From NCBI GenBank assembly GCA_029288485.1, contig JARIHC010000004.1, positions 62,001 to 126,000 on the forward strand: a DNA stretch of 64,000 nt. Direction: 5' to 3'. The position numbers and the translations under genes are program-made. Position 1 is the first letter of the stretch; the number at the start of each line of letters is the position of its first letter. Shown in pieces: positions 1-64,000 of the stretch. The notes under the pieces are model-generated. The model had not been told where the DNA came from. It was given only the letters and a program-made list of their open reading frames with translations, and searched no databases. Source of the stretch: Candidatus Saccharimonadota bacterium. Lineage in GTDB: Bacteria > Patescibacteriota > Saccharimonadia > Saccharimonadales > UBA4665.

Positions 1-1026
1 TATCAGCGCCCAGTCGCCAGTATCAATAATTCGTTGTCTCAGCTCATATAGTGCCTCAATCGATGATCTTTGCATAGCATTGCCTATCCATGCTGATAGA
101 TCTCGCTCTGTGTCGGCCCAAGTAATAATGTGCGGGATGTCTACTTCACCAACAGGCTCAAAGCTCTCAGCGGCCTCGCTAACGTTCATAAAGGTGTTAC
201 CAGGTGTCTTCAGCCATTCGCGCGGTAAATGTTCTAGAAAATCAAAAACGCCCGAATCTTCCCACTGGTGTTCACCGAACGTTTCATAATCCATAAATAA
301 GTTAAAATTAGTAGCGTCTTTATCTTCGCTCATCCAGTGAGCGAACTTGTCTGCCGTGAGCGGCCATTCCTTCCAGTCTCGGTCGCCGAAACGGAAGGCG
401 ATGTCGTCGCTAAGACGGTAGTTCTTCATTAATAAGCGAATCTGACCAGTGTTGGTTGGCTGGTATACATAATTGGGGCTGCGCCATTCTAGTACCGGGT
501 CCCAACCTTCGGTAAGTATAGTTTTGTACCCGGTGCTATCAGCCCACTGGGCAAGCTCGTTATTGTAAGCTAGCTCGGTGTTTCGAAAGGCTGTTGGTGT
601 CTGGCCAAACACTTCTTGAATTTTTTGCCGGTGCATTTCGACTTGTATTTCAAACTCTTCACGGGAATAAAAAAAGGCCAGACTGTGATGATAGGTCTCC
701 CCAACTATTTCCACCCGGCCGGTTGCAACCAGTTCCTGGAAGGATTTTAAGGCTTTTGGAGACCAGCGCTCCATTTGCTCTATAACCACTCCCGACAGCG
801 AAAGGCTGAGCTTAAACTCCGGATTATCTTTGAGGAGTTGGAGTAAGCGCGCGTTAGTTGGCAAATATGATTTTTCAGCTACTTTTTCGAGGATGCGCTG
901 GTTGTTGCCTTGGCTGTCTTGGTGGCTATCGAAATAATCATGACTGACACCACTATCGAACACCGTATAATGCCTAATCCTATAAGGTTGGTGGACGTGC
1001 AAATACAGAACGATAGATTTGCTCAT
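1..1026 (-). CDS. GH57 family alpha-amylase-like glycoside hydrolase (3' end beyond the window)
   Basis: Reading the minus strand from the ATG at 1026 gives 342 codons with no stop before the window edge, so the C-terminus is missing. GH57 landmarks are visible: an N-terminal HVHQP (residues 10-14), FRNTELAY with the expected nucleophile Glu151, and MDYETFGEH with the expected acid Asp246. The last motif is typical of GH57 alpha-amylases acting on alpha-1,4-glucans. No signal peptide is seen, so it is probably cytoplasmic. Its ATG overlaps the stop of the upstream glycosyltransferase (ATGA), so the two are cotranscribed and probably handle an alpha-glucan such as glycogen or maltodextrin. The family call is firm; the exact substrate is inferred. 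Confidence 0.85.
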   Translation of the reverse strand, partial: MSKSIVLYLHVHQPYRIRHYTVFDSGVSHDYFDSHQDSQGNNQRILEKVAEKSYLPTNARLLQLLKDNPEFKLSLSLSGVVIEQMERWSPKALKSFQELVATGRVEIVGETYHHSLAFFYSREEFEIQVEMHRQKIQEVFGQTPTAFRNTELAYNNELAQWADSTGYKTILTEGWDPVLEWRSPNYVYQPTNTGQIRLLMKNYRLSDDIAFRFGDRDWKEWPLTADKFAHWMSEDKDATNFNLFMDYETFGEHQWEDSGVFDFLEHLPREWLKTPGNTFMNVSEAAESFEPVGEVDIPHIITWADTERDLSAWIGNAMQRSSIEALYELRQRIIDTGDWALI

Positions 1027-2228
1027 GCCGGAGCTCCCTGGGTGTGGGCTTTATAAAGCCTGGCAATTTTGTCGCTAGCGGCGCCCCAAGATAATTGTTT
1101 GTATTCTTGGGAGGCATTAGATATCAACTCTTGACGTAGCGCATTGTTTCTTAATGCGCCAGTAATTTGGTTGGCCATTTCGTTTATGTCCCAGAAATCA
1201 ACCCTAAGACAACTGTGTAGCACTTCACTGACGCCAGATTGTTTGCTAATGAGCGAAGGCGTGCCGTAACCGATGGCTTCTAGCGGCGTCAGGCCAAACG
1301 GCTCAGATATTGAGGGCATAACAAACAAGTCGCCAACTGCGAAAGCGTCACGCCAGCGTTTGCCGCGCTGAAAGTCGGCGAATAGCACATTAGGACCTAT
1401 GCCTAACTCTGCTGACAGCTCTACCAGCTCGCGGTATTGCTCGCCGTTGCCAACGATTAGCAGCAGGGACCTAGGCTCTTGGGCTACTACATCTTTCATA
1501 GCTCTTAGCAGGTTAGGCAGGCCTTTTTGGATAGTCAGCCGGCCGACGTTGACTACAACCTTGTAGCCGAGCTGTTTCATAAGTGTGATATAGCGGTAAG
1601 CGTTTTCTGATTGCTCAAGCTCTAGTTCACCGGGGTTAATGCTGTTATGTACTACGGTTATCTTATCTGCCGGAATGCCATAATCACGGACAATACACAT
1701 TTTAGTATGCTCGCTTACAGCAATAATTTGATCAGCTAGCTGCATGGATAAGCCCTCTACCTCTTTAACTAGCGGATTGCCGTGCGGGCTGCCGCAGCGG
1801 TCTGATTCGACAGAATGAACATGCAGTATGAGCGGACAACCTTTAAGTTCTTTTACGCGCAAAGCAGCACGGAAGGTGAGCCAGTCGTGAGCATGAACTA
1901 TATCAATTTCCTTGCTCTCGGCCATGCGCATGACATTACGTTCATAAAGACGCTGCTGATCATGGAGAGTCAGATGCTGCTCGCTGCCGTCGGGTAAGAT
2001 GTAGCGTTGGCTGTCGTATACGCCGCCGCTAGGCAACACTGCTGCTACGCCTTGGGGATGCGCAGCTGTAATCTGCATAAAATCGATCTCGTGATCAGCT
2101 TCATAAGGCAAGACAAACTCAATATCAACATCTTTTTTGGAGAGCTCTTTGCAGAGTTGATAACAGGCAACACCCATTCCACCGCTATTATGGGGTGGCA
2201 GCTCCCACCCGAGCATTAAGATCTTCAT
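1023..2228 (-). CDS. GT4/GT5-type glycosyltransferase, glycogen-synthase-like
   Basis: A 401-residue GT-B glycosyltransferase. The N-terminus MKILMLGWELPPHNSGGMG is the nucleotide-sugar-transferase glycine-rich start typical of GT4/GT5. The middle has NVGRLTIQKGLPNLL, and the C-terminal half carries the donor-binding EX7E stretch (SEPFGLTPLEAIGYGTP). It overlaps the GH57 gene by 4 nt, a pairing that suggests alpha-glucan synthesis and turnover. The donor (UDP- or ADP-glucose) cannot be read from sequence. A sigma-70-like promoter lies upstream, and the roughly 40-nt leader has a weak purine-rich site (AGAAAG) before the ATG. Confidence 0.8.
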   Translation of the reverse strand: MKILMLGWELPPHNSGGMGVACYQLCKELSKKDVDIEFVLPYEADHEIDFMQITAAHPQGVAAVLPSGGVYDSQRYILPDGSEQHLTLHDQQRLYERNVMRMAESKEIDIVHAHDWLTFRAALRVKELKGCPLILHVHSVESDRCGSPHGNPLVKEVEGLSMQLADQIIAVSEHTKMCIVRDYGIPADKITVVHNSINPGELELEQSENAYRYITLMKQLGYKVVVNVGRLTIQKGLPNLLRAMKDVVAQEPRSLLLIVGNGEQYRELVELSAELGIGPNVLFADFQRGKRWRDAFAVGDLFVMPSISEPFGLTPLEAIGYGTPSLISKQSGVSEVLHSCLRVDFWDINEMANQITGALRNNALRQELISNASQEYKQLSWGAASDKIARLYKAHTQGAPA

Positions 2229-2271
2229 TTGCTTTCTTTTAAATTATTTATTTGCGGGTTTCCCTGCGAGC

Positions 2272-2300
2272 ATTATAGACCCTCCGCCCCTATAGCACAA
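2272..2300 (-). promoter_or_regulatory. Sigma-70-like promoter of the GT4-GH57 operon
   Basis: On the minus strand there is a -35 TTGTGC (2300-2295), a 17-base spacer and a perfect -10 TATAAT (2277-2272). It sits about 43 bases upstream of the glycosyltransferase ATG, so this transcript has an ordinary leader. Confidence 0.6.
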
Positions 2301-2349
2301 GCGTTATAGCATAATAAAAATCGTGATTTATATCAATAATACTCGATTT

Positions 2350-2424
2350 TGGCAGGGGCACGTGGAATCGAACCACGATCTAGGGTTTTGGAGACCCTTA
2401 TACTAGCCGTTGTACTATGCCCCT
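2350..2424 (-). tRNA. tRNA-Trp (anticodon CCA)
   Basis: The minus strand folds as a cloverleaf. The 7-bp acceptor is AGGGGCA/TGCCCCT, the anticodon arm is AGGGT-CTCCAAA-ACCCT with CCA at positions 34-36, and the T arm CGTGG-TTCGATT-CCACG is intact. The discriminator is G and the 3' CCA is encoded in the DNA (2352-2350). Confidence 0.95.
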
Positions 2425-2511
2425 ATGTTGGCTTAATCATACCCGAAACAGATGGAATTGTCATCTGGTTTTGCTTCCAAATAATTGGTAAATCTGCTAT
2501 ACCTAATAGAT

Positions 2512-3183
2512 ATGGCTAAAATTGTGCCCACCAAGCCGTTCTTAATAATGCTTTATGGTTTTCCAGGTGCTGGTAAGACCTACTTTGCTCGGCAGTTTTG
2601 CGAAAATATCCAAGCGGCACACATCCAGGGTGATCGTATTCGGCATGAATTATTTAATGAACCACGTTACGATAAACGCGAAAACGAAATTGTCGACCAG
2701 CTAATGAATTATATGGCAGAAGAATTTTTAACCAGCGGCGTAAGCGTAGTTTACGATGTTAACGCCGGCCGGGCTAAACAACGTTATATGCTAAGAGCAC
2801 TGGCCAGGCGTTGTCATGCCACGCCTTTACTAGTGTGGTTTCAAATGGACTCTGATACAGCATTCGCACGAAGTCTTAAGCGTGACCGCCGGCGCGCCGA
2901 TGACAAATACGCTTCTAACTTAGACCGAACAACATTTGAATCCATGATCGGCGGCATGCAAAATCCTACTGCAAATGAAACTTACGCTGTTATCAGCGGC
3001 AAACATGTCTTTACTACTCAGCAAAGCGCTGTGGTGCGCAAACTCCGTGATGTTGGCGCTTTGAGCACGGATGACGCTAGCACAAAAACCGTTAAACCCG
3101 GCATGGTTAACTTGGTACCTCAGAACCCGCAGACCGCCCAGGGGCGCGTCGATATGTCGAGGCGCAACATCTCTATTCGCTAA
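2512..3183 (+). CDS. P-loop kinase of the AAA_33 / predicted-kinase type
   Basis: A 223-residue protein from ATG 2512. The frame is open to a TTG at 2485, but ATG is preferred because TATACC (2498-2503) ends 8 bases before it. The N-terminus has a Walker A, MLYGFPGAGKTYFAR, close to kinases of the zeta-toxin/AAA_33 group, followed by IQGDRIRHEL, where the Asp is usually catalytic. An Arg-rich lid (SLKRDRRRADDKYASN) lies past the middle. The phosphate acceptor is unknown; the family includes small-molecule and antibiotic kinases. The metallopeptidase gene follows after 1 nt, so they are probably cotranscribed. A similar kinase lies at 61190-61708. Confidence 0.7.
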   Translation: MAKIVPTKPFLIMLYGFPGAGKTYFARQFCENIQAAHIQGDRIRHELFNEPRYDKRENEIVDQLMNYMAEEFLTSGVSVVYDVNAGRAKQRYMLRALARRCHATPLLVWFQMDSDTAFARSLKRDRRRADDKYASNLDRTTFESMIGGMQNPTANETYAVISGKHVFTTQQSAVVRKLRDVGALSTDDASTKTVKPGMVNLVPQNPQTAQGRVDMSRRNISIR

Positions 3184-3184
3184 C

Positions 3185-3892
3185 ATGGCTTTTAAGCGTT
3201 TTATTTTAACCGACGGTACGCCGGTAAGTATTTATAAGCGGCGTACTAGCCGGCATGTTCGGCTTAGCGTAACGGCCGATGGGTCAGTTAAAGTTAGCAT
3301 TCCTCGTTGGGCAGCATATGGGATTGGCCTAACATTCGCGCAGTCGCGGCTGAGTTGGATTAACTCTCAGCGGTCGCCGGTGCGCACACTCGTTGACGGC
3401 CAGTTGATTGGTAAAGCGCATCATCTGCGTTTCGAAGTTAAAACAGATGCAAACAAGCCAACTGGCCGACTGCGCAGCAATGAGGTGCTGGTTATCCACC
3501 CGCCTGAACTGACGGCTGATAATCCGGCGGTTCAGCTAGTTGCGAACAGAACAGGCATAAGGGCCCTCCGCAACCAGGCTGAGCAATTGCTGCCGCAGAG
3601 GTTGTCGCGGCTAGCGGAAGCGAACGGCTTTACTTACGGCCAGATAACCATCAAACAGATGAAGAGTCGCTGGGGCAGTTGCGACAGACATGGCAACATT
3701 GTACTTAACCTATTTCTTATGCAGCTGCCATGGGAGCATATAGATTACGTTATTATTCATGAGCTGACTCATACTAAAGTGCTTCGTCATGGACCTGATT
3801 TTTGGAAAAATATGGAGCAAATACTACCAAATGTTAAAGAGCTGCGCAAAGCTATGCGAGACCATCAGCCATTACTGCAAGGTTATGTGTGA
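3185..3892 (+). CDS. YgjP/DUF45-like zinc metallopeptidase
   Basis: A 235-residue protein from ATG 3185, 1 nt after the kinase stop; a longer reading back to 3071 would lie inside the kinase gene and is rejected. The C-terminal half has the signature of the YgjP/WLM group: KSRWGSCDRHGNIVLN, then IIHELTHTKVLRHGPDFW, an HExxH zinc site beginning at His192 with a third His downstream. The N-terminal half is a beta-rich region common in the family. A predicted cytoplasmic Zn-protease or DNA-repair-associated peptidase; the substrate is unknown. Confidence 0.8.
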   Translation: MAFKRFILTDGTPVSIYKRRTSRHVRLSVTADGSVKVSIPRWAAYGIGLTFAQSRLSWINSQRSPVRTLVDGQLIGKAHHLRFEVKTDANKPTGRLRSNEVLVIHPPELTADNPAVQLVANRTGIRALRNQAEQLLPQRLSRLAEANGFTYGQITIKQMKSRWGSCDRHGNIVLNLFLMQLPWEHIDYVIIHELTHTKVLRHGPDFWKNMEQILPNVKELRKAMRDHQPLLQGYV

Positions 3893-3915
3893 TTTGTGGC
3901 ATAATGTAACCAACA

Positions 3916-5043
3916 ATGACGCTTACGCCTACCACATCTACTGCTGCAGACAGCAATGAACAGCTGGAACACGAGCGCCTGACAAGCTTGATTAACAGCA
4001 TGGCTGATGCTGTCGTGGCGGTAGACGAAGAAGCCAAAATCAGAATTTATAATGGTGCTGCTCTAAATATCTTTGACGTTAATAATATTGAAGAAGGCAC
4101 TCCTTTAAACTCAATATGCAAACCGGTAGATAAAAACAACCAGGCCTTTGACATAGAAAAACTGGTTAAATCCGCCTCAATGCCTATTAGTAATCGAGAT
4201 CTCCGCCTGGCTTACGCCGATGGCAGTCAAATTAACTTATACGTCAGCATAGCGCCGGTACGCTTAGGCTATGGTTCCAAGGGCGAGCGGGGATACGTAT
4301 TGTTGCTGCGCGACATAACTCGTGAAAAGTCGCTGGAAGAAGAGCGCGACGAGTTTATTAGCGTGGTCAGCCATGAGCTAAGAACGCCGATTACCATAGC
4401 TGAAGGTAATATAGGTAACGCGGAGTTTATTATCAATAAGGCGGCTGGGGCGGAAGTTAACCTTGACGAAATCAAGCAGGCCCTCAAAGAAGCCCATAAC
4501 CAAGTGCTGTTTTTGGCTGATATGATCAATGACTTATCTACCTTAAGCCGAGCGGAGCGCGGCAAGTTGCAAGTACAGATCGAGGCTATTGATGTTAATG
4601 ACCTAACTAAAGAGCTGTTGGATAATTACAGCAAACAAGCCGACGCTAAAGGGCTCGAGTTTAAATTAAACGTTGATCCAAATTTGCAGCAGTTACATTC
4701 TAGCAAGCTATATGTGCGCGAGATTTTACAGAACTTTATCACCAATGCAATTAAATACACCCAGCAAGGCAGCGTTACTTTAGAGGCTGCTGCTGACGCG
4801 GAAAATAAAGGTATTCACTTCGCAGTTATTGACACCGGCATTGGTATCAGCAAGGGTGATCGTGAACGAGTTTATGACAAGTTTTTCCGTTCCGAGGACT
4901 ATCGTACTCGGCAATCCAACGGAACGGGTCTTGGGCTGTATGTGACAATGAAGCTGGCGCGGCTAATTCATGCAGAGATAGGGCTAAACAGCGAGCTCAA
5001 TAAAGGCTCAACCTTCAAAGTGTTTATTCCTAATCTCGAATAG
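3916..5043 (+). CDS. Soluble PAS-domain sensor histidine kinase
   Basis: 375 residues with no membrane segment. A PAS domain (about 25-140) is followed by HisKA with the phosphoacceptor in FISVVSHELRTPI. The HATPase part shows N (NFITNAIKY), G1 (DTGIGIS), F (YDKFFRSED) and G2 (GTGLGLYV) boxes. It probably senses a cytoplasmic cue; no response regulator is adjacent. A CATAAT box (3900-3905) ends 10 bases before the ATG, consistent with a leaderless or near-leaderless mRNA. Its 3' end overlaps the convergent GT2 gene by 14 nt. Confidence 0.85.
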   Translation: MTLTPTTSTAADSNEQLEHERLTSLINSMADAVVAVDEEAKIRIYNGAALNIFDVNNIEEGTPLNSICKPVDKNNQAFDIEKLVKSASMPISNRDLRLAYADGSQINLYVSIAPVRLGYGSKGERGYVLLLRDITREKSLEEERDEFISVVSHELRTPITIAEGNIGNAEFIINKAAGAEVNLDEIKQALKEAHNQVLFLADMINDLSTLSRAERGKLQVQIEAIDVNDLTKELLDNYSKQADAKGLEFKLNVDPNLQQLHSSKLYVREILQNFITNAIKYTQQGSVTLEAAADAENKGIHFAVIDTGIGISKGDRERVYDKFFRSEDYRTRQSNGTGLGLYVTMKLARLIHAEIGLNSELNKGSTFKVFIPNLE

Positions 5044-6520
5044 CTCGCATTACTGGCACGCAGACATTGCGGCCTTTCCAGATAACTTCTTTAAACTCGT
5101 ATTGCCACATGGAGTACTTAAGGAGCCCGATGTCGTAGAGGGCAGCTAGTGGCAACGTCCAAACCCCGCGCCATAAAAAATGGCCGTAGGTAAGATTAAC
5201 TATACGAGCGTAAAAGTCTGCCAACAAAAAAATGCTAGCTGCACTCACAGCAGTTAGTACCCAGTGCTTACCAATAATGCTAAATACGAACGTCGCAAGC
5301 GGTAAGACCAGTACCGTCAGCTCGCCAAGACTCAACAAGCTGACTAGCTCCGGCCGGCGGTGCAGTTGCGGGTACCTGGTGCGGACGGCGGTCGAACGCT
5401 GTTCTGGCAGGCTTTTGACACTGGTCAAGTCAATATTGGCTGCCTGCAAAAAACTGTACCGATTGCCATTAGTAGAAGTAGAACGCGCAAAGTAACTTTC
5501 TGGTGAGATACTACGGCTAACAGCTTGAAAGCCGCCGTTTGCTTGTAGCGCTTTCGCAGTCGTAAGCCAACAGGTGCTTAGTACTGGCGGGCGGTTGGCC
5601 AGCCTGCGAGGCAAAGCCAACTCCCATGCATAACGAAAAGGCTGTATTAGCAGTGATTCAATGTTGAAGCCTCCAGGTGCGTGGTTTTTAGGGATAAAAC
5701 TAATCATTTGTTTCTTTTCCTGAATCATTACGTTTACCATAGAGCGAAGACTGTCCGGCTGAAACCTTGTGTCAACGCCGCAAAAAAGTAATAGTTCGCC
5801 ATTGGCTTTTTTAACCAGTTGCTTGTAAGCATAGTTTTTAGCCAGCCATTGCGTAGGCGGAACCTCTCCGGCCACAAATACCACGCCGCTTTGAGCAAAA
5901 TCGCGAATAATTCCTGGAGTACGCTTATTTTGCGAGCAATCGTCTAGTACCAGTATTTCCAACTTAGGATAATTACTAGTCAAAAGCGATCTTAGGCAAT
6001 CTTCTAAATCTCTGGTTTCGTTACGAGCCGGAATAGCTACGCTCAGACTTGGTAGCTCTTTGTCTGATAAGATTTTGTTTTTTTCGGGTAGTTGAGTTGA
6101 CTTTAAATTTTGGGCAGTTGATACCCAGAGCATGCTCGCGGCAGCTAATTGAACTACTGCCAGCAAGCTCAACCAATTGACCGGCGTATTCGCCATATAG
6201 TGATTACTAACAGCGGTGGCGGCTAGAATAAGTAACTGACCGCCAATCAGCCAAAAACTCGTCAGACGAGTGACACGCCATAAGTGACTTGGCTGCATGC
6301 GGTTCTCGACCACCCTTAGAAGATTAACCATTCTATACAGGCTGAGTGCTAATACAGCGGTTGTCCAGACAGTAATGTTATCGCCAAACAATAAGCCGCT
6401 AAGCACCGATAAAGTCAGAATTATTAAAGCGGCCAGAGCTTTTCGTATACCTTTAGGTGTTATCCATAGGAGCAGCTCGGCTACGCTTACAATAGCTAGA
6501 CCAACGAGGACAATAGACAT
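5030..6520 (-). CDS. Membrane-anchored GT2 glycosyltransferase
   Basis: The chosen start is ATG 6520, giving 496 residues. The frame continues to 6598, but TATAGT (6535-6530) lies 9 bases before ATG 6520 and the next residues form a membrane helix. Several N-terminal TM segments precede a GT2 domain (LSVAIPARNETRDLEDCL, LEILVLDDCS, FCGVDTRF as the DxD-like site). C-terminal TM helices follow. This layout resembles CrtQ/cellulose-synthase-like processive or lipid-acceptor transferases. The acceptor is unknown; a role in surface polysaccharide or glycolipid is inferred. Confidence 0.75.
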   Translation of the reverse strand: MSIVLVGLAIVSVAELLLWITPKGIRKALAALIILTLSVLSGLLFGDNITVWTTAVLALSLYRMVNLLRVVENRMQPSHLWRVTRLTSFWLIGGQLLILAATAVSNHYMANTPVNWLSLLAVVQLAAASMLWVSTAQNLKSTQLPEKNKILSDKELPSLSVAIPARNETRDLEDCLRSLLTSNYPKLEILVLDDCSQNKRTPGIIRDFAQSGVVFVAGEVPPTQWLAKNYAYKQLVKKANGELLLFCGVDTRFQPDSLRSMVNVMIQEKKQMISFIPKNHAPGGFNIESLLIQPFRYAWELALPRRLANRPPVLSTCWLTTAKALQANGGFQAVSRSISPESYFARSTSTNGNRYSFLQAANIDLTSVKSLPEQRSTAVRTRYPQLHRRPELVSLLSLGELTVLVLPLATFVFSIIGKHWVLTAVSAASIFLLADFYARIVNLTYGHFLWRGVWTLPLAALYDIGLLKYSMWQYEFKEVIWKGRNVCVPVMRAIRD

Positions 6521-6600
6521 CTTGAATTCACTATAACAAAAATTGCCGTGTAAACATCGTTGACCTTTGGTATAGGTATATGGTAAACTTGACAGCAATG

Positions 6601-6624
6601 GCCTACAAATTATGTAGGCTTTTT
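6601..6624 (+). terminator. Small hairpin with T-run before secE
   Basis: GCCTACA (6601-6607), a 5-base loop and TGTAGGC (6613-6619) are followed by five T. It lies between a TTGACC/TAAACT promoter-like pair (6560-6565 and 6584-6589) and the secE start, so it may attenuate secE-nusG transcription rather than end an upstream transcript. Confidence 0.45.
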
Positions 6625-6643
6625 GTTTGGGAGAATTAAGCAG

Positions 6644-7036
6644 ATGGCCAAAGAATCACCTAAGAAGAAGCGCCGAATTAAAAATCCGGAAACGTTTCGT
6701 GAGCGCATGCAAAAAGGTGCTGAAGCAACTGCTAAGCCCAAGTCCTCTAAGCTTTTAAAGCAAACTAGCAGTCCGGTAAAAAACAAAGTTGGCAAAGTCT
6801 TTAGATCCCGCCCAGCTAGGACGACTGGTAAGTTTTTATCGCCAGTTGGCAAGGTATTGCTACCGTCGTACTTCCGTAAAAGCTGGCAAGAGCTCAAACA
6901 GGTAACTTGGCCGGGCCAGAAGGAAGGCCGCCGACTAACTCTGGCTGTTTTAATTTTCGCCGTTATCTTTGGTGCTTCCATTGCTATCGTTGACTGGGGT
7001 CTAGACAAAGTCTTTCACCAACTATTACTTAAGTAG
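6644..7036 (+). CDS. secE: Preprotein translocase subunit SecE
   Basis: 130 residues from ATG 6644, preceded by GGGAG (6629-6633); the frame open to TTG 6623 is rejected because it would run from the terminator hairpin. The C-terminus has the SecE signature SWQELKQVTWPGQKEG followed by a single TM helix (about 98-118). The long Lys/Arg/Ser-rich N-terminal tail (about 75 residues) makes it longer than the minimal 60-70 residue Gram-positive SecE. It stabilises SecY in the Sec translocon and sits directly before nusG, the standard order. Confidence 0.92.
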   Translation: MAKESPKKKRRIKNPETFRERMQKGAEATAKPKSSKLLKQTSSPVKNKVGKVFRSRPARTTGKFLSPVGKVLLPSYFRKSWQELKQVTWPGQKEGRRLTLAVLIFAVIFGASIAIVDWGLDKVFHQLLLK

Positions 7037-7048
7037 AAGGAGTATTTT

Positions 7049-7594
7049 ATGAGCACCAAACGTTACGACACCTCCAAACGTTGGTATGCTATTCACACTT
7101 ATAGCGGTTACGAAGAAAAAGTTGCTGAGAGTATTCGCCAGCGAGCTGACTCTTTGGATATGAAAGATAAAATCTTCCAAGTCCTAGTTCCTAAAGAAAA
7201 AATGATTGAAATTAAGAACGGCAAGCGCCGAGTTGTTGAAAAGCGTATTTTTCAGGGCTACGTGCTAGTTCAAATGAAACTCAGCGAAGATGCTTGGTAT
7301 ATTGTTCGCAACACTCCAAGTGTAACTGGGTTCGTGGGCAGCGGTACGGATCCGACGCCTATCGAGCAAGATGAAATTGAGAAGATCCAGAAACGCATGG
7401 GTCTTGAGCAGCCTAAGCACAAGATCGACTTTGCTATCGGCGAAGTGGTAAATATAATTGATGGACCATTCAAAGGGTTTGACGGCTCTATTAACGAAAT
7501 CGACGCAGCTAAAGGAAAGCTTAAAGTGTTGGTTAACATGTTTGGCCGCGAAACTCCGGTTGAGTTGGACGGCCTGCAGGTAAAGAGAGTTTAA
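7049..7594 (+). CDS. nusG: Transcription elongation/antitermination factor NusG
   Basis: 181 residues with an NGN domain (KRWYAIHTYSGYEEKV, then VLVQMKLSEDAWYIVRNTPSVTGFVG) and a C-terminal KOW domain (GEVVNIIDGPFKGFDGSINEID). The length is standard. It binds RNA polymerase, suppresses pausing and couples to Rho or ribosomes. An AGAAGGAG site precedes the ATG. It is probably cotranscribed with secE, 12 nt upstream. Confidence 0.95.
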   Translation: MSTKRYDTSKRWYAIHTYSGYEEKVAESIRQRADSLDMKDKIFQVLVPKEKMIEIKNGKRRVVEKRIFQGYVLVQMKLSEDAWYIVRNTPSVTGFVGSGTDPTPIEQDEIEKIQKRMGLEQPKHKIDFAIGEVVNIIDGPFKGFDGSINEIDAAKGKLKVLVNMFGRETPVELDGLQVKRV

Positions 7595-7597
7595 GAT

Positions 7598-8044
7598 ATG
7601 ACAAGTCAAACCGCTAACGGGAGCAGATTGTTAACTTTTGAGAACCCTCTCCCAAGTGAAAATATTAGCGAATACGACCGCGAAAGAAATTTAGCGCTGG
7701 TTCATAATTATGTAATAAAAGGTGAGCCTCTAGACGGCTCTGCTATCGATGATATGTTTGCAAATCCAGAGGCGCTTTCATCTCAGATGGAAGCTTTAGA
7801 AGGCTGGGTAGAGGCTGCAAAATGTGGCGAAGATGGCCTAACAACTGAACAAGGCGCAGATAAGCGCTTAAAATTTTTAAGTATTCTTTTGAACTGGTCG
7901 GTTGAAATGGGGAACGGCAGTACCGACACTCTTGCAGACCGTACTTCCGGCAATGGCTCTGATGGCTTGCCTCTATGTACTTCGTCTCAGATCGGCGTAC
8001 AAGAAGGTCGCAGACACTTAACTGGTGTTGGCATTATTTACTAG
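7598..8044 (+). CDS. Hypothetical protein downstream of nusG
   Basis: 148 residues, not recognised. Composition is acidic and soluble with no membrane segment, Cys pair or nucleotide-binding motif. The central part looks helical (DRERNLALVHNYVIKGE; MEALEGWVEAAKCGED). It starts 3 nt after the nusG stop and so is probably translated from the secE-nusG transcript. Codon use looks like its neighbours. Confidence 0.6.
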   Translation: MTSQTANGSRLLTFENPLPSENISEYDRERNLALVHNYVIKGEPLDGSAIDDMFANPEALSSQMEALEGWVEAAKCGEDGLTTEQGADKRLKFLSILLNWSVEMGNGSTDTLADRTSGNGSDGLPLCTSSQIGVQEGRRHLTGVGIIY

Positions 8045-8116
8045 AGTAATGGCATGCTAGACAACATTACAAAAAAATTGTTAAAATTGAATATACATAT
8101 CTAAGGAGGCTAATTC

Positions 8117-8371
8117 ATGAGCATAGAATCACAGCAGAGATACCCCCTGAGTCGGCGAGAAAAAATTGGTTTTGCTGGTGCTGGATTAATATTTGAAGCT
8201 ATGGGTATAGGCGCAGTATTAGATGGCACTGCCGCAGGTGCTGCCCTTATGGGGCTTGGGCTAGGCACTTTAGTAGTTGCTAAGTGGGGCGAGTTTAGAA
8301 GCGAAGATTCTGCAAGAACCTTTGATATTCTCACGGCAACCCACCGCGACGGCAGTGGTACGCCGCTTTAA
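8117..8371 (+). CDS. Small membrane protein, unknown
   Basis: 84 residues preceded by a strong Shine-Dalgarno AAGGAGG (8103-8109) at good spacing, which supports this start. The middle (about residues 15-53) is Gly/Ala/Leu-rich (GFAGAGLIFEAMGIGAVLDG, ALMGLGLGTLVVAKWG), enough for two short TM helices in a hairpin. The ends are charged. No family recognised. It sits alone between nusG and the rplK promoter. Confidence 0.6.
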   Translation: MSIESQQRYPLSRREKIGFAGAGLIFEAMGIGAVLDGTAAGAALMGLGLGTLVVAKWGEFRSEDSARTFDILTATHRDGSGTPL

Positions 8372-8394
8372 AAAACGTAAGGCTGCAAATTCTC

Positions 8395-8423
8395 TAGACA
8401 ACAGAGGTCGACTTTGGTATAAT
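8395..8423 (+). promoter_or_regulatory. Promoter of rplK
   Basis: TAGACA (8395-8400), a 17-base spacer and a perfect TATAAT (8418-8423). The roughly 30-nt leader contains AAAAGGAG upstream of the rplK ATG, so this is a promoter with a normal leader and Shine-Dalgarno site. Confidence 0.7.
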
Positions 8424-8457
8424 CTATAAGTTACGCACTCCAAAAGGAGTTATTTTT

Positions 8458-8886
8458 ATGGCAAAACAAGTTAAAGCAAATCTTAAGATGAAGATTCGCG
8501 GCGGTCAAGCCAGCGCTGCTCCCCCTGTGGGCAGTACCCTTGGCCAGTACGGTGTTAATATGATGGATTTTATTAATCCGTTTAACGACGCCACTAAGGA
8601 TATGCAGGGCAAAATGGTAACAGCCCACATAACCATTTATGACGATCGAAGCATGACTTTCCGAGTGGTGGGAGTACCGACTGACGACTTAATTCGTGAG
8701 AAGCTTGGCATCCAAAAGGGCTCTGGAAGACCTAATACTGAAAAAGTAGAGAAAAAGCTTAGTCAGCAACAACTGACTGAGATTGCCGAAGCTAAAGCAG
8801 AAGACATGAACGCCGAAGACGTTGAGTCCATCAAGAAGATGGTCGCTGGTACGGCTCGCTCAATGGGCGTAGAGGTAGAAGGCTAA
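8458..8886 (+). CDS. rplK: 50S ribosomal protein L11
   Basis: 142 residues, standard length. The N-terminal domain has KLKIRGGQA-type residues (KMKIRGGQASAAPPVGSTLG), and the C-terminal RNA-binding domain ends with SIKKMVAGTARSMGVEVEG. L11 builds the GTPase-associated centre with L10 and L7/L12. A Shine-Dalgarno AAGGAG is present. A 70-residue unknown gene begins 1 nt after the stop and separates it from rplA. Confidence 0.96.
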   Translation: MAKQVKANLKMKIRGGQASAAPPVGSTLGQYGVNMMDFINPFNDATKDMQGKMVTAHITIYDDRSMTFRVVGVPTDDLIREKLGIQKGSGRPNTEKVEKKLSQQQLTEIAEAKAEDMNAEDVESIKKMVAGTARSMGVEVEG

Positions 8887-8887
8887 A

Positions 8888-9100
8888 ATGGCAGGGTCGA
8901 TAGCGTCAACTGAAGTAGATGTTAGAATCAGCGAAATTGCTGATGACTATAAAACTATTATGGCTGAAGAAGAATCGTTAGACGCTTTTTTTGTTGCTGA
9001 AGATCTGGGAATCAGGGTCGATAGCGGTGAAATAGATCAAACGATGGGCGAGAAAGTCCTGGAGCACATGGGCATAGACCGGTCTACATTAGAGATTTAA
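8888..9100 (+). CDS. Small acidic hypothetical protein between rplK and rplA
   Basis: 70 residues, strongly acidic, starting 1 nt after the rplK stop. No family is recognised; there is no membrane segment or metal-binding motif. In most bacteria rplK and rplA are adjacent, so this is an insertion. Expression is probably by translational coupling to rplK. Confidence 0.55.
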   Translation: MAGSIASTEVDVRISEIADDYKTIMAEEESLDAFFVAEDLGIRVDSGEIDQTMGEKVLEHMGIDRSTLEI

Positions 9101-9110
9101 TAAAGTATTT

Positions 9111-9142
9111 GTGGGAGGCTCTTACCCAGCCGCATGCACCAC
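9111..9142 (+). promoter_or_regulatory. Probable L1-binding autoregulatory element before rplA
   Basis: GTGGGAGG (9111-9118) and CACCAC (9137-9142) form a short stem (GTGG/CCAC) with an asymmetric internal region just before the rplA Shine-Dalgarno AAAGGAG (9143-9149). In many bacteria L1 represses its own mRNA through an rRNA-like site of this form. The placement fits; binding is inferred. Confidence 0.45.
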
Positions 9143-9158
9143 GAAAGGAGTAACAATT

Positions 9159-10166
9159 ATGGCAAAGACAAAAGCAGAGCTTACAGAAGAAGCTAAGAAG
9201 CTTGGTATAGAGATAGACGAAAAGGCCAAGGTGTCTGAGATAAAGGCACTTATTGACGAAGCTAACACTGAAGCCGATAAAGAGGTTGTTGCTGAGAAAG
9301 CAGCAAACGAGACGTCCAAAGCTACTGAGATCAACGAGCCTCAAGTTGCTAAGGCTGGCAAGCGAAGCGCTAAGGCTCTGCGCGAAGAGGCTGAGCGCCA
9401 AGCCAAAGAAGACCGCAAAACTAGCACCGACACAGAAGCCGTTAAGCCCAAGAAAGTTGCACCTCCAACGCGTTCTCGTCTAGAGCGGCGCGCTAAGGGC
9501 TACCGTAAAAGCTCCGAACAGCTAGAAAAGGGTAAAAAATACAGCTTGAATGAAGCGGTTGCGTTGGCAAAGCAGACAAGCCACGTAAAGTTTGATGCTA
9601 CAGTGGAGCTGCATGTTAACTTAAACGTGGACCCCAAGCTGGCAGATCAAAATGTTCGCGATACTGTCGCCTTACCAGCTGGCACCGGAAAAACGCTCAA
9701 AATAGCTGTATTTACAGATGAGGCGGACGAGGCTAAGAAGGCTGGTGCTGACATTGCCGGCACTGACGAAATAATTGCTATGTTGGACAAAGGAACAACA
9801 GATTTTGACATCCTGATTTCTACACCTAAGCTAATGCCTCAGTTAGGCAAGTATGCTCGAACATTGGGTCCGCGTGGACTAATGCCGAATCCTAAGAGCG
9901 GAACTGTCGCAGCTGATGTAGCTAAGGCTGTAGCCGAAGCCAAAGCCGGCCGCGTAGAGTACCGAGTCGACAGTACGGGTATTATTCATCTAGGTGTCGG
10001 TAAAGTAAGTTTCGACGCGCAAAAACTAACGGATAACATCCAAGCAGTGCTAACAAGCCTTAAAGCCAATAAGCCGGGCAGCCTTAAGGGCACCTATATT
10101 CAAAAGATATACCTGACTACTAGTATGGGTCCGTCGGTCAATGTTGACGCGTCTAGTGTGCAATAA
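9159..10166 (+). CDS. rplA: 50S ribosomal protein L1 with a long N-terminal extension
   Basis: 335 residues from ATG 9159, chosen for the AAAGGAG at 9143-9149; the frame open to 9111 would run through the L1 leader. The last 230 residues are ordinary L1: [16 protein letters not shown] at the domain start, then [16 protein letters not shown], and a C-terminus with [21 protein letters not shown]. About 105 extra residues precede it. The first 35 ([20 protein letters not shown]...EIKALIDE) resemble a HeH/SAP-like helix-extended-loop-helix nucleic-acid-binding module, followed by a charged Lys/Glu/Ala linker. L1 forms the L1 stalk that moves E-site tRNA. Confidence 0.93.
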
Positions 10167-10174
10167 TATCTCTC

Positions 10175-10828
10175 ATGAGTGAGACTGCGACCAAAACTGT
10201 TCCAGGAGGGTTAGTAGTCTTTTTTGAAGGTATTGATGGGGTTGGCAAAACTACTCAGCTGGAAATGGCTGCGGAAAACTTGCGAGCTGAGGGTTGGGTT
10301 GTTGAAACTACTAGAGGTCATGGCGGTACTGATTTCGGAGAAAAATTACGGGAAGCATCGCTATCGGACATCCCTAGACCCGTCACCTCTGATTTTTTCT
10401 TATCGCGCGCAGTTCATTCAGCGCTAATTCCTAAGGTAGACAATTACAGAGATGAGGGCCGTATCGTACTTATAGACCGCGGACCTTTATCGATTGCTGG
10501 CTATCAGATGTATGGTGATGGCTTGGATTTCGACCTTGGTTGGCAGGCTATAACAGAAGAGTTAGAGGCCTTCTCGCCTGAAATTAATTTAGTTTATACA
10601 GCTGCTGTATCAGTTGCACAAAAGAGAGCGCTTAATAGGTCCAACGGTAAGAAGCAAGACTTTTTTGAAAGCAAGCCGGGCGGCTACTTTGATGCTGCTC
10701 AGCAAGGCTATATGGACGCTGCTGAGAGGTTCGGCGCTACCGTTATTGACGCCGAGCAGCCAATCAAAGAGGTGTACGGCCAGACCATGCAAGCTATTCA
10801 GGCAGCGCTGGAGCAAAAGACCAAATAA
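10175..10828 (+). CDS. dTMP kinase-like nucleotide kinase
   Basis: 217 residues with a thymidylate-kinase Walker A (FFEGIDGVGKTTQLE), a DR motif followed by the Tmk-like SxxxYQ (LIDRGPLSIAGYQMYG), and a lid region. The expected reaction is dTMP + ATP to dTDP, or a related (deoxy)nucleotide. It starts 8 nt after rplA and lies in a dTTP-synthesis block. Because a second Tmk domain is fused to ThyX at 11647, this copy may have drifted in specificity; the HGGTDFG segment where Tmk usually has a REPGGT-like stretch is different. Confidence 0.75.
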   Translation: MSETATKTVPGGLVVFFEGIDGVGKTTQLEMAAENLRAEGWVVETTRGHGGTDFGEKLREASLSDIPRPVTSDFFLSRAVHSALIPKVDNYRDEGRIVLIDRGPLSIAGYQMYGDGLDFDLGWQAITEELEAFSPEINLVYTAAVSVAQKRALNRSNGKKQDFFESKPGGYFDAAQQGYMDAAERFGATVIDAEQPIKEVYGQTMQAIQAALEQKTK

Positions 10829-10881
10829 CCTTAAGCGCTTATTGAACACCTATTTGCGTAAAAATCACATTATTATTCTAC

Positions 10882-10911
10882 TTGCCTTAACTGCCTCCGT
10901 TCTACTACAAT
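10882..10911 (+). promoter_or_regulatory. Promoter of the dcd/tmk-thyX transcript
   Basis: TTGCCT (10882-10887), an 18-base spacer and TACAAT (10906-10911). Transcription would begin about 20 bases before the dcd start codon, leaving room for the GTGGAGG ribosome-binding site at 10924-10930. Confidence 0.5.
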
Positions 10912-10937
10912 ATGGTTAAACAAGTGGAGGCGAGACT

Positions 10938-11654
10938 TTGGGAGTCTACAGTAATACAGAAATTAGAGCGGCTATAAGCGATGGGCATATCATTTGCCAC
11001 CCTCTTAATGACAAGCATGTGGCTCATGCCAGTTTGGATGTAACACTTGGCAGTTATTTCTACCGTATAGAAAAGATGAATGAGCGGACTATTTATAATC
11101 CGTTCGATAAAGAAGATGTAGAACGTTACTTTGACGGACCGTACAAGGCTATGCCGCACGGAGAATGGTGTGCTTTAAACGGCTTTAAACCATATCGTAA
11201 CATTCCGCTTGACCACCCTGTTATTAGCTTGAAGCCGGGTGAGCGGATACTGGCTCATACTCATGAATTTTTTGGTATTTTGCCGCCCGGGGCCTGCGAA
11301 GTTCGTTCGAGATCTAGCTGGGGTAGGAACGGCATCGCGGTATGTTTTGATGCCGGCTGGATTGATCCTGGCTATATTAATCGCTTAACTTTGGAAATAT
11401 ATAATTTGAACGACCGCGAAACTGTCTTGTTGCCTGTCGGCGAACGCACAGCCCAGATTATTTTCCACCATACTGGTGAGGTTGAAGGAAGTTACGGCCA
11501 AGGACGCGCCCAAGGTTTTAGCGGTAAATACCAGCAAGGTACAGACCTAGAGACTATAATCAAGACCTGGTCGCCTGATCTTATGCTGCCCAAAGCCTAC
11601 CTAGACAAGCGTTCATTGCCGCAAAAAATAGAGGGGTTAGGCGGTTATGAGTAG
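10938..11654 (+). CDS. dcd: dCTP deaminase
   Basis: 238 residues using a TTG start, decided by GTGGAGG (10924-10930) at 7-nt spacing. The Dcd core is present: CEVRSRSSWGRNGIAV, then AGWIDPGYINRLTLEIYN with the catalytic Glu of TLE. It deaminates dCTP to dUTP, feeding dUMP to thymidylate synthase. It is longer than the roughly 190-residue E. coli enzyme, with an extended C-terminus (TWSPDLMLPKAYLDKRSL). It overlaps the tmk-thyX fusion by 8 nt, so the two are coupled. Confidence 0.9.
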   Translation: MGVYSNTEIRAAISDGHIICHPLNDKHVAHASLDVTLGSYFYRIEKMNERTIYNPFDKEDVERYFDGPYKAMPHGEWCALNGFKPYRNIPLDHPVISLKPGERILAHTHEFFGILPPGACEVRSRSSWGRNGIAVCFDAGWIDPGYINRLTLEIYNLNDRETVLLPVGERTAQIIFHHTGEVEGSYGQGRAQGFSGKYQQGTDLETIIKTWSPDLMLPKAYLDKRSLPQKIEGLGGYE

Positions 11655-13983
11655 AGGCAAATATATAGTTTTAGAAGGTCCTGAAGGCGTTGGCAAAACT
11701 ACTCAGCTGCACGAACTGGAACGCAGATTGCGCGCCGCTGGCTTGCCGGTGCGAACCTTTCGCGAGCCTGATAGCCAAAGTGATTTAACGGCGCGTGCTG
11801 TTCGCCAGCTTACCCAAGATCCACATTACCCTATGAACACGCGTACTGAAGTATTACTCTATAACGCTGCTCGTTCCCAAAGCCTAGAAGTTATTAAACG
11901 CAGTGTTAATAGCGGCGTTATCTGTTTAGTAGACCGCAACTACCTTACGACTTTGGCTATCCAGTATTATGGTCGCGGTGATGTGCCAGACTATGAAACT
12001 ATCAACGGAATTATTAATTTCGCGGTTGGCGGCATTGAACCTGACCTGTGCGTGGTGCTAGATGCCCCTGTTGACACTTTAAGTGCGCGCCTACAGAAAC
12101 GCCGCTCAGGAGATCGTTTTGATAACCTAGACTCAGCCTTTTTGGAGCGAGTACGCTCAGGGTATTTATGGGAGGCAAAACAGCGTGGTTTTCCAGTGGT
12201 ATTCGCTAATGAGTCTACTGAGGAGATTGCCGACAATATCTGGCAGCTGGTAACCAAAGAATTGTCAATCCGTCGTCCAGTTAATAAAGCTAGCGACGTC
12301 AGTGCGCCTGCTTCGGTGAAAGAAGTCATTGAACAAAAAGAGCTATCCAAACAACCAGATAGCGCCTCTGCCGACGATGAAGCCTATGTCACAAAGGATG
12401 AAAAAGGTAACTATCAAATCACTGACGCCGGCAAAGATTACCTAGAAGGCGCTGTTACTAGCACAGAAGGCGACGTTTACGCCTTTACAGAGAAGTTAAG
12501 CCCTGTAACTATTGCTGCCGCTATGGCGCGTCTTAGCCGCCGCGGCGACGACATGCGCATAACTATACTCGACGAATTCGCCGGCAAAGCCGATAAAGAC
12601 GAAAAGCTTTTGCAGCGTGTAATAACTGCTTACGGTGATGATTCTGTGCAGCAGCTGGCAGGACTGCATCTAGTGATAGAAAACGCCTCTAATCTTCTTA
12701 CTAAGAAACTAGAATGGGGCCGGCTAGCATCTTACCTAGAGCAGTCAACCAGGTATATATATTTCGACCAAAAAGATAAAAAAAACAAGTATCGATATTA
12801 CGTGCCAGAATATTTCGACACACCCGTAAAACGAGAATACTGCAAAACCATGGATATGATATTTGATTTGTATTCTGATATGGCTAGAAAGCTGACTGAC
12901 TATGTGCGAGAGCAGTCATCTGTCCCTAAAAAAGATCAGGATGCGGCTTGGCGCGGAGCTACTAAGGCGCAAGCTTGCGATGTAATTAGGTCGGTGTTGC
13001 CGGTGGCAACGAAATCAACGGTGGGCATCTATGCTTCAGGACAATCAGTAGAGAGCATAATTATGCACCTTATAACCGATAATTTGCCAGAGGCAGATGC
13101 CGTAGGCAGGCAAATCCTGGTGGAAGCACGTAAGGTTTTGAAAGTCTTCCTAGAAAGAGTTGACGTAGACAGTAGGGGTATAGCCGCTATGGGTTACAGA
13201 GTCTTTACTAAAGAAAACTTCAAAGATGTGGCTAAGTCTAAGCTAAAACAAGCAAATAGCAGTGACTACAGTGAACCGGTGCAGCTAGTTGACTACTGGC
13301 CAAAAAATGAGATGTTGCTGGTTAAAGACATGCTGTACGAGACCAGCCATTTATCGCTGGCTGAAATAGAGAAGGAAGTTAATAATTGGTCTTATGAAGA
13401 TAAACTAGAAGTGTTCAAGGCCTACATTGGAGACAGGTACAACCGACGGCACCGACCTGGCCGAGCGCTCGAAAAAGCTCACTACAGCTGGGATTTAGTA
13501 TGTGATTATGGCATTTTTCGCGATCTGCATCGACACCGTATGGTGGACGACATGGAGTGGCAGGAATTAACCCCGCGCTATGGATATGACATTCCTGAAT
13601 TGGTTGAAGAAGCTGGTTTAAGCGAACAGTTTGAGCAGTGCTTTGATCTAAGTCTTAAGCTTTATAGCTATCTGCAAAAGCACAATCATAAAGTGGAAGC
13701 GCAATATGCAACTTTACTTGGACATAAAATGCGGTGGAAAGTAACTTATAACGCCCGCGCAGCTTTTCACTTTCACGAGCTGCGCACAAGTCCACAGGGC
13801 CACCCCGGTTACCGCAAGCTAGTTATGCAGATGCACCAAAAACTAGCAGAAGTTCACCCTGTGCTTGCAGAATCTATGAAATTCGTTAATACGGATGAAG
13901 ACCCAGAGTTAACGCGCCTAGCAGCAGAACGCTACACCCAAAATAAGTTAGCCAAACTAGACAAGAAAAAGACTAAATCTTGA
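11647..13983 (+). CDS. Fused dTMP kinase and duplicated ThyX-like thymidylate synthase
   Basis: One uninterrupted 778-codon frame. Residues 1-205 are a dTMP kinase (VLEGPEGVGKTTQLHEL, REPDS, DRNYLTTLAIQYYG). A linker (206-265) leads to two ThyX-like units, about 270-500 and 520-760. ThyX normally carries RHRxxS...ExSxRY in one unit. Here unit 1 has EQSTRYIYF near residue 365 but lacks RHR, and unit 2 has HRHRMVDDMEWQELTPRY near 628 with the Ser changed. The two halves of the motif are therefore split between the repeats. ThyX makes dTMP from dUMP using FAD, methylene-THF and NADPH, and Tmk makes dTDP, so the fusion links consecutive steps. The architecture is seen; activity is inferred. Confidence 0.85.
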   Translation: MSRGKYIVLEGPEGVGKTTQLHELERRLRAAGLPVRTFREPDSQSDLTARAVRQLTQDPHYPMNTRTEVLLYNAARSQSLEVIKRSVNSGVICLVDRNYLTTLAIQYYGRGDVPDYETINGIINFAVGGIEPDLCVVLDAPVDTLSARLQKRRSGDRFDNLDSAFLERVRSGYLWEAKQRGFPVVFANESTEEIADNIWQLVTKELSIRRPVNKASDVSAPASVKEVIEQKELSKQPDSASADDEAYVTKDEKGNYQITDAGKDYLEGAVTSTEGDVYAFTEKLSPVTIAAAMARLSRRGDDMRITILDEFAGKADKDEKLLQRVITAYGDDSVQQLAGLHLVIENASNLLTKKLEWGRLASYLEQSTRYIYFDQKDKKNKYRYYVPEYFDTPVKREYCKTMDMIFDLYSDMARKLTDYVREQSSVPKKDQDAAWRGATKAQACDVIRSVLPVATKSTVGIYASGQSVESIIMHLITDNLPEADAVGRQILVEARKVLKVFLERVDVDSRGIAAMGYRVFTKENFKDVAKSKLKQANSSDYSEPVQLVDYWPKNEMLLVKDMLYETSHLSLAEIEKEVNNWSYEDKLEVFKAYIGDRYNRRHRPGRALEKAHYSWDLVCDYGIFRDLHRHRMVDDMEWQELTPRYGYDIPELVEEAGLSEQFEQCFDLSLKLYSYLQKHNHKVEAQYATLLGHKMRWKVTYNARAAFHFHELRTSPQGHPGYRKLVMQMHQKLAEVHPVLAESMKFVNTDEDPELTRLAAERYTQNKLAKLDKKKTKS

Positions 13984-14008
13984 CAGCCGCACAGCTTATG
14001 TGTAATTA
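13980..14008 (+). promoter_or_regulatory. Promoter of the attenuated PLP-enzyme transcript
   Basis: TTGACA (13980-13985), a perfect -35 overlapping the tmk-thyX stop codon, a 17-base spacer and TAATTA (14003-14008). Transcription would start near 14015, just before the first paired base of the structured leader. Confidence 0.6.
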
Positions 14009-14020
14009 TCCTAAACATGT

Positions 14021-14129
14021 GTAAGCAACTAATGATTGAAAGCATCATTATTATCCCACCATCCGGCGGGTAAGCTGCTTGCATATTTAATCAATGCCTA
14101 TGAGCTCCCGCCAACAGCGGGAGTTTTTT
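14021..14129 (+). promoter_or_regulatory. Candidate riboswitch: three-way junction with terminator/antiterminator choice
   Basis: P1 pairs GTAAGCA (14021-14027) with TGCTTGC (14076-14082). Inside it are a 7-bp hairpin TAATGAT/ATCATTA (14030-14036 / 14044-14050, loop TGAAAGC) and a hairpin CCCACC/GGCGGG (14055-14060 / 14065-14070, one A-C mismatch). Downstream is an intrinsic terminator (14103-14129). GGCGGG plus AGCT (14065-14070, 14073-14076) can instead pair with AGCT-CCCGCC (14103-14112), which breaks both P1/P3 and the terminator. This is the layout of an OFF riboswitch. It matches no aptamer I know by eye; T-box hallmarks are absent. Confidence 0.6.
14103..14129 (+). terminator. Intrinsic terminator in the leader of the PLP-enzyme gene
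   Basis: CTCCCGC (14105-14111), a 5-base loop and GCGGGAG (14117-14123) are followed by six T. It ends 26 bases before the ATG of the following gene and overlaps the antiterminator sequence, so it acts as an attenuator for that gene as well as a stop for the tmk-thyX transcript. Confidence 0.85.
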
Positions 14130-14155
14130 AATTTTTAAGATGAAAGTTTAAGAAA

Positions 14156-15226
14156 ATGGTCAGCGCAGTATTAGAACAACCAGAGTTACATCAGTTTCCG
14201 GTAGAACCGGAGATCGAGGGCCTCGATATTGCAGAGCTTGCTGAACACGCCAGAAGTCGATTTATGGGTGAGTTAGCGGCCACTTCGTTAGAATACAGTC
14301 CTGTCTTAAGTTACGGCAGCAACAAAGTATATGTGAAGCGGACTGATGAGCTGCCCGGGGCTAACTTCAAATACTTGAGCGCTATGACGGCCGTGGCCGA
14401 CTTGCTAGAAGGCAACCAACTAGAGTTTACGTTAGCAACGGCTGGTAGCTATGGAATAGGCGTTGGGCATGCTGTTAAAACTTACGGAGGAATCGCTACC
14501 GCTTTTGTACCAGAGGGTAGCAATCAAGAAAAACAAGCCATGATGACCCAAATGGGCGTAAGAGTTAAGGAATACGGTCGTAACTTCGACGAATCTTTAG
14601 AGGAAGCTCGCAGGTATGCTGCCGCTCGAAATATTAAATTGTTGCACCCTTTTGCTAACGTAAGCAATTTTGCCGGCACTGGCGTAATAGGACTGGAATT
14701 ACTTGAGCAGATACCAGATATGACTTACTTAGTAACTCAGTTTGGCGGTGGTAGCTTAACTTGTGGTTTAGGTGGCGTAATTAAGAAACAAAGGCCCGAC
14801 GTGCAATTGGTTGTGGCTCAAGCTTCTGGCTGCGATCCATTCGTTAGTGCTCTTGATTCTGGCGAAGTTAAAGAAGTGCCAGATCAGGCACGGTTTGGCC
14901 ACAGCTATTTTAATCGCTTAGGCGGCTTGGGGGTAGGTAAAACTGACCCTATGACGCTCGGTTTGGGCAGCCGCTTGACAGATCTTACCCACCGCGTGGG
15001 TATAGACGATGTGTATGGGACAATGTACGACTTTTGGAGAGACCATGGCGTATTGCCAGAAGCAGCGGCTGCCCATGGCCTAGAGGCGGCTCGACAGCTC
15101 GCCAAAACTCCCGAGATAGAGGATGCTACCATAGTAGCTGTTTTGACTGGCGCTAACCCCGATCAATATAGAGATGGCTATCTAGAAAGCATGTCTAAGC
15201 GGCGTGCAACTAAGTATGGTGATTGA
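14156..15226 (+). CDS. PLP-dependent threonine dehydratase-like enzyme (fold type II)
   Basis: 356 residues. Lys72 in GANFKYLSA matches the PLP lysine of the SFKxRG motif. ATAGSYGIGVGHAV corresponds to the substrate-binding SSGNHAQG-type loop, and QFGGGSLTCGLGG to the phosphate-binding glycine loop. This is the threonine dehydratase/serine racemase/threonine synthase fold. Closest by eye is threonine dehydratase; the altered lysine and SSGN motifs leave the substrate open. It stands behind its own promoter and a riboswitch-like leader, suggesting regulation by a metabolite. No amino-acid biosynthesis genes are adjacent. Confidence 0.7.
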   Translation: MVSAVLEQPELHQFPVEPEIEGLDIAELAEHARSRFMGELAATSLEYSPVLSYGSNKVYVKRTDELPGANFKYLSAMTAVADLLEGNQLEFTLATAGSYGIGVGHAVKTYGGIATAFVPEGSNQEKQAMMTQMGVRVKEYGRNFDESLEEARRYAAARNIKLLHPFANVSNFAGTGVIGLELLEQIPDMTYLVTQFGGGSLTCGLGGVIKKQRPDVQLVVAQASGCDPFVSALDSGEVKEVPDQARFGHSYFNRLGGLGVGKTDPMTLGLGSRLTDLTHRVGIDDVYGTMYDFWRDHGVLPEAAAAHGLEAARQLAKTPEIEDATIVAVLTGANPDQYRDGYLESMSKRRATKYGD

Positions 15227-15251
15227 CCCCAGTTGTCTTATCTGTTAAGAT
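15223..15251 (+). promoter_or_regulatory. Promoter of rplJ-rplL
   Basis: TTGACC (15223-15228), overlapping the stop codon of the PLP-enzyme gene, a 17-base spacer and TAAGAT (15246-15251). It is placed to transcribe the complete L10 leader that follows. Confidence 0.6.
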
Positions 15252-15260
15252 ACTTGTTAC

Positions 15261-15376
15261 GTTGCCAAAGACAGCGACGGCTGATTAGCAAACTATGAAG
15301 CTTGATAATGTCGCCGAGGTAAAAACTCTTTTTATGGCAACTGCGTGAAAACTATAATATAGGTCGATTTTTCACG
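15261..15376 (+). promoter_or_regulatory. Ribosomal protein L10 leader
   Basis: A long-range stem GTTGCCA (15261-15267) / TGGCAAC (15335-15341) encloses GCGAC (15274-15278) / GTCGC (15310-15314) and a CCGAGGTAAAA strand. This resembles the kink-turn-containing leader bound by the L10-(L12)n complex for autoregulation of rplJ-rplL. After it comes a second inverted repeat, CGTGAAAA (15344-15351) / TTTTCACG (15369-15376), whose loop holds a TATAAT (15353-15358) that might be a second promoter. The leader type is established knowledge; the assignment by eye is fairly good. Confidence 0.6.
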
Positions 15377-15406
15377 ATTAAATAACTGATAAGTTGGAGA
15401 TACTTT

Positions 15407-15934
15407 ATGGCTCTAACCAAAGATAAGAAGCAAGAAATCATTGGCGAGATCGCCGAGCTGCTAAGCGGTTCAAAATTAACCGTCGTTGCCAAATACGAAG
15501 GCACTGGCGTTAAAGCGATGCAGCAGCTAAGGCGTGATGCCCGTCAGAACGGCACCAAAGTCAAAGTAGTTAAGAACCGTCTGGTTAAACAGGCGCTTCA
15601 GGGCACTAATGACTTAAAAGACGTTGATACGGCCGCCCTAGAGGGCATGCTGCTCTATGCTTTTAACAGTGAAGATGAAGTAGCGCCGGCGCAAAGCCTT
15701 CAGGCTTTCGCTAAAAAGAACCCTACTTTAGAATTCGTTGGCGCTATCACCGCAGAAGGCCAGTTTATGGAAGCTGCAGACGTCAAAGCTCTAGCGAACT
15801 TGCCAAGTAAAGATCAGCTCAGAGCCCAGCTAGTAGGCACCATTGGCGCACCGCTAAGCGGTTTTGCTAATGTGCTGGCCGGTAACGTTCGCGGCGTGCT
15901 TAATGTGCTTAACTCTCGAGCAGAAGCACTTTAA
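15407..15934 (+). CDS. rplJ: 50S ribosomal protein L10
   Basis: 175 residues, standard length. ALTKDKKQEIIGEIAELL opens the protein, KVKVVKNRLVKQAL is the rRNA-binding part, and the C-terminal helix that docks L7/L12 dimers is ANVLAGNVRGVLNVLN. It forms the base of the ribosomal stalk. TTGGAG precedes the ATG. Regulated by the leader directly upstream and cotranscribed with rplL. Confidence 0.95.
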   Translation: MALTKDKKQEIIGEIAELLSGSKLTVVAKYEGTGVKAMQQLRRDARQNGTKVKVVKNRLVKQALQGTNDLKDVDTAALEGMLLYAFNSEDEVAPAQSLQAFAKKNPTLEFVGAITAEGQFMEAADVKALANLPSKDQLRAQLVGTIGAPLSGFANVLAGNVRGVLNVLNSRAEAL

Positions 15935-15957
15935 TTTAAGATTTAATAGGAGATAAT

Positions 15958-16413
15958 ATGGCAGAAGAAGAGACTAAAAAGGCTGAAGAAAAGCCTGCAG
16001 AAGCTAAGAAAGATGAAAAAATGGAAGTTCCTAAAGAATTTGAAAAACTTGTTGGCGAGCTGGACAAGATGTCAGCCCTAGAAATTAGCAAGTTTGTTAA
16101 GTTTCTTGAGGAATACTGGGGCGTTAGCGCTGCAGCTCCAGCTGCAGCTGTGGCTGTTGCTCCAGCTGCCTCCGACGAAGGCGGTGCGGCAGCAGAAGAA
16201 AAGAGCGAATATGACGTCATCTTGAAGGATGCCGGCGCTCAAAAGGTAGCTGTCATTAAAGCTGTTAAAGATATTACCGGCCAGGGTCTAGGCGAAGCTA
16301 AAGCTATCGTTGACGGCGCACCTAAGCCTGTGCTGGAGAAAGCTAAGAAGGAAGACGCCGAGTCTGCCAAGAAAGCTCTCGAAGACGCCGGCGCTACTGT
16401 TGAACTAGCGTAG
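15958..16413 (+). CDS. rplL: 50S ribosomal protein L7/L12
   Basis: 151 residues, about 25 longer than usual. The extra part is a charged N-terminus ([19 protein letters not shown]). Then come the dimerisation helices ([20 protein letters not shown]), an Ala-rich hinge, and the factor-binding C-terminal domain ([30 protein letters not shown]). AGGAGA precedes the ATG. It recruits translation GTPases. Confidence 0.95.
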
Positions 16414-16418
16414 TTAAA

Positions 16419-16952
16419 ATGAGCGAAGCATTGCGCATTGGAGTGGGTATAGGCGACCCGAACGCGGAGGCGGGAGCAATTAAGGCTGTCACTGGGATGT
16501 CAGATTCTCATGGAAGATTGATGATCCCCATTGACAGCCTTTTAGAGGCTATCAATGGCTCAGACGGCGAGAGCCAAACGTTAATAATTGAGGCCAGCAG
16601 TGTACCTAAGAGCGAAGAAGAAAAAGATATAGCTTTTGCTGATGAACGCATGGAACTTAGCCCGCAAAAGCGCACGTTAATGGTTGATGGCCAGGCAATT
16701 GACGACTTAAGCATTATGGAGTTTGGTGTGATTAGCTTTTTAGCCCACAATTTAGACAGGGTGAAGCAAAGACCGATAATCTATGAGTCCGTTTGGAAAA
16801 AGCCCTTTATGCGCGGTGATAGAACAGTCGACGTATATGTTAGGAAGCTTCGTCGAAGGATTGGTGAAATCAGCGGCGATTTAGGCGATCATGAATACGG
16901 TGCTATACGAAGCCGTTTTGGCATAGGATACCTTGCTGTTAGCTCTATTTGA
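16419..16952 (+). CDS. Receiver-less OmpR/PhoB-type winged-helix protein
   Basis: 177 residues. The C-terminal ~100 form an OmpR/PhoB effector domain: MELSPQKRTLMVDGQAIDDL, IMEFGVISFLAHN, ESVWKKPF, and the recognition region RTVDVYVRKLRRRIGE followed by RSRFGIGY. The N-terminal ~75 residues lack the receiver Asp and the DD motif, so this is not a normal response regulator. It begins 5 nt after rplL and rides on the ribosomal-protein transcript. A possible transcription factor responding to growth rate; the target is unknown. Confidence 0.7.
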   Translation: MSEALRIGVGIGDPNAEAGAIKAVTGMSDSHGRLMIPIDSLLEAINGSDGESQTLIIEASSVPKSEEEKDIAFADERMELSPQKRTLMVDGQAIDDLSIMEFGVISFLAHNLDRVKQRPIIYESVWKKPFMRGDRTVDVYVRKLRRRIGEISGDLGDHEYGAIRSRFGIGYLAVSSI

Positions 16953-16978
16953 AATCATTTATTATAATAAGTCGTCAA

Positions 16979-17269
16979 ATGGATACTTATAAACAAATGA
17001 TCAACCGGTCTGGATTTAGCAATGGCAAGAGTCTGCCTGCTATGTTGCGGCGCCACGTTAGCGAATCCGTAAAAGGAACAGGTGTCTACGCGAGCGCCCA
17101 AGAAGCCATATATCCTGTTGAGGGTTTAGCGGTGGCATACGGTGGCTTGTTAGGGGTAGCTATAGATATTCCTAATTTTGGCCGCACCAGACAAAGCAAC
17201 CCAAGTCCAAGCATTAACTATCTTGTAGCTACAGCAGTTGGCTATAAAGAAGAACCTCTATTACTTTAA
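16979..17269 (+). CDS. Hypothetical protein
   Basis: 96 residues from ATG 16979; a longer frame from TTG 16949 would start upstream of a perfect TATAAT (16963-16968), which lies 10 bases before the chosen ATG. No family recognised. A hydrophobic stretch (LAVAYGGLLGVAIDIP) could be a weak TM segment. Its stop overlaps the stop of the convergent gene by 4 nt (TTAA). Confidence 0.5.
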   Translation: MDTYKQMINRSGFSNGKSLPAMLRRHVSESVKGTGVYASAQEAIYPVEGLAVAYGGLLGVAIDIPNFGRTRQSNPSPSINYLVATAVGYKEEPLLL

Positions 17270-17751
17270 AGCGGCGCCGCCGCGTCTAAAAAGTCGGCAA
17301 AGTCTAACACCTTGGCCCTCGAGGGTCGCTGGCAACTGTCTGCAGATAGGGGCCAGTTGATATCAGGGCTGAAAGTTTCAAGCACGTGGCAGTAAAAGAT
17401 CTGATCTTCACCTACGAAAATATCAGTTTCTGTGACCGTTGCGGGGTTGCGGCTATCGAAGCGTTGGCGGTAGCTATCAGGTAAAATAAGTCTACCCAGC
17501 GCACGGGTTTCCCGATTAAACGGCTGTCCTGCTTCTCGAAAAGCTTTACCCATGGATTCGCCTTCGGCAACCGCGCTGTGAATTTCGGCGAAGACTTCTT
17601 TTCCTTCCGGATCAAATTTTACCCAGGAAAGCTCTAAGACCTTCTCGCTGGCGAACGTAACTGTCTGGATTATTCGGTCAGTATTATCTTGATATAGGAC
17701 GTTGACTCTAGTAGGTCCAAACTGGTTCTCTAAGATATCACTCGACAGCAT
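17266..17751 (-). CDS. Hypothetical protein
   Basis: 161 residues, soluble and acidic, not recognised. The sequence suggests a beta-rich domain (PTRVNVLYQDNTDRIIQTVTF, VLELSWVKFDPEGKEVF). No TM segment, metal site or nucleotide motif. It is transcribed alone on the minus strand, divergent from the 17887 gene. Confidence 0.5.
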   Translation of the reverse strand: MLSSDILENQFGPTRVNVLYQDNTDRIIQTVTFASEKVLELSWVKFDPEGKEVFAEIHSAVAEGESMGKAFREAGQPFNRETRALGRLILPDSYRQRFDSRNPATVTETDIFVGEDQIFYCHVLETFSPDINWPLSADSCQRPSRAKVLDFADFLDAAAPL

Positions 17752-17781
17752 ACCATTTCACCATAACTGATTTGCAAAACT

Positions 17782-17790
17782 TTATCCACA
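17782..17790 (+). promoter_or_regulatory. Single DnaA-box match
   Basis: TTATCCACA, identical to the E. coli consensus DnaA box, in the divergent intergenic region between the 17751 and 17887 genes. It is a single site, so it may be chance or a DnaA-responsive promoter element. Downstream, TTGACT (17808-17813) with TAGGTT (17831-17836) could be the promoter of the 17887 gene. Confidence 0.35.
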
Positions 17791-17886
17791 GCTTAAGCGG
17801 CTGCTTTGACTTGCATCTCTAAACATGTTAGGTTTTAAGAGGAAAGTGTACCCGACAATAAACACTTTGAAAGAGAGACAGATACA

Positions 17887-18396
17887 ATGCCAGACGTACC
17901 AGACAAACAAATCAAACGACTCCGAACCCTTATCCAAGAGGCTGAGACCAATTTGGCTGCAGCTACTGAGTTGTTGATTAGTCTGGTAGGAGATGATGCC
18001 AAAGTTGCGCCGATTGCCCGTGAAGAAACTCTTGGTAAGGTTATAGAGGGTGTTTTTGACGGTCAAAATATGGTTGGGTCAGACGGTAAAACCTATCCTG
18101 TTCCAGCTAATTACGCTAGTAAGTCAAAACTAGTCCAAGGCGACATCCTTAAGCTAACTATTGCTGAAGACGGCGCTTTTTTGTACAAGCAAATAGGTCC
18201 AGTGCCGCGCAAGCAAGTAGTAGGTACTCTGTTATTAGAAAACGGTCACTATTTTGTGGAAGTCAACAAAAAGAAACTGCGCGTATTATTAGCTAGCGTA
18301 ACTTATTTTAAGGCTAAGCCTGGCGATCAGGTTAGCGTAAATATCCCTGAGGATGACAAAAACTCTGAGTGGGCCGCCCTAGAAGCTGCGCTGTAG
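17887..18396 (+). CDS. Hypothetical protein: coiled coil plus repeated beta domain
   Basis: 169 residues. The first ~40 are a predicted helical/coiled-coil segment (KQIKRLRTLIQEAETNLAAA). Residues ~55-165 look like two related beta modules, each with a KVIEG/QVVGT strand and a basic-hydrophobic second half. No known family. Purine-rich AAAGAGAGA lies before the ATG. Soluble; function unknown. Confidence 0.6.
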   Translation: MPDVPDKQIKRLRTLIQEAETNLAAATELLISLVGDDAKVAPIAREETLGKVIEGVFDGQNMVGSDGKTYPVPANYASKSKLVQGDILKLTIAEDGAFLYKQIGPVPRKQVVGTLLLENGHYFVEVNKKKLRVLLASVTYFKAKPGDQVSVNIPEDDKNSEWAALEAAL

Positions 18397-18442
18397 ACCC
18401 GCTTCTTGCTTAAAACACGTATTTATAGTATAATAGTTAAAT

Positions 18443-19000
18443 ATGGAGTTGCTTGATAAATCTGCTCGCATAATCCCCAGCGTTATAAGCGCCAGCGGCT
18501 ACGCACTTGTGCACGACGGCATAGATAGAGGCATAACTACGCCCCTTGGATTAACAGAGGTAGGAGTAGGGCGTGTATTTGACCTGGGGGATGGCTTTAT
18601 AGCGCGCAGATATGGATTAAGCACTAAAATAGGTGCGCTCGTGGATGCTCTATTAGACAAGAAAGCTAGCCAGGAAATCTTAGATGCCGTTTCAGAAGAA
18701 GGTCTTATACCAAAGTTTATTGAAGATGGAATAGCAAACACTAATAAAGCCAACGCTCTTTTAAACGGGCTAGCAAAGGTTGCCCATCCCAAACGCGACC
18801 TTTCACCTTCTAGAGAAGGTAAGCGTTTTATGTTTGGCAGCGGAATTAATATGGGTGCATATGCTTTAGCGGAAACAGTCAAAGAAAAACACCCTAGAGC
18901 ATCCAAGGTTATTCGTGGACTCGGGCATGCAGCTGGCGTGGTCGGCGTTTTCTACTATGGTACTCAGGCTACAGACGGCTACGCGCGTCGCATTATCTAG
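18443..19000 (+). CDS. CDP-alcohol phosphatidyltransferase family protein
   Basis: 185 residues. It contains the complete family motif DxxDGxxARx8GxxxDxxxD starting at about residue 48 (DLGDGFIARR ... IGALVDALLD). These enzymes join CDP-diacylglycerol, or another CDP-alcohol, with a polar alcohol in the membrane to make phospholipids such as PG, PI or cardiolipin. It is rather short for the family and its hydrophobic segments are weak, so specificity is unclear. TATAAT (18429-18434) ends 8 bases before the ATG, a leaderless-type arrangement. Confidence 0.75.
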   Translation: MELLDKSARIIPSVISASGYALVHDGIDRGITTPLGLTEVGVGRVFDLGDGFIARRYGLSTKIGALVDALLDKKASQEILDAVSEEGLIPKFIEDGIANTNKANALLNGLAKVAHPKRDLSPSREGKRFMFGSGINMGAYALAETVKEKHPRASKVIRGLGHAAGVVGVFYYGTQATDGYARRII

Positions 19001-19048
19001 TTTGCTTATTTGACAACGCTACGGTTTGGCCTTCAAGCGTTATAATAG

Positions 19049-20503
19049 ATGGAGTATATGGGGCAAGCTCTATACCGTAAATACCGGTCTCGCAAACTGT
19101 CTGAGATTGTTGGACAGGAACATATTACAAAAACCCTTTCAGAAGCACTAAAACAGGGGCGGATTAGCCATGCGTACTTACTGACTGGACCGCGTGGAGT
19201 TGGCAAAACATCGATCGCTAGAATTTTAGCCCACGAAGTCAACAACTTGCCTTATAAAGACGACGTAACTCACATTGACATTATTGAAATTGACGCTGCA
19301 TCTAATCGTCGAATTGACGAAATCCGCGAACTGCGCGAAAAGGTCCATATCGCACCGGCACAAGCCAAGTACAAAGTTTACATAATAGATGAAGTACACA
19401 TGTTAACGCGCGAGGCGTTTAATGCGCTGCTTAAGACGTTAGAAGAACCACCCGAACACGCTATTTTTATACTGGCGACCACCGATTCCCATAAACTCCC
19501 AGAGACTATTGTTAGCCGTACGCAACGGTTCAGCTTTAAGCCTGTTGATAAGGCCCAGGTTATTGAGCACCTGGCTGATATAGCTAAGCGGGAAAATATT
19601 AAGATTAGTGCTGAGGCGTTAGAGCTGCTAGCAGAGCACGGAGAGGGCAGCTTCCGAGATAGTATAAGCATGTTGGATCAAGTCAGTAACCAAGGCGGCA
19701 AAGTTGAGCTTGGGGATGTAGAACGCCAGCTGGGGCTGCCGCCCGCAGATGCTATTAGCAGCATCTTAGAATTACTTGCCGGAAATAGTGATGTCTCTGA
19801 TGCTATGCGCGCTTTAAACGGGCTTTACGACCAGGGTTATCAGCCTTCTTCCATAGCCAAGCAACTCGGCCAGGGCCTTCGATTGCAGTTAGCTGATGGT
19901 TCGTCTAAGATTAGCCGTCGAACAGCCTTAACTCTGCTCAGCCAGTTAATTAATGTGCCAGCATCACGCGACCCGGCTAGTTTGCTTGAAATAGTCTTAT
20001 TGGCAGCTTTACCCTCCAGTGTTATGAGCCCGGTGACCCCACCAGAGCAGCCGCAACCTAAACCAACAAGTAACGACATTTCAGGCAGCACCAGCAGCAA
20101 GCAGTCTAAGGCCGCAGCTAAAGTAGGCAAGCCAGTTAAAAGCACCACCGTTAAAAAAGACTTTGATGCATCTATCTGGCCAGATGTACTAGACGCCCTG
20201 AAGCAGCGCCATAACACGCTCTACGGATTGGCGCGAATGGCCCAACCAAGTACTAGTGGCGGTAATTTACAGTTAACTCTAGCTTTCGCTTTTCATAAAA
20301 AAAGACTTAGCGAAGCCGCTAACCGCCAAGTTATATCCGATATTATTAAGGACATAACCGGACAAACTATACAGATTGAATGCGTACTAGGCGAGACCTC
20401 TCCGGATCAGGCGCCAGTAGCCCAAAACGTTCAATCGGAGGATTCGGCTGAACTATCAGCCATTAGCAATATCTTTGGCGGCGGCGAACTGTTAGAATCA
20501 TAG
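19049..20503 (+). CDS. dnaX: DNA polymerase III subunit gamma/tau, lacking the zinc module
   Basis: 484 residues (481 if ATG 19058 is used; TATAAT at 19041-19046 lies 2 or 11 bases upstream, so 19058 is plausible). Clamp-loader AAA+ features: QALYRKYR start, GPRGVGKTS Walker A, IIDEVHMLTREAFNALLK Walker B, LATTD sensor 1, SRTQRFSFK arginine-finger region. The four-Cys zinc-binding loop normally between Walker A and the EIDAASN motif is absent: Walker A is followed by HEVNNLPYKDDVTHIDIIEIDA. A C-terminal tau-like region (about 345-484) contains a Ser/Lys-rich linker. It loads the sliding clamp. Confidence 0.92.
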   Translation: MEYMGQALYRKYRSRKLSEIVGQEHITKTLSEALKQGRISHAYLLTGPRGVGKTSIARILAHEVNNLPYKDDVTHIDIIEIDAASNRRIDEIRELREKVHIAPAQAKYKVYIIDEVHMLTREAFNALLKTLEEPPEHAIFILATTDSHKLPETIVSRTQRFSFKPVDKAQVIEHLADIAKRENIKISAEALELLAEHGEGSFRDSISMLDQVSNQGGKVELGDVERQLGLPPADAISSILELLAGNSDVSDAMRALNGLYDQGYQPSSIAKQLGQGLRLQLADGSSKISRRTALTLLSQLINVPASRDPASLLEIVLLAALPSSVMSPVTPPEQPQPKPTSNDISGSTSSKQSKAAAKVGKPVKSTTVKKDFDASIWPDVLDALKQRHNTLYGLARMAQPSTSGGNLQLTLAFAFHKKRLSEAANRQVISDIIKDITGQTIQIECVLGETSPDQAPVAQNVQSEDSAELSAISNIFGGGELLES

Positions 20504-20518
20504 ATAGCCAACGAGTAT

Positions 20519-21883
20519 ATGCTTATGGAGTCGACAACCGTCAATAATCAACCACCCCAAAATAGTGAAGCAGAAGCTAGTTTGTTGGGTGCTCTTTTGA
20601 TTGATAGTGATGCGATCGTTAAAATCGCCGACAATGTGGGCGCGGAGGACTTTTTTGAGCCGCGTCACCGTCGAATATATGAGGCAATCCAACAACTTTA
20701 TGAGCAGCACAAGGCAATCGACGTACTCACCCTAACTGATAAACTGCGGGGAAATGGACACTTAGAAGACGTTGGTGGCGCGTCTTATTTAACTGAATTG
20801 ACTAATTTTGTGCCGACCGCGGCCCATGTGGAGCAATATGCTGATATTGTCGCTCAAAAATCTATTCGCCGCCGCTTAATCTCTGCCTCTAAGGATATTG
20901 CTGACCTTAGCAAGGATGAATCAAAACAACTGCGTGAGCTTATAGAAGAGGCTGAAACACGTCTTTTCGAGGTGAGCCAGAGTCATGTTCACCAAAACGT
21001 CATTAGTCTAGAGGCAATTTTAGCTGAAAGCTTTGACCGGCTGGACGAACTTCATAAGGATAAAGCCAAAATTCGCGGTATTCCCACTGGTTTTAAAGAT
21101 CTAGACGACAAGCTGGCTGGTTTCCAGCGCTCTGACTTGGTTATTTTGGCCGCGAGACCATCTATGGGTAAAACAGCCATGGCGCTTAACTTTGCTCACA
21201 ACGTAGCCGTTAAAGCTGGCCAGCCGGTGCTGGTGTTTAGTCTGGAAATGAGCAAAGAACAGCTGGTTGACCGTCTATTATCTATGGAATCCGGCGTTGA
21301 TGCCTGGGCACTTCGAACCGGCAACTTAACGGATGCAGATTTTGAGAAGATCGGGCACGCAATGGGAACGCTTAGCGAGGCTCAGATTTACATTGACGAC
21401 ACGCCTGGCATTACGGTGAGTGATCTGCGTACTAAAGCTCGCCGTGAAGCTCACCAACGAGAACTGGGATTAATTATTGTAGATTACTTGCAGCTGATGA
21501 GTGGTGGCCATCGTTTTAGCAACGATATGAACCGTGTTCAAGAGGTATCAGAGATATCGCGCGGACTAAAGGGTATAGCCAGGGAACTAAATGTGCCAGT
21601 TTTAGCACTCAGCCAGCTGAGTCGATCTGTTGAAAATCGAAGTCCGCAAATCCCTCAGTTGGCTGACCTGCGCGAATCAGGCTCTATTGAGCAAGATGCC
21701 GATGTTGTGGCATTTATTTACCGTGAAGAATTCTATAATCCAGACACAGACCGTAAAAAAATAACAGATCTATTTATTAAAAAACACAGAAATGGCCCAA
21801 CCGGTAATTTGGAGCTTTTCTTTGACAGCGAAAAACAACGGTTTAGGTCTATAGACACAAAGCACAGGGATCCGTTTCAGTGA
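20519..21883 (+). CDS. dnaB: Replicative DNA helicase DnaB
   Basis: 454 residues, standard length. N-terminal domain with SEAEASLLGALLIDSDAI and FFEPRHRRIYEAI; RecA-like domain with ARPSMGKTAMALN (Walker A), SLEMSKEQLVDRLL, LIIVDYLQLMSG (Walker B) and ADLRESGSIEQDADVV. It unwinds DNA at the fork as a hexamer. It follows dnaX after 15 nt, a replication pairing. An intein, common in dnaB, is not present. Confidence 0.96.
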   Translation: MLMESTTVNNQPPQNSEAEASLLGALLIDSDAIVKIADNVGAEDFFEPRHRRIYEAIQQLYEQHKAIDVLTLTDKLRGNGHLEDVGGASYLTELTNFVPTAAHVEQYADIVAQKSIRRRLISASKDIADLSKDESKQLRELIEEAETRLFEVSQSHVHQNVISLEAILAESFDRLDELHKDKAKIRGIPTGFKDLDDKLAGFQRSDLVILAARPSMGKTAMALNFAHNVAVKAGQPVLVFSLEMSKEQLVDRLLSMESGVDAWALRTGNLTDADFEKIGHAMGTLSEAQIYIDDTPGITVSDLRTKARREAHQRELGLIIVDYLQLMSGGHRFSNDMNRVQEVSEISRGLKGIARELNVPVLALSQLSRSVENRSPQIPQLADLRESGSIEQDADVVAFIYREEFYNPDTDRKKITDLFIKKHRNGPTGNLELFFDSEKQRFRSIDTKHRDPFQ

Positions 21884-23067
21884 AACGCGCCCGTAGTTAC
21901 TTAGCGGCTAATCAACAGCATGCCTGGCTTATAATAGCTGGCTTGGCGGCACTGGCTTGGTTAATGTTATACCGTTTAGGCTCGTTAGTAAGCGGCCTTA
22001 GCTTAACCGAACAGCACGCGGCTACTTCACCTGTTGGCTGGCATGGGTTGTATCATGACGCGCTTTATTTACCCCTTAAAGTTCTGCGCTCACTAGATTT
22101 TTATATATTTCCGCAACATGGGTTAACTTTAACCCGACTGCCAAATACCTTCTTTGGGGCGCTAACGATCATAAGCCTTACGTGGTTGGTTTGGCTGTGG
22201 CATAACCGCCGGACGGCCTTAATTGCTGGGCTATTGTTTGCTGCTGGCGCATGGACATTACATGTGAGTCGCCTAGCTAGCTTTGACGTTCTGTACTTGT
22301 GGGCCTTGCCCTCGATTTTGCTAATGAATGTAGCCTTGCAGCGCAAACCAGACAAAGCCTATAGCGTATACGGAAACGTTGTCTTGTGGGGCTTGCTGCT
22401 CTATGTGCCTGGAATGATCTGGTTTCTAATAATTAACTGGTACTTTCAGCGAAAGTATATTGCTAAGGGCTGGCAACACTTCAATCGTTGGTGGCAAAGG
22501 TTCGCGTATTTCTTATTAAGTCTTGTTTGGCTGCCGCTGTTGATTGTAAATGTCACACAAGTATCGATTTTAAAAACATGGCTGGGGCTTCCTCTACACT
22601 TAGACCCGCCGCTTACTATTGCTAAGCATTTTATAGGAGTGTTTGTGCATTTGTTTGTGAGAGGCCCTGAATATCCTCAGCTATGGCTTGGCAAAACGCC
22701 TATCTTAGATATATTTACGCTTGCTATGTGTTTAATGGGGCTGTATTTTTATTCTAAAAATCGGCAAGCTTCACGCAGTCGTATGTTAGGAAGTTTTTTT
22801 ATTGTTGGTGCAATATTAATAGCTTTAGCTGGGCCGGTTGGCTTAAGTGTGTTGGTCCCGCTTCTCTATGTAGTGGCAGCTACTGGCGTGGCCTACCTAT
22901 TGCACGAGTGGCTGCAGGTGTTTCCGCTTAATCCGATTGCCCGCGGAGTTGGGCTGGGCCTAGTTACTTTGGCTGTGGTGCTCGCATGCACATATAACTT
23001 AAGGGCCTACTTCGTAGCCTGGCCGCACAACAAAACCACGCAGACAGTCTTCCGTTATCACCCCTAG
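21880..23067 (+). CDS. Multi-pass membrane glycosyltransferase-like protein (GT39/PMT-like)
   Basis: 395 residues from a GTG that overlaps the dnaB stop (GTGA). About nine or ten TM helices are visible, beginning at residues 15-33. The first external loop has LSLTEQHAA with an acidic residue and HDALYLPLKVLRSLDFY, similar in layout to GT-C enzymes that use polyprenyl-phosphate sugars. Sequence similarity is weak, so the call rests on topology. Probably surface glycan transfer. Confidence 0.5.
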   Translation: MKRARSYLAANQQHAWLIIAGLAALAWLMLYRLGSLVSGLSLTEQHAATSPVGWHGLYHDALYLPLKVLRSLDFYIFPQHGLTLTRLPNTFFGALTIISLTWLVWLWHNRRTALIAGLLFAAGAWTLHVSRLASFDVLYLWALPSILLMNVALQRKPDKAYSVYGNVVLWGLLLYVPGMIWFLIINWYFQRKYIAKGWQHFNRWWQRFAYFLLSLVWLPLLIVNVTQVSILKTWLGLPLHLDPPLTIAKHFIGVFVHLFVRGPEYPQLWLGKTPILDIFTLAMCLMGLYFYSKNRQASRSRMLGSFFIVGAILIALAGPVGLSVLVPLLYVVAATGVAYLLHEWLQVFPLNPIARGVGLGLVTLAVVLACTYNLRAYFVAWPHNKTTQTVFRYHP

Positions 23068-23100
23068 GCTTGTATAATATCAATAACAAGGGAGGAACAG

Positions 23101-23394
23101 ATGAGTCGATTTGATCAGGCAAAAATGCTGATGCAAGTAAAAAAAGTACAGAAAGAACTTCAGAAGCAAATTATCACCATAGAAAAGGGTGACGGTGCTG
23201 TAAAAATTGAGATTAATGGTGAGCAAAAAATTAAAAAAGTGCACATTGACCCAGAGTATATAGATTTAGACGATATTGGCCAGCTGGAGCGTTGGGTTGA
23301 GGATGCAATTCGCGAAGCTATTAGCGAGAGCCAAAAAGTTGCTGCCGAAAAGATGCAGCCAATGATGGGCGCTTTGGGTAACCTGGGGCTCTAA
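23101..23394 (+). CDS. YbaB/EbfC family nucleoid-associated protein
   Basis: 97 residues, the family length. The core has VKIEINGEQKIKKVHIDPE, and the C-terminus has a helical dimer segment with EKMQPMMGALGNLGL. It binds DNA as a dimer and is commonly adjacent to recR and dnaX, as here (recR follows after 15 nt). AGGGAGG precedes the ATG and TATAAT at 23073-23078 suggests its own promoter. Confidence 0.9.
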   Translation: MSRFDQAKMLMQVKKVQKELQKQIITIEKGDGAVKIEINGEQKIKKVHIDPEYIDLDDIGQLERWVEDAIREAISESQKVAAEKMQPMMGALGNLGL

Positions 23395-23409
23395 GGAGCG
23401 CCGGCTTAA

Positions 23410-24018
23410 ATGAGCAGTCTTTTGCCTCCGGCTTTGCAAGACGTAATTGATGCCTTTGGGCTTCTGCCAGGTGTTGGTCCGCGAACAGCCGAGCGGTATG
23501 CCTACTATTTAATTCGCCAGGGAGATAATGACCCTAAGAAGCTAGCTGGTGCGCTAGCTGAACTGACTGATGGGGTTGGCTATTGCCAAAAAACCTTTGC
23601 ATTAGTGCCGTCTGGACAAGAAGTGTCAGACCTTTATGCCGACCCGCGCCGCGATAAACAGGTGGTAGCGGTGGTGGCCGAACCGTTTGATCTTATAGCA
23701 ATAGAAAAAACCGGCCAATACAACGGTACTTACCATGTGCTTGGTGGCTTGGTTTCGCCAATTGACAATATAGGTCCTGAGCAACTCCATGTAGCTGAGC
23801 TTATAAAACGGGTAGATGAGGACAAAGTTAAAGAGATAATTCTAGCTACTAACGCCAGCGTAGAGGGCGAATCAACAGCCTTGTATATTCGCCAGCAGCT
23901 AGGTGGCCGCAAAGTCAAAATCACCCGGTTGGCGCGAGGTTTACCGATTGGTGTGGACCTAGAATATGCCGACCAAATAACTCTAAGTAGGGCGCTAGAA
24001 GGACGTCAAGCCATATGA
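23410..24018 (+). CDS. recR: Recombination mediator RecR with a degraded zinc finger
   Basis: 202 residues. The N-terminal HhH (LLPGVGPRTAERYAYYL) and the Toprim domain (VVAVVAEPFDLIAIEKTG, ATNASVEGESTALYI) are typical. The zinc finger normally reads CxxC...CxxC; here only the first Cys remains (GYCQKTFALVPSGQEVSDLYADPRR), so three ligands are lost. RecR acts with RecO/RecF in loading RecA at gaps. It has AAGGAG at 23393-23398 and its stop overlaps the next ATG. Confidence 0.92.
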   Translation: MSSLLPPALQDVIDAFGLLPGVGPRTAERYAYYLIRQGDNDPKKLAGALAELTDGVGYCQKTFALVPSGQEVSDLYADPRRDKQVVAVVAEPFDLIAIEKTGQYNGTYHVLGGLVSPIDNIGPEQLHVAELIKRVDEDKVKEIILATNASVEGESTALYIRQQLGGRKVKITRLARGLPIGVDLEYADQITLSRALEGRQAI

Positions 24019-24521
24019 AATTTAACTACTGCCCAAAGTGCGGCCACCAAGACACGGTAGAACAAGTAAACGCATCAAAGTACACCTGTAAAAATTGTGG
24101 CTGGGAGTTTTGGAATAACCCTGCAGCCACTATTTCAGCTGTTTTCTTGAGAGGCGATGAGGCTTTGTTTGCTAAACGAGCTATTGAGCCGAATAAAGGC
24201 AAGTACGACTTTCCGGGCGGCTTTGTGGACTACAACGAAGATATATACGACGCAGCGGTACGTGAAATCCATGAAGAAATGGGAATTAAGGTTAAAAAAG
24301 CGAACATGCGGTTAATAACTGGTTACACCAGAATATATATTCCCGGCCAGTCCGTAGTTGATTTAGTTGTTGTAGTAAACCACTGGCCAGAGGGGTTTGC
24401 TCCCAAAGATGACGTAGCTGAACTAGAATGGAAACCAATAGATTTTATTAAGAGTGAAGAGTTTGCCCCCAAAGAATATATAGACTTGCCGGAAAGGCTT
24501 AGAAACCTGGCTCAACAATAA
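24015..24521 (+). CDS. Nudix hydrolase with N-terminal zinc ribbon
   Basis: 168 residues. Two CPKCG/CKNCG knuckles in the first 35 residues make a zinc ribbon. The Nudix box GFVDYNEDIYDAAVREIHEEMGI is complete at about residues 75-97 (shown as G..E..REIHEEMG). This layout resembles NudC-type NADH pyrophosphatases and related housecleaning hydrolases. The substrate is open. It overlaps recR by 4 nt (ATGA). Confidence 0.85.
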   Translation: MKFNYCPKCGHQDTVEQVNASKYTCKNCGWEFWNNPAATISAVFLRGDEALFAKRAIEPNKGKYDFPGGFVDYNEDIYDAAVREIHEEMGIKVKKANMRLITGYTRIYIPGQSVVDLVVVVNHWPEGFAPKDDVAELEWKPIDFIKSEEFAPKEYIDLPERLRNLAQQ

Positions 24522-24550
24522 GCTGCTTAATCAGCTATACTGAGAACTGT

Positions 24551-25567
24551 ATGACATACCCTGATGCCGATAAAATCAAATCTATAATTTCAGACGCTAA
24601 AAAAATCGTTGTTATTCAGGCTGACAATCCTGATGGTGACAGCTTAGGCAGCGCTCTGGCTCTAGAACATATATTGGCTGATTTAAATAAAGAACCTTTT
24701 CTGTACTGCGCCGTCGATATGCCAACTTACTTACGTTATTTGTCTGGTTGGGACCGTGTTAGCCCCGAACTGCCAAAGGAGTTTGACGCTAGTATCATAG
24801 TAGATGCTTCGACTATGACATTGTTTGAGCACTTAAATGACGCTAGTCGAAAGAAACTTGCAGGCAAACCTTGTATTATATTAGACCATCATGAGATAGT
24901 AGAGAACCTTGTGCCATTTGCGGGCGTAAGCATCAATGACCACAAGCGAGCCTCCACCGGCGAACTGATTTACCTGCTAGCAAAACAACTTAAATGGCCC
25001 TTGTCTCAGGCTGCCGGCGAGTTTATTTGCGCGTCTATTTTAGGTGACACCCAAGGGCTCACCAATCAGTTAGCTTCGGCTGAAACTTACCGAGTGATGG
25101 CTGAGCTTATTAACAATGGTCTTAATCGGCCTAAGTTGGAAGAATTGCGCCGTGAGTACAGTAAAATGCCACCTGAAATTTTTCGTTATAAGGCTGAGTT
25201 AATTAAACGCACCGAACTGGCAATTGATGGCAAGCTGGCTTATGTAAGTGTGCCGCAGGCCGAAATCAATCAATACAGTCCGCTGTATAATCCCGCTCCG
25301 CTTGTTCAAGGCGACATGCTGCAAACTGCCGGAGTAGAAGTCGCCATAGTGTTTAAAGTTTATGATGACGGCAAAATTACAGGAGCTATCCGCTGTAATT
25401 CAAATGCTCCGGTTGCTGCTAGTTTGGCAGAATATATTGGCGGCGGCGGCCATGCTTTTGCTAGCGGCTTTAAAGTCACGGACGGCCGTGGTCTCAGCGA
25501 TGTCAAAAAAGACTGCTTGTTTAAACTAACTGAGCTACTCGCCAAGTCGGAGTCTAGCAATGACTAA
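24551..25567 (+). CDS. DHH/DHHA1 phosphoesterase, NrnA-like oligoribonuclease
   Basis: 338 residues. The DHH domain shows QADNPDGDSLGSALAL (the DxD metal site), DASTM, and LDHHEIVEN, the DHH motif. The C-terminal DHHA1 domain ends with IGGGGHAFASGFKV. NrnA-type enzymes degrade nanoRNA or pAp; c-di-AMP hydrolases are relatives. TATACT (24536-24541) ends 9 bases before the ATG, a leaderless-type start. It overlaps the trpF-like gene by 8 nt. Confidence 0.85.
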   Translation: MTYPDADKIKSIISDAKKIVVIQADNPDGDSLGSALALEHILADLNKEPFLYCAVDMPTYLRYLSGWDRVSPELPKEFDASIIVDASTMTLFEHLNDASRKKLAGKPCIILDHHEIVENLVPFAGVSINDHKRASTGELIYLLAKQLKWPLSQAAGEFICASILGDTQGLTNQLASAETYRVMAELINNGLNRPKLEELRREYSKMPPEIFRYKAELIKRTELAIDGKLAYVSVPQAEINQYSPLYNPAPLVQGDMLQTAGVEVAIVFKVYDDGKITGAIRCNSNAPVAASLAEYIGGGGHAFASGFKVTDGRGLSDVKKDCLFKLTELLAKSESSND

Positions 25568-26246
25568 CGAAATCAAAATCTGCGGCACTACCTCAATGTT
25601 TGATCTGGATATAGCAGTAGCCGCCGGGGCCAACGCAGTTGGTATTATTTGCGCCTATAGAACAGACAGGCAGACAGTAAATCCTCACCGCGCTAAATGG
25701 TTTGCTCGAACCCTAGTCGACAATGATGATATTACTAGCGTATTACTGCCTCGCTCAACAAGCCCTAAAGAGGTAGTTAAAATGGTAAAACTTGTTCAGC
25801 CTGACCGCGTTCAACTTGGTGAGAACGAAGATCCTAAGATAGCTGAAGCGATATATAACTTAGATGATAGGCCTCAGATTGCTCAAGTTTTTCATATTCA
25901 TAACACCAGTACTCCAGACGCCATGGATAACTTCTTAGATATGATTGATTATGCTCACTTTGACACTTATGACACAGATCGTGCCGGCGGTACAGGCAAA
26001 ACACATGACTGGGAACGCAGCCGAGAAATGTCTCTGGCGGCACGAGAGGCTGGCAAGCTAACTATTTTAGCGGGAGGCCTTACACCTAGCAACGTACGTG
26101 AAGCTATTAGAGTAGTGGAGCCGGATGGTGTGGACGTGCAGTCAGGAGTTAAGGATACCTTTAAAGCTCATGATCCGGCGCTAGTTGGGCGATTTGTTCA
26201 CGAAGCACGATCAGAATTCCTAAAAATGGCTGCAGTTTCAGCATGA
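25560..26246 (+). CDS. Phosphoribosylanthranilate isomerase-like protein (lone TrpF)
   Basis: 228 residues, a TIM barrel of TrpF type: EIKICGTTSMFDLDIAVAAG (catalytic Cys in KICG), AHFDTYDTDRAGGTGKTHDW (catalytic Asp region), and LAGGLTPSNVREAI with GVDVQSGVKD near the C-terminus. TrpF isomerises PRA to CdRP in tryptophan synthesis, but no other trp genes are in the window. It sits between a DHH phosphoesterase and cysS with coding overlaps on both sides. It may have another isomerase substrate. Confidence 0.8.
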   Translation: MTNEIKICGTTSMFDLDIAVAAGANAVGIICAYRTDRQTVNPHRAKWFARTLVDNDDITSVLLPRSTSPKEVVKMVKLVQPDRVQLGENEDPKIAEAIYNLDDRPQIAQVFHIHNTSTPDAMDNFLDMIDYAHFDTYDTDRAGGTGKTHDWERSREMSLAAREAGKLTILAGGLTPSNVREAIRVVEPDGVDVQSGVKDTFKAHDPALVGRFVHEARSEFLKMAAVSA

Positions 26247-27646
26247 GACTCTATAATACGCTTACTAGAAAAGTAGAGAAGGTTAAGCCTTTGCAGCAGC
26301 CAAAGGTGACGGTTTACACCTGCGGCCCGACGGTTTACGATTACGCCCACATCGGACATTGGTTTAATTACGTACGAATGGACACCTTAATAAGAGTGTT
26401 AAAAGCCAATCAGCTGCAGCCAGAGTGGGTGGTTAATATTACTGACGTCGGCCATCTAGTAAGCGACGCTGACGAAGGTGAAGATAAGCTCGAAAAAGGC
26501 GCTAAACGCGAAGGCAAAACTGCCTGGGAAATAGCAAAGTTTTACACTAACGATTTCTTAGAAGGCATGAAGCTGCTAAATATTAGCCATCCAGATAATA
26601 TGCCCAGAGCTACTGAACACATCACCGAGCAAATTGAGCTTATAAAAAGGCTTGATAAAAAGGGGTACACATATATTATTGATGACGGTGTCTATTACGA
26701 TACCTCTAAATTCGAGGCTTATAGTGACTTCGCGCAATTAGATTTAGAAGAGCAGCAAGCCGTCATGCGTGTAGCCCGCAATCCTCAAAAACGTCAACCT
26801 GCTGATTTTGCGCTTTGGAAGTTCTCGCCAAAAGATGCAAAACGCGATATGGAATGGGATAGTCCGTGGGGTAAAGGATTTCCGGGGTGGCATATTGAAT
26901 GCTCGGCAATGAGCATGAAATACTTAGGACCAACAATTGATATCCACTCTGGCGGTATTGACCATGTTCCTGTTCACCACACTAACGAAATCGCCCAAAG
27001 TGAGGCAGCTACAGGCCAGCGCTTTGCTAACTATTGGCTGCACAGCAATCACGTAATGGTGGAGGGCCAAAAAATATCTAAAAGTCTGGGTAATAGCATA
27101 CGCTTAAAAGAAATAATTGATAAAGGTTTTTCGCCAGAGGTAGTTAGGCTGCATATTTTAGAATCACATTACCGCAGCCAGTCGCAGTTTAGTTGGAGCA
27201 GTCTAGAGGCTTCTAAAAACCGGCTACAAGACCTACGGGCACTTGCATCCCTGCGCTGGCAGCCAAGAAAGGTGTCGCATGATTATGGTACGGGGGCTTT
27301 AGAGGATGTGCCCGCAGAACTACTCAATATTATGTCTGAAGATCTTAATACTCCTCAGGCGCTAGCCTTTTTAAGCCGAGTCAGTACTCAATTACTGGCA
27401 GTGCATATTGAAGGTGATATGGTTGATCACTTTGAGGCTATGATAAGAGGCATAGACGACCTGTTAGGACTTAAATTGTCTGATATAAAAGATATCAGTG
27501 AAGAACAAAAGAAACTTATTGGCAAGCGTGATGAAGCACGTGAAAAACAGGATTGGGAGCAATCTGATAAGATCCGGGACGAACTGGCTAGCCAGGGTGT
27601 CGGTCTTCAGGATCATCCTCACGGTGTGATTTGGTTTCCCCTTTAA
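26243..27646 (+). CDS. cysS: Cysteinyl-tRNA synthetase
   Basis: 467 residues, standard length. VYTCGPTVYDYAHIGHW carries the zinc Cys and a HIGH-type motif. WHIECSAMS and HHTNEIAQSEA provide the remaining Cys/His/Glu zinc ligands. KISKSLGN is the KMSKS loop. It charges tRNA-Cys. The start overlaps the trpF-like stop (ATGA). The last ~59 nt overlap the 3' end of the convergent AI-2E gene. Confidence 0.96.
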   Translation: MRLYNTLTRKVEKVKPLQQPKVTVYTCGPTVYDYAHIGHWFNYVRMDTLIRVLKANQLQPEWVVNITDVGHLVSDADEGEDKLEKGAKREGKTAWEIAKFYTNDFLEGMKLLNISHPDNMPRATEHITEQIELIKRLDKKGYTYIIDDGVYYDTSKFEAYSDFAQLDLEEQQAVMRVARNPQKRQPADFALWKFSPKDAKRDMEWDSPWGKGFPGWHIECSAMSMKYLGPTIDIHSGGIDHVPVHHTNEIAQSEAATGQRFANYWLHSNHVMVEGQKISKSLGNSIRLKEIIDKGFSPEVVRLHILESHYRSQSQFSWSSLEASKNRLQDLRALASLRWQPRKVSHDYGTGALEDVPAELLNIMSEDLNTPQALAFLSRVSTQLLAVHIEGDMVDHFEAMIRGIDDLLGLKLSDIKDISEEQKKLIGKRDEAREKQDWEQSDKIRDELASQGVGLQDHPHGVIWFPL

Positions 27647-28787
27647 TATGGGCCCTTAGGCGAGAAACGGGCGTAACAGCTGTTGTTACCTGCTCAAACT
27701 GCGGAGTGTCAATAATATGATGGCTTCTAAGATATTCGAGCAAAGCTATCCGTAAGCAGCCTGCCACCGGGATAGCCACCAAACCTCCAAACAAACCACC
27801 AAAACTAACCCCGACCACTAACGACGCAAATACCAAAAGAGGTGACATATTAGTAGTGTTGGCCTGAATTCTGGGCTGAATCATATAATTTTCTATTTGC
27901 TGGTAAAACAAGTAGTAGGCAAATATTCCCACCGCTGAACCAGTAGAGTGAAACAGTGCTACTGTGGCTACAATAAGCGCGCCGATAGTGTGGCCGACCA
28001 TTGGGATTAATCCAGACACAAACACCACTACAACTAATGCCGCCGGGTATCCAACGTGAAATGCCAGCAAACCGGGCAACATTAAACCGGCTGCTATGGC
28101 AGCCAATAACACTTGGCCGTTGACGTAGCCTTTAATGACTTTATACATATCATGAGCTATCCTCTCGGCCATGCCATGGTGTTCGTCAGGTACTATTTCT
28201 TTAAAAAAACGTGTCCAGCGCGGCGCTTCGACCAACATCATAAATGTTAATACCAATATAGTTAGCAGCGAGAAAATGCTGGTACCGACTCGCTGAATAG
28301 TCGAAAAGGCTGATCCGCCAATGTGCTTTAATCTCGAAGAAAGTTGGCCAGATAGTTCATCTACTTGGTTTTCTAAGTGATAACGGCGAATTAGATGGCC
28401 AGTAAAACTTTTTTGATCTCTAAACTCTTTAACTAGATTCGGCGCAGCACTCACAAAGTTTTCTGTTTGGCGAGCCAGCGGCGGACCAAAGCTAGCTATA
28501 AAGCCCACAAATATAAGAACTACTATCAAGAGAGATAAAGTCGTTGCAACAGCCCGGCTATTTCGCCAGCGACGGGGCAGGTGTTTACCAAGCGCAGAAA
28601 CGGGACTATTTAGAGCAAGCGCAAAGAAAAAAGCGGTAAAGATTAACAGTAATGCGTGGGCCGCTCGGTGAAGTGCCGCCAAAATTAAGACAGTGGATAT
28701 AATAAACAGCGCAACTCGCACAAAGGTACCAAGTGATATTGTTAAGGCTACTTCCGGTATTTCTTTGTCTCTTCTAATGCGCAGCAT
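27588..28787 (-). CDS. AI-2E/PerM family transporter
   Basis: 399 residues. TM pairs at the N-terminus (VRVALFIISTVLILAALH, LLLIFTAFFFALALNSPV), a long extracytoplasmic helical region, and C-terminal helices with SGLIPMVGHTIGALIVA, the family motif, and LVFASLVVGVSFGGLFGGLVAIPVAG. The family includes AI-2 exporters and Na+/H+ antiporters; the substrate is unknown. The polar tail (KGETKSHREDDPEDRHPG) is encoded in the overlap with cysS. It is the third gene of a minus-strand operon with two glycosyltransferases. Confidence 0.85.
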   Translation of the reverse strand: MLRIRRDKEIPEVALTISLGTFVRVALFIISTVLILAALHRAAHALLLIFTAFFFALALNSPVSALGKHLPRRWRNSRAVATTLSLLIVVLIFVGFIASFGPPLARQTENFVSAAPNLVKEFRDQKSFTGHLIRRYHLENQVDELSGQLSSRLKHIGGSAFSTIQRVGTSIFSLLTILVLTFMMLVEAPRWTRFFKEIVPDEHHGMAERIAHDMYKVIKGYVNGQVLLAAIAAGLMLPGLLAFHVGYPAALVVVVFVSGLIPMVGHTIGALIVATVALFHSTGSAVGIFAYYLFYQQIENYMIQPRIQANTTNMSPLLVFASLVVGVSFGGLFGGLVAIPVAGCLRIALLEYLRSHHIIDTPQFEQVTTAVTPVSRLRAHIKGETKSHREDDPEDRHPG

Positions 28788-28806
28788 AATGGTTACTGAC
28801 TATTAT

Positions 28807-29955
28807 CTATGTTTGGCGCCGTTTGCGCAATGCCTCGGTATATATCTTAACTAATTGTTTTCCCACTATAGGCAGATCAAAGTCTTGGGCGTATTCCTCT
28901 CCCCAATCAGCTGCCAACCGGCGCAACTTGGAACTACGTATATACTTACCCAGCAGGTGCGCTAATTCTTGACTATCAGTAGGATCAAAAAGTAACTCTG
29001 GGCGGGGCACCATAACTGAGTGATAACCTGGGTTGTCGCCGGCCAGCACAGCGGCACGGCCGCTAGCCATAGCTTCTAAGAGCACTATACCGAAGCTTTC
29101 GCCGCCAGAGCTAGGAAAGACAGCCACATTGGCTGACGCATAGTAGCGCGGTTTATCTGCTTCGCTCACGAAGCCTACCATTTCCACGGTATCCTCTAAC
29201 CGGTGCCGTTTAATAAACTTCTGCAACTTAGGCGCAGCTGGGCCCTTACCGCAAATTATTACACGAAACGCCGGCATACTTGGATCTGCTGCTAACTGGG
29301 CGGCAGCTTCTAGAAGAAGTTGGCAGCCTTTTCGCGGCACCAAACGGTTTAAGAAAAGAATGTTAACCGTTTTGCCTTGATATTTTGATAAAGGTTTAGC
29401 GGCGTGAAAACGCTTGTAGTCAAAAGTATTAGGTACGACTTCTGTATCTATTCCAAAAGTACGCCTGGCAAAATCTGCAGCTGCATCTGAGACGCTAACA
29501 ATTTGATCAAACCTCTTCAAGGACGGTCTAAGCCACCAGCCTAAAACCCTATTTCCAGCGGTTACCATACCGCTATAAGCGGCAATGTGAAAGGTGCCAA
29601 TTACCGCTGTATTTGGGTCTGCAGCCAGTATTAAGCGTTGCGCCAAAAGTGGGTGGTGCGGCGTTTGAACATGCAGGACGTCAAACTTGTGTTTCTGCAA
29701 AACCTGGCGAATCTTTTTATGGCTAGCAAAAAGCGGTATTGTTGTGCGGTTACCATTGAATTGAACGGAGATATTGCGGCTCAAAGAATGTATATTTGGC
29801 AGATCTCTGTGTTCTGTTTGACCAACCAGATAGTGCACCTCGTGTCCCTGGCTACGGAGCCACTCGCCGACTGCTATAACGTACTGCTGAACTCCGTCGG
29901 TCGGGTCCAAAGAGGTGTCCAGAACCAAACCGATCTTAAGGTGTTTATTAGCCAT
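28807..29955 (-). CDS. GT4 glycosyltransferase
   Basis: 382 residues, GT-B fold. The N-terminus KIGLVLDTSLDPTDGVQQYV is the glycine-rich acceptor start; NILFLNRLVPRKGCQLLLEA opens the donor domain; SSGGESFGIVLLEAMASG is the EX7E donor motif. PimA-like in style. It overlaps the upstream PimA-like gene by 8 nt. Together they likely add successive hexoses to a lipid acceptor at the inner membrane face; this is inference. Confidence 0.85.
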   Translation of the reverse strand: MANKHLKIGLVLDTSLDPTDGVQQYVIAVGEWLRSQGHEVHYLVGQTEHRDLPNIHSLSRNISVQFNGNRTTIPLFASHKKIRQVLQKHKFDVLHVQTPHHPLLAQRLILAADPNTAVIGTFHIAAYSGMVTAGNRVLGWWLRPSLKRFDQIVSVSDAAADFARRTFGIDTEVVPNTFDYKRFHAAKPLSKYQGKTVNILFLNRLVPRKGCQLLLEAAAQLAADPSMPAFRVIICGKGPAAPKLQKFIKRHRLEDTVEMVGFVSEADKPRYYASANVAVFPSSGGESFGIVLLEAMASGRAAVLAGDNPGYHSVMVPRPELLFDPTDSQELAHLLGKYIRSSKLRRLAADWGEEYAQDFDLPIVGKQLVKIYTEALRKRRQT

Positions 29956-31081
29956 ATTGTTTAATGGCGTCCCTGTAAAGCTCTTCGTATTGCTCTACTA
30001 CTCGCGGGTAATCAAACTGTTTCACGTAATCTGCAGCCCACTTTTGCCAGAGATCACGCAGTGCTTTCTCGTGTATGAGTAGATTTAGGCGGCGAGCAAA
30101 TTCCTCTGTATCGTGGGGATTAACTATTGATATGCCGCCAACGTCTTGCATTAAGTCAATATAGCCGGAGTTATTTCCGGCGATTGCCACGGCTCCCATA
30201 GCCATAGCCTCTAAAAGGACTATGCCGAAACTTTCGCCAAAGAGTGCCGGCGAGCAGAATATATCAGCTTTAGACAATAATTCCTTTTTGAGATCTTCAC
30301 TTATAAAACCCAAGAAACTGACATTCTTAAGTTTGAGGTCGTCTGCCATCATTTCTAGCCGTTCGCGGTCAGGGCCGTCGCCGGCAATTATTAGCTCGAC
30401 ATCCGGGTTATCTTGTGAGAAGAGTTGGAAAGCCTGCAGTAAATAACGAGCACCTTTGCGGCGCTCCAATCGTCCTACATATAAAATTAATGGTTTTTCC
30501 TTCTTAGACAGCTTAGAAGCTGGTAATTTACGATATTTTTTTAGATCTATGCCGTTAGGAATCATCGTAATAGGCTGGTCGACCATATTCATTACGTACT
30601 CTGCACCAGAGTCAGACACAGCTGTTAGTACATGCAGGTAATTTAATACCGATTTAAGATATGGAGCGACCACCTTTAATATAGCCCGGCTAGTCATAGC
30701 GGTAGTAACTTTGGCGTGAAAAGTACCGATGTTGACGCATTGAGAGCGCTGTAGCAGCTGGCGGCTCAATAAGGGCATCCATGGCTCATGGAAATGTAGC
30801 ACGTCAAACTGTTCGCTCTCTAGCATTTCATCAATCTTGTCATTATCGGCTGTGCTGGAAACTTGAGAAGTGGTATCCGAGAAAGACAAAGTTCTAAAAT
30901 CCACTGATGTGCCTACAAAAATAACATCTTCGGGTGGCTCGGTATCATGTTTTCGAGGTTGCGGCGTGATTATCTTAACTTTGTGGTCGCGTGTTTCCAG
31001 ACCGGTTTTAAGAGCCAAAACTACCTCTAATACACCTCCGTGCTCCTTGATGCTGTACGGGCAAACCAATCCGATTTTCAT
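29948..31081 (-). CDS. PimA-like GT4 glycosyltransferase
   Basis: 377 residues. KIGLVCPYSIKEHGGVLEVV and FHEPWMPLLSRQLL, then IPNGIDLKKY, LYVGRLERRKGARYLLQAF and CSPALFGESFGIVLLEAMA follow the phosphatidyl-myo-inositol mannosyltransferase pattern closely. It may glycosylate phosphatidylinositol or a similar lipid. A CDP-alcohol phosphotransferase is at 18.4 kb. Transcribed after the alpha/beta hydrolase with a short gap, so the four minus-strand genes form one operon. Confidence 0.85.
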   Translation of the reverse strand: MKIGLVCPYSIKEHGGVLEVVLALKTGLETRDHKVKIITPQPRKHDTEPPEDVIFVGTSVDFRTLSFSDTTSQVSSTADNDKIDEMLESEQFDVLHFHEPWMPLLSRQLLQRSQCVNIGTFHAKVTTAMTSRAILKVVAPYLKSVLNYLHVLTAVSDSGAEYVMNMVDQPITMIPNGIDLKKYRKLPASKLSKKEKPLILYVGRLERRKGARYLLQAFQLFSQDNPDVELIIAGDGPDRERLEMMADDLKLKNVSFLGFISEDLKKELLSKADIFCSPALFGESFGIVLLEAMAMGAVAIAGNNSGYIDLMQDVGGISIVNPHDTEEFARRLNLLIHEKALRDLWQKWAADYVKQFDYPRVVEQYEELYRDAIKQYG

Positions 31082-31098
31082 TATCTACATTGTACCAT

Positions 31099-32031
31099 TT
31101 AAGGGGTTTTGCTCAGTACTCGCCTAAGGCCTGGCGGCACCATTACGCGGCAAGCCTTTTTATCTGCGAGAATACTTGGTGTATGTGCCTTACTTTGCAT
31201 AGTGTAACGATGGTAGTCGTTAAAAACTACCAACATATGTTGCTGCACTATATTATTATTAAAATAATGTTCATTTTTAGAGGCTACATGGCACACCGGC
31301 AAATCAACCTTAACCTGACAATTATCTATGTTTAAAAACTCGCTGGTAGTTAACCAGTGCGTGCGCACATCATTGGCTTGCCATAACTTAACCTCGAAAT
31401 CCATAGTTTCGTCGAATTCTTCAGGTGTCACTTCTATAAATCGCTTTTTAGAGTTCGGCATGCGCTTAGACAGCTCCTTAATAACGAATTTATTGAGGAA
31501 GCCGTAGCGAATTAAAGTTGCTACTGGACGAGCCGCAAAGACCCTACAGACTTTACGGAATACAAATCGTTGACGAGGAGTAAACAAAAAATCGTCTCTA
31601 TGCATAAAACCCACTACTGCCACCAACAAATCAACTTTTTTGGCAAGATCAGGATAGCGCTGCAGCATACGGGTGGCAACCACAAACCCAAATGAAACGG
31701 CTGCTATAGTAACTCGCTTGCGTTTATAGCGTAATTTGATAAAGGCTGCTAAATAGTCGGCAAAAGCATCAATTGTCGTGGGTCGGCCTATACTGCTAAA
31801 ACTATCCATACCCCCGAAGCCAGGCAAATCAGGCATGGTGACCGAACCGAATTCATTAAAATTCTCTACTAGACCCCACCAGCGCTCCAGCATAGCGTGG
31901 TGGCCATATATGAGTAAAATCTCACGCTTTTTACCCGCTGGCGCTGGTACATGCAGCATACGTCCCTCTAAGCCGTTAATATTTAACGGTAATATATAAT
32001 CAGCCGGGCTTTGAGGTGGATTTTGTGGCAT
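31099..32031 (-). CDS. Alpha/beta hydrolase
   Basis: 310 residues. LLIYGHHAMLERWW supplies the oxyanion strand, VTMPDLPGFGGMDSF follows, and the nucleophile elbow is AAVSFGFVVA, so the usual GxSxG has Val in place of the first Gly. The late residues around FNDYHRYT could provide the His. Esterase or lipase type; substrate unknown. TATAAT on the minus strand lies 24 bases before the ATG. First gene of the glycosyltransferase operon. Confidence 0.75.
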   Translation of the reverse strand: MPQNPPQSPADYILPLNINGLEGRMLHVPAPAGKKREILLIYGHHAMLERWWGLVENFNEFGSVTMPDLPGFGGMDSFSSIGRPTTIDAFADYLAAFIKLRYKRKRVTIAAVSFGFVVATRMLQRYPDLAKKVDLLVAVVGFMHRDDFLFTPRQRFVFRKVCRVFAARPVATLIRYGFLNKFVIKELSKRMPNSKKRFIEVTPEEFDETMDFEVKLWQANDVRTHWLTTSEFLNIDNCQVKVDLPVCHVASKNEHYFNNNIVQQHMLVVFNDYHRYTMQSKAHTPSILADKKACRVMVPPGLRRVLSKTP

Positions 32032-32105
32032 AAATAATTCTTAAATTTACTTGCAATTATATCAGAATAATGTCATTGGCCTCAATCGTTTTATAAGACA
32101 AAAGT

Positions 32106-32134
32106 TGTACATAAGTTACAATTAAGCTAAAATC
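32106..32134 (+). promoter_or_regulatory. Promoter of tRNA-Gln
   Basis: TTGTAC (32106-32111), a 17-base spacer and TAAAAT (32129-32134), about 23 bases before the mature tRNA 5' end. Confidence 0.55.
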
Positions 32135-32157
32135 ATATCTGTTATTTCCAGCGTAAT

Positions 32158-32231
32158 GGGGCGTAGCCAAGCGGTAAGGCACCGGGTTTTGGTCCCGGGA
32201 TGCGCAGGTTCGAATCCTGCCGCCCCAGCCA
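32158..32231 (+). tRNA. tRNA-Gln (anticodon TTG)
   Basis: Cloverleaf with D arm GCC...GGC, anticodon arm CCGGG-TTTTGGT-CCCGG (anticodon TTG), T arm GCAGG-TTCGAAT-CCTGC, discriminator G and an encoded CCA (32229-32231). The 5' boundary is uncertain by a base. It lies immediately upstream of the GC-rich/hammerhead locus. Confidence 0.93.
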
Positions 32232-32242
32232 CTATCACTTTA

Positions 32243-32271
32243 TTGACTTTATTATTAATATGTGTTAGTAT
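32243..32271 (+). promoter_or_regulatory. Promoter of the GC-rich gene
   Basis: TTGACT (32243-32248), a 17-base spacer and TAGTAT (32266-32271). Transcription would begin just before the first leader hairpin at 32279. Confidence 0.5.
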
Positions 32272-32278
32272 AGTTCAG

Positions 32279-32467
32279 TTCGCTATTTATTAGCGAAAGT
32301 ACATATGTGTTGACCCGATGAGCGTGGGTTGGGAGAGCTTAAATTATTAAGAGCTGCCACCCCACTCTCCATTGAGAGTCCACAAAAACAATGCATCTCG
32401 TGGTGATCAGACTATGTCTGTTTTGGGGAACGTCGACGTTTCACTCAACGAAAGGAAAACGATCCAG
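32279..32467 (+). promoter_or_regulatory. Highly structured 5' leader with alternative pairings
   Basis: The leader opens with a perfect hairpin TTCGCTA/TAGCGAA (32279-32297). Further down are CTTAA-ATTA-TTAAG and a CTCTCC strand that can pair either with the upstream GGAGAG or, as ACTCTC/GAGAGT around a CATT loop, with the next bases downstream. A CAGAC-TAT-GTCTG hairpin then precedes a TTTT. A weak Shine-Dalgarno AAAGGA (32451-32456) lies before ATG 32468. The mutually exclusive helices suggest a switch or RNA-protein site; no known motif was recognised. Confidence 0.4.
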
Positions 32468-32905
32468 ATGGCTTCTAAGTACCAGCTGGAGCAGGATGTC
32501 AAAGACCTCCGTGGCGAGGTCGGCGAACTGCGCGAGCAGCTCGAGAACAGCGTCAAGGTCCAGCAGGCCGCGCTCCGCCGCGTCCACCTGCTGCCGGCCA
32601 ACATCGCATCGCTCGTCGATTCCGAGGCAATCGGCAACGGCGCGCTTACGTCCGACGGGCAGGGCATGACCTACCCGATCGGTGGCGACATCAACCTGAC
32701 GGTCAAGCCGTTCGAGGGCCTCTTCGAACTCACCGACATCAGCGGTCGCAACAAACCGCTCGTCGTCGAGTTCGGCCCGGAGCAGGACTTCGACCAGGCA
32801 AAGGTCCTGGCCGTCGTCGGCTTCGCCACTCTCGCCAAGCGCGGTGAGACGGGTCAGACGACCACCGACTGGGTCCGCCAGCTCAACGGCGCGGCCACGG
32901 TCTAA
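32468..32905 (+). CDS. GC-rich hypothetical protein of foreign composition
   Basis: 145 residues from ATG 32468 (AAAGGA upstream). An in-frame ATG at 32414 would add 18 residues but lies in a hairpin and has no ribosome-binding site. Residues 1-40 are a coiled-coil candidate (LEQDVKDLRGEVGELREQLE); the rest looks beta-rich and ends in a Trp-containing helix. Almost every third codon position is G or C, in sharp contrast to all neighbours, including the highly expressed ribosomal genes. This points to recent transfer from a high-GC genome, perhaps an actinobacterial host or its phage. No family recognised. Confidence 0.65.
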   Translation: MASKYQLEQDVKDLRGEVGELREQLENSVKVQQAALRRVHLLPANIASLVDSEAIGNGALTSDGQGMTYPIGGDINLTVKPFEGLFELTDISGRNKPLVVEFGPEQDFDQAKVLAVVGFATLAKRGETGQTTTDWVRQLNGAATV

Positions 32906-33040
32906 AGACCACCACGAGGAGCATGGCTCTACAATAAGGACTTAATGTCCGAACCGAGCCAGAGACGGGGTTACTAATTGCATTTGTGGATCGTTCACGC
33001 GATCATTTCAAACACAAATCTTTTAGTATTACCCCGTCTC
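32899..33040 (+). ncRNA. Structured 3' RNA with a long rod-like hairpin
   Basis: The stop codon lies in the loop of GGTC-TAAA-GACC (32899-32910). Next, TGGCTC/GAGCCA (32924-32929 / 32956-32961) encloses GGAC-TTAAT-GTCC. Directly abutting it is a 79-nt rod (32962-33040) with four helices: GAGACGGGGT/ACCCCGTCTC (10 bp), ACTAA/TTAGT, ATTTGTG/CACAAAT and GATCG/CGATC, separated by internal loops. There is no T-run, so it is not an intrinsic terminator. It ends 7 bases before the hammerhead core on the same strand. Confidence 0.6.
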
Positions 33041-33047
33041 ACTCCTC

Positions 33048-33094
33048 ACTCTGCGAATGTGTGTTCGTACTGACGAGTCCAAAAGGACGAAAGT
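33048..33094 (+). ncRNA. Hammerhead ribozyme, type III arrangement
   Basis: All core elements are present in order: cleavage triplet CTC (33049-33051), stem I TGCGAA/TTCGTA (33052-33057 / 33064-33069, one G-T wobble), CTGACGA (33070-33076), stem II GTCC-AAAA-GGAC (33077-33088), and GAAA (33089-33092). Stem III has three pairs (A33048-T33094, C33049-G33093, T33050-A33092) and is the open helix. Cleavage is predicted between 33051 and 33052. The core agrees with the CUGANGA...GAAA consensus at every conserved position. Short stem III suggests weak or cotranscriptional activity. The ribozyme ends 16 bases before the -10 box of the next gene. Confidence 0.85.
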
Positions 33095-33110
33095 AAATAA
33101 ACAAATAGCG

Positions 33111-33116
33111 TATAAT
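33111..33116 (+). promoter_or_regulatory. -10 box of the 33124 gene
   Basis: A perfect TATAAT ends 7 bases before the ATG at 33124, so the transcript would start at or within a base or two of the start codon. A clear example of the leaderless arrangement in this window. Confidence 0.6.
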
Positions 33117-33123
33117 ACTTTGC

Positions 33124-34185
33124 ATGAGTGAGCTAGCGGTGACGGAGTCGCAGAAAAAAGCGCTAGGAGTTGCTACCGGCGTAGCTTTAATAATCGGCGC
33201 CTACTTCTTAAAAAGCTACTTCTTACTTATTGTCTTTGCCGCGATCGTGGCGTTTATTTTTAACCCTCTGTATAAGTGGCTGCTAAAGCGCGGGCGCAAG
33301 CCAGGCACGGCGGCCAGCATAACTTTCTTTACCACTCTGCTAGCTTTCATCGTACCAATTACGCTGATAATTTTCGTATCGATTCACCAGATATTATCTC
33401 TTGTTCACTCTATTGGCAATGCGCATTACAGCGCGAACGTTTCAGATCTTCTAAAACACGGTGTTGACACTGTTAATCGAACTCTTAAATCGCTTCATGT
33501 GCCTTATACGTTAACAGCTGACACTGTAACGAACGGATTGAGTCACGCCTTAAAAACGTTTGGCTCCAGCCTGCTAAGTAATGTTACATCGTCTGTTAGC
33601 AGCTTCTTTACCTTCTTTACGCTAGCCATCATCTACGTCTATGTATTGTTATCAATGCTGATCAAGCAGGATCAGTTAGTTAAAACTTTTCACGCTCTTA
33701 ACCCGCTAGGGACAGACATTAGCCGGCTCTATCTTAAAAAAACCAGCGCTATGGCAAAAGCTATGATCCGCGGCCAATTTATAATTGCCTTTGCTCAGGG
33801 CCTAACAGACGCCGCACTGCTTTATATAGCTGGCTTGCACGGTACTTTTGTTTTCTTCTTGCTGTTACTCACGCTACTATCTATTATCCCTCTGGGCGGC
33901 GGTATTGTTGCTATTCCGATAGGTGTGGTTATGTTGCTAACAGGTCACATTTGGCAAGGTTTAGTAATAATACTGGGACACATTATTATAGTTACCAACA
34001 TTGACAACGTACTGCGCCCTAGACTAGTGCCGCGCGAAGCCCGTTTAGATCCAGCGCTAACTTTGTTGTCAGTATTCGCCGGACTAAAATTTTTCGGTTT
34101 TTTAGGTGTGATTATTGGCCCAATATTGATGATTTTGATAGTCACTACCATTCAGGTTTACATGAGCGTTTACCGCAAACACTAA
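33124..34185 (+). CDS. AI-2E/PerM family transporter (second copy)
   Basis: 353 residues with N-terminal TM helices (LGVATGVALIIGAYFL, SYFLLIVFAAIVAFIFNPLY), a helical external domain, and C-terminal helices with LSIIPLGGGIVAIPIGVVML and FAGLKFFGFLGVIIGPIL, the family motifs. It is a paralogue of the 27588 gene but diverged. It probably exports a small molecule or ion; substrate unknown. Any transcript reading in from the upstream locus would first pass the hammerhead ribozyme. Confidence 0.85.
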   Translation: MSELAVTESQKKALGVATGVALIIGAYFLKSYFLLIVFAAIVAFIFNPLYKWLLKRGRKPGTAASITFFTTLLAFIVPITLIIFVSIHQILSLVHSIGNAHYSANVSDLLKHGVDTVNRTLKSLHVPYTLTADTVTNGLSHALKTFGSSLLSNVTSSVSSFFTFFTLAIIYVYVLLSMLIKQDQLVKTFHALNPLGTDISRLYLKKTSAMAKAMIRGQFIIAFAQGLTDAALLYIAGLHGTFVFFLLLLTLLSIIPLGGGIVAIPIGVVMLLTGHIWQGLVIILGHIIIVTNIDNVLRPRLVPREARLDPALTLLSVFAGLKFFGFLGVIIGPILMILIVTTIQVYMSVYRKH

Positions 34186-34199
34186 CTTATACTATGTAA

Positions 34200-34228
34200 T
34201 TGACATGCGTTTTAGTTAGTTGTACATT
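34200..34228 (+). promoter_or_regulatory. Promoter of the 34258 gene
   Basis: TTGACA (34200-34205), a 17-base spacer and TACATT (34223-34228). AGGAGG lies before the ATG, so this gene has a normal leader. Confidence 0.6.
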
Positions 34229-34257
34229 TAGAGTGCAACGTAAGGCAGGAGGGTAAC

Positions 34258-34659
34258 ATGCCAAACGGAACAAACGTAACCGGGTGGGTCGGATGGGTAT
34301 ACTTTGCCGGTGTACTCTTAATATTAAGAGGTATCTCTGAGGCTTTTCTCGGAATTACCGCTCTCGTAAACAAGCATTATTTGTTTACGACATCTAATAA
34401 CACCCTGGTCGTTTCGGCCAACAATATGAGTGCTTGGGGCTGGGTACAACTAGCCATTGGAGTGCTGGTATTGGCTGTGGGCTTTTCTGTGTTACATGGT
34501 AGCACTTGGGCCCGCATAGTAGCGGTTTTGTTCGCTGGCGGTGCGTTCTTGGTCAACATGGCCTTCTTGGGAATCTTCCCGGTGTGGGCTATCGTGGCTA
34601 TGGCTGTTGATGCGCTGATCATCTACGCCTTAGTAGTACACGGCGGCGAAGTAGCCTAA
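34258..34659 (+). CDS. Four-helix membrane protein, DUF7144-like
   Basis: 133 residues with four TM helices (about 9-32, 57-75, 83-103 and 107-125). GWVYFAGVLLILRGISEAFLG, WGWVQLAIGVLVLAVGFSVL and WARIVAVLFAGGAFLVNMAFL match the pattern of small DUF7144-like membrane proteins known mainly from Actinobacteria. Function unknown. Strong AGGAGG ribosome-binding site. Followed by an intrinsic terminator. Confidence 0.65.
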   Translation: MPNGTNVTGWVGWVYFAGVLLILRGISEAFLGITALVNKHYLFTTSNNTLVVSANNMSAWGWVQLAIGVLVLAVGFSVLHGSTWARIVAVLFAGGAFLVNMAFLGIFPVWAIVAMAVDALIIYALVVHGGEVA

Positions 34660-34680
34660 AAACATAAATTTAAGAAAACT

Positions 34681-34715
34681 AAAAGACCGGCTGGTTACAC
34701 CAATCGGTCTTTTTT
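34681..34715. terminator. Bidirectional intrinsic terminator
   Basis: AAAAGACCG (34681-34689) pairs with CGGTCTTTT (34705-34713), with an inner TGGT/ACCA. It is flanked by an A-run on one side and a T-run on the other, so it can serve both the 34258 gene and the convergent 34723 gene. Confidence 0.85.
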
Positions 34716-34722
34716 ATTAGTT

Positions 34723-35724
34723 TTATTTATCTGTAACACAGATAACATTGCTAAGAACAAAGTTGCTTGTCTGTCCTAGGCTTCGGCCTGCTTCTTGTAG
34801 ATATGCCTCGTAAACTTCTTCACGCATTGGGATGCCGCGCCTAACCGCATCTGTTATTTCGTCGCGATCCCAAACCGGTCCCGCCTGGTCTGCTATGAAA
34901 TCGTCGCTTTCCTCGTCGAGGGTGGGTTCAATAAATTGCCCTTGCCAGACATCTTTATCGCGGTAATGCTGGCAACTCAAAATTTGCATACTAGCTAACT
35001 GGCCCTCTCGTCTATAAATATTCATAGCGTAGCGCCTATTATCTGTCTCATACTCTAAAAACAACTCTTGGGGCTCTTTACCAAGACCTAATTCGCGGTC
35101 CATTCGCCGGTGTACCTGCCGAGTAAAATCATGCCATTCCAAGATGTGCTCTGGAGTAGTATTAGCCGGCATGGTGATTTCTGGTCTCTCGGGGAAGCGG
35201 CGACTAAGTTCCTCCGCTTCGGTGTCATAAAGAGCAAAATAAACGTATTTATCAAAAGCAGGTGGGCGCTTAGAGTGAAATACCTTGGCGGCTTTAGCAA
35301 TCATATGAATGGACGTCTCAAGCTCTTCTCGGTCAAAATAGAGCAACACATCCGAAACCCACTCCTGAACCTCGTCACCCTTCAGGTCAGGGATTCCCGT
35401 GATCAACCGTGGCACTACAATATCCTTTGGGTACTCTGATAGTATTTCACGGCTGTCACGGTTAACTTTATATAAGCGAGCATTTACATAGGGTCCCTCG
35501 CCCTCGTCGGGCCTTGAAATTGCCAGGGCGCTCCCAAATAGGCAGTCTTCTTCATCTACCCATGAAGTTAGTCTGTATGCTTCATGGCCAAGCTCTTGGG
35601 CCTTGTCGCTGTCATAAACACGACCGTAATCGTTTAAACGGTATAGCATAATCATACCCAGGCCTCTTGGAGGGAAACGTGAATAATCGTGGGCCGGCCG
35701 ATCAAACTCTTCGCACAACGACAT
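34723..35724 (-). CDS. Hypothetical protein
   Basis: 333 residues, acidic, soluble, not recognised. Distinctive stretches: YSRFPPRGLGMIMLYRLNDY, DLKGDEVQEWVSDVLLYFD and RRYAMNIYRREGQLASMQIL. No Cys pairs, TM segments or nucleotide motifs. TAGAAT on the minus strand (35739-35734) ends 9 bases before the ATG, a leaderless-type start. Several other unknown soluble proteins of this style occur at 49940, 59760 and 61746. Confidence 0.6.
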   Translation of the reverse strand: MSLCEEFDRPAHDYSRFPPRGLGMIMLYRLNDYGRVYDSDKAQELGHEAYRLTSWVDEEDCLFGSALAISRPDEGEGPYVNARLYKVNRDSREILSEYPKDIVVPRLITGIPDLKGDEVQEWVSDVLLYFDREELETSIHMIAKAAKVFHSKRPPAFDKYVYFALYDTEAEELSRRFPERPEITMPANTTPEHILEWHDFTRQVHRRMDRELGLGKEPQELFLEYETDNRRYAMNIYRREGQLASMQILSCQHYRDKDVWQGQFIEPTLDEESDDFIADQAGPVWDRDEITDAVRRGIPMREEVYEAYLQEAGRSLGQTSNFVLSNVICVTDK

Positions 35725-35826
35725 GATTAAGTGATTCTAGGATAAATTATCAAATTCGTCAAGAATAATTAGCCTAGCTCGATGGTATACAAAATATAGC
35801 GTAGGGTGTATAATTGCATCTAACGC

Positions 35827-36633
35827 ATGGCACAAACAGTTATATCAGCCAAGTCCGTCTCTAAACACTTCGGCGACATAGTCGCGGTCGACGATATATC
35901 TTTTGATGTAAAAAAGGGTGAGATTTTTGCATTTTTGGGCCCTAACGGTGCTGGTAAAAGCACAACTATCAAAATGTTGACCACAATGTTGCGCCCCACG
36001 GCGGGTGAGCTGCGGCTAGCGGGGCATAACGTAGCAAAAGAACGAGACTCTGCCCGTAAAGCCTTCGGTATTGTCTTTCAAGACCCCAGCCTTGACGAGG
36101 AATTATCCGCATACGAGAACATGGATCTGCATGGGTCGTTGTACAGTATTCCTAAAACTCGAAGACACAAGCGTATCCGCGAGCTATTAGAATTAGTTGA
36201 ACTTTGGAGCCGGCAGGATTCCATGGTCAAGACTTTTTCCGGCGGTATGCGCAGACGGCTTGAGATAGCCCGCGGGCTTCTGCATGAGCCTAAAGTGCTC
36301 TTTTTAGATGAGCCGACACTTGGCTTAGACACTCAAACCCGTAATCTGATGTGGAACTACGTGAAAAAGCTTAGCGACGAAAAAGGGATGACAATTTTCT
36401 TTACTACTCACTACCTGGATGAAGCTGAAGAAGTCGCTGAACAGATCGCTATAATTGACCATGGCAAGATCGTAGCCCGCGGCACTTCCAAATCACTCGC
36501 CAAGGCAACAGGCGCCAAGAATCTTGAAGAAGCGTATTTAAAATTGACCGGCTCAACCACTAGAGATGAAAACGATGCCAGTAACGATGGTTTGAACTTC
36601 CGCATGGCAATGAGAAACAGGAACTTGAGGTAA
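35827..36633 (+). CDS. ABC transporter ATP-binding protein (DrrA-type)
   Basis: 268 residues. Walker A GPNGAGKST, Q-loop FQDPSLDEELSAYENM, signature FSGGMRRRLEIARGLL, Walker B VLFLDEPTLGLD, and H-loop FTTHYLD are all intact. The group powers ABC-2 exporters for drugs, lipids or polysaccharides. TATAAT (35809-35814) ends 12 bases before the ATG. The permease follows after 2 nt. Confidence 0.92.
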   Translation: MAQTVISAKSVSKHFGDIVAVDDISFDVKKGEIFAFLGPNGAGKSTTIKMLTTMLRPTAGELRLAGHNVAKERDSARKAFGIVFQDPSLDEELSAYENMDLHGSLYSIPKTRRHKRIRELLELVELWSRQDSMVKTFSGGMRRRLEIARGLLHEPKVLFLDEPTLGLDTQTRNLMWNYVKKLSDEKGMTIFFTTHYLDEAEEVAEQIAIIDHGKIVARGTSKSLAKATGAKNLEEAYLKLTGSTTRDENDASNDGLNFRMAMRNRNLR

Positions 36634-36635
36634 CT

Positions 36636-37385
36636 ATGGAAGTTATGTATACCTTATGGTTAAGACAGGTGCGTCGTTACTGGCGCAGTTATTCCCGTAT
36701 GCTCGGCACTCTAGGCCAGCCTATTTTGATGCTGCTAGCTTTAGGGTACGGTATTGGAGCTATTTACCAAAAAGCGGGGGAAGGAAACTATTTAAACTTC
36801 TTAGTTCCCGGCATCATAACTCAGACGGTGCTTTTATCAGGAGTGTTCTGGGGAATTATAATCTTACAGGATAAGCGTTTCGGCTTTCTGGCAGAGATGC
36901 TAGTGGCCCCTGTGTCGCGCTTGAAGATATTGCTCGGAAGCGCCATAGGTGGAGCTACAATTTCAATCTTGCAGGGTTTGATGATTTTTGTAATCGCCTT
37001 GGTATTCGGGTTCCGTCCTGATAACTGGTTCTTGGTGATACCGGCCTTCGGAGTATTAGTGTTCATGAGTCTTGCTTTAACCAGCTTTGGCGCTGGCATA
37101 GCATCAGCGGTAGATGATTTTCAAGGCTTCCAGGGTATTAACAACCTCTTGGTTTTGCCTTTATTCTTCTTATCTAGCGCTCTTTATCCGCTGAACAGCA
37201 TTCCTGACGTACTAAGAATAATAAGCAGTATTAATCCAGTGACTTATATGGTAGATGCATTGCGGACTCTACTCACGGCAGCACCAAGCCACTTTGGCAT
37301 AGGACTTGATCTGGCGGTTATGGCAGCTACCTTTATTGCGTGTTTAATATTTGCAGTCAATCGCTTTAATCGAATTCAAATGTAG
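36636..37385 (+). CDS. ABC-2 type transporter permease
   Basis: 249 residues with six TM helices and the ABC-2 motif region PVSRLKILLGSAIGGATISI. LPLFFLSSALYPLNSIPDVL and INPVTYMVDALRTLL are typical of DrrB-like permeases. It forms an exporter with the upstream ATPase; the substrate cannot be read. Its stop is 2 nt before a cluster of DnaA-box-like sites. Confidence 0.9.
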   Translation: MEVMYTLWLRQVRRYWRSYSRMLGTLGQPILMLLALGYGIGAIYQKAGEGNYLNFLVPGIITQTVLLSGVFWGIIILQDKRFGFLAEMLVAPVSRLKILLGSAIGGATISILQGLMIFVIALVFGFRPDNWFLVIPAFGVLVFMSLALTSFGAGIASAVDDFQGFQGINNLLVLPLFFLSSALYPLNSIPDVLRIISSINPVTYMVDALRTLLTAAPSHFGIGLDLAVMAATFIACLIFAVNRFNRIQM

Positions 37386-37387
37386 AC

Positions 37388-37439
37388 TTGTCCACATAGT
37401 ACTTCTTCTTATAAGATCAGCTTTTCCACACAATCCACA
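37388..37439 (+). promoter_or_regulatory. Cluster of three DnaA-box-like sites
   Basis: TTGTCCACA (37388-37396), TTTTCCACA (37422-37430) and CAATCCACA (37431-37439) lie on the same strand, the last two directly adjacent. They stand just upstream of the small-RNA promoter. TTGTCCACA is a common DnaA box in high-GC bacteria. Without dnaA or dnaN nearby, an origin is not supported; a DnaA-controlled promoter or titration site is possible. Confidence 0.4.
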
Positions 37440-37459
37440 GGTCGTTTTCAAAAATAATG

Positions 37460-37488
37460 TTGACAGTAGCTGGCGGCTAGCGTAAATT
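37460..37488 (+). promoter_or_regulatory. Promoter of the candidate small RNA
   Basis: TTGACA (37460-37465), a perfect -35, a 17-base spacer and TAAATT (37483-37488). The predicted start is near 37495, the first base of the first hairpin. Confidence 0.6.
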
Positions 37489-37494
37489 AATATA

Positions 37495-37584
37495 TACCAC
37501 TGTGAGGTGGTTATCACCGCAAGGTGATAGCGACGGTAGCAATATCGCCGCACGAAAAAGGAGCCCGTCAAAAGGCTCTTTTTT
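37495..37584 (+). ncRNA. Candidate small RNA (or riboswitch) of about 90 nt
   Basis: Between a promoter and a terminator lie three hairpins and no ORF: ACCAC-TGTGAG-GTGGT (37496-37511), TATCACC-GCAA-GGTGATA (37512-37529, a 7-bp stem closed by a GNRA tetraloop) and GCGA...TCGC (37530-37548). The RNA ends at the terminator 37561-37584. It does not match SRP RNA, tmRNA, 6S RNA or RNase P by eye. The next gene (37640) has its own TACAAT, favouring an independent RNA; a riboswitch for 37640 is the alternative. Confidence 0.55.
37561..37584 (+). terminator. Intrinsic terminator of the candidate small RNA
   Basis: GAGCC (37561-37565), an 8-base loop and GGCTC (37574-37578) followed by six T. The A-run just before the stem can pair with the T-run and would make it work on both strands. 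Confidence 0.85.
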
Positions 37585-37639
37585 CTTTGTTTCGGTTTAT
37601 ACCTTAATACTGTACAATCCTACTTAAGAGACCATAGTC

Positions 37640-38302
37640 ATGAGACATTTATTAAGAAATAAATACCGCCAACATGAGCCAGTTTGGCACGTTCAGTTGG
37701 CAGTACTAGCAGCTATTATTCTTCAGTTATTCCTACCTGATTCATTCGTATTTGGGTCGCGTTACTTACTGATTACAACTGAAGTTTTGCTGCTACTAGC
37801 TATGTCCTTCACTACGCCCAAAGAGAGAATTTTTCGGTCGCTGAGTAGGCGGATAAATGTATTGCTGCTTATAGGCTTAACTAGCGTTGCTAACGCTTAC
37901 TCCTTAGCTGAAATTGCACGGCAGCTACTACAAAACGGCCAGATTACTAAAGGCCGCGATTTGGTACTTACAACTCTCAACATCTTCTTAACTAACATTA
38001 TTATTTTTGCCTTGTGGTACTGGGAAATGGACGGCGGCGGCCCTGGGCAACGCGAAGCAGGCGAAAAATATGACCGAGACTTTTTGTTTCCGCAAAACCA
38101 GCACGAAGACTACCGGCATCCGCAGTGGCGACCAACTTTTATTGACTATCTCTATGTATCCTCTACGAACGCTATGACATTTGGTCCGGCAGACACAAAA
38201 CCGCTCAGCCGGCGAACCAAATTACTAATGCTGGCGCAGGCTACGATCTCTTTAGTAGCCATCGCTCTAGTTGCTGCTAGGGCAATTAGCATCTTGAGCT
38301 AA
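37640..38302 (+). CDS. Membrane protein, DUF1345-like
   Basis: 220 residues with five or so TM helices (VQLAVLAAIILQLFL, YLLITTEVLLLLAMSF, INVLLLIGLTSVANAYSLAE, a long TTLNIFLTNIIIFALWYW, and C-terminal LMLAQATISLVAIALVAARA). The segment YLYVSSTNAMTFGPADTKPL before the last helix resembles the DUF1345/ion-channel-like arrangement. The assignment is tentative. TACAAT at 37613-37618 is a likely -10. Stop overlaps the convergent gene by 4 nt (CTAA). Confidence 0.55.
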   Translation: MRHLLRNKYRQHEPVWHVQLAVLAAIILQLFLPDSFVFGSRYLLITTEVLLLLAMSFTTPKERIFRSLSRRINVLLLIGLTSVANAYSLAEIARQLLQNGQITKGRDLVLTTLNIFLTNIIIFALWYWEMDGGGPGQREAGEKYDRDFLFPQNQHEDYRHPQWRPTFIDYLYVSSTNAMTFGPADTKPLSRRTKLLMLAQATISLVAIALVAARAISILS

Positions 38303-39246
38303 AGAGCGATATAACCACGACGCTGGCTATAGAAAAAGGCTGCCGCTCCAACCAACAGAGGCGCCCAGTAACTTATTAATCGATAAACCAGTACAACAGC
38401 TAAGGCAGCCGGACTATCGACGTGGTACACTACTAAACCAGCTACCAGACCAGCTTCCACGCCGCCAAGACCACCAGGTGTTGGTGTGGCGGCACCAAGA
38501 GCAATACCAAGGCTAAATACTATCAATACGGCTATAAAAGGTAAGCTGACATGCATAGCCAGCACTGAGAACCACAAACTCAGCACATTAGACAACGTTA
38601 GGCTAATAGAGCAGATTAAAGCTAGTAATAATTGGCCAGGTCGGTGGCGATACTCCAAAAACTGACGCAGGAAAGCGTTCACGCCGCGTTTAATTTGACG
38701 GCGGTAGCGTCTATAAGCCACAGTCCATGCTGTTAGCACCACGACGGTTATAGCAGCGATAACACCCTTGTTATTGATATGATGGAGTTGCAGCCCAGGC
38801 AAGTTGCTGTGCAGCGGCAATAACAGAAGAGACAACAAAAGCATGTGACCAATAATTCCTAAGCTGTTATTGGCAGCCACTACACTAGCCGCCTGGGTGC
38901 CGTTATGGCGTGACTGGCGAAGATGTAAGTAGTTTACGCTAATACTGCCTATTCCAGCCGGCAATAAGCGATTTACGAACATTCCGGCTAGCTGGATTAA
39001 CAGTGTGTGGAAGTAAGAAAGAGGTCTTATGGCTAATAAACAGTACGTACCAGCAGCAGATACGTAGCTAAGCGCCGTAAATGCTAAAGATACTAACAGA
39101 AGGCTAGTTTGAGCGCTTTCCGCTAATTTTAAGCTATGGCGAAAGCTACCAATCTGCGGCACTATAAAATAAAGTACTATGACCGCTCCGACTAAAATAA
39201 GCAGTTGTTTGCGAACTGGCGCCGGTGGCGAGGTTTTTTTGGACAT
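38299..39246 (-). CDS. Flippase-like membrane protein (UPF0104 / LPG synthase TM domain)
   Basis: 315 residues from ATG 39246; the frame open to a GTG at 39252 adds two residues only. Eight or so TM helices. The family signature FVNRLLPAGIGSISVNYLHL is present, along with ATPTPGGLGGVEAGLVAGL. Relatives are the TM domain of lysyl-PG synthase and proposed lipid-linked-sugar flippases in glycan operons. Substrate unknown. A second member lies at 47241. Confidence 0.75.
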   Translation of the reverse strand: MSKKTSPPAPVRKQLLILVGAVIVLYFIVPQIGSFRHSLKLAESAQTSLLLVSLAFTALSYVSAAGTYCLLAIRPLSYFHTLLIQLAGMFVNRLLPAGIGSISVNYLHLRQSRHNGTQAASVVAANNSLGIIGHMLLLSLLLLPLHSNLPGLQLHHINNKGVIAAITVVVLTAWTVAYRRYRRQIKRGVNAFLRQFLEYRHRPGQLLLALICSISLTLSNVLSLWFSVLAMHVSLPFIAVLIVFSLGIALGAATPTPGGLGGVEAGLVAGLVVYHVDSPAALAVVLVYRLISYWAPLLVGAAAFFYSQRRGYIAL

Positions 39247-39381
39247 AAGCACTATTATTACTGACCAAGTATACGCCTACAAGTATCTAAGCCGTAAATA
39301 CTGTGTATAAAATCTAACTCAGAAAAATCAATTAAATATGATTTAATACACCGGTCAAGGAGAGACTTGTATAATTTAAGT

Positions 39382-40338
39382 ATGGCGAGCCAAGTCACTA
39401 GAGCTGTTAACAAGTTCACCAGCCAATCCGCGGTCCGAGCCATGGTACGCTACGGCCAATTGGCTGTGTTGTATTTGCTGCTTATCTTCGCTCTCCCGGG
39501 GAACAAGCAGGTAATGCAGCTGCATAATCTGTCTACTTATGAATACCATATCTTACAGTTGTTAATCGGCCTCCCTCTACTGGTAGTGTGGTTTACGGCG
39601 TTTTACGGCTATTCTAAGTTAGAAATTTATACTGAATCTATTCGACGCAGCCCCGAAGCGTTAGGTTTTAAGCGCCTAACCCAAGGCTGCACATGGATTG
39701 CCTGGAGTCTGCCAATTCATGCTATTACTAGCCTGTTAAGCAACACAGTCTCAGATAATCACTCAGGCTTTGGTGCGGCAGTAATTATTGTTGGTAACTA
39801 TGTTGACACCCTATTACCAGTGGTTGCTTTTACTCTGATAGGATTAGCCTCTCGGCAGTTGTTTGATCAAGCCAAAATTACCCTCAGCGGTATAAGCATT
39901 CGCGGCATTACTACTTTGTTTTTGCTAGGAGGAGTTCTTTACTGCTATTTAGTATTTCGCCAATTCAGTGGTGCAGGCTTATCATCGACCCACAACCCAT
40001 ACCACATGCCAATCTGGATCTCTGTATTAACTCTAATTGTGCCGTATCTCTACGCCTGGTTCGCCGGCTTGTTAGCAGTATATGAGCTAATAGCCTATGG
40101 ACGGCAAGTAAAAGGGGTTTTATACCGTCAAGCCGTACACATGCTGGAGCTCGGACTATTGGCGATGATCTTTGGCTCTATAGCAGCTCAATTTGCCCGG
40201 TCGGCTCAGTTATCAGCAGAGCATCTCTTATTTAATACGCCTTTAGTTTTTAATCTTATATTCCAATTTATTAGCGGTCTAGGCTTCGTAATGATTGCTC
40301 TAGGAGCGATGCGGCTCAAAAAGATTGAGGAAGTGTGA
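39382..40338 (+). CDS. Multi-pass membrane protein, possible sensor module
   Basis: 318 residues from ATG 39382. The frame is open from TTG 39367, but that codon is inside the -10 region: TATAAT (39370-39375) ends 6 bases before ATG 39382, so the leaderless start is preferred. Seven to nine TM helices (from about residue 27). No family recognised. A 94-residue protein, a PAS kinase and a receiver follow, so it may be the membrane sensory part of that system. Confidence 0.6.
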   Translation: MASQVTRAVNKFTSQSAVRAMVRYGQLAVLYLLLIFALPGNKQVMQLHNLSTYEYHILQLLIGLPLLVVWFTAFYGYSKLEIYTESIRRSPEALGFKRLTQGCTWIAWSLPIHAITSLLSNTVSDNHSGFGAAVIIVGNYVDTLLPVVAFTLIGLASRQLFDQAKITLSGISIRGITTLFLLGGVLYCYLVFRQFSGAGLSSTHNPYHMPIWISVLTLIVPYLYAWFAGLLAVYELIAYGRQVKGVLYRQAVHMLELGLLAMIFGSIAAQFARSAQLSAEHLLFNTPLVFNLIFQFISGLGFVMIALGAMRLKKIEEV

Positions 40339-40342
40339 GCCG

Positions 40343-40627
40343 ATGTCAGTAACGCCAAAAGAAACGCTCTATCAACAGATCATTCATGTAACTCATATTT
40401 ACCTGGGGCCTGCGGCCAACAGGTTTATTGCCAGACAGGTTAAGGGTCACCTCCATAAAGACCCGGAAGACATAACCAAAAGCGATCTTAAAAAGCTAAT
40501 TGACTGGATTCAGGTAGCGGTTTCACTTTTAACTGACGACAGCGAAGTTATCGAAGAATATATTTTTCAACTCCATAAACTTGCCAATGACAGTCGCGAA
40601 AATTCAAAAACCAGGAGCGCTTCGTGA
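40343..40627 (+). CDS. Small helical protein linked to a histidine kinase
   Basis: 94 residues from ATG 40343 (the frame open to 40325 would overlap the membrane protein). Alpha-helical, basic (ITKSDLKKLIDWIQVAVSLL), no known family. It overlaps the start of the PAS kinase by 4 nt (GTGA), so the two are translationally coupled. It may be a connector between the membrane protein and the kinase. Confidence 0.6.
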   Translation: MSVTPKETLYQQIIHVTHIYLGPAANRFIARQVKGHLHKDPEDITKSDLKKLIDWIQVAVSLLTDDSEVIEEYIFQLHKLANDSRENSKTRSAS

Positions 40628-41736
40628 ACCGCTCAGCGGAAATTGCCGCTTCAGAGCAAAAAGCTAGAGCTGAAGCTCTATTTAATAGTATTGGTGACGG
40701 AGTTATTGCTACTGATGAGTTTGGTCGAATTACCCGCATAAACCCAATGGGCCGCCGTATCCTCGGTTACAATAAAGTCGATCTGTTAGGAGCTTGGTTC
40801 CCGGATAAGGTCATAATGGTAGACTCGGAAGGCCGTAAGACTAATTTAATCGACCGCCCGATAACTAAGGCTTTTTTAACAGGTAAGCCTATCTCCCAGA
40901 AAGCATTTTACCTTCGCAAAAACGGACACCCAATTCCCGTAGCTATTAATGTATCGCCAATTCTAGCCAACGGTAAACCAGTTGGCGCTATAGAAGTATT
41001 TCGCGACATTAGTTTTGAGGAAGAGATTGACCGGATAAAGAGTGAATTTATATCGTTAGCCTCGCATCAGCTGCGCACGCCGCTGTCAGCTATTAAAACC
41101 TACTCGCACATGCTCTTGGACGGCTACATGGGCGATCTTAACAAACCTCAGGATCAAGCTCTGCAAACCATTGTAGAGGCCGCTAACCGCATGAATGAGC
41201 TAATAAGTACTCTGCTCAACATTACTCGCATGGAAAGCGGTGCCGTAGCAGCTAATATTCGTTTGCTTCGCGTTGATACCTTAGTTAAAGAGGTCATTAA
41301 GGACTTATCCTCACAAGCAACTAATAAAAAAATAGAACTATCTGTTAATTTTAGTGGCGCGTACTCTAAAACTATTCGTAGTGATCGGGTGATTTTAAAA
41401 GAAATTCTTAACAATTTAGTATCTAACGCTGTTAAATATACGCCTTCCGGCGGCAGCGTAACCGTTAAGGTTCGGCTGCGGGCAAGCGAAGTAGTAGTTG
41501 ATGTTCACGACACCGGCTGGGGCATACCAAAGTATTCTCAAGACCAAATATTTAGTAAGTTTTTCCGTGCTGAAAACATAGTTAAGCGTGAGACTACTGG
41601 TACTGGATTGGGATTATATCTGGTAAAAGGGCTGGTCGATGCTATTAACGGTCGGATCTGGTTTGAAAGTCAAGAAGGCAAGGGTACTAGTTTCTTCCTA
41701 AGCCTCCCAAGAATTAAACAACAAAGAGCGCGCTAG
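40624..41736 (+). CDS. PAS sensor histidine kinase
   Basis: 370 residues, GTG start overlapping the upstream stop. An N-terminal PAS domain (about 15-135: IGDGVIATDEFGRITRINPM, PVAINVSPILANGKPVGAI) precedes HisKA with FISLASHQLRTPLSAIKTY (phospho-His in SHQLR) and a HATPase domain (NLVSNAVKYTP, DTGWGIPKY, TGTGLGLYLV). No TM helix, so it may be recruited to the membrane by its neighbours. A receiver protein follows and is the probable target. Confidence 0.88.
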   Translation: MNRSAEIAASEQKARAEALFNSIGDGVIATDEFGRITRINPMGRRILGYNKVDLLGAWFPDKVIMVDSEGRKTNLIDRPITKAFLTGKPISQKAFYLRKNGHPIPVAINVSPILANGKPVGAIEVFRDISFEEEIDRIKSEFISLASHQLRTPLSAIKTYSHMLLDGYMGDLNKPQDQALQTIVEAANRMNELISTLLNITRMESGAVAANIRLLRVDTLVKEVIKDLSSQATNKKIELSVNFSGAYSKTIRSDRVILKEILNNLVSNAVKYTPSGGSVTVKVRLRASEVVVDVHDTGWGIPKYSQDQIFSKFFRAENIVKRETTGTGLGLYLVKGLVDAINGRIWFESQEGKGTSFFLSLPRIKQQRAR

Positions 41737-41811
41737 TGAGAAATACTACAGGCAGCCTCAACTGGTATGATATAAATAGACATGTTGCCTTTAAAAATAG
41801 GGGAGTTTAAA

Positions 41812-42240
41812 ATGGCACGTATTTTGGTAGTAGAAGACGACCAGGATTTAAATAATGCCTATTGTATTATTTTACGCAATGAAGGGCACGAGGTAAAAAC
41901 AGCCTATAACGGTAAGCAAGCCCTGACCAAACTTAAGGATTTTTCACCTGATCTTATCTTGCTCGATCTTTTGATGCCGGTAATGGGTGGGTTAGAGTTC
42001 ATGCAACAGTATGATCTTGTTAGTCAGCATCCTAGCATTAAAGTGCTTATTTTTACTAACATGGAGAACTCTCCCGAAGTTCAAGAGGCGTACAAACTCG
42101 GCGCAGAACGGTGCATTATTAAATCCTGGACAGCCCCCCATAACTTAGCTGGCGTAATATCTGACAGCTTGCGTGAAAACGCGCCACACTCGAAGGCCAA
42201 GACAAAATCAAAAGCTAAGGCTAAAAAAGCTAAAGCCTGA
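41812..42240 (+). CDS. Single-domain response regulator with basic tail
   Basis: 142 residues from ATG 41812, decided by AGGGGAG before it; the frame from 41782 is rejected. Receiver with VVEDDQDL (acidic pair), LILLDLLMP (phospho-Asp), IFTN (Thr/Ser switch) and IIKSW (Lys). There is no output domain; instead a Lys/Ala tail (SKAKTKSKAKAKKAKA) that resembles histone-H1-like DNA-binding tails. Follows the PAS kinase. It may act by protein contact or non-specific DNA binding. Overlaps the convergent Crp gene by 11 nt. Confidence 0.85.
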   Translation: MARILVVEDDQDLNNAYCIILRNEGHEVKTAYNGKQALTKLKDFSPDLILLDLLMPVMGGLEFMQQYDLVSQHPSIKVLIFTNMENSPEVQEAYKLGAERCIIKSWTAPHNLAGVISDSLRENAPHSKAKTKSKAKAKKAKA

Positions 42241-42919
42241 TCTGTACGTCAGCAATATATTGGTCATTCAATAGGCGCACTAATGCAGACAAGTTAAGTC
42301 TGTATGGTTTATGTTTGTCATAGCTAATTACGCCTTTGTGTTTTAGCTTGTTAAGTTCAGTAGCCGCTGTTTCACGCGTTAAGCCGGTCAAGTTAGCAAA
42401 ATCCTGATGGGTTAACGCTAGATCAATTTCTACTTCTTGCGGCGCTATCTTATGACCGTGGCTAAGTGCAAGATAATGCAGTGTATACAATAATTTATCG
42501 CTGGCACGAGAATGCTGCAGGGCATTTAATCTCATAGATTGACCCAATTCGTCTGTAATATAGCGCTCTAGCTCCTCATACATAAGCTCAGGGTTGCTCT
42601 TTATAAACTTCACCCACTCAACCCGATTAACAGCGTAAAGGCTAACCTCCGGTGTCAAAGCTTCATAATAATAGACCGCGTTGGGCATTTTTCCATACAC
42701 CCAAGGGCTAGGAAAAATTGATCCTGGCTCATAAAATCCAACTGGCTTTTCGTCGCCACCAACACTTAAGTTGTATGCCTTAACTATGCCTGCTTTGACC
42801 CCGAAAGCCACCCGCGGCGCTTCACCTTGGAAAATAATAATCTCACCTTTTTTGAATGTCTTAACAGGGTGCTTTTCTAAAAAAGCTTGCAGGTGCTTGT
42901 TGATCACTCTTTTTGCCAT
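42230..42919 (-). CDS. Crp/Fnr family transcription regulator
   Basis: 229 residues. An N-terminal cyclic-nucleotide-binding-like beta roll (TFKKGEIIIFQGEAPRVAFGV) and a C-terminal winged helix (ALTHQDFANLTGLTRETAATELNKLKHKGVI). No Cys cluster for an Fnr Fe-S site was noticed, and the ligand is unknown. TATACC on the minus strand ends 8 bases before the ATG. It might control nearby surface or respiratory genes; this is inference. Confidence 0.85.
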   Translation of the reverse strand: MAKRVINKHLQAFLEKHPVKTFKKGEIIIFQGEAPRVAFGVKAGIVKAYNLSVGGDEKPVGFYEPGSIFPSPWVYGKMPNAVYYYEALTPEVSLYAVNRVEWVKFIKSNPELMYEELERYITDELGQSMRLNALQHSRASDKLLYTLHYLALSHGHKIAPQEVEIDLALTHQDFANLTGLTRETAATELNKLKHKGVISYDKHKPYRLNLSALVRLLNDQYIADVQIRL

Positions 42920-42980
42920 ATATTCATGGTATACGCTAAAGAGTAAACAGTAAACTTAGCAGTGATATATAAGCTCAGAT

Positions 42981-44555
42981 TTAATTAGCAGAAGATGTGC
43001 TAGAAGTAGTAGCTACACCGCTGTTAGCATGGTCACTTCCAAGCAAAATGATGAAATCAGCATCATACTTGTTGGCGTATGGATTAGTGGTAGTGAAATG
43101 ATTGCCAAACAGCTTCGTTAGAAGTTTTTTAGTGGCTGGCTTTTTGTTGTCTGAGTTGTCAATAATGGTTGTGGTGGATTGATTGCTTAACGCGTCGCCT
43201 ATATCAATTACATTTAGATCCTTAACGCGAAGTTTAGTGCGTTCCTGGGAAGCTAAGCCAGAGACCCCGGTAGCGTTCAAAACCACGACACCAGCGTTTT
43301 CACGGACTACTGGATTGGAAGAGGTTTGCTGATTTACAAAGGCCTGAATAGCGCTAAAGTCGTCTATCCCAGCTTTTGGTATTAGAGCAGATTCGCCGTC
43401 AGCAGTAGTGTAGCTAGTAAGCAAGTTCTTACCGTCAGCGTCATTAAGACTTAACGATTTTATATTCTTAGAGTTGATGGTTTTACTAATATCGTATAAA
43501 CGGTGCACCTCGCCTAGTTTGAAGTCGGTTTTGACGTTGCCGCCTACGCTATCAAATAAACTAGTCAATTTGGCTGGATTAGCAATTACGCCTGGTGTTA
43601 GAGCTTTGTTTTTAAGAGCAATAAGCATTTGGCGTTGGTCATCAGTACGCGTAAAGTCAGCATTTGCAAATCCATATGAACCGTAAGCGTCGCCGCGAGC
43701 ACGAGCTAGATCAAGCGCTTGCTCGCCATTTAAGGTGTGAGGGCCGTTCGTTAATCGCACCAACGGACCATGAGTTTTATAATCTATACTAGGGTCATAC
43801 AGACCTCGAGGGTCGTCGCTTTGAACATTGAATTTTATACCACCCACAGCGTTAACTGAGTCGCGCAGAGCGTTATAGTTAACTAGAGCGTAATAGTCGA
43901 TTGGCATACCAAAGTTGTCATGGACGACCTTTTCCAGCAAGCCCATACCGCCGGCAGGGTAACCCGGTTCGTTAAAATGGTCTTCTTGGCCGACTACATA
44001 CGCGGCATTAATCTTTTGATGGCCGCCGCCGGGAATATCCACCCATAAGTCACGCGGGATACTCATAAGAAAAGCTGTGTGATTCCTAGTATCAATACTG
44101 GCAATCATGATGGAGTCTGTTAAGTTACCGCCCTGATGTCCGGGATCATCAGCTGAGTTACCGGCTAGCAATATATTAACCCGCCCACGATTTTCGCCTC
44201 GTAATTTCGTGCTGTGCAGAGCGCCGAAGATGCTGCCGCCAAATAGCTTGTGGGCGTTATATATAAATTTAGCAGCAACAAACAAACCAATTAAGGCGCC
44301 AATAATAAATATCGTTAACAAGGCGCGTTTGAGTCTGCGACGGCTAAACATGCGACGTAAGCGCCCCTGTTTACTGGCTGGGTGCTTAGAGCCAAAACGA
44401 GACCTAGCGCCTGTATCAGTTTTATAAGACGGCAAGGTCATACCAACTCCAGGGAAATCCTTGGCCTGCTGCTTGACCATGATTATATCCTGGCCGGGTC
44501 GCGGTCTGGCAGATCCGTTTATAGGCGGTGTGCGATGAGGTTTTTTTGGTGGCAT
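42981..44555 (-). CDS. LytR-CpsA-Psr (LCP) family protein with LytR_C domain
   Basis: 524 residues. A basic cytoplasmic N-terminus (about 1-80) leads to one TM helix (about 80-103). The LCP domain has NILLAGNSADDPGHQGGNLTDSIMI, MSIPRDLWVDIPG, KINAAYVVG and LARARGDAYGSYGFANADFTRTDDQRQ. A LytR_C-like domain (VVVLNATGVSGLASQ) follows. LCP enzymes attach glycopolymers from polyprenyl carriers to peptidoglycan or other acceptors. The surrounding GT2, GT-C-like and flippase-like genes support a surface-glycan role. Confidence 0.9.
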   Translation of the reverse strand: MPPKKPHRTPPINGSARPRPGQDIIMVKQQAKDFPGVGMTLPSYKTDTGARSRFGSKHPASKQGRLRRMFSRRRLKRALLTIFIIGALIGLFVAAKFIYNAHKLFGGSIFGALHSTKLRGENRGRVNILLAGNSADDPGHQGGNLTDSIMIASIDTRNHTAFLMSIPRDLWVDIPGGGHQKINAAYVVGQEDHFNEPGYPAGGMGLLEKVVHDNFGMPIDYYALVNYNALRDSVNAVGGIKFNVQSDDPRGLYDPSIDYKTHGPLVRLTNGPHTLNGEQALDLARARGDAYGSYGFANADFTRTDDQRQMLIALKNKALTPGVIANPAKLTSLFDSVGGNVKTDFKLGEVHRLYDISKTINSKNIKSLSLNDADGKNLLTSYTTADGESALIPKAGIDDFSAIQAFVNQQTSSNPVVRENAGVVVLNATGVSGLASQERTKLRVKDLNVIDIGDALSNQSTTTIIDNSDNKKPATKKLLTKLFGNHFTTTNPYANKYDADFIILLGSDHANSGVATTSSTSSAN

Positions 44556-44699
44556 TGAGATTAAGCTTCATTATAACGGTTTCATAGGCTCCATGCGAGT
44601 GTTTTAGACACTTAAGCCTAATCGCACCCGCTGAGAGCCAGCTTAAAGAAGTAAACTCTCTTTGGGGCTAGATATCGTATACTGTAACTAGTCTGAGTT

Positions 44700-45650
44700 A
44701 TGAAATTAGTTATTCAAGTCCCCTGTTTAAATGAAGAGGCCACGCTGCCGCTAGTACTTGAGACTATCCCCAAGAAAATTGAGGGAGTAGATGATATCGA
44801 GGTCTTGATCATCGATGACGGGTCCACCGACAACACAATGGAAGTGGCTAAAAAGCATGGTGTTAAGCATTTTGTGCACCATGCCCGCAACCAAGGACTG
44901 GGTCGATCTTTCCACGACGGGGTTATGAAGGCGTTAGAAATGGGCGCCGATATAGTGGTCAACACCGATGGCGACAACCAATACCCCCAGGATCGCATAG
45001 GCGATTTAGTTAAACCAATCTTAAATGGCGATGCCGACATTGTGATTGCCGACCGCCAGACGCACAAAATCGAACATTTTTCCCGGTTTAAAAAAGTGTT
45101 GCAAAGATGGGGCAGTGCCGTAGTTAATAAGGCCGCTGCCACCAGGCTTCCAGATGCCGCCAGCGGCTTCCGCGCCTACAGCCGCGAATCACTGATGCGC
45201 CTAAACACTATCACTCGTTTTAGCTACTGTACCGAAACGATCATTCAAGCTGGCAACAAAGGTCTACATATAGAATCGGTTGAGGTTGACACCAATCCTA
45301 AGCTGCGCGAATCACGCCTGTTTAAGTCAACTAGCGAACACGTACTCAAATCTGGCGTCACTATTGTCCGCGCCTTTATTATGTATAAGCCCTATATGTT
45401 GTTTGGCTCGCTTGCCTTTATCCTCTTTATGCTTGGACTAATTCCATTTGCCAGGTTTATTGCTTTTAGCCTCCGCGACGGCTCCACAGCCGGCCACATT
45501 CAATCCTTACTAGTTGGATCCTTGCTGATGATTACGGCCTTTTTGTGTATTGTTTTGAACGTTATAGCTGATTTAATTCGCATTAACCGCGTTCTTATTG
45601 AAGATAACCTCGAACACACCAAGCGCCAGCGCTTTGACGGCAACAAATAG
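44700..45650 (+). CDS. GT2 glycosyltransferase, DPM/undecaprenyl-P-sugar type
   Basis: 316 residues. GT2 domain: IQVPCLNEEATLPLVLETI, EVLIIDDGSTDNT, NTDGDNQYPQD (DxD), and DAASGFRAYSRES. Two C-terminal TM helices (about 225-245, 260-285). The pattern fits dolichol-phosphate-mannose-synthase-like enzymes that load sugar on polyprenyl phosphate for GT-C transferases, two of which may be encoded at 21880 and 45652. TATACT (44678-44683) is a likely -10. The 144-nt gap upstream shows only a weak hairpin. Confidence 0.85.
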   Translation: MKLVIQVPCLNEEATLPLVLETIPKKIEGVDDIEVLIIDDGSTDNTMEVAKKHGVKHFVHHARNQGLGRSFHDGVMKALEMGADIVVNTDGDNQYPQDRIGDLVKPILNGDADIVIADRQTHKIEHFSRFKKVLQRWGSAVVNKAAATRLPDAASGFRAYSRESLMRLNTITRFSYCTETIIQAGNKGLHIESVEVDTNPKLRESRLFKSTSEHVLKSGVTIVRAFIMYKPYMLFGSLAFILFMLGLIPFARFIAFSLRDGSTAGHIQSLLVGSLLMITAFLCIVLNVIADLIRINRVLIEDNLEHTKRQRFDGNK

Positions 45651-45651
45651 A

Positions 45652-47166
45652 TTACGTGCCATGGTGGCCCATAAAGGCCGTCGGGTCGCTGTTGCCGGGC
45701 ACTAGAGGTCCGATAGTTTTTTGTACAGCATGATTAACGTTTATAACTGTTGAATTAGGCCAGTACCAAATGTCGTAGCTACGCAAAATGTATGTCAGCG
45801 CACCACCGCCCCATAGCATACAAATGAGCACTGCGCCTGCCAAAAAAACTTTTGCCTGCACACGAGATTTCAAATACGTATTAGCACCCAACGCCAGGAT
45901 CACTAAAAGTAAAGGATAAATTGGTATTAGATAGCGGCCGTTTAAGGCGACTGGCTGGCCAGTTTGCACAAATGAATGGTACTCGTCAACCCACAGTGCG
46001 GTCGTGTAAATTGCTGCAACTAATATAAACAGCAACAAAACATGGTGGTTATAATGCCGCCCGATACGTTTCCAAACAATGACCGTGGCCAACAGAGCCG
46101 ACAGCGAAAAGATTATGGCGCTAATAGCCGGTACTGCAAATGGCCCCCTGGTCGCAAAGGTTGTAGCCGGACCATCGACTGCAAAAAATGTTCTAAACCA
46201 CATTCCATAAAACCAGTCAGCCGTAAAAACCAGAGGACTGGACGAAGCAGTTGCAGGTTTCATCTGGGCATACTTGTGATCTCGATTCCATGGTCCGTAG
46301 GCGCTGCACTGATCAACACTAAGCACTTCATCGCAGCTAGGCACCGGCTTGTGATACCTGGCTATATTTACGCTGTAGCGTTGCATGAATAAGCCGAATG
46401 ACACCAGCAATAACGCACTTAATAAATACGTTGTAAGTTTGGAGGGCATCTTTAATTTGTGTGCTGGCCGGATTTGCCAGAAGCGCACTATCACAAACAC
46501 TGCGGCTGCTAGCAACACTGGCAAGAAGGCATATTTAATCAAGCTGATCAACAACCCCAACGACACCAAAGTTAGCAATAACCGGCCGTCAAGGGGCTGG
46601 CGCTTAGTAAATGCACCAGTGAAATCCAAGGTTAGCAGCAAAAATAAAGCGCTCAGAGGCAGCAGTAAGTTGTCGTAGTTTATTTGCGCTGCTAATAGAG
46701 GTGTTATAGGGATTAATATAAATATGGCTAAGCAAAAATGTACCAGGCTGCGCGAAGCGCCAGTTTTAAGTAATAATTTTCGGTATAAGAACAGCCCCCA
46801 GCCAAACAAACCTATGCTTATAAACCGCAGAAAAATTACTTGTGATGTCTGGTTATTAGTAAGTGCGCTAATTAATCTGTAGGGGAAGCTCATCAGCCAC
46901 TGATACAGATATGATGGATCACGAGCGACCGCCCCAAAAGCGTCCGAACCAGCCGGGTGGCCACTCCAAAAAGGACTGATATGGTTAGCGTACAGCCTAA
47001 TAATTCCGAGGTGAAAATCCTCGTCAAAAGCCATAGGGTAGCGGCCGCTTAACGCTATCCATGCCGCTTCTAACACAAAAAATAGAATTACTAGCCGAAA
47101 CCATTTTTCAGAGGCAACAAAAGACTTCAGGCGACCGGTAAAACTCTGGTGTGTATTTTTAGGCAT
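45652..47166 (-). CDS. Multi-pass membrane protein, GT-C-like
   Basis: 504 residues with roughly ten or eleven TM helices. The first external loop has PMAFDEDFHLGIIRLY, an acidic DED motif placed as in GT-C glycosyltransferases, and a later loop has LWVDEYHSFVQTGQPVALNGRYLIP. It probably transfers sugars from polyprenyl phosphate at the outer face. The family is not certain. It converges with the GT2 gene with a 1-nt gap. TATAAT lies about 23 bases before the ATG. Confidence 0.55.
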   Translation of the reverse strand: MPKNTHQSFTGRLKSFVASEKWFRLVILFFVLEAAWIALSGRYPMAFDEDFHLGIIRLYANHISPFWSGHPAGSDAFGAVARDPSYLYQWLMSFPYRLISALTNNQTSQVIFLRFISIGLFGWGLFLYRKLLLKTGASRSLVHFCLAIFILIPITPLLAAQINYDNLLLPLSALFLLLTLDFTGAFTKRQPLDGRLLLTLVSLGLLISLIKYAFLPVLLAAAVFVIVRFWQIRPAHKLKMPSKLTTYLLSALLLVSFGLFMQRYSVNIARYHKPVPSCDEVLSVDQCSAYGPWNRDHKYAQMKPATASSSPLVFTADWFYGMWFRTFFAVDGPATTFATRGPFAVPAISAIIFSLSALLATVIVWKRIGRHYNHHVLLLFILVAAIYTTALWVDEYHSFVQTGQPVALNGRYLIPIYPLLLVILALGANTYLKSRVQAKVFLAGAVLICMLWGGGALTYILRSYDIWYWPNSTVINVNHAVQKTIGPLVPGNSDPTAFMGHHGT

Positions 47167-47240
47167 AATCTTGGCTCAATGAACCTTATTATACAGGCCA
47201 AACTTATGAACGGCTGATATCATGATAGAATTAACGCATC

Positions 47241-48143
47241 ATGCGACTTTTAAAGAATAAATATATTAAAAACGCCCTTATAGTGTTGATCCTGCTATTA
47301 ACACTTGGCGCATTCATACATTTTTTTACTACGCATCCGCAGTATTGGCATGACCTTAGGCGAGTTAGTCCTTGGTGGATAGTGGCGGTTATCGCTCTAA
47401 ACATCCCTATGGTCGGCTTATTGGTCTTTATTTACGACACATGTTTGGCACTCTGTGGCAAACGCTTGGAATGGAAAGAAAATTTTTTACTAACTAGCTA
47501 CTCTTCAATTATTAACTTCTTCGGTCCTTTGCAAAGTGGGCCAGGTGTCCGAGCTGCCTATCTTAAAACTCGTCATAAGGTCCGCCTACGCGACTACGGG
47601 CTAGCCACCTTGCTGTATTACGGCATGTTTGCTTTCTTTAGCGCCTTATTTTTGCTGGTAGGCACCAGACCTTGGTGGCAAACACTACTCGCTATGACGG
47701 CCGTGGCAGCGGGCAGCTGGTTGGTGTTTCGCTACTTCGCTAAGCACGATAAAAAGCCTGCCGATTCGCAGTTTCATATGAGAGCTAATCTGGTGTTAAA
47801 GCTGGCGATACTGGCATTTTTACAAGTTTTACTAACCGCCATAACTTATTGGGTAGAGCTAAGAGCTGTGAATCCTCATATAGGATGGGGACAGGCTATG
47901 TCTTATGCTGGCGCCGCCAACTTCGCTTTATTCGTGTCTCTCACCCCAGACGCTATTGGTTTCCGCGAGGCCTTCCTGCTGTTTTCGCAACACCTGCACC
48001 ATGTGTCAACTGCAAACATTATTAGCGCCAATGTCATAGACCGCACCAGCTATGTGCTTTTCTTGGCATTGCTGTTTTTGATTGTGCTGGCTACGCACGC
48101 CAAAGACCGTCTTAAAATCCGCGGCTTAAAATCTCTCAGCTAA
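47241..48143 (+). CDS. Flippase-like membrane protein (UPF0104 / LPG synthase TM domain)
   Basis: 300 residues with seven or eight TM helices. FFGPLQSGPGVRAAYLKTRH and SLTPDAIGFREAFLLF are the family-type motifs. Paralogue of the 38299 gene. Likely a lipid or lipid-linked-glycan translocation role, given the GT2 and GT-C-like neighbours. TAGAAT (47226-47231) ends 9 bases before the ATG. Confidence 0.7.
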   Translation: MRLLKNKYIKNALIVLILLLTLGAFIHFFTTHPQYWHDLRRVSPWWIVAVIALNIPMVGLLVFIYDTCLALCGKRLEWKENFLLTSYSSIINFFGPLQSGPGVRAAYLKTRHKVRLRDYGLATLLYYGMFAFFSALFLLVGTRPWWQTLLAMTAVAAGSWLVFRYFAKHDKKPADSQFHMRANLVLKLAILAFLQVLLTAITYWVELRAVNPHIGWGQAMSYAGAANFALFVSLTPDAIGFREAFLLFSQHLHHVSTANIISANVIDRTSYVLFLALLFLIVLATHAKDRLKIRGLKSLS

Positions 48144-48173
48144 CTTTCATCTGACACTTTATAATAAGAACGT

Positions 48174-48851
48174 ATGCGGATTTTAGTTATAGAAGATGAG
48201 CCTAAGATCGCCAGAGCCGTCAAGCAGGGCCTAGAGCTCAAAGGTTTCGCCGTAGACATTGTGAGCGACGCTGAGAGTGGCTTATCTTATGGTACTGATC
48301 CCAGTTACGACGTTGTCGTTTTGGATCGAATGCTGCCAGGCAAGATGGACGGTGTAGAGTTGTGCCGCAAACTGCGCGACGATGGCATAAATACTCCTGT
48401 GATTATGCTGACCGCCCGCGGCACTATTGGCGACCGCGTCGAAGGGCTAGATAGCGGCGCCGACGACTACTTAGTGAAACCGTTTTCGTTCGATGAGTTA
48501 ACCGCGCGGGTGCGAGCGCTGCTGCGCCGTCCCGCCAATCAGGTAGGCACTGAACTTAAAGTAGGTGATCTTAGCCTAGACACCAATAATTATGCCGTAA
48601 AGCGCGGCAAAACACCGGTAAAATTATCACATAAAGAATTTGCGCTATTAGAGTATTTAATGCATCATCCAGGACAAGTTATCACTAAAGATATGATTAT
48701 TAACCACGTGTGGGACGAGGATGCCGACATTTTGCCCAATACTGTTGAGGTTTATATTGGCTACTTGCGCAATAAAATCGACCGACCATTTTCTAAGCAG
48801 AAGCCGCTCTTACACACTCTGCGTGGCTTTGGATACAAATTGGAAGCCTAA
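48174..48851 (+). CDS. OmpR-family response regulator
   Basis: 225 residues, standard length. Receiver: LVIEDEPKIARAVKQGL, VVLDRMLPGKMDGV (phospho-Asp), MLTARG, DYLVKPFSFDEL. Output domain: KLSHKEFALLEYLMHHPGQ, and NTVEVYIGYLRNKIDRPF with the C-terminal RGFGYKL hairpin. TATAAT (48160-48165) ends 8 bases before the ATG. Paired with the kinase that begins 3 nt later. Confidence 0.94.
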   Translation: MRILVIEDEPKIARAVKQGLELKGFAVDIVSDAESGLSYGTDPSYDVVVLDRMLPGKMDGVELCRKLRDDGINTPVIMLTARGTIGDRVEGLDSGADDYLVKPFSFDELTARVRALLRRPANQVGTELKVGDLSLDTNNYAVKRGKTPVKLSHKEFALLEYLMHHPGQVITKDMIINHVWDEDADILPNTVEVYIGYLRNKIDRPFSKQKPLLHTLRGFGYKLEA

Positions 48852-48854
48852 GCA

Positions 48855-49886
48855 ATGTTTCGCTCGGCCACTTTCAAGCTCACTATGTGGTATCTAGCTA
48901 TTGTTATGGCTATAAGCTTAATTTTTAGCGGCGTGCTTTATAGCGTTGCCACCGGAGAACTGGACCGAGGCCTAAATAACGAGAGTCGGCGAATATCTCG
49001 CCAGTTTCCCGTATTTGAGGGAAATCCCGTGCTTCGCCCAGGTGTGGATTATGACAATGGGGCACACCGAATTTTACTGCGCTTAGTAGGTTTTAACATT
49101 ATCGTTCTAGTAGGAGCTGGCTGGGCAAGTTACTGGCTGGCACGGCGCACCTTGCAACCAATAGAAGAGGCTCATGAGCAACAAAAACGTTTTACGGCTG
49201 ACGTCAGCCATGAACTAAGGACACCATTAACAGCCCTCAAAATGGAAACCGAAGTTGCCCTTATGAACAGTAAAAACGGCAAAAAAGAACTTGCGTCGGT
49301 ACTAACCAGCAACCTGGAAGAGGCTAGTAAATTGGAAAATTTAATCAATAACTTATTACGATTGACGCGACTAGAAGCAGGCGAGCTACAGCAACAATTC
49401 ACAGCACTAGATAGCCGAGAGTTAGCCCAAGCAGCTATAACCCAGACTGAAAGACTAGCTAAAGAACGCGAAATTAAGATTCAAACAGATTTAGCGCAAG
49501 TTTTCGTTAATGGTGATAAAGACAGCCTTACTCAGTTATTAGTCATACTGCTTGATAACGCTGTTAAGTACAGCCCCTCTGGAGCGACAGTAACCTTATC
49601 AATCAAAACGATAAACGACGAGACTGCCTTCGAAGTAGCAGATCAGGGTAGCGGCATGAAGCGCGAAACTCTAGAGCGTGTTTTTGACAGGTTTTACCGC
49701 GGCGAAGATGACTCCCGCAACAAAACATCGTCGGATGGTTTCGGGTTGGGTCTTAGTATCGCTAAAATGATAGCCGATATACATCATGGGTCTATTACGC
49801 TTGAAAGTCGCCCCGGTCAGGGTACTACTGCCAGCTTTGTTCTACCGACAGCCAATTCGGTTAATCAAGGTGAAAAAAGCCAGTAG
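48855..49886 (+). CDS. Membrane sensor histidine kinase
   Basis: 343 residues. Two TM helices (about 8-28 and 75-95) bracket a short external loop of about 45 residues, too small for a classic sensor domain. HisKA has FTADVSHELRTPLTALKME. The HATPase has LLDNAVKYSPSG, DQGSGMK, FDRFYRGED and GFGLGLSIA. Cognate of the preceding OmpR regulator. Probably senses envelope state or a membrane signal. Confidence 0.92.
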   Translation: MFRSATFKLTMWYLAIVMAISLIFSGVLYSVATGELDRGLNNESRRISRQFPVFEGNPVLRPGVDYDNGAHRILLRLVGFNIIVLVGAGWASYWLARRTLQPIEEAHEQQKRFTADVSHELRTPLTALKMETEVALMNSKNGKKELASVLTSNLEEASKLENLINNLLRLTRLEAGELQQQFTALDSRELAQAAITQTERLAKEREIKIQTDLAQVFVNGDKDSLTQLLVILLDNAVKYSPSGATVTLSIKTINDETAFEVADQGSGMKRETLERVFDRFYRGEDDSRNKTSSDGFGLGLSIAKMIADIHHGSITLESRPGQGTTASFVLPTANSVNQGEKSQ

Positions 49887-49939
49887 CTTGGGCCGCGGGT
49901 TGCATTCTTGGCCTACATCTGGTAGTTTACTAGGTTATA

Positions 49940-51571
49940 ATGAGTGCTGAAATTTTAGACTCACCAGCCGCCGAGTCATTTAGATGTCACGATGGAAGCG
50001 GCAAGGAACTCTTCCCAGTAGAGCAAATGGTAGCAGCAGCCGGTCTAGCACGACTCCTCGCTCCCGAACTAAAGCGTCCTTTACGCAAAGAAGGTATGCT
50101 GAACGAAGACGTCTCGGATTTGTCACGCATTTTAGAAACTGCCCACTGCAGTACGATGGCTCTACAACATTACGGCGGGTATCAAGCGGTCAGAGAGCAA
50201 CGTCGTATCCAGGAAAACGTACAGGCGCGAGTCGAGTTTGGCAAGGCTCAGCTAGTAAGAGACTTCCTTGACCTGAGAGACGCAACATATCGTACAGCGC
50301 CCAACGAGATAGAATACTTTAAGAGAATAGTTATTGCAGAAGAAAGAGAACCAGGGGAACTTGATTACGCCCGAGCCGGCCTATACAGCCAATCTCCTAT
50401 TGTGGATGTAGTGCGCGGAAGCTCGGCCATGCTGCAAGAAAACACCCCCGATAATCTAGAAGATCTAACTAATATAGCTGATTCCTTTGACGCTTTGATG
50501 TTTTTAGAAGGTCAGGCTTTATCCGCACAGTTAATAGACGTATGTCTAGCATTTGGAAGCCACCGAGACCTCAGGACAACCGTATCTATGTCTAAAAAGT
50601 TAGCTAATTTGGCTGTCGACAGCGACAAAGAGCTGCCTGAAAAAGTTATCAATCAGCAAGAAGTTGCAGATAGCATGGTCGACATAACTAAGGCAATTGC
50701 CGGACGCAGCGTTGAGTCAAGAGACAGCAGCGTGGTCATGCAATACATTGATGAGATAACTGGAGCCGCACACGAGCTAACACACGGTCATGTACAAACC
50801 TCCAGCGTGCTGCATCACGTTATAAATAGCCGAGCTTTTCGTTTGAACGGCGGGACCAGAATTATACTGCCTTCCGTTCGTGCTGAAGAAGAAACAGCTA
50901 GTGCTGCGGCAGACCAAACACTCCAGGAGGAAATTATTCCCCAGCCAGCGCCACCAACCCGACCCGAGCCAAAAGAGCAAAAGCCTGATTTTTTCAGCCA
51001 ATACGCCTCTAAGTTCCATGATTTGCTTAATAAAATTAATTGCCGCCAACCAGTTTTGCTGACAGCTAAAGAAATTAAACGGCGCAGTTTGGATGAAGCC
51101 CGCGCGATTTTAGTGAGAGGCGAGCGGGACGATAGCGGAGCGCCTATTATTAATGGCCGATCTAAGTCTGACGCTCAAAGCTTTATATCAAACATTGAAT
51201 TTTTATGCAGTTTCATAACTGAAGCCGGCGACATTGAACGTGCTCGCAAGAAACTTGATGAAGCCGTGTCAGAAAGCTCTAGCGCCAGCAGTAAAATCAG
51301 CTCTTTCTTTGAGGAGGCTGGAGAGAAATTAGACCGCAAAAGTTTATCTCATTTACAAAACAGGGTTCCTGCGCTTCAGCCCATAGAAAATATAATTACA
51401 GACATTCTAAACGAGTGGGATGCCGTTTCTTGGCTGGTTTGGGAGCATTGGCCAGACGGACCTAAAACCTCTCAGCAACTAAGAAAATTATTATTCTTCT
51501 CAGAGCACAACCGAAGGAATGTGGCAGACTCGGCCGATAACTCTGCCCAAGAGAGCGCTGCAGCCGCTTAA
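49940..51571 (+). CDS. Large hypothetical protein
   Basis: 543 residues, soluble, largely helical, not recognised. A Pro-rich linker (PQPAPPTRPEPKEQK, around residue 335) divides it into two parts. No catalytic motif was seen. The ATG sits inside a TATAAT (49936-49941), so that box cannot serve a start there. TTGCAT (49900-49905) with TAGTTT (49923-49928) is a better promoter. Convergent with cyoE, 4-nt gap. Confidence 0.6.
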   Translation: MSAEILDSPAAESFRCHDGSGKELFPVEQMVAAAGLARLLAPELKRPLRKEGMLNEDVSDLSRILETAHCSTMALQHYGGYQAVREQRRIQENVQARVEFGKAQLVRDFLDLRDATYRTAPNEIEYFKRIVIAEEREPGELDYARAGLYSQSPIVDVVRGSSAMLQENTPDNLEDLTNIADSFDALMFLEGQALSAQLIDVCLAFGSHRDLRTTVSMSKKLANLAVDSDKELPEKVINQQEVADSMVDITKAIAGRSVESRDSSVVMQYIDEITGAAHELTHGHVQTSSVLHHVINSRAFRLNGGTRIILPSVRAEEETASAAADQTLQEEIIPQPAPPTRPEPKEQKPDFFSQYASKFHDLLNKINCRQPVLLTAKEIKRRSLDEARAILVRGERDDSGAPIINGRSKSDAQSFISNIEFLCSFITEAGDIERARKKLDEAVSESSSASSKISSFFEEAGEKLDRKSLSHLQNRVPALQPIENIITDILNEWDAVSWLVWEHWPDGPKTSQQLRKLLFFSEHNRRNVADSADNSAQESAAAA

Positions 51572-51575
51572 ATAA

Positions 51576-52421
51576 CTAAACCAAAACGGCAACCAAAAAA
51601 GCCGGTAATATAATTAACGAATATAGAAAAACTCTTTTAGCCCACTGGGTATCGTCTATCGTGGTAAACCCTTGAATACCGCGCACTAACCAGCCTAGAG
51701 CTAGCAAACCCATAATGGCGGCGTATAATTTTCCTGCATAACCATACCAGGCCAGTGCTATTACAGCTATTGTGAAACCCGCCATGTAAGCAATAATCTG
51801 CCATTTGGCAGCTCTTACACTACGCGCAAGTGGTAATACGGGGATGCGGGCTGCGCGGTAATCCTTTATTCGTCTGATGGCAATCGCATAAAAGTGGGGC
51901 ATCTGCCAAAAAGTTAGAATTAAAAATAAGATTAAGGCGCCCGTGTCTAGCTGGTTCGTCACGGCTGTGTAGCCAGCCACCACCGGCGTCGATCCGGATA
52001 CGGTGCCGACAAGCGTACCGTGCCAGCTGCGCCGCTTGCTCCATCCATACAAAATTACGTAGTCTACATAACCGATTACGCCAACCCAAAGCGTCAGCCA
52101 GTTGACCCATAGCGCTAATATCGTGAAGCCTGCTAGGCCTAATACCGCCGCAAGCACAAAAGCATTGCGCGCAGGAATCGTCCCTAGAGCTAGCGCGCGC
52201 CAATTAGTTCGTTCCATGACCTTGTCAATTCGACGGTCAAAATAGTTATTGACTATACAAGCTGAGGCAATTACTAACGCAGTTCCACTTAGTACGGCAA
52301 CTAAAAGCCCTCCGTTAATATGTCGCCCAGCCGCTACCACAAAACCAGCCATAGCAGTCAATAAATTACCATATATAATACCGGGTTTGCACAGCCAGTA
52401 ATACGCTTTAAGCAGCTCCAC
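51576..52421 (-). CDS. cyoE: Protoheme IX farnesyltransferase (heme O synthase)
   Basis: 281 residues, UbiA-type polyprenyltransferase with seven to nine TM helices. The first aspartate motif NNYFDRRIDKVMERT and the second-loop YGWSKRRSWHGTLVGT are those of CtaB/CyoE. It farnesylates heme b to heme O, the high-spin heme of bo3 oxidases. Last gene of the cyo operon, 1 nt after cyoD. Confidence 0.93.
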   Translation of the reverse strand: MELLKAYYWLCKPGIIYGNLLTAMAGFVVAAGRHINGGLLVAVLSGTALVIASACIVNNYFDRRIDKVMERTNWRALALGTIPARNAFVLAAVLGLAGFTILALWVNWLTLWVGVIGYVDYVILYGWSKRRSWHGTLVGTVSGSTPVVAGYTAVTNQLDTGALILFLILTFWQMPHFYAIAIRRIKDYRAARIPVLPLARSVRAAKWQIIAYMAGFTIAVIALAWYGYAGKLYAAIMGLLALGWLVRGIQGFTTIDDTQWAKRVFLYSLIILPAFLVAVLV

Positions 52422-52422
52422 G

Positions 52423-52815
52423 CTACAGGTCGCCTTGACTCTTTAGGTACTTATTAATGAGTTGCGGCGAAGACATCATTCGATAATTTAAGTTAGACAT
52501 TATCCATAGCGAGCCAATTACCACTATCAACACCACTATTACTGCAAAAATTAGAGCCATCAAGTTCCAACGCGGCTTAGACTCACGGCCTACATGTAAG
52601 AAGAATCTGAGCTGCACAAATAGCTGCGCAACAGCTAAAACAACAATCAAGGGAATTAACAAATGATGCGAAAAAGTTCCGTGTTCGGAGTGCACATGTA
52701 AATACACAAAGGCGAAAGCAGTCAAAGTCAAAATAATCGACAGGATGAAACCACTAACGTAAGTTCTTAGGCTGCCTTGGCCCGCTTCGTGCTTAGCGTA
52801 AATTACACGTGTCAT
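52423..52815 (-). CDS. cyoD: Cytochrome bo3-type quinol oxidase subunit IV
   Basis: 130 residues with three TM helices (SGFILSIILTLTAFAFVYLH, HLLIPLIVVLAVAQLFVQLRFFLH, MALIFAVIVVLIVVIGSLWIM). The QLRFFLHVG stretch is typical of CyoD. A small assembly or CuB-stabilising subunit. It abuts cyoC directly. Confidence 0.88.
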   Translation of the reverse strand: MTRVIYAKHEAGQGSLRTYVSGFILSIILTLTAFAFVYLHVHSEHGTFSHHLLIPLIVVLAVAQLFVQLRFFLHVGRESKPRWNLMALIFAVIVVLIVVIGSLWIMSNLNYRMMSSPQLINKYLKSQGDL

Positions 52816-53385
52816 TTATAGAGCTCCTATCAGATATACAATGCTAAATATAAATATCCAGACTACGTCTAGAAAGTGCCAAAACAGACTTAGCATAGTT
52901 AGCTTGCGAACGTTGCCGGTAGTAAGACCCCGCCTAGCAGTTTTATACATCATCACTGCCATCCAGAGCAAACCGGCTGTGATGTGTAAGCCGTGCGTAC
53001 TAACAAGCGTGAAGAAAGCGCTCAAAAAACCGCTCCGGCGCCAGTTATTACCCTCTGCCGCCAAACGGTGAAATTCGCTTAATTCCAGCCCAAGGAAAGC
53101 CACGCCCAACAAGAACGTTAATGCAAACCAAAATAGCACTTGCTTTTTAGAACCCATACGCGCAGATAGCATGCCTAGACCGCAGGTAAAGCTGCTGGTC
53201 AGCAGTATCAGGGTTTCGGTCAAAACAAAAGGTAAACTGAACAATTCGTCACCCCCCGGGCCGCCATAAGTGTTATTCCTTAGTACGGCGAACGTCGCAA
53301 AAAGACTAGCGAACAAAACACAGTCGGTCATCAGGTAAATCCAAAAGCCAGTTAAGGCCTTGGATTCGGCTTCCGGATCGCTCAT
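52816..53385 (-). CDS. cyoC: Cytochrome bo3-type quinol oxidase subunit III
   Basis: 189 residues with five TM helices, typical of CyoC rather than seven-helix CoxC. It begins [24 protein letters not shown], and later has [21 protein letters not shown] and [18 protein letters not shown]. It supports subunit I. The start overlaps the cyoB stop by 4 nt. Confidence 0.92.
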
Positions 53386-55361
53386 ACGTACCTCTCCTTA
53401 GTTTCCGCTTCTATTTTGGCTACTTTAGCGGCCGGTATTGTATACTCGCTATCCTCATTAGAAGTTCGAACAATTACCGCACAAATTACACCCAATAAAC
53501 CAACCGTACACAGGCACCAAATATGCCACACAGCGCCAAAACCACCCAAGAGGGCAAATCCGGCTATAACAATGCCGGCCGCGCTGTTTTTAGGCATCCG
53601 GATAGCTTTGTAGTGCTCCTCTGTGCCGCTATGGCGACCAGGCTTTTTCATTACCCAAAAAGCATCACGTTCGTCGGCTTCCGGAATAACTGCAAAATTA
53701 TACTCTGGGGGCGGCGAAACGGTAGTCCACTCGAGTGTTCGACCGTTCCATGGGTCGCCACTTAAGTCGCGGTTTTGATTGCGTCGCATAATGCTTACTG
53801 TTAGCTGCAGTACCTGAAAACCCACTCCGCAACCGATCAACAAGACACCAACTCCGGCGACTATAAATAACGGCTGCCAACCCAAGTTGGAAGCGTAGTG
53901 GTCCAGTCGACGGGTTGCCCCCATAAGCCCCAGGAAGTAAAGCGGGACGAAAGCCAGGAAAAATCCGCTTAACCAGCAACCAAAAGCATACTTGCCAAGT
54001 CTCTCGTTCAAGCGAAAACCGAAAATTTTAGGGAACCAATATGTCAGGCCGGCAAAGTAGCCAAATATTACGCCGCTCACAATCATAGTATGAAAGTGGG
54101 CCACTAGGAATAGACTATTATGCAGCTGGAAATCTGCTGGTGGCACAGCCATAAGAACTCCTGCAACGCCGCCAATCGTAAACATCAGCACAAAACCCAT
54201 AAACCAAAGCATGGGCGTAGTAAAACGAATACGCCCGCGGTACATCGTAAACAACCAGTTAAAGATTTTTACTCCTGTTGGTATAGCAATCAGCATGGTC
54301 ATAATACCGAAGAAAGCGTTAACGTCCGCACCGGCGCCCATAGTAAAGAAGTGATGCAGCCAAACCAGGAAAGACAACAACACAATACCCCAAATAGCCC
54401 AAACCATAGAAGTGTAGCCAAACAGTTTTTTACCCGAGAATGTCGGCACCACTTCGGAGAAAACACCAAATGCCGGCAAAATTAGAATATAAACCTCGGG
54501 GTGCCCCCAAGCCCATATCAGGTTGACGTACATCATAGCATTACCACCGCCGGCGGCAGTAAAGAAGTGCATACCCATAGCTCGATCCAGATATAGCAGC
54601 GCCAAGGTAACGGTTAGGATGGGGAAGGCAAAGATTACTAAGGTCATAGCGCCCAGCACGCTCCAGCTAAACATCGGCATTTTCATAAGTGACATGCCCG
54701 GCGCGCGCATTTTTATAATGGTAACTATAAAATTAATACCAGATAGCAAGCTGCCAATGCCGGCAATTTGCAGACTCCATATCCAATAATCCACGCCTAC
54801 ACCAGGGCTAAAGTGTAGTTCAGAAAGCGGTGGGTAGGCCAACCAGCCAGCACTAGAAAATTGACCGATCACCAATGATAAATTGACTAACACCATGCCA
54901 GCCGCGAATAGCCAAAAACTCATGGAGTTGAGGAATGGAAAAGCTACGTCGCGGGAACCAATCTGTAGCGGCACCACCAAGTTAATTAGGCCAAACATTA
55001 AACCCATTCCTACGAAAAAGATCATAATCGTGCCATGGGCCGAAAAGACTTGCTGGAAGTGGTTAGCATTCAAGATACCGTGATGCGCGCCTACCGAAGT
55101 GGCTTGCTGTGTGCGCATCATTAGCGCATCGGCGCCTCCGCGGAGCAGCATAATTAAACCGACTACTATATACATTACACCTATCTTTTTCGGATCAAGT
55201 GATGTCAGCCATTCCCGCCACAACCATTTCCAGCGTTTAAAATAAGTTAGGAGTATGATTATCAGTACAGAAGCGCCTACCATAGACAGCACACCGCCCA
55301 GCGTGATTGCATCTGTCGGGATAGCGCTCCAAGTCAGGCGGCCCAGCAAGTTGGCAAACAT
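53382..55361 (-). CDS. cyoB: Cytochrome bo3-type quinol oxidase subunit I
   Basis: 659 residues, the CyoB length, with about 15 TM helices. Catalytic features: [11 protein letters not shown] (low-spin heme His), [17 protein letters not shown] (CuB His and the proton-channel Glu), LHHFF (CuB His pair) and HFHTMI (both heme His). This makes it a heme-copper oxidase of type A that reduces O2 to water and pumps protons. Its start codon overlaps the cyoA stop codon. Confidence 0.96.
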
Positions 55362-56272
55362 TACTGCATTCCTCCCATGCCCTGCATATCTGCATGTTCG
55401 CTGTGACCAGTTGTCATAGGGCCCATATACTTAGACATTATAGAATCATATAAATTAGGCGGAGTAGAAGAGTAGACGACAACTGGATTATTTTGGCTAG
55501 GTTTAGCCAATTGATCATAGCTGCTCATAGTCAGCGGCTGGTCTTGATGTTTAACGGATTTCATCCAATTATTAAAATCACTTTCAGAGCCAGCTTTGGC
55601 GGTAAAGGTCATGCCCGCAAAACCGTTGCCGCTAATGTTAGCCGATGAACCGTAATATGAGCCGGCCTTATTAGCTATCAGGTGCAGCTGCGTAGACATT
55701 CCAGGCATAGTGTAAATTTGTCCACCCAGCTGAGGCAGCCAAAAAGAGTTCATTACGCTATCTGATGTTAATTGAAAGTTAATAGGCGTGTTGGTTGGAA
55801 CTTGTAGATAGTTAACGCTGGCAATGTGCTGATCCGGATAGATAAACAGCCATTTCCAATCTAGTGCAACTACTTGGATATTCATCGGTTGTTTGTCCGA
55901 CGCTAGCGATCTATAAGGATCCAGCTGATGGCTGCTGTTCCAAGTAACCACAGACAAAATCGCTATCAAAATACTCGGTATAAGCCACCAGACGGCTTCA
56001 ACCAGCCAATTGCCAGATAAGTCGGGGCTATATTTAGCTTTTTTGTTGCTAGCCCGGTAGCGCCAGGCAAAAGCAAACAAAAGCGCATATACCGGCAGGA
56101 CCACTACAAGCGATAGCACCAATGCAAAAACTATTAAATTCTTTTCTTTTTCGCCAATACTGCCTTTGGGCTCAAGCACTGGAATATTAGCGTGTTTTAA
56201 GTACCCGATCGCCAGAGTTACCGCAATCAAGGCTAACAGGATAAAAATAATGATTTTTAACTTTTTATTCAC
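55361..56272 (-). CDS. cyoA: Cytochrome bo3-type quinol oxidase subunit II
   Basis: 303 residues from GTG 56272, with AAGGCGAG before it. Two TM helices (about 5-24 and 46-70) and an external cupredoxin domain. The CuA ligands are missing: the loop reads [14 protein letters not shown], where CuA proteins have two Cys, His and Met. That marks a quinol rather than cytochrome c oxidase. No lipobox Cys, unlike E. coli CyoA. First gene of the operon; TATAAT (56307-56302) is its -10. Confidence 0.94.
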
Positions 56273-56301
56273 GCCAGAACTCGCCTTATAAGCTTAAGTT
56301 T

Positions 56302-56307
56302 ATTATA
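56302..56307 (-). promoter_or_regulatory. -10 box of the cyo operon
   Basis: A perfect TATAAT on the minus strand, with a leader of about 22 bases holding the cyoA ribosome-binding site. No good -35 at 17 bases; TTGTAC lies at 19. An oppositely oriented TACAAT (56328-56333) for the 56340 gene lies in the region where that -35 would be, so the two promoters may interfere. Confidence 0.6.
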
Positions 56308-56339
56308 GCACTCCGGTGCAGTTGGGGTACAATAAGATC

Positions 56340-56594
56340 ATGATTGTTTTGCTACACGTTTTAATTGCTCTATGCAGCGTAGCTTGGACTAGTTATTTAT
56401 ATTTTGAGCCTTCTCGGCCTAAATTTTACGCCGCCTACGGCTTGATTGGGGCAACGCTTGCCAGCGGCACTTATTTGGTCATCAGTACACATTCGCCACT
56501 TCTCTCTAGTTGCGTAACAGGTTTGATTTATCTCAGCATAGTTTTAAGCGGTGTTTTAGCCGCCTCAAGAAAGTTTATAAAAGAATCCAGCTAA
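56340..56594 (+). CDS. Small three-helix membrane protein
   Basis: 84 residues from ATG 56340; TACAAT (56328-56333) ends 6 bases before it, so the frame open to GTG 56316 is rejected. Three TM helices (about 1-22, 29-48, 54-74). No family recognised. Located between cyoA (divergent) and the FAD-linked dehydrogenase (convergent, 4-nt stop overlap). The position suggests a respiratory-linked role. Confidence 0.55.
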   Translation: MIVLLHVLIALCSVAWTSYLYFEPSRPKFYAAYGLIGATLASGTYLVISTHSPLLSSCVTGLIYLSIVLSGVLAASRKFIKESS

Positions 56595-58255
56595 AAATGG
56601 TCGCGGATGTGGCCAAAGCTGTAATCCCACGTTGCATCAACTTTTTTATGAGGGTTAAAAATATCTTCCGGGTCCATTATTTTTTTGGCTTCTCGGAAAA
56701 TCTTCATCATTTCCTTGCCGTACATTTGTTCCAGCCAGGGACCGCGCACTAAACCATCGTTATGCTCACCGCTTAGAGATCCGCCATATTTAAGTATTAA
56801 ATTATTAACTTCTTTCATAGCTGGCAGTAATTTGCGGCGGTCGCGGGGATCTTCTAACTTCATGAGCGGAATAATGTGGAAATTACCATCGCCCATATGT
56901 CCGGCAATAGTTGCGAACAGATCATATTTTTTAATAATTTTACGGATTTTAGGCAGGAATTCACTAAGACGCGCCGGCGGCACTACTAAATCATCAATAA
57001 ACGGCGCTGTGTGCTTGTCTTTGACTTTGCTGCGCAGCAGTTGAAAGCTGTAGCGACGCATAACCCAAAATTTTTCTGATTTACCTTCGGTGGGGTCTTC
57101 TTCAAAGCCATTAATTTCGTAGCGGGCGCGGTGTTTTGCGAGCTCGCTGTGCAAAGCATGGACCTTGCTGCGAACCTCGTCTTCAGTCTCGCCGTTAAAC
57201 TCCACCATTAAAATTAGCTTAGGAATACCTCGCCAAAAACGCAGGCCGGTTGGGATAAAGCTCAGGAATAGGCGCAAAACACCGCGCCAACCCAACATCT
57301 TATGAAAGCTAGGCATGAACTTAATGCCGAGCCAGAGTGTAGCGTCATCGAATGATTCAAAGGTTGCCGGCTTGCTCTCTAGTACTTTGGGAATCACTTC
57401 GCCTAGGTCGTCAATATCGTGCATGAATAATATTAACAAGCCCGAGTGAGGCCGCTTTGGCACCAGCCGAAAGTGAATATCGGTCACGAAGCCAAGCGTG
57501 CCCTGAGCGCCAACGATAAATTTGGTGAGATCAAAAATTTGTTTTTCACGGTCCCACACATCCCACAAATTATAACCAGTAGAGTTTTTGCTGACATGAG
57601 GCTTGGCGGCTTTTATGCGGTCATAATTTTTCTCGATTAGCCAGAATAATTTTCGGTAAGTTTCGCCCTCGAAATCTTTTTGATTCATTTTTTTGTCGAG
57701 CTCTAGCTTGCTGAGCGGTTTTACCGTGCGTTCAACCCCGTCCGCAAATACGAATTTGAGCTCAGTTACAAAATCCTCAGTTTTGCCAAATTCCAGTGAT
57801 TTTTCGCCGCCGGAGTTATTGTTAACCATGCCGCCGATACTAGCCAGATCACGCGAAGCAGGGTAGGTAGGCATAAGGGCATCGTGTTTTAGTGTTTGCG
57901 GCTCAAAATCGCGGTAAAGTACGCCAGGCTGAGCCTGAGCAGATCGTGAAGTAACTTTCTCAATCTTAGTAAAATGCTGGCGAAAATCAATAATTATAGA
58001 GTCATTGATAGCGCCTCCGGACATACAAGTACCAGCCGAGCGGGCTGTAAGACTTAGTCCAGGTTCGGCTTTTTTATTAGCAGCTACCAGTTTAACTAAA
58101 CGCTCTACATCTTTACCGTCTCTAGGTGCGGCCACTAGTTTGGGTCTAAGTTCAAACATCGAAGCATCATGGCTGTAGATATCCAAAGTCGCCGGATCAT
58201 CTTTTAGCTCACCGCCAAAGCCAGCCTTTTTGAGCTCGTTTTTTATGTCGTCCAT
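56591..58255 (-). CDS. FAD-linked dehydrogenase (GlcD / D-lactate dehydrogenase type)
   Basis: 554 residues from ATG 58255; other in-frame starts are ATG 58285 and TTG 58291. The FAD_binding_4 domain has SLTARSAGTCMSGGAINDSI and PASRDLASIGGMVNNNSGGE; the C-terminal FAD-oxidase domain has GHMGDGNFHIIPLM, SGEHNDGLVRG and MDPEDIFNPHK. Such enzymes oxidise D-lactate, glycolate or 2-hydroxyglutarate and pass electrons to quinone or another carrier. No Fe-S domain is fused. Next to NDH-2 and cyo, it is a likely electron donor to the chain. Confidence 0.85.
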   Translation of the reverse strand: MDDIKNELKKAGFGGELKDDPATLDIYSHDASMFELRPKLVAAPRDGKDVERLVKLVAANKKAEPGLSLTARSAGTCMSGGAINDSIIIDFRQHFTKIEKVTSRSAQAQPGVLYRDFEPQTLKHDALMPTYPASRDLASIGGMVNNNSGGEKSLEFGKTEDFVTELKFVFADGVERTVKPLSKLELDKKMNQKDFEGETYRKLFWLIEKNYDRIKAAKPHVSKNSTGYNLWDVWDREKQIFDLTKFIVGAQGTLGFVTDIHFRLVPKRPHSGLLILFMHDIDDLGEVIPKVLESKPATFESFDDATLWLGIKFMPSFHKMLGWRGVLRLFLSFIPTGLRFWRGIPKLILMVEFNGETEDEVRSKVHALHSELAKHRARYEINGFEEDPTEGKSEKFWVMRRYSFQLLRSKVKDKHTAPFIDDLVVPPARLSEFLPKIRKIIKKYDLFATIAGHMGDGNFHIIPLMKLEDPRDRRKLLPAMKEVNNLILKYGGSLSGEHNDGLVRGPWLEQMYGKEMMKIFREAKKIMDPEDIFNPHKKVDATWDYSFGHIRDHF

Positions 58256-58292
58256 ACCTTTAAGCTTAGTATCTGTTACAATCATAAGCAAG

Positions 58293-59480
58293 ATGTCAAA
58301 AACTAAAGTTCTGGTTGTGGGCGGCGGCTTCGCCGGAGTTAAAGCAGCTTTGGAACTCTCGGATGATGACCGATTTGCAGTAACTTTGATTAGCGACGAT
58401 AGCGATTTACGGTACTATCCTACGCTTTACCATAGCGCAACTGGCGGCAAACGTAGCAACTCGTCAATTCCGCTCAAAACTATATTTGAGGGCAAGCCGG
58501 TAGAAGTTATTCAAGCATCGGCTAAAACACTGGACCGCAAATCTAAAACGATCACTGCGGTAAACGGCCAGAGCTATAGCTACGACACGTTAATTTTGGC
58601 ACTTGGAGTAGTTACTAACTACTTTGGTATTAAAGGTCTTGATGAGTACTCATACAGCATTAAAACCCAGGCCGAGGCAGAACGGTTTAAAAAACACCTG
58701 CATCAACAGCTGCAAGATGACAATCGGCCAGACCTGCATTACGTAATAGTCGGCGCCGGCCCCACAGGCATTGAGTTGGCTGGTGCTTTACCCGCTTATC
58801 TGCGCTGTATTATGCAAAATCATGGCCTACCGCATCGAGCTATCCATATTGATTTAGTAGAGGCTGCGCCGCGGCTACTGCCTCGTTTACCCAAAGACAC
58901 ATCGCGGCGAGTTAAACGCCAGTTAACTAAGCTAGGTATCCGGTTGTATTTAAATAGTACAGTGGAAGGACAGACAGCCGACGAACTAATGGTGGGGGGC
59001 AAGCCTATCCGCAGCCACACCGTGGTTTGGACGGCCGGAGTTACTAATAACCCATTTTTTAAAGATAACGACTTTGCGCTGGCGGGCCGAGGCAAGGTAG
59101 CTACAGACGTATATCTGCAAGCTGAGCCAGACGTTTTCGTACTTGGCGATAACGCTAATACGCCATACAGCGGTATGGCTCAAACCGCTTTATTAGACGG
59201 TAAATATATCGCAAAAAATCTTAGGCGGCGCGCTAGCGGCAAGGACTTTAAAAGTTATAAAGTAAAAAAGCCCATTACAGTGCTGCCTGCCGGACCAAAA
59301 TGGGCTGCGGTAGTGTGGGGCAAATTGCGGTTATATGGTTGGCTAGGATGGTTTATGCGCGAAGCGGCAGACATGAAGGGGTTTCACGACTTGGAGCCGT
59401 GGAACGAAGCCGCTAAACAGTGGTACTCAGAATTTACTAGTGAAGACAGCTGCGAAACCTGTGCAGCCACTTCTCACTAA
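58293..59480 (+). CDS. Type II NADH dehydrogenase (NDH-2)
   Basis: 395 residues from ATG 58293; a frame open to 58230 overlaps the divergent dehydrogenase gene and is rejected. Two Rossmann motifs: VLVVGGGFAGVKAALEL (FAD) and HYVIVGAGPTGIELAGAL (NADH). VFVLGDNANTPYSGMAQTALLDGK is the C-terminal FAD/quinone part. It oxidises NADH and reduces quinone without proton pumping. The C-terminus is basic-hydrophobic for membrane contact and ends in SCETCAATSH. TACAAT (58277-58282) ends 10 bases before the ATG. Confidence 0.88.
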   Translation: MSKTKVLVVGGGFAGVKAALELSDDDRFAVTLISDDSDLRYYPTLYHSATGGKRSNSSIPLKTIFEGKPVEVIQASAKTLDRKSKTITAVNGQSYSYDTLILALGVVTNYFGIKGLDEYSYSIKTQAEAERFKKHLHQQLQDDNRPDLHYVIVGAGPTGIELAGALPAYLRCIMQNHGLPHRAIHIDLVEAAPRLLPRLPKDTSRRVKRQLTKLGIRLYLNSTVEGQTADELMVGGKPIRSHTVVWTAGVTNNPFFKDNDFALAGRGKVATDVYLQAEPDVFVLGDNANTPYSGMAQTALLDGKYIAKNLRRRASGKDFKSYKVKKPITVLPAGPKWAAVVWGKLRLYGWLGWFMREAADMKGFHDLEPWNEAAKQWYSEFTSEDSCETCAATSH

Positions 59481-59696
59481 CTAACACCAATCTAGTGGAA
59501 TGCGCGGTCTATCGGGATAGGCTTCTGAAATTTTTACAAAATGTGTGGTCAGAACAGTCCCATGAAGCTCGTAAACACCCGGGGCTTCAGTCGGCACCGC
59601 CGTAACATCCAGCTCTCCGCCGGGACCGTAAAAACCTTCCACCTTTATCTCGTCACTTGTATCTATGCTCGATAAGTCAGGGTGTGCTTCACTCAT
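59481..59696 (-). CDS. Small hypothetical protein
   Basis: 71 residues, acidic, probably beta-rich (SDEIKVEGFYGPGGELDVTAV). Not recognised. Stop codons of this gene and NDH-2 are back to back. TATAAT on the minus strand is about 14 bases before the ATG. Confidence 0.5.
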   Translation of the reverse strand: MSEAHPDLSSIDTSDEIKVEGFYGPGGELDVTAVPTEAPGVYELHGTVLTTHFVKISEAYPDRPRIPLDWC

Positions 59697-59759
59697 TTAT
59701 TAATAATATCATTATACTGTTACTTGTAAAGACCTACTTACTTCGTTATTAACTAGTAT

Positions 59760-60644
59760 CTAAGCAACAAATGAAGCCCGCAGAGCCGCGACTAAAAAGT
59801 CTTTGGCTGTCAGCACAAGTGGTTCCTGTTTTTGGTCTGCATCGTCTTCGAACGAGTGGCGCACAGGACAGCCAGATGAGCTATTAGCTCCATGCGGACC
59901 GTCGTATACTCTAGCGCGACTAAATAATTCAGATCGTTTTCTTTCGGCGGCCAGATGGTATTTATCGCTCAAGTCCGTAACCTGGCCGTCAACCACCCTA
60001 TAAGCATCTCTTACGCTCAGTCTATTTCTGTCGTCTTCATGAAAGCCAAAAAACATATTTTTACGCAGTTCAAAATCTGTAGCTCTGGATTCTAAAAAGC
60101 CGTTAGGACCTTTAGTGAGCCTAAGAAGAATTGAGTCAAAATTTTCTCGCTCCATGACTGCGGCAAATTCAGAAGGGTCAAACGGGTCAGCCGAGTTTAA
60201 GAAAGCATGGAACAGTTTATTCTCAATACGGTATATGTGCGAGGCAATCGTCAGTGGCACCACAATGCCGCTTTTTACAGCTTCATTAATGATTAGTTTT
60301 GGCCTGCCATGATTATAAAAAAGATCGCTTCTGGCTGCGTCTAGCTCGGCAAGCTCGCTCAAGCCGGGCGAATCATCATCATATAACTCTGCTTCTTTTA
60401 ATCTATCTGCGACTATTACGTGCGCACTATCCGGGAAGACTTCTAGAGCGTGAAAGTCTTCAACTGGCCACTGTTGCAATTTTTGTGCTTCAGCTTCTGT
60501 TATTTCGGCCGTATATATAGGTCGAAGCAAGCCGGCTAAATATGGGCCGATAACATCTCTCATAACTTCTGCGCGCTCTAAGTTGCCAGCTTGACCTACA
60601 AGATTGCGCCGGACAGTAGGTTTTTCCGCAACACTGCTCTCCAT
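59760..60644 (-). CDS. Hypothetical protein
   Basis: 294 residues, soluble, charged, not recognised (RRNLVGQAGNLERAEVMRDV; SHIYRIENKLFHAFLNSADP; FGFHEDDRNRLSVRDAYRV). TATACT on the minus strand ends 7 bases before the ATG. Belongs to a group of unknown soluble proteins at this end of the window. Confidence 0.55.
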   Translation of the reverse strand: MESSVAEKPTVRRNLVGQAGNLERAEVMRDVIGPYLAGLLRPIYTAEITEAEAQKLQQWPVEDFHALEVFPDSAHVIVADRLKEAELYDDDSPGLSELAELDAARSDLFYNHGRPKLIINEAVKSGIVVPLTIASHIYRIENKLFHAFLNSADPFDPSEFAAVMERENFDSILLRLTKGPNGFLESRATDFELRKNMFFGFHEDDRNRLSVRDAYRVVDGQVTDLSDKYHLAAERKRSELFSRARVYDGPHGANSSSGCPVRHSFEDDADQKQEPLVLTAKDFLVAALRASFVA

Positions 60645-60716
60645 ATCTTCCAGTATAAGGAGTTACGCGCGATTTGGCCATTCCCAACATTCACTTTAAG
60701 TGGTATAGTTTTGCTA

Positions 60717-61193
60717 ATGAGTATAAGGACAGCCTATAATGAACGAGTTAGCCAGATGTCTTTCGGTGAAGGCGCTACTTATGTAGGCGGCATGTTTAGC
60801 GGCGAGATAGTTGGCCTACTTGCTGGGGCTGTAGTTTTAAAAAAAGTTATTAACCATTCGGATGTTTACACCCCTTTACAAGATAGAATTGTAGACCTTA
60901 GCCATCAAAACACATCACTATCACAAGTTACCGAACATAACTTGCTTCAGGGATACAGAGATAAAGCTAGCGTGGCAACTTTTGTGCAGCACCGAATTGA
61001 TTCTAACAATCATAAAATCAAAGCCCTCAAGGCCGAGCAGCCTCACCAGATAAATGAGGCTGCCGGGATGGGCATTTTTCTGGGCATAGGTTTTGCTGGA
61101 GCAGTAGCAGGTACGGCTATTGCCTATGGTGCCCGCAAAGCTGTAAAAGCCGTGAGTTCACGCCTAAACACATCCGAAGATCCCAGCAGCTAA
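60717..61193 (+). CDS. Hypothetical protein with two membrane segments
   Basis: 158 residues from ATG 60717; TATAGT (60704-60709) ends 7 bases before it. The frame runs back to TTG 60591 inside the divergent gene and is rejected. An N-terminal hydrophobic segment (SGEIVGLLAGAVVL) and a C-terminal one (GIFLGIGFAGAVAGTAIAYG) bracket a helical, polar middle. No family recognised. 4-nt stop overlap with the kinase gene (CTAA). Confidence 0.5.
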   Translation: MSIRTAYNERVSQMSFGEGATYVGGMFSGEIVGLLAGAVVLKKVINHSDVYTPLQDRIVDLSHQNTSLSQVTEHNLLQGYRDKASVATFVQHRIDSNNHKIKALKAEQPHQINEAAGMGIFLGIGFAGAVAGTAIAYGARKAVKAVSSRLNTSEDPSS

Positions 61194-61708
61194 TTTGCTT
61201 GTTGGATGTAATTAAGCGCCGTCGTTATGTTGCTAACAGGCTCAGTGGCGCTGTCTAAAATAAGATGTTCTTTGTCCCAGCTCTTATACTTTTTGCGGTA
61301 CTCCTGGACTTCTTCCCAAGTTAATTCGCTAAAACCAGGTAAGCGGCGCACTCTAGCTTCAATTCTCTCTTGATGCAGTGTTTCGTCGTTGTACATACAC
61401 TCTATAATTATTAATTTAGCCTTGTGCTTATGCGCCAGCTTTTCCCACGCCTCTCTGGCTTCAGGATCAGCGTTAACGGCATCGATGATAGCCGATTGGC
61501 CTGACTGCAAATGCTCGTCAGCTAACTTCTGAGCAGCTTTGTATGCGGCCAGACCAGTCGAGTAATTGCGCTCCATGCCCGACGCCAACATATCTGACTC
61601 AATAGGGTCCACCGAAAAGACAGGATAAAGCAACTTGCACGCTACACCATCAGCGATAGTGCTTTTACCAGACCCCGGCAAACCGGTTAATACTATAAGT
61701 TTAGTCAT
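61190..61708 (-). CDS. P-loop kinase of the AAA_33 type
   Basis: 172 residues. Walker A LTGLPGSGKSTIADGV, then FSVDPIESDML (catalytic Asp region), AIIDAVNADPEAREAWEKLA, and an Arg-rich lid (ERIEARVRRLPGFSEL). Related to small-molecule kinases and the kinase at 2512. Substrate unknown. TATATC on the minus strand is about 8 bases before the ATG. Confidence 0.75.
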   Translation of the reverse strand: MTKLIVLTGLPGSGKSTIADGVACKLLYPVFSVDPIESDMLASGMERNYSTGLAAYKAAQKLADEHLQSGQSAIIDAVNADPEAREAWEKLAHKHKAKLIIIECMYNDETLHQERIEARVRRLPGFSELTWEEVQEYRKKYKSWDKEHLILDSATEPVSNITTALNYIQQAN

Positions 61709-61745
61709 GTCTATATGATATACGAGCCGAGCCTAAAAGCCGTTG

Positions 61746-62333
61746 TTAGCTACCCAGCAAAACTGCGCCGTTTACTTGGTAGCGGCTGATTTCACCAGAT
61801 ATTTCAGTGCCAACTGCCTCCAGCTCATCTCTGCTTAATGCGTTAGAGCCTATGGACAGTGCCGTTACGCCGCCAAATACCGGCATTAAGTGATTAGCTG
61901 TCACCCTGCCGCTTAACCAGTCCTCAACAAGCTGGTCGCCATCATAGTATTTACAAGGGAAGTTTTTATCCAGCCCACTCTCCGTGCGGATCACTAGCCG
62001 GCCAATGTCTGATCCCATCCTCTGCGAAGCCATGTGAAGTGCCGCATGACGATCAGAAGTTCGGCTGGCAAATATTTCATAAACCTCGTTGGTCATTATG
62101 TCCATAACCTGACCCTCTTCGTCGACGCAGCGGCCTTTTATATATAAATCTTCGCCCCGGTGTTTCTCTAGCGTCAGCAAAATTGCCTGGATAGAGTCAA
62201 CGTGAGTCGAAAGCAGTATCTCTGTTTCGGTGTCACGGTCAGTCTGCGTCAAAGGAAATTCATGATAAACACGGGGCACTATGCAAGTATTGCCGCCATC
62301 TTCAAAATATTGAGAGTTATCAAGCTCGCTCAT
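61746..62333 (-). CDS. Hypothetical protein
   Basis: 195 residues, acidic, soluble, not recognised (QAILLTLEKHRGEDLYIKGR; MTNEVYEIFASRTSDRHAAL). TATTCT on the minus strand ends 9 bases before the ATG. No motif suggests a function. Confidence 0.5.
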   Translation of the reverse strand: MSELDNSQYFEDGGNTCIVPRVYHEFPLTQTDRDTETEILLSTHVDSIQAILLTLEKHRGEDLYIKGRCVDEEGQVMDIMTNEVYEIFASRTSDRHAALHMASQRMGSDIGRLVIRTESGLDKNFPCKYYDGDQLVEDWLSGRVTANHLMPVFGGVTALSIGSNALSRDELEAVGTEISGEISRYQVNGAVLLGS

Positions 62334-62360
62334 TTAAAGCATAGAATATCACTTTTATAG

Positions 62361-62825
62361 TTATTTGTAAATGTCCAGGTCATCTTTGATGCGAATATGC
62401 AGACCGTGAAAACCATATTCAGAACTATCCCTAGCAAACACAAACCAATGCAAGTGCGGCGCGGTCATATAGCCGGATAATCCAGTTTTCGCTATCATTT
62501 GGCCGGCGCGCACTTTATAGCCAACTTTGACCAATATCGAGCCGTGGGCTAGATGGATTAGGTCGGAGGTCTCTCCGTTCGCATGAGCAATCTGAACGTA
62601 GTTAGCAAATTTGGCAAATTTAGGATCATTGCCATACTTATCGTGAGCATCTAAAACAGTTATAATTTCGCCATCAAAAGGCGCCAACACGTCGGTGTCA
62701 GGTTCCACTGCAAAATCGACGGCGCCTTTATATGGCCCAGGATGACCAGGCCCGTCGCTAACGATTTTTAATATTTTTGTTTCAGGCAGCAGTGGAAGTA
62801 TATAAATATTTTGCGTAGGCTGCAT
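62361..62825 (-). CDS. M23/LytM-like protein with an altered zinc site
   Basis: 154 residues from ATG 62825; the frame open to 63092 lies within the helicase gene. The M23 core is clear: GAVDFAVEPDTDVLAPFDGEI, VQIAHANGETSDLIHLAHGS, AKTGLSGYMTAPHLHW. The Asp (VDFA) and the HLH ligand are kept, but the first His, normally in an HxGxDFA motif, is replaced (PYKGAVDFA). No signal peptide is visible. Either a degenerate peptidase or a binding protein. TATAGT ends 6 bases before the ATG. Confidence 0.75.
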   Translation of the reverse strand: MQPTQNIYILPLLPETKILKIVSDGPGHPGPYKGAVDFAVEPDTDVLAPFDGEIITVLDAHDKYGNDPKFAKFANYVQIAHANGETSDLIHLAHGSILVKVGYKVRAGQMIAKTGLSGYMTAPHLHWFVFARDSSEYGFHGLHIRIKDDLDIYK

Positions 62826-62831
62826 GACATC

Positions 62832-62849
62832 ACTATAACAGGTTACAAT
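62832..62849. promoter_or_regulatory. Back-to-back divergent -10 boxes
   Basis: Minus-strand TATAGT (62837-62832) for the M23 gene and plus-strand TACAAT (62844-62849) for the helicase gene are only 6 bases apart. The two promoters overlap, and each sits 6-7 bases from its start codon. Confidence 0.55.
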
Positions 62850-62856
62850 ATAACCA

Positions 62857-64000
62857 ATGGGCAAATACGAGACAGAGTATAAGTTGCTGAACGCGCAGCA
62901 GCAAAAGGCAGTGGACGCCACAGAAGGGCCGATACTGGTGGTGGCTGGACCGGGCACCGGCAAAACGCAGCTGCTCAGCATGCGTGTGGCTAATATTTTG
63001 CGCAAAAACGATGTAATGCCAGGCAACATTCTTTGCTTAACTTTCACTGACAATGCGGCGCGGAATATGCGCGAGCGGCTCACTAGCATCATCGGCCAGC
63101 CGGCATATCATGTTGCCATACATACCTTCCACAGCTTCGGTACCGATGTTATTAATCATTATCCGGATTATTTTACCGATCGACAGCTATTACAGCAGAT
63201 TGACGAGCTAGGGCAGTACGAGCTATTGCAAGCAATTTTTGAAAAGCTTCCGCACAACAATCCGCTCAGCACGAAGGTCGGCGAGCAGTTTATATTCTTG
63301 AAGAATACTTTGGATATAATTGGCTGGTTGAAACAAAACGGCGTAGCGCCAACAGAACTACACGAGTTATTAAATGCTAATGAAAAGTTCATCAAGGCGA
63401 TGGATCCGGAGATTACCGAGACATTTACTGTATCACCGTCAGCCAAACAGCTGCCAGCGTATAAAAAGTTGCTGGCAAGTATACAAAAACACGGTAGCGG
63501 CCAAAGATATTTTGGTTTTCCAGAGTACGCAGTAGAGTGCGCAGCCGAACTAGAAAAAGCCATAGCCGAAACTGACCCATCCGGTCATTTTGCCAAACCA
63601 ATCACTGCCTGGCGCAACAATTGGTGCAAAAAAGACGCCGACGGTAAACACGTTTTTAAAGACGGCGGCCAGAATTACCGTAAGATGCACGCTTTAGGCA
63701 ACATATATCAGCATCTGGTCGATGATATGGCAGCGCAGGGCTTATATGATTTTGACGACATGGTTATAGAGGCTGTGCACGCCATGGAAAAAAACGATGA
63801 ACTGCGTTTTAACCTTCAAGAAAAGTATCAATATATTTTGGTCGACGAATTTCAGGACACTAACAAAGCGCAGCTAAGAATGTTAACGGCGCTGGGTAAC
63901 AACCCCGTTCATGAAGGCCGACCGAACATTATGGCTGTCGGCGACGACGATCAGGCTATTTACGCTTTCCAGGGCGCCGAAGTATCAAATATGGCAGCCT
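62857..64000 (+). CDS. UvrD/Rep-type superfamily 1 DNA helicase (3' end beyond the window)
   Basis: The frame is open from ATG 62857 to the window edge (381 codons). LNAQQQKAVDATEGPILVVAGPGTGKTQLLSMRV is the Q motif plus Walker A (key part GPGTGKTQ). LCLTFTDNAARNMRERL is motif Ia, YILVDEFQDTNKAQ is Walker B, and AVGDDDQAIYAFQGA is motif III. A 3'-5' helicase of repair or AddA/PcrA type; the C-terminal part is needed to say which. Confidence 0.93.
   Translation, partial: MGKYETEYKLLNAQQQKAVDATEGPILVVAGPGTGKTQLLSMRVANILRKNDVMPGNILCLTFTDNAARNMRERLTSIIGQPAYHVAIHTFHSFGTDVINHYPDYFTDRQLLQQIDELGQYELLQAIFEKLPHNNPLSTKVGEQFIFLKNTLDIIGWLKQNGVAPTELHELLNANEKFIKAMDPEITETFTVSPSAKQLPAYKKLLASIQKHGSGQRYFGFPEYAVECAAELEKAIAETDPSGHFAKPITAWRNNWCKKDADGKHVFKDGGQNYRKMHALGNIYQHLVDDMAAQGLYDFDDMVIEAVHAMEKNDELRFNLQEKYQYILVDEFQDTNKAQLRMLTALGNNPVHEGRPNIMAVGDDDQAIYAFQGAEVSNMAA

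What the first reader, a model, noticed from the sequence alone, without database searches (positions are those of the whole stretch)
33048..33094. Hammerhead ribozyme downstream of a foreign-looking gene
Every conserved core position is present: CUC cleavage triplet, 6-bp stem I, CUGACGA, stem II GUCC-AAAA-GGAC, GAAA, and the A15.1-U16.1 pair. The core is near-textbook. Stem III has three pairs and is the open helix. Established knowledge: hammerheads occur sporadically in bacteria and phages, often with unknown roles. Inference: it trims the 3' end of the upstream transcript and uncouples it from the AI-2E gene, leaving a 5'-OH RNA.
Basis: partly seen in the sequence, partly recalled or inferred. 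Interest (0 to 1): 0.88.

Follow-up and report, generated by a model that had tools for sequence, protein, structure and literature searches.

The report
Self-cutting ribozyme ending a Patescibacteria gene
The window holds a genuine hammerhead ribozyme, and it is one of a large family that, scattered through the chromosomes of tiny parasite-like Patescibacteria, ends a special class of unusually folded mRNAs for mostly unknown proteins, apparently as a self-cutting way of making a protected RNA end.

Summary
A type III hammerhead ribozyme (HHR) lies at 33046-33096, core intact, cleavage predicted after C33051; only its stem III is weak (three pairs). It is not sporadic. This genome (a Saccharimonadales-like Patescibacterium) has 7 copies, a relative has 25. 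An exact-core scan of GTDB returned almost only Patescibacteria among named records. A covariance model hits 28 of 287 Patescibacteria at E<1e-6 and, apart from the centre genome itself, none of 298 control genomes above 25 bits.

Nearly every copy examined sits in one kind of unit: promoter, leader, one mostly orphan ORF, a strong stem-loop, then the HHR. In one Saccharibacteria subgroup the leader pairs with the segment just 5' of the HHR, with covariation. Cargo ORFs use a codon set unlike neighbouring and ribosomal-protein genes and are more RNA-structured than synonymous shuffles. Sampled neighbours are housekeeping genes, not prophages.

Best reading: stem-loop plus HHR is a self-processing 3'-end module for a class of compact, hardened mRNAs. 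Hammerheads flanking single genes were known in prophages, and the same module occurs in phage contigs. The Patescibacteria-wide chromosomal use, 5'-3' closure and structured cargo appear new. Cleavage, stability and purpose are untested.

The parts
32157..32231 (+). tRNA-Gln (UUG); left neighbour, not part of the unit
32243..32271 (+). probable promoter of the unit: TTGACT-17-TAGTAT with extended -10 TG; transcript start inferred near 32279
   Evidence: consensus match only
32279..32467 (+). structured 5' leader (limits inferred)
   Evidence: comparison with other units
32452..32457 (+). Shine-Dalgarno-like AAAGGA
   Evidence: sequence
32468..32905 (+). cargo ORF, 145 aa orphan protein (predicted N-terminal helix; low-confidence model), GC 0.65; an in-frame upstream ATG is possible
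32925..32960 (+). first 3' hairpin: GGCTC/GAGCC enclosing GGACTTAATGTCC
32962..33040 (+). long 3' stem-loop GAGACGGGG...CCCCGTCTC (-37.5 kcal/mol for 32961-33042), no U-run behind it
33046..33096 (+). type III hammerhead ribozyme; cleavage predicted between 33051 and 33052; stem III 33048-33050/33092-33094
33111..33116 (+). TATAAT, probable -10 of the AI-2E gene, which would then be leaderless
   Evidence: sequence; inference
33124..34185 (+). AI-2E family transporter gene (right neighbour)

Best explanation
The hammerhead is the last part of a self-contained mRNA unit: promoter, structured leader, one cargo ORF, 3' stem-loop, hammerhead. After transcription the ribozyme cuts just 3' of the stem-loop. 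The mature mRNA is then about 770 nt, with a stem-loop-guarded 3' end, a short tail and a 2',3'-cyclic phosphate. The ribozyme body stays on the 5'-OH downstream fragment. The module replaces an intrinsic terminator, gives a defined 3' end and separates the transcript from whatever lies downstream. Together with long-range 5'-3' pairing (shown only in one Saccharibacteria subgroup) and a cargo ORF selected for RNA structure and against AU-rich codons, it makes compact, decay-resistant single-gene mRNAs. Shown here: the motif, its covariation, its placement, the stem-loop, the leader/3' pairing in the subgroup, the codon and structure bias. Inferred: cleavage in the cell, higher stability, and the reason these proteins need such mRNAs.
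For: Hammerhead: intact core, 98.4% of cells paired, 13 of 16 pairs with compensatory change, covariation score 0.879 against 0.215 shuffled. Placement: in nearly all copies read, an ORF stop lies 35-330 nt upstream on the same strand. Stem-loop before the ribozyme: fold z about -2.9 in 159 Patescibacteria units against -0.5 to -0.9 for control stretches downstream. No intrinsic terminator in the window unit. Leader/3' pairing: own duplex -22.2 against -16.2 kcal/mol for swapped partners in 20 units; 233 of 252 pairs against 210.3 shuffled, 0 of 20000 reach it. Cargo ORFs: mean fold z -1.46 against synonymous shuffles, neighbours -0.24, p=1e-8, and 3.8 against 14.2 A/T runs of 6 or more per kb. 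Codon habit differs from background and from ribosomal-protein genes in five genomes. Modularity: two units of this genome share 230 nt of 3' module at 80% identity but carry unrelated ORFs. The same stem-loop plus type III hammerhead module follows short genes in phage contigs. Published: hammerheads flanking single genes in prophages cleave in vitro and in E. coli (PMC3088659).
Against: No cleavage or RNA data. The window copy has only three stem III pairs, with C-A at the fourth position where sister copies have C-G, so it may cut slowly or be decaying. A clear leader/3' duplex was not found for the window unit itself (-22.7 against -20.1 +/- 3.4 for shuffled leader), and its cargo ORF alone is only mildly structured (z -1.65, 5 of 60 shuffles as good). 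In some loci the hammerhead is intercistronic with the next start codon about 40 nt on (L275), so cutting can also create 5' ends. ORFs were chosen by a simple rule.
Confidence: 0.72

Rival explanations
1. Mobile cassette: the unit is an integron-like gene cassette whose attC-like hairpin is the recombination site; the hammerhead is a hitch-hiker or acts on the RNA.
For: Different orphan ORFs joined to similar ends, tandem arrays, foreign-looking composition.
Against: Nine of ten hammerhead-rich genomes, this one included, have a single tyrosine recombinase of Xer size; one has a second, divergent one. No canonical R boxes in the window hairpin (sequence). The leader/3' pairing of the subgroup spans the whole mRNA, not one site. 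No empty site could be tested.
Confidence: 0.12
2. Circular or replicating RNA: hammerhead ends are joined to make a circRNA, as in retrozymes or viroid-like agents, with or without reverse transcription.
For: Hammerheads with 5'-3' closing stems and highly structured coding RNA recall such agents (PMC7761336).
Against: Single units have one ribozyme only; RtcB ligase absent in 10 of 10 genomes; reverse transcriptase absent in this genome and in 5 of 10 overall; no opposite-polarity ribozyme in the window unit.
Confidence: 0.06
3. Host-directed mRNA: the unit makes a nuclease-hardened mRNA (or its protein) that acts in the host cell on which the epibiont lives.
For: Codon habit unlike the cell's own ribosomal-protein genes; hardened structure; cargo includes a Thoeris-inhibitor domain (Tad4, L146) and an RNA polymerase alpha-CTD protein (L143); Saccharibacteria have an essential, conjugation-like type IV secretion system (PMC10633639).
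Against: No export evidence of any kind. Fourfold codon boxes do not look like a high-GC actinobacterial host (host codon usage from general knowledge). The same 3' module occurs in phages. Most cargo has no known function.
Confidence: 0.12
4. Chance or dead hammerhead-like sequence.
For: Weak stem III in this copy; Rfam score below gathering.
Against: 66-bit match, seven copies in the genome, compensatory changes across the family.
Confidence: 0.02

Closest known systems
Hammerhead_3 (Rfam RF00008), type III hammerhead ribozyme
   Same: Full-length match, complete catalytic core, stem III open, NUH cleavage triplet CUC.
   Different: Below the family's gathering score; near-fixed stem II GUCC-AAAA-GGAC and stem I loop UGYGU typical of this clade.
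Clustered hammerheads flanking single genes in prophages (Perreault et al. 2011, PMC3088659)
   Same: Ribozymes separate single genes of changing identity, proposed to cut long transcripts into gene-length mRNAs.
   Different: Here among housekeeping genes of Patescibacteria chromosomes, often with a promoter per unit, stem-loop before the ribozyme, leader/3' pairing in a subgroup, structured cargo ORF.
Retrozymes / Penelope-like hammerhead retroelements
   Same: Repeated genomic type III (plant) hammerheads defining RNA ends (PMC7761336).
   Different: Coding cargo with start signals, single ribozyme per unit, no RT found in this genome, no RtcB ligase found.
Integron gene cassettes (attC)
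   Same: Varied single-ORF cargo followed by an imperfect hairpin, arrays.
   Different: No extra integrase seen in this genome, no R boxes, RNA-level ribozyme.

Membership tests
Type III hammerhead ribozyme | CUGANGA ... GAA core and A15.1-U16.1 pair | tested here: met
Type III hammerhead ribozyme | three helices with covariation across relatives | tested here: met
   rows were chosen by a rule that required pairing, so the percentage paired is partly by construction, the compensatory changes are not
Type III hammerhead ribozyme | covariance-model match | tested here: met
   RF00008 31.9 bits, E 3e-4, full length but below the gathering score; own model 66 bits
Type III hammerhead ribozyme | self-cleavage | not testable with these tools
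   needs in vitro transcription
Integron gene cassette | attC site with R'/R'' boxes | tested here: not met
   hairpin 32962-33040 read by eye, no GTTRRRY/RYYYAAC pair; no attC model was run
Integron gene cassette | integron integrase in the genome | tested here: inconclusive
   one Xer-size tyrosine recombinase in this genome; IntI-specific model not run
Retrozyme / circRNA element | tandem ribozymes bounding a non-coding monomer | tested here: not met
   one ribozyme, coding unit
Retrozyme / circRNA element | RNA ligase RtcB or reverse transcriptase available | tested here: not met
   RtcB 0/10 genomes, RT absent in G000
Prophage gene cluster with hammerheads | phage genes around the ribozyme | tested here: not met
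   neighbours in 14 loci match mostly housekeeping families (only the first 25 families were shown); window neighbours are glycosyltransferase-like, hydrolase and transporter genes

The most novel reading that the evidence does not exclude
Patescibacteria keep a dedicated class of hammerhead-finished, panhandle-closed, structure-hardened mRNAs that are built to survive outside the normal decay machinery, possibly delivered to or acting in the host cell as an RNA-borne effector system.
Probability: 0.12. Interest if true: 0.96.

Novelty: new variant of a known kind. Interest (0 to 1): 0.85.

Why it matters
The role of bacterial hammerheads is an open question (PMC6155905, PMC3088659). Here many copies share one strict anatomy in one bacterial radiation, tied to orphan genes with a distinctive codon and folding bias. 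That makes the role directly testable, names an apparently undescribed gene class in Patescibacteria, and offers a handle on what these epibionts express that other bacteria do not. No paper in the searched library links hammerheads with Patescibacteria, CPR or Saccharibacteria; that library lacks most subscription journals and preprints.

Tried and rejected
Protein relatives of the window ORF: none in phages, IMG/VR, GTDB contigs or 99 related genomes; plasmid, PDB, Pfam and PHROG hits are noise. Structure prediction without an alignment was poor (pLDDT 53), so no fold search was run. Empty-site test with the AI-2E flank failed because the flank is not syntenic in relatives. Translational selection as the cause of the codon habit was rejected: ribosomal-protein genes of the same genomes do not share it. 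Prophage location rejected for the sampled loci. RtcB circularisation rejected in the cell's own genome. A second or opposite-strand ribozyme in the window unit was looked for and not found.

Full report
CHECK OF THE OBSERVATION. The hammerhead is at the stated place with every core position present. Rfam's type III model matches it end to end at 31.9 bits, E=3e-4 in 3 kb, below the curated cut-off of 48.5, which is why a default Rfam scan of the window lists only two tRNAs. Stem III has three pairs; the fourth position is C-A, where sister copies of this genome have C-G.

IT IS A FAMILY. RF00008 in 99 genomes of the same order gave hits in 32, six of them in this genome; only 2 genomes pass the curated cut-off. 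A model built from 44 relatives (alignment A2, model R1) finds 7 copies here and 25 in genome G001. All the listed records with a lineage name but one are Patescibacteria/CPR (Saccharibacteria, Kaiser-, Nomura-, Collier-, Gottesman-, Falkow-, Shapiro-, Berkelbacteria and more); some are unnamed MAGs, and one is a Polynucleobacter MAG whose contig could be misbinned. In an even sample of 287 Patescibacteria, 34 match at E<0.01 and 28 at E<1e-6. In 298 control genomes of the phylum of the Polynucleobacter MAG none exceeds 25 bits. The window row was in the training set; unused copies score higher than it does. That the window genome is Saccharimonadales-like is inferred from its named relatives (for example G048 has the same length as CP023991, a Saccharibacteria chromosome).

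COVARIATION. On A2, 98.4% of cells pair, 13 of 16 pairs show double changes, and the covariation score is 0.879 against 0.215 for shuffles and at most 0.127 for slid partners. Rows were picked by a rule requiring pairing, so the percentage is partly by construction; the compensatory variety is not.

ANATOMY. In nearly every copy read the hammerhead lies 3' of an ORF stop on the same strand, behind a stem-loop. The 70 nt before the ribozyme fold with mean z -2.9 (159 Patescibacteria units) against -0.5 to -0.9 downstream. In the window: promoter-like 32243-32271 and no intrinsic terminator, ORF 32468-32905, hairpins 32925-32960 and 32962-33040, ribozyme 33046-33096. Similarity between units ends with stem III or a few bases later. 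Two units of this genome share 230 nt of 3' module at 80% identity behind unrelated ORFs. Units occur singly or in arrays, for example six on one strand within about 12 kb in G001.

5'-3' CLOSURE. In one Saccharibacteria subgroup the leader carries TTGACAAGCAGAC-like arms complementary to a segment just 5' of the ribozyme, and the two change together: own duplexes average -22.2, swapped ones -16.2 kcal/mol (20 units); 233 of 252 pairs form against 210.3 when partners are shuffled, 0 of 20000 reaching it. A convincing duplex of this kind was not seen in the window unit, so closure is a subgroup feature, not a family rule.

CARGO. Of 150 cargo ORFs only a minority match Pfam (27 families) or PHROGs (26). 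Hits include NUDIX, glycosyltransferase, Band 7, the Thoeris inhibitor Tad4 (L146) and an RNA polymerase alpha-CTD protein (L143). Sixty-nine neighbouring ORFs in 14 loci match 74 Pfam families, mostly housekeeping, without phage structural hallmarks standing out. Cargo GC3 exceeds that of neighbours by 0.19 (42 units) and 0.17 (90 units). In five genomes cargo prefers AAG, ATC, TAC and TTC far beyond both background and ribosomal-protein genes, for example G048 ATC 1.00 / 0.42 / 0.52, while fourfold boxes shift little. This looks like avoidance of A+T-only codons, not ordinary translational selection. Cargo RNA is more structured than synonymous shuffles (mean z -1.46, neighbours -0.24, p=1e-8) and has a quarter of the A/T runs. 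The window ORF shows the folding trend weakly (z -1.65).

HOW IT PROBABLY WORKS. The stem-loop plus ribozyme acts as a post-transcriptional 3'-end maker. Cutting leaves a stem-loop-guarded end with a cyclic phosphate, and frees the mRNA from downstream sequence. The rest of the unit (leader, closure in the subgroup, structured ORF) points to selection for a compact, long-lived mRNA. Cutting and stability are inferred. The same stem-loop plus type III module occurs behind short genes in phage contigs (phage-type genes confirmed in L170 and L201), and hammerheads between prophage genes are active in E. coli (PMC3088659), so the module's activity is plausible. Circularisation by RtcB is unlikely in the cell itself (0 of 10 genomes), reverse transcriptase is lacking here, and only one Xer-size recombinase is present here.

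WHAT REMAINS OPEN. Why these proteins need such mRNAs. Delivery to the host is attractive because Saccharibacteria depend on a conjugation-like type IV secretion system (PMC10633639), but nothing here shows export, and the codon habit does not match a high-GC actinobacterium in fourfold boxes. Mobility could not be tested for want of empty sites.

NOVELTY. The ribozyme class is known; single genes bounded by hammerheads are known in prophages. A Patescibacteria-wide chromosomal unit with stem-loop plus hammerhead, covarying leader/3' pairing and structure-selected cargo was not found in the searched literature, which is incomplete.

Noticed in passing
L170, L171, L183, L184, L201, L208 (IMG/VR): Phage contigs with repeated 'stem-loop (often GTGTCTTYAAAGACAC) + type III hammerhead' behind short genes; cargo GC3 only slightly raised.
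   Followed up: partly
L052-L167, 5-11 nt after the hammerhead: boxA-like TGTTCTTTGAAA motif in 19 of 133 GTDB units against 1.6 expected, suggesting antitermination or a common leader start in Paceibacteria units.
   Followed up: partly
L275 (G250:C8): MoxR-like ATPase and VWA-like protein genes, each followed by stem-loop and hammerhead, next start codon about 40 nt on: an intercistronic hammerhead.
   Followed up: no
L272 (G224:C16): Array with hammerhead-like copies reading CCGATGA instead of CTGATGA; decayed or variant cores.
   Followed up: no
L067 / L307 (Polynucleobacter MAG contig): Two units on a contig whose large ORFs match neither PHROGs nor Pfam; possibly misbinned, not proven.
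   Followed up: partly
L058, L131, L147, L281: A recurring cargo family (NLTPH...VRD..G proteins) shared by unrelated Patescibacteria lineages.
   Followed up: no
L146, L150, L073, L152: Cargo family shared among Saccharibacteria units; L146 carries a Tad4 (Thoeris inhibitor) domain.
   Followed up: partly
window 33111-33126: TATAAT seven bases before the AI-2E start codon suggests a leaderless mRNA.
   Followed up: no
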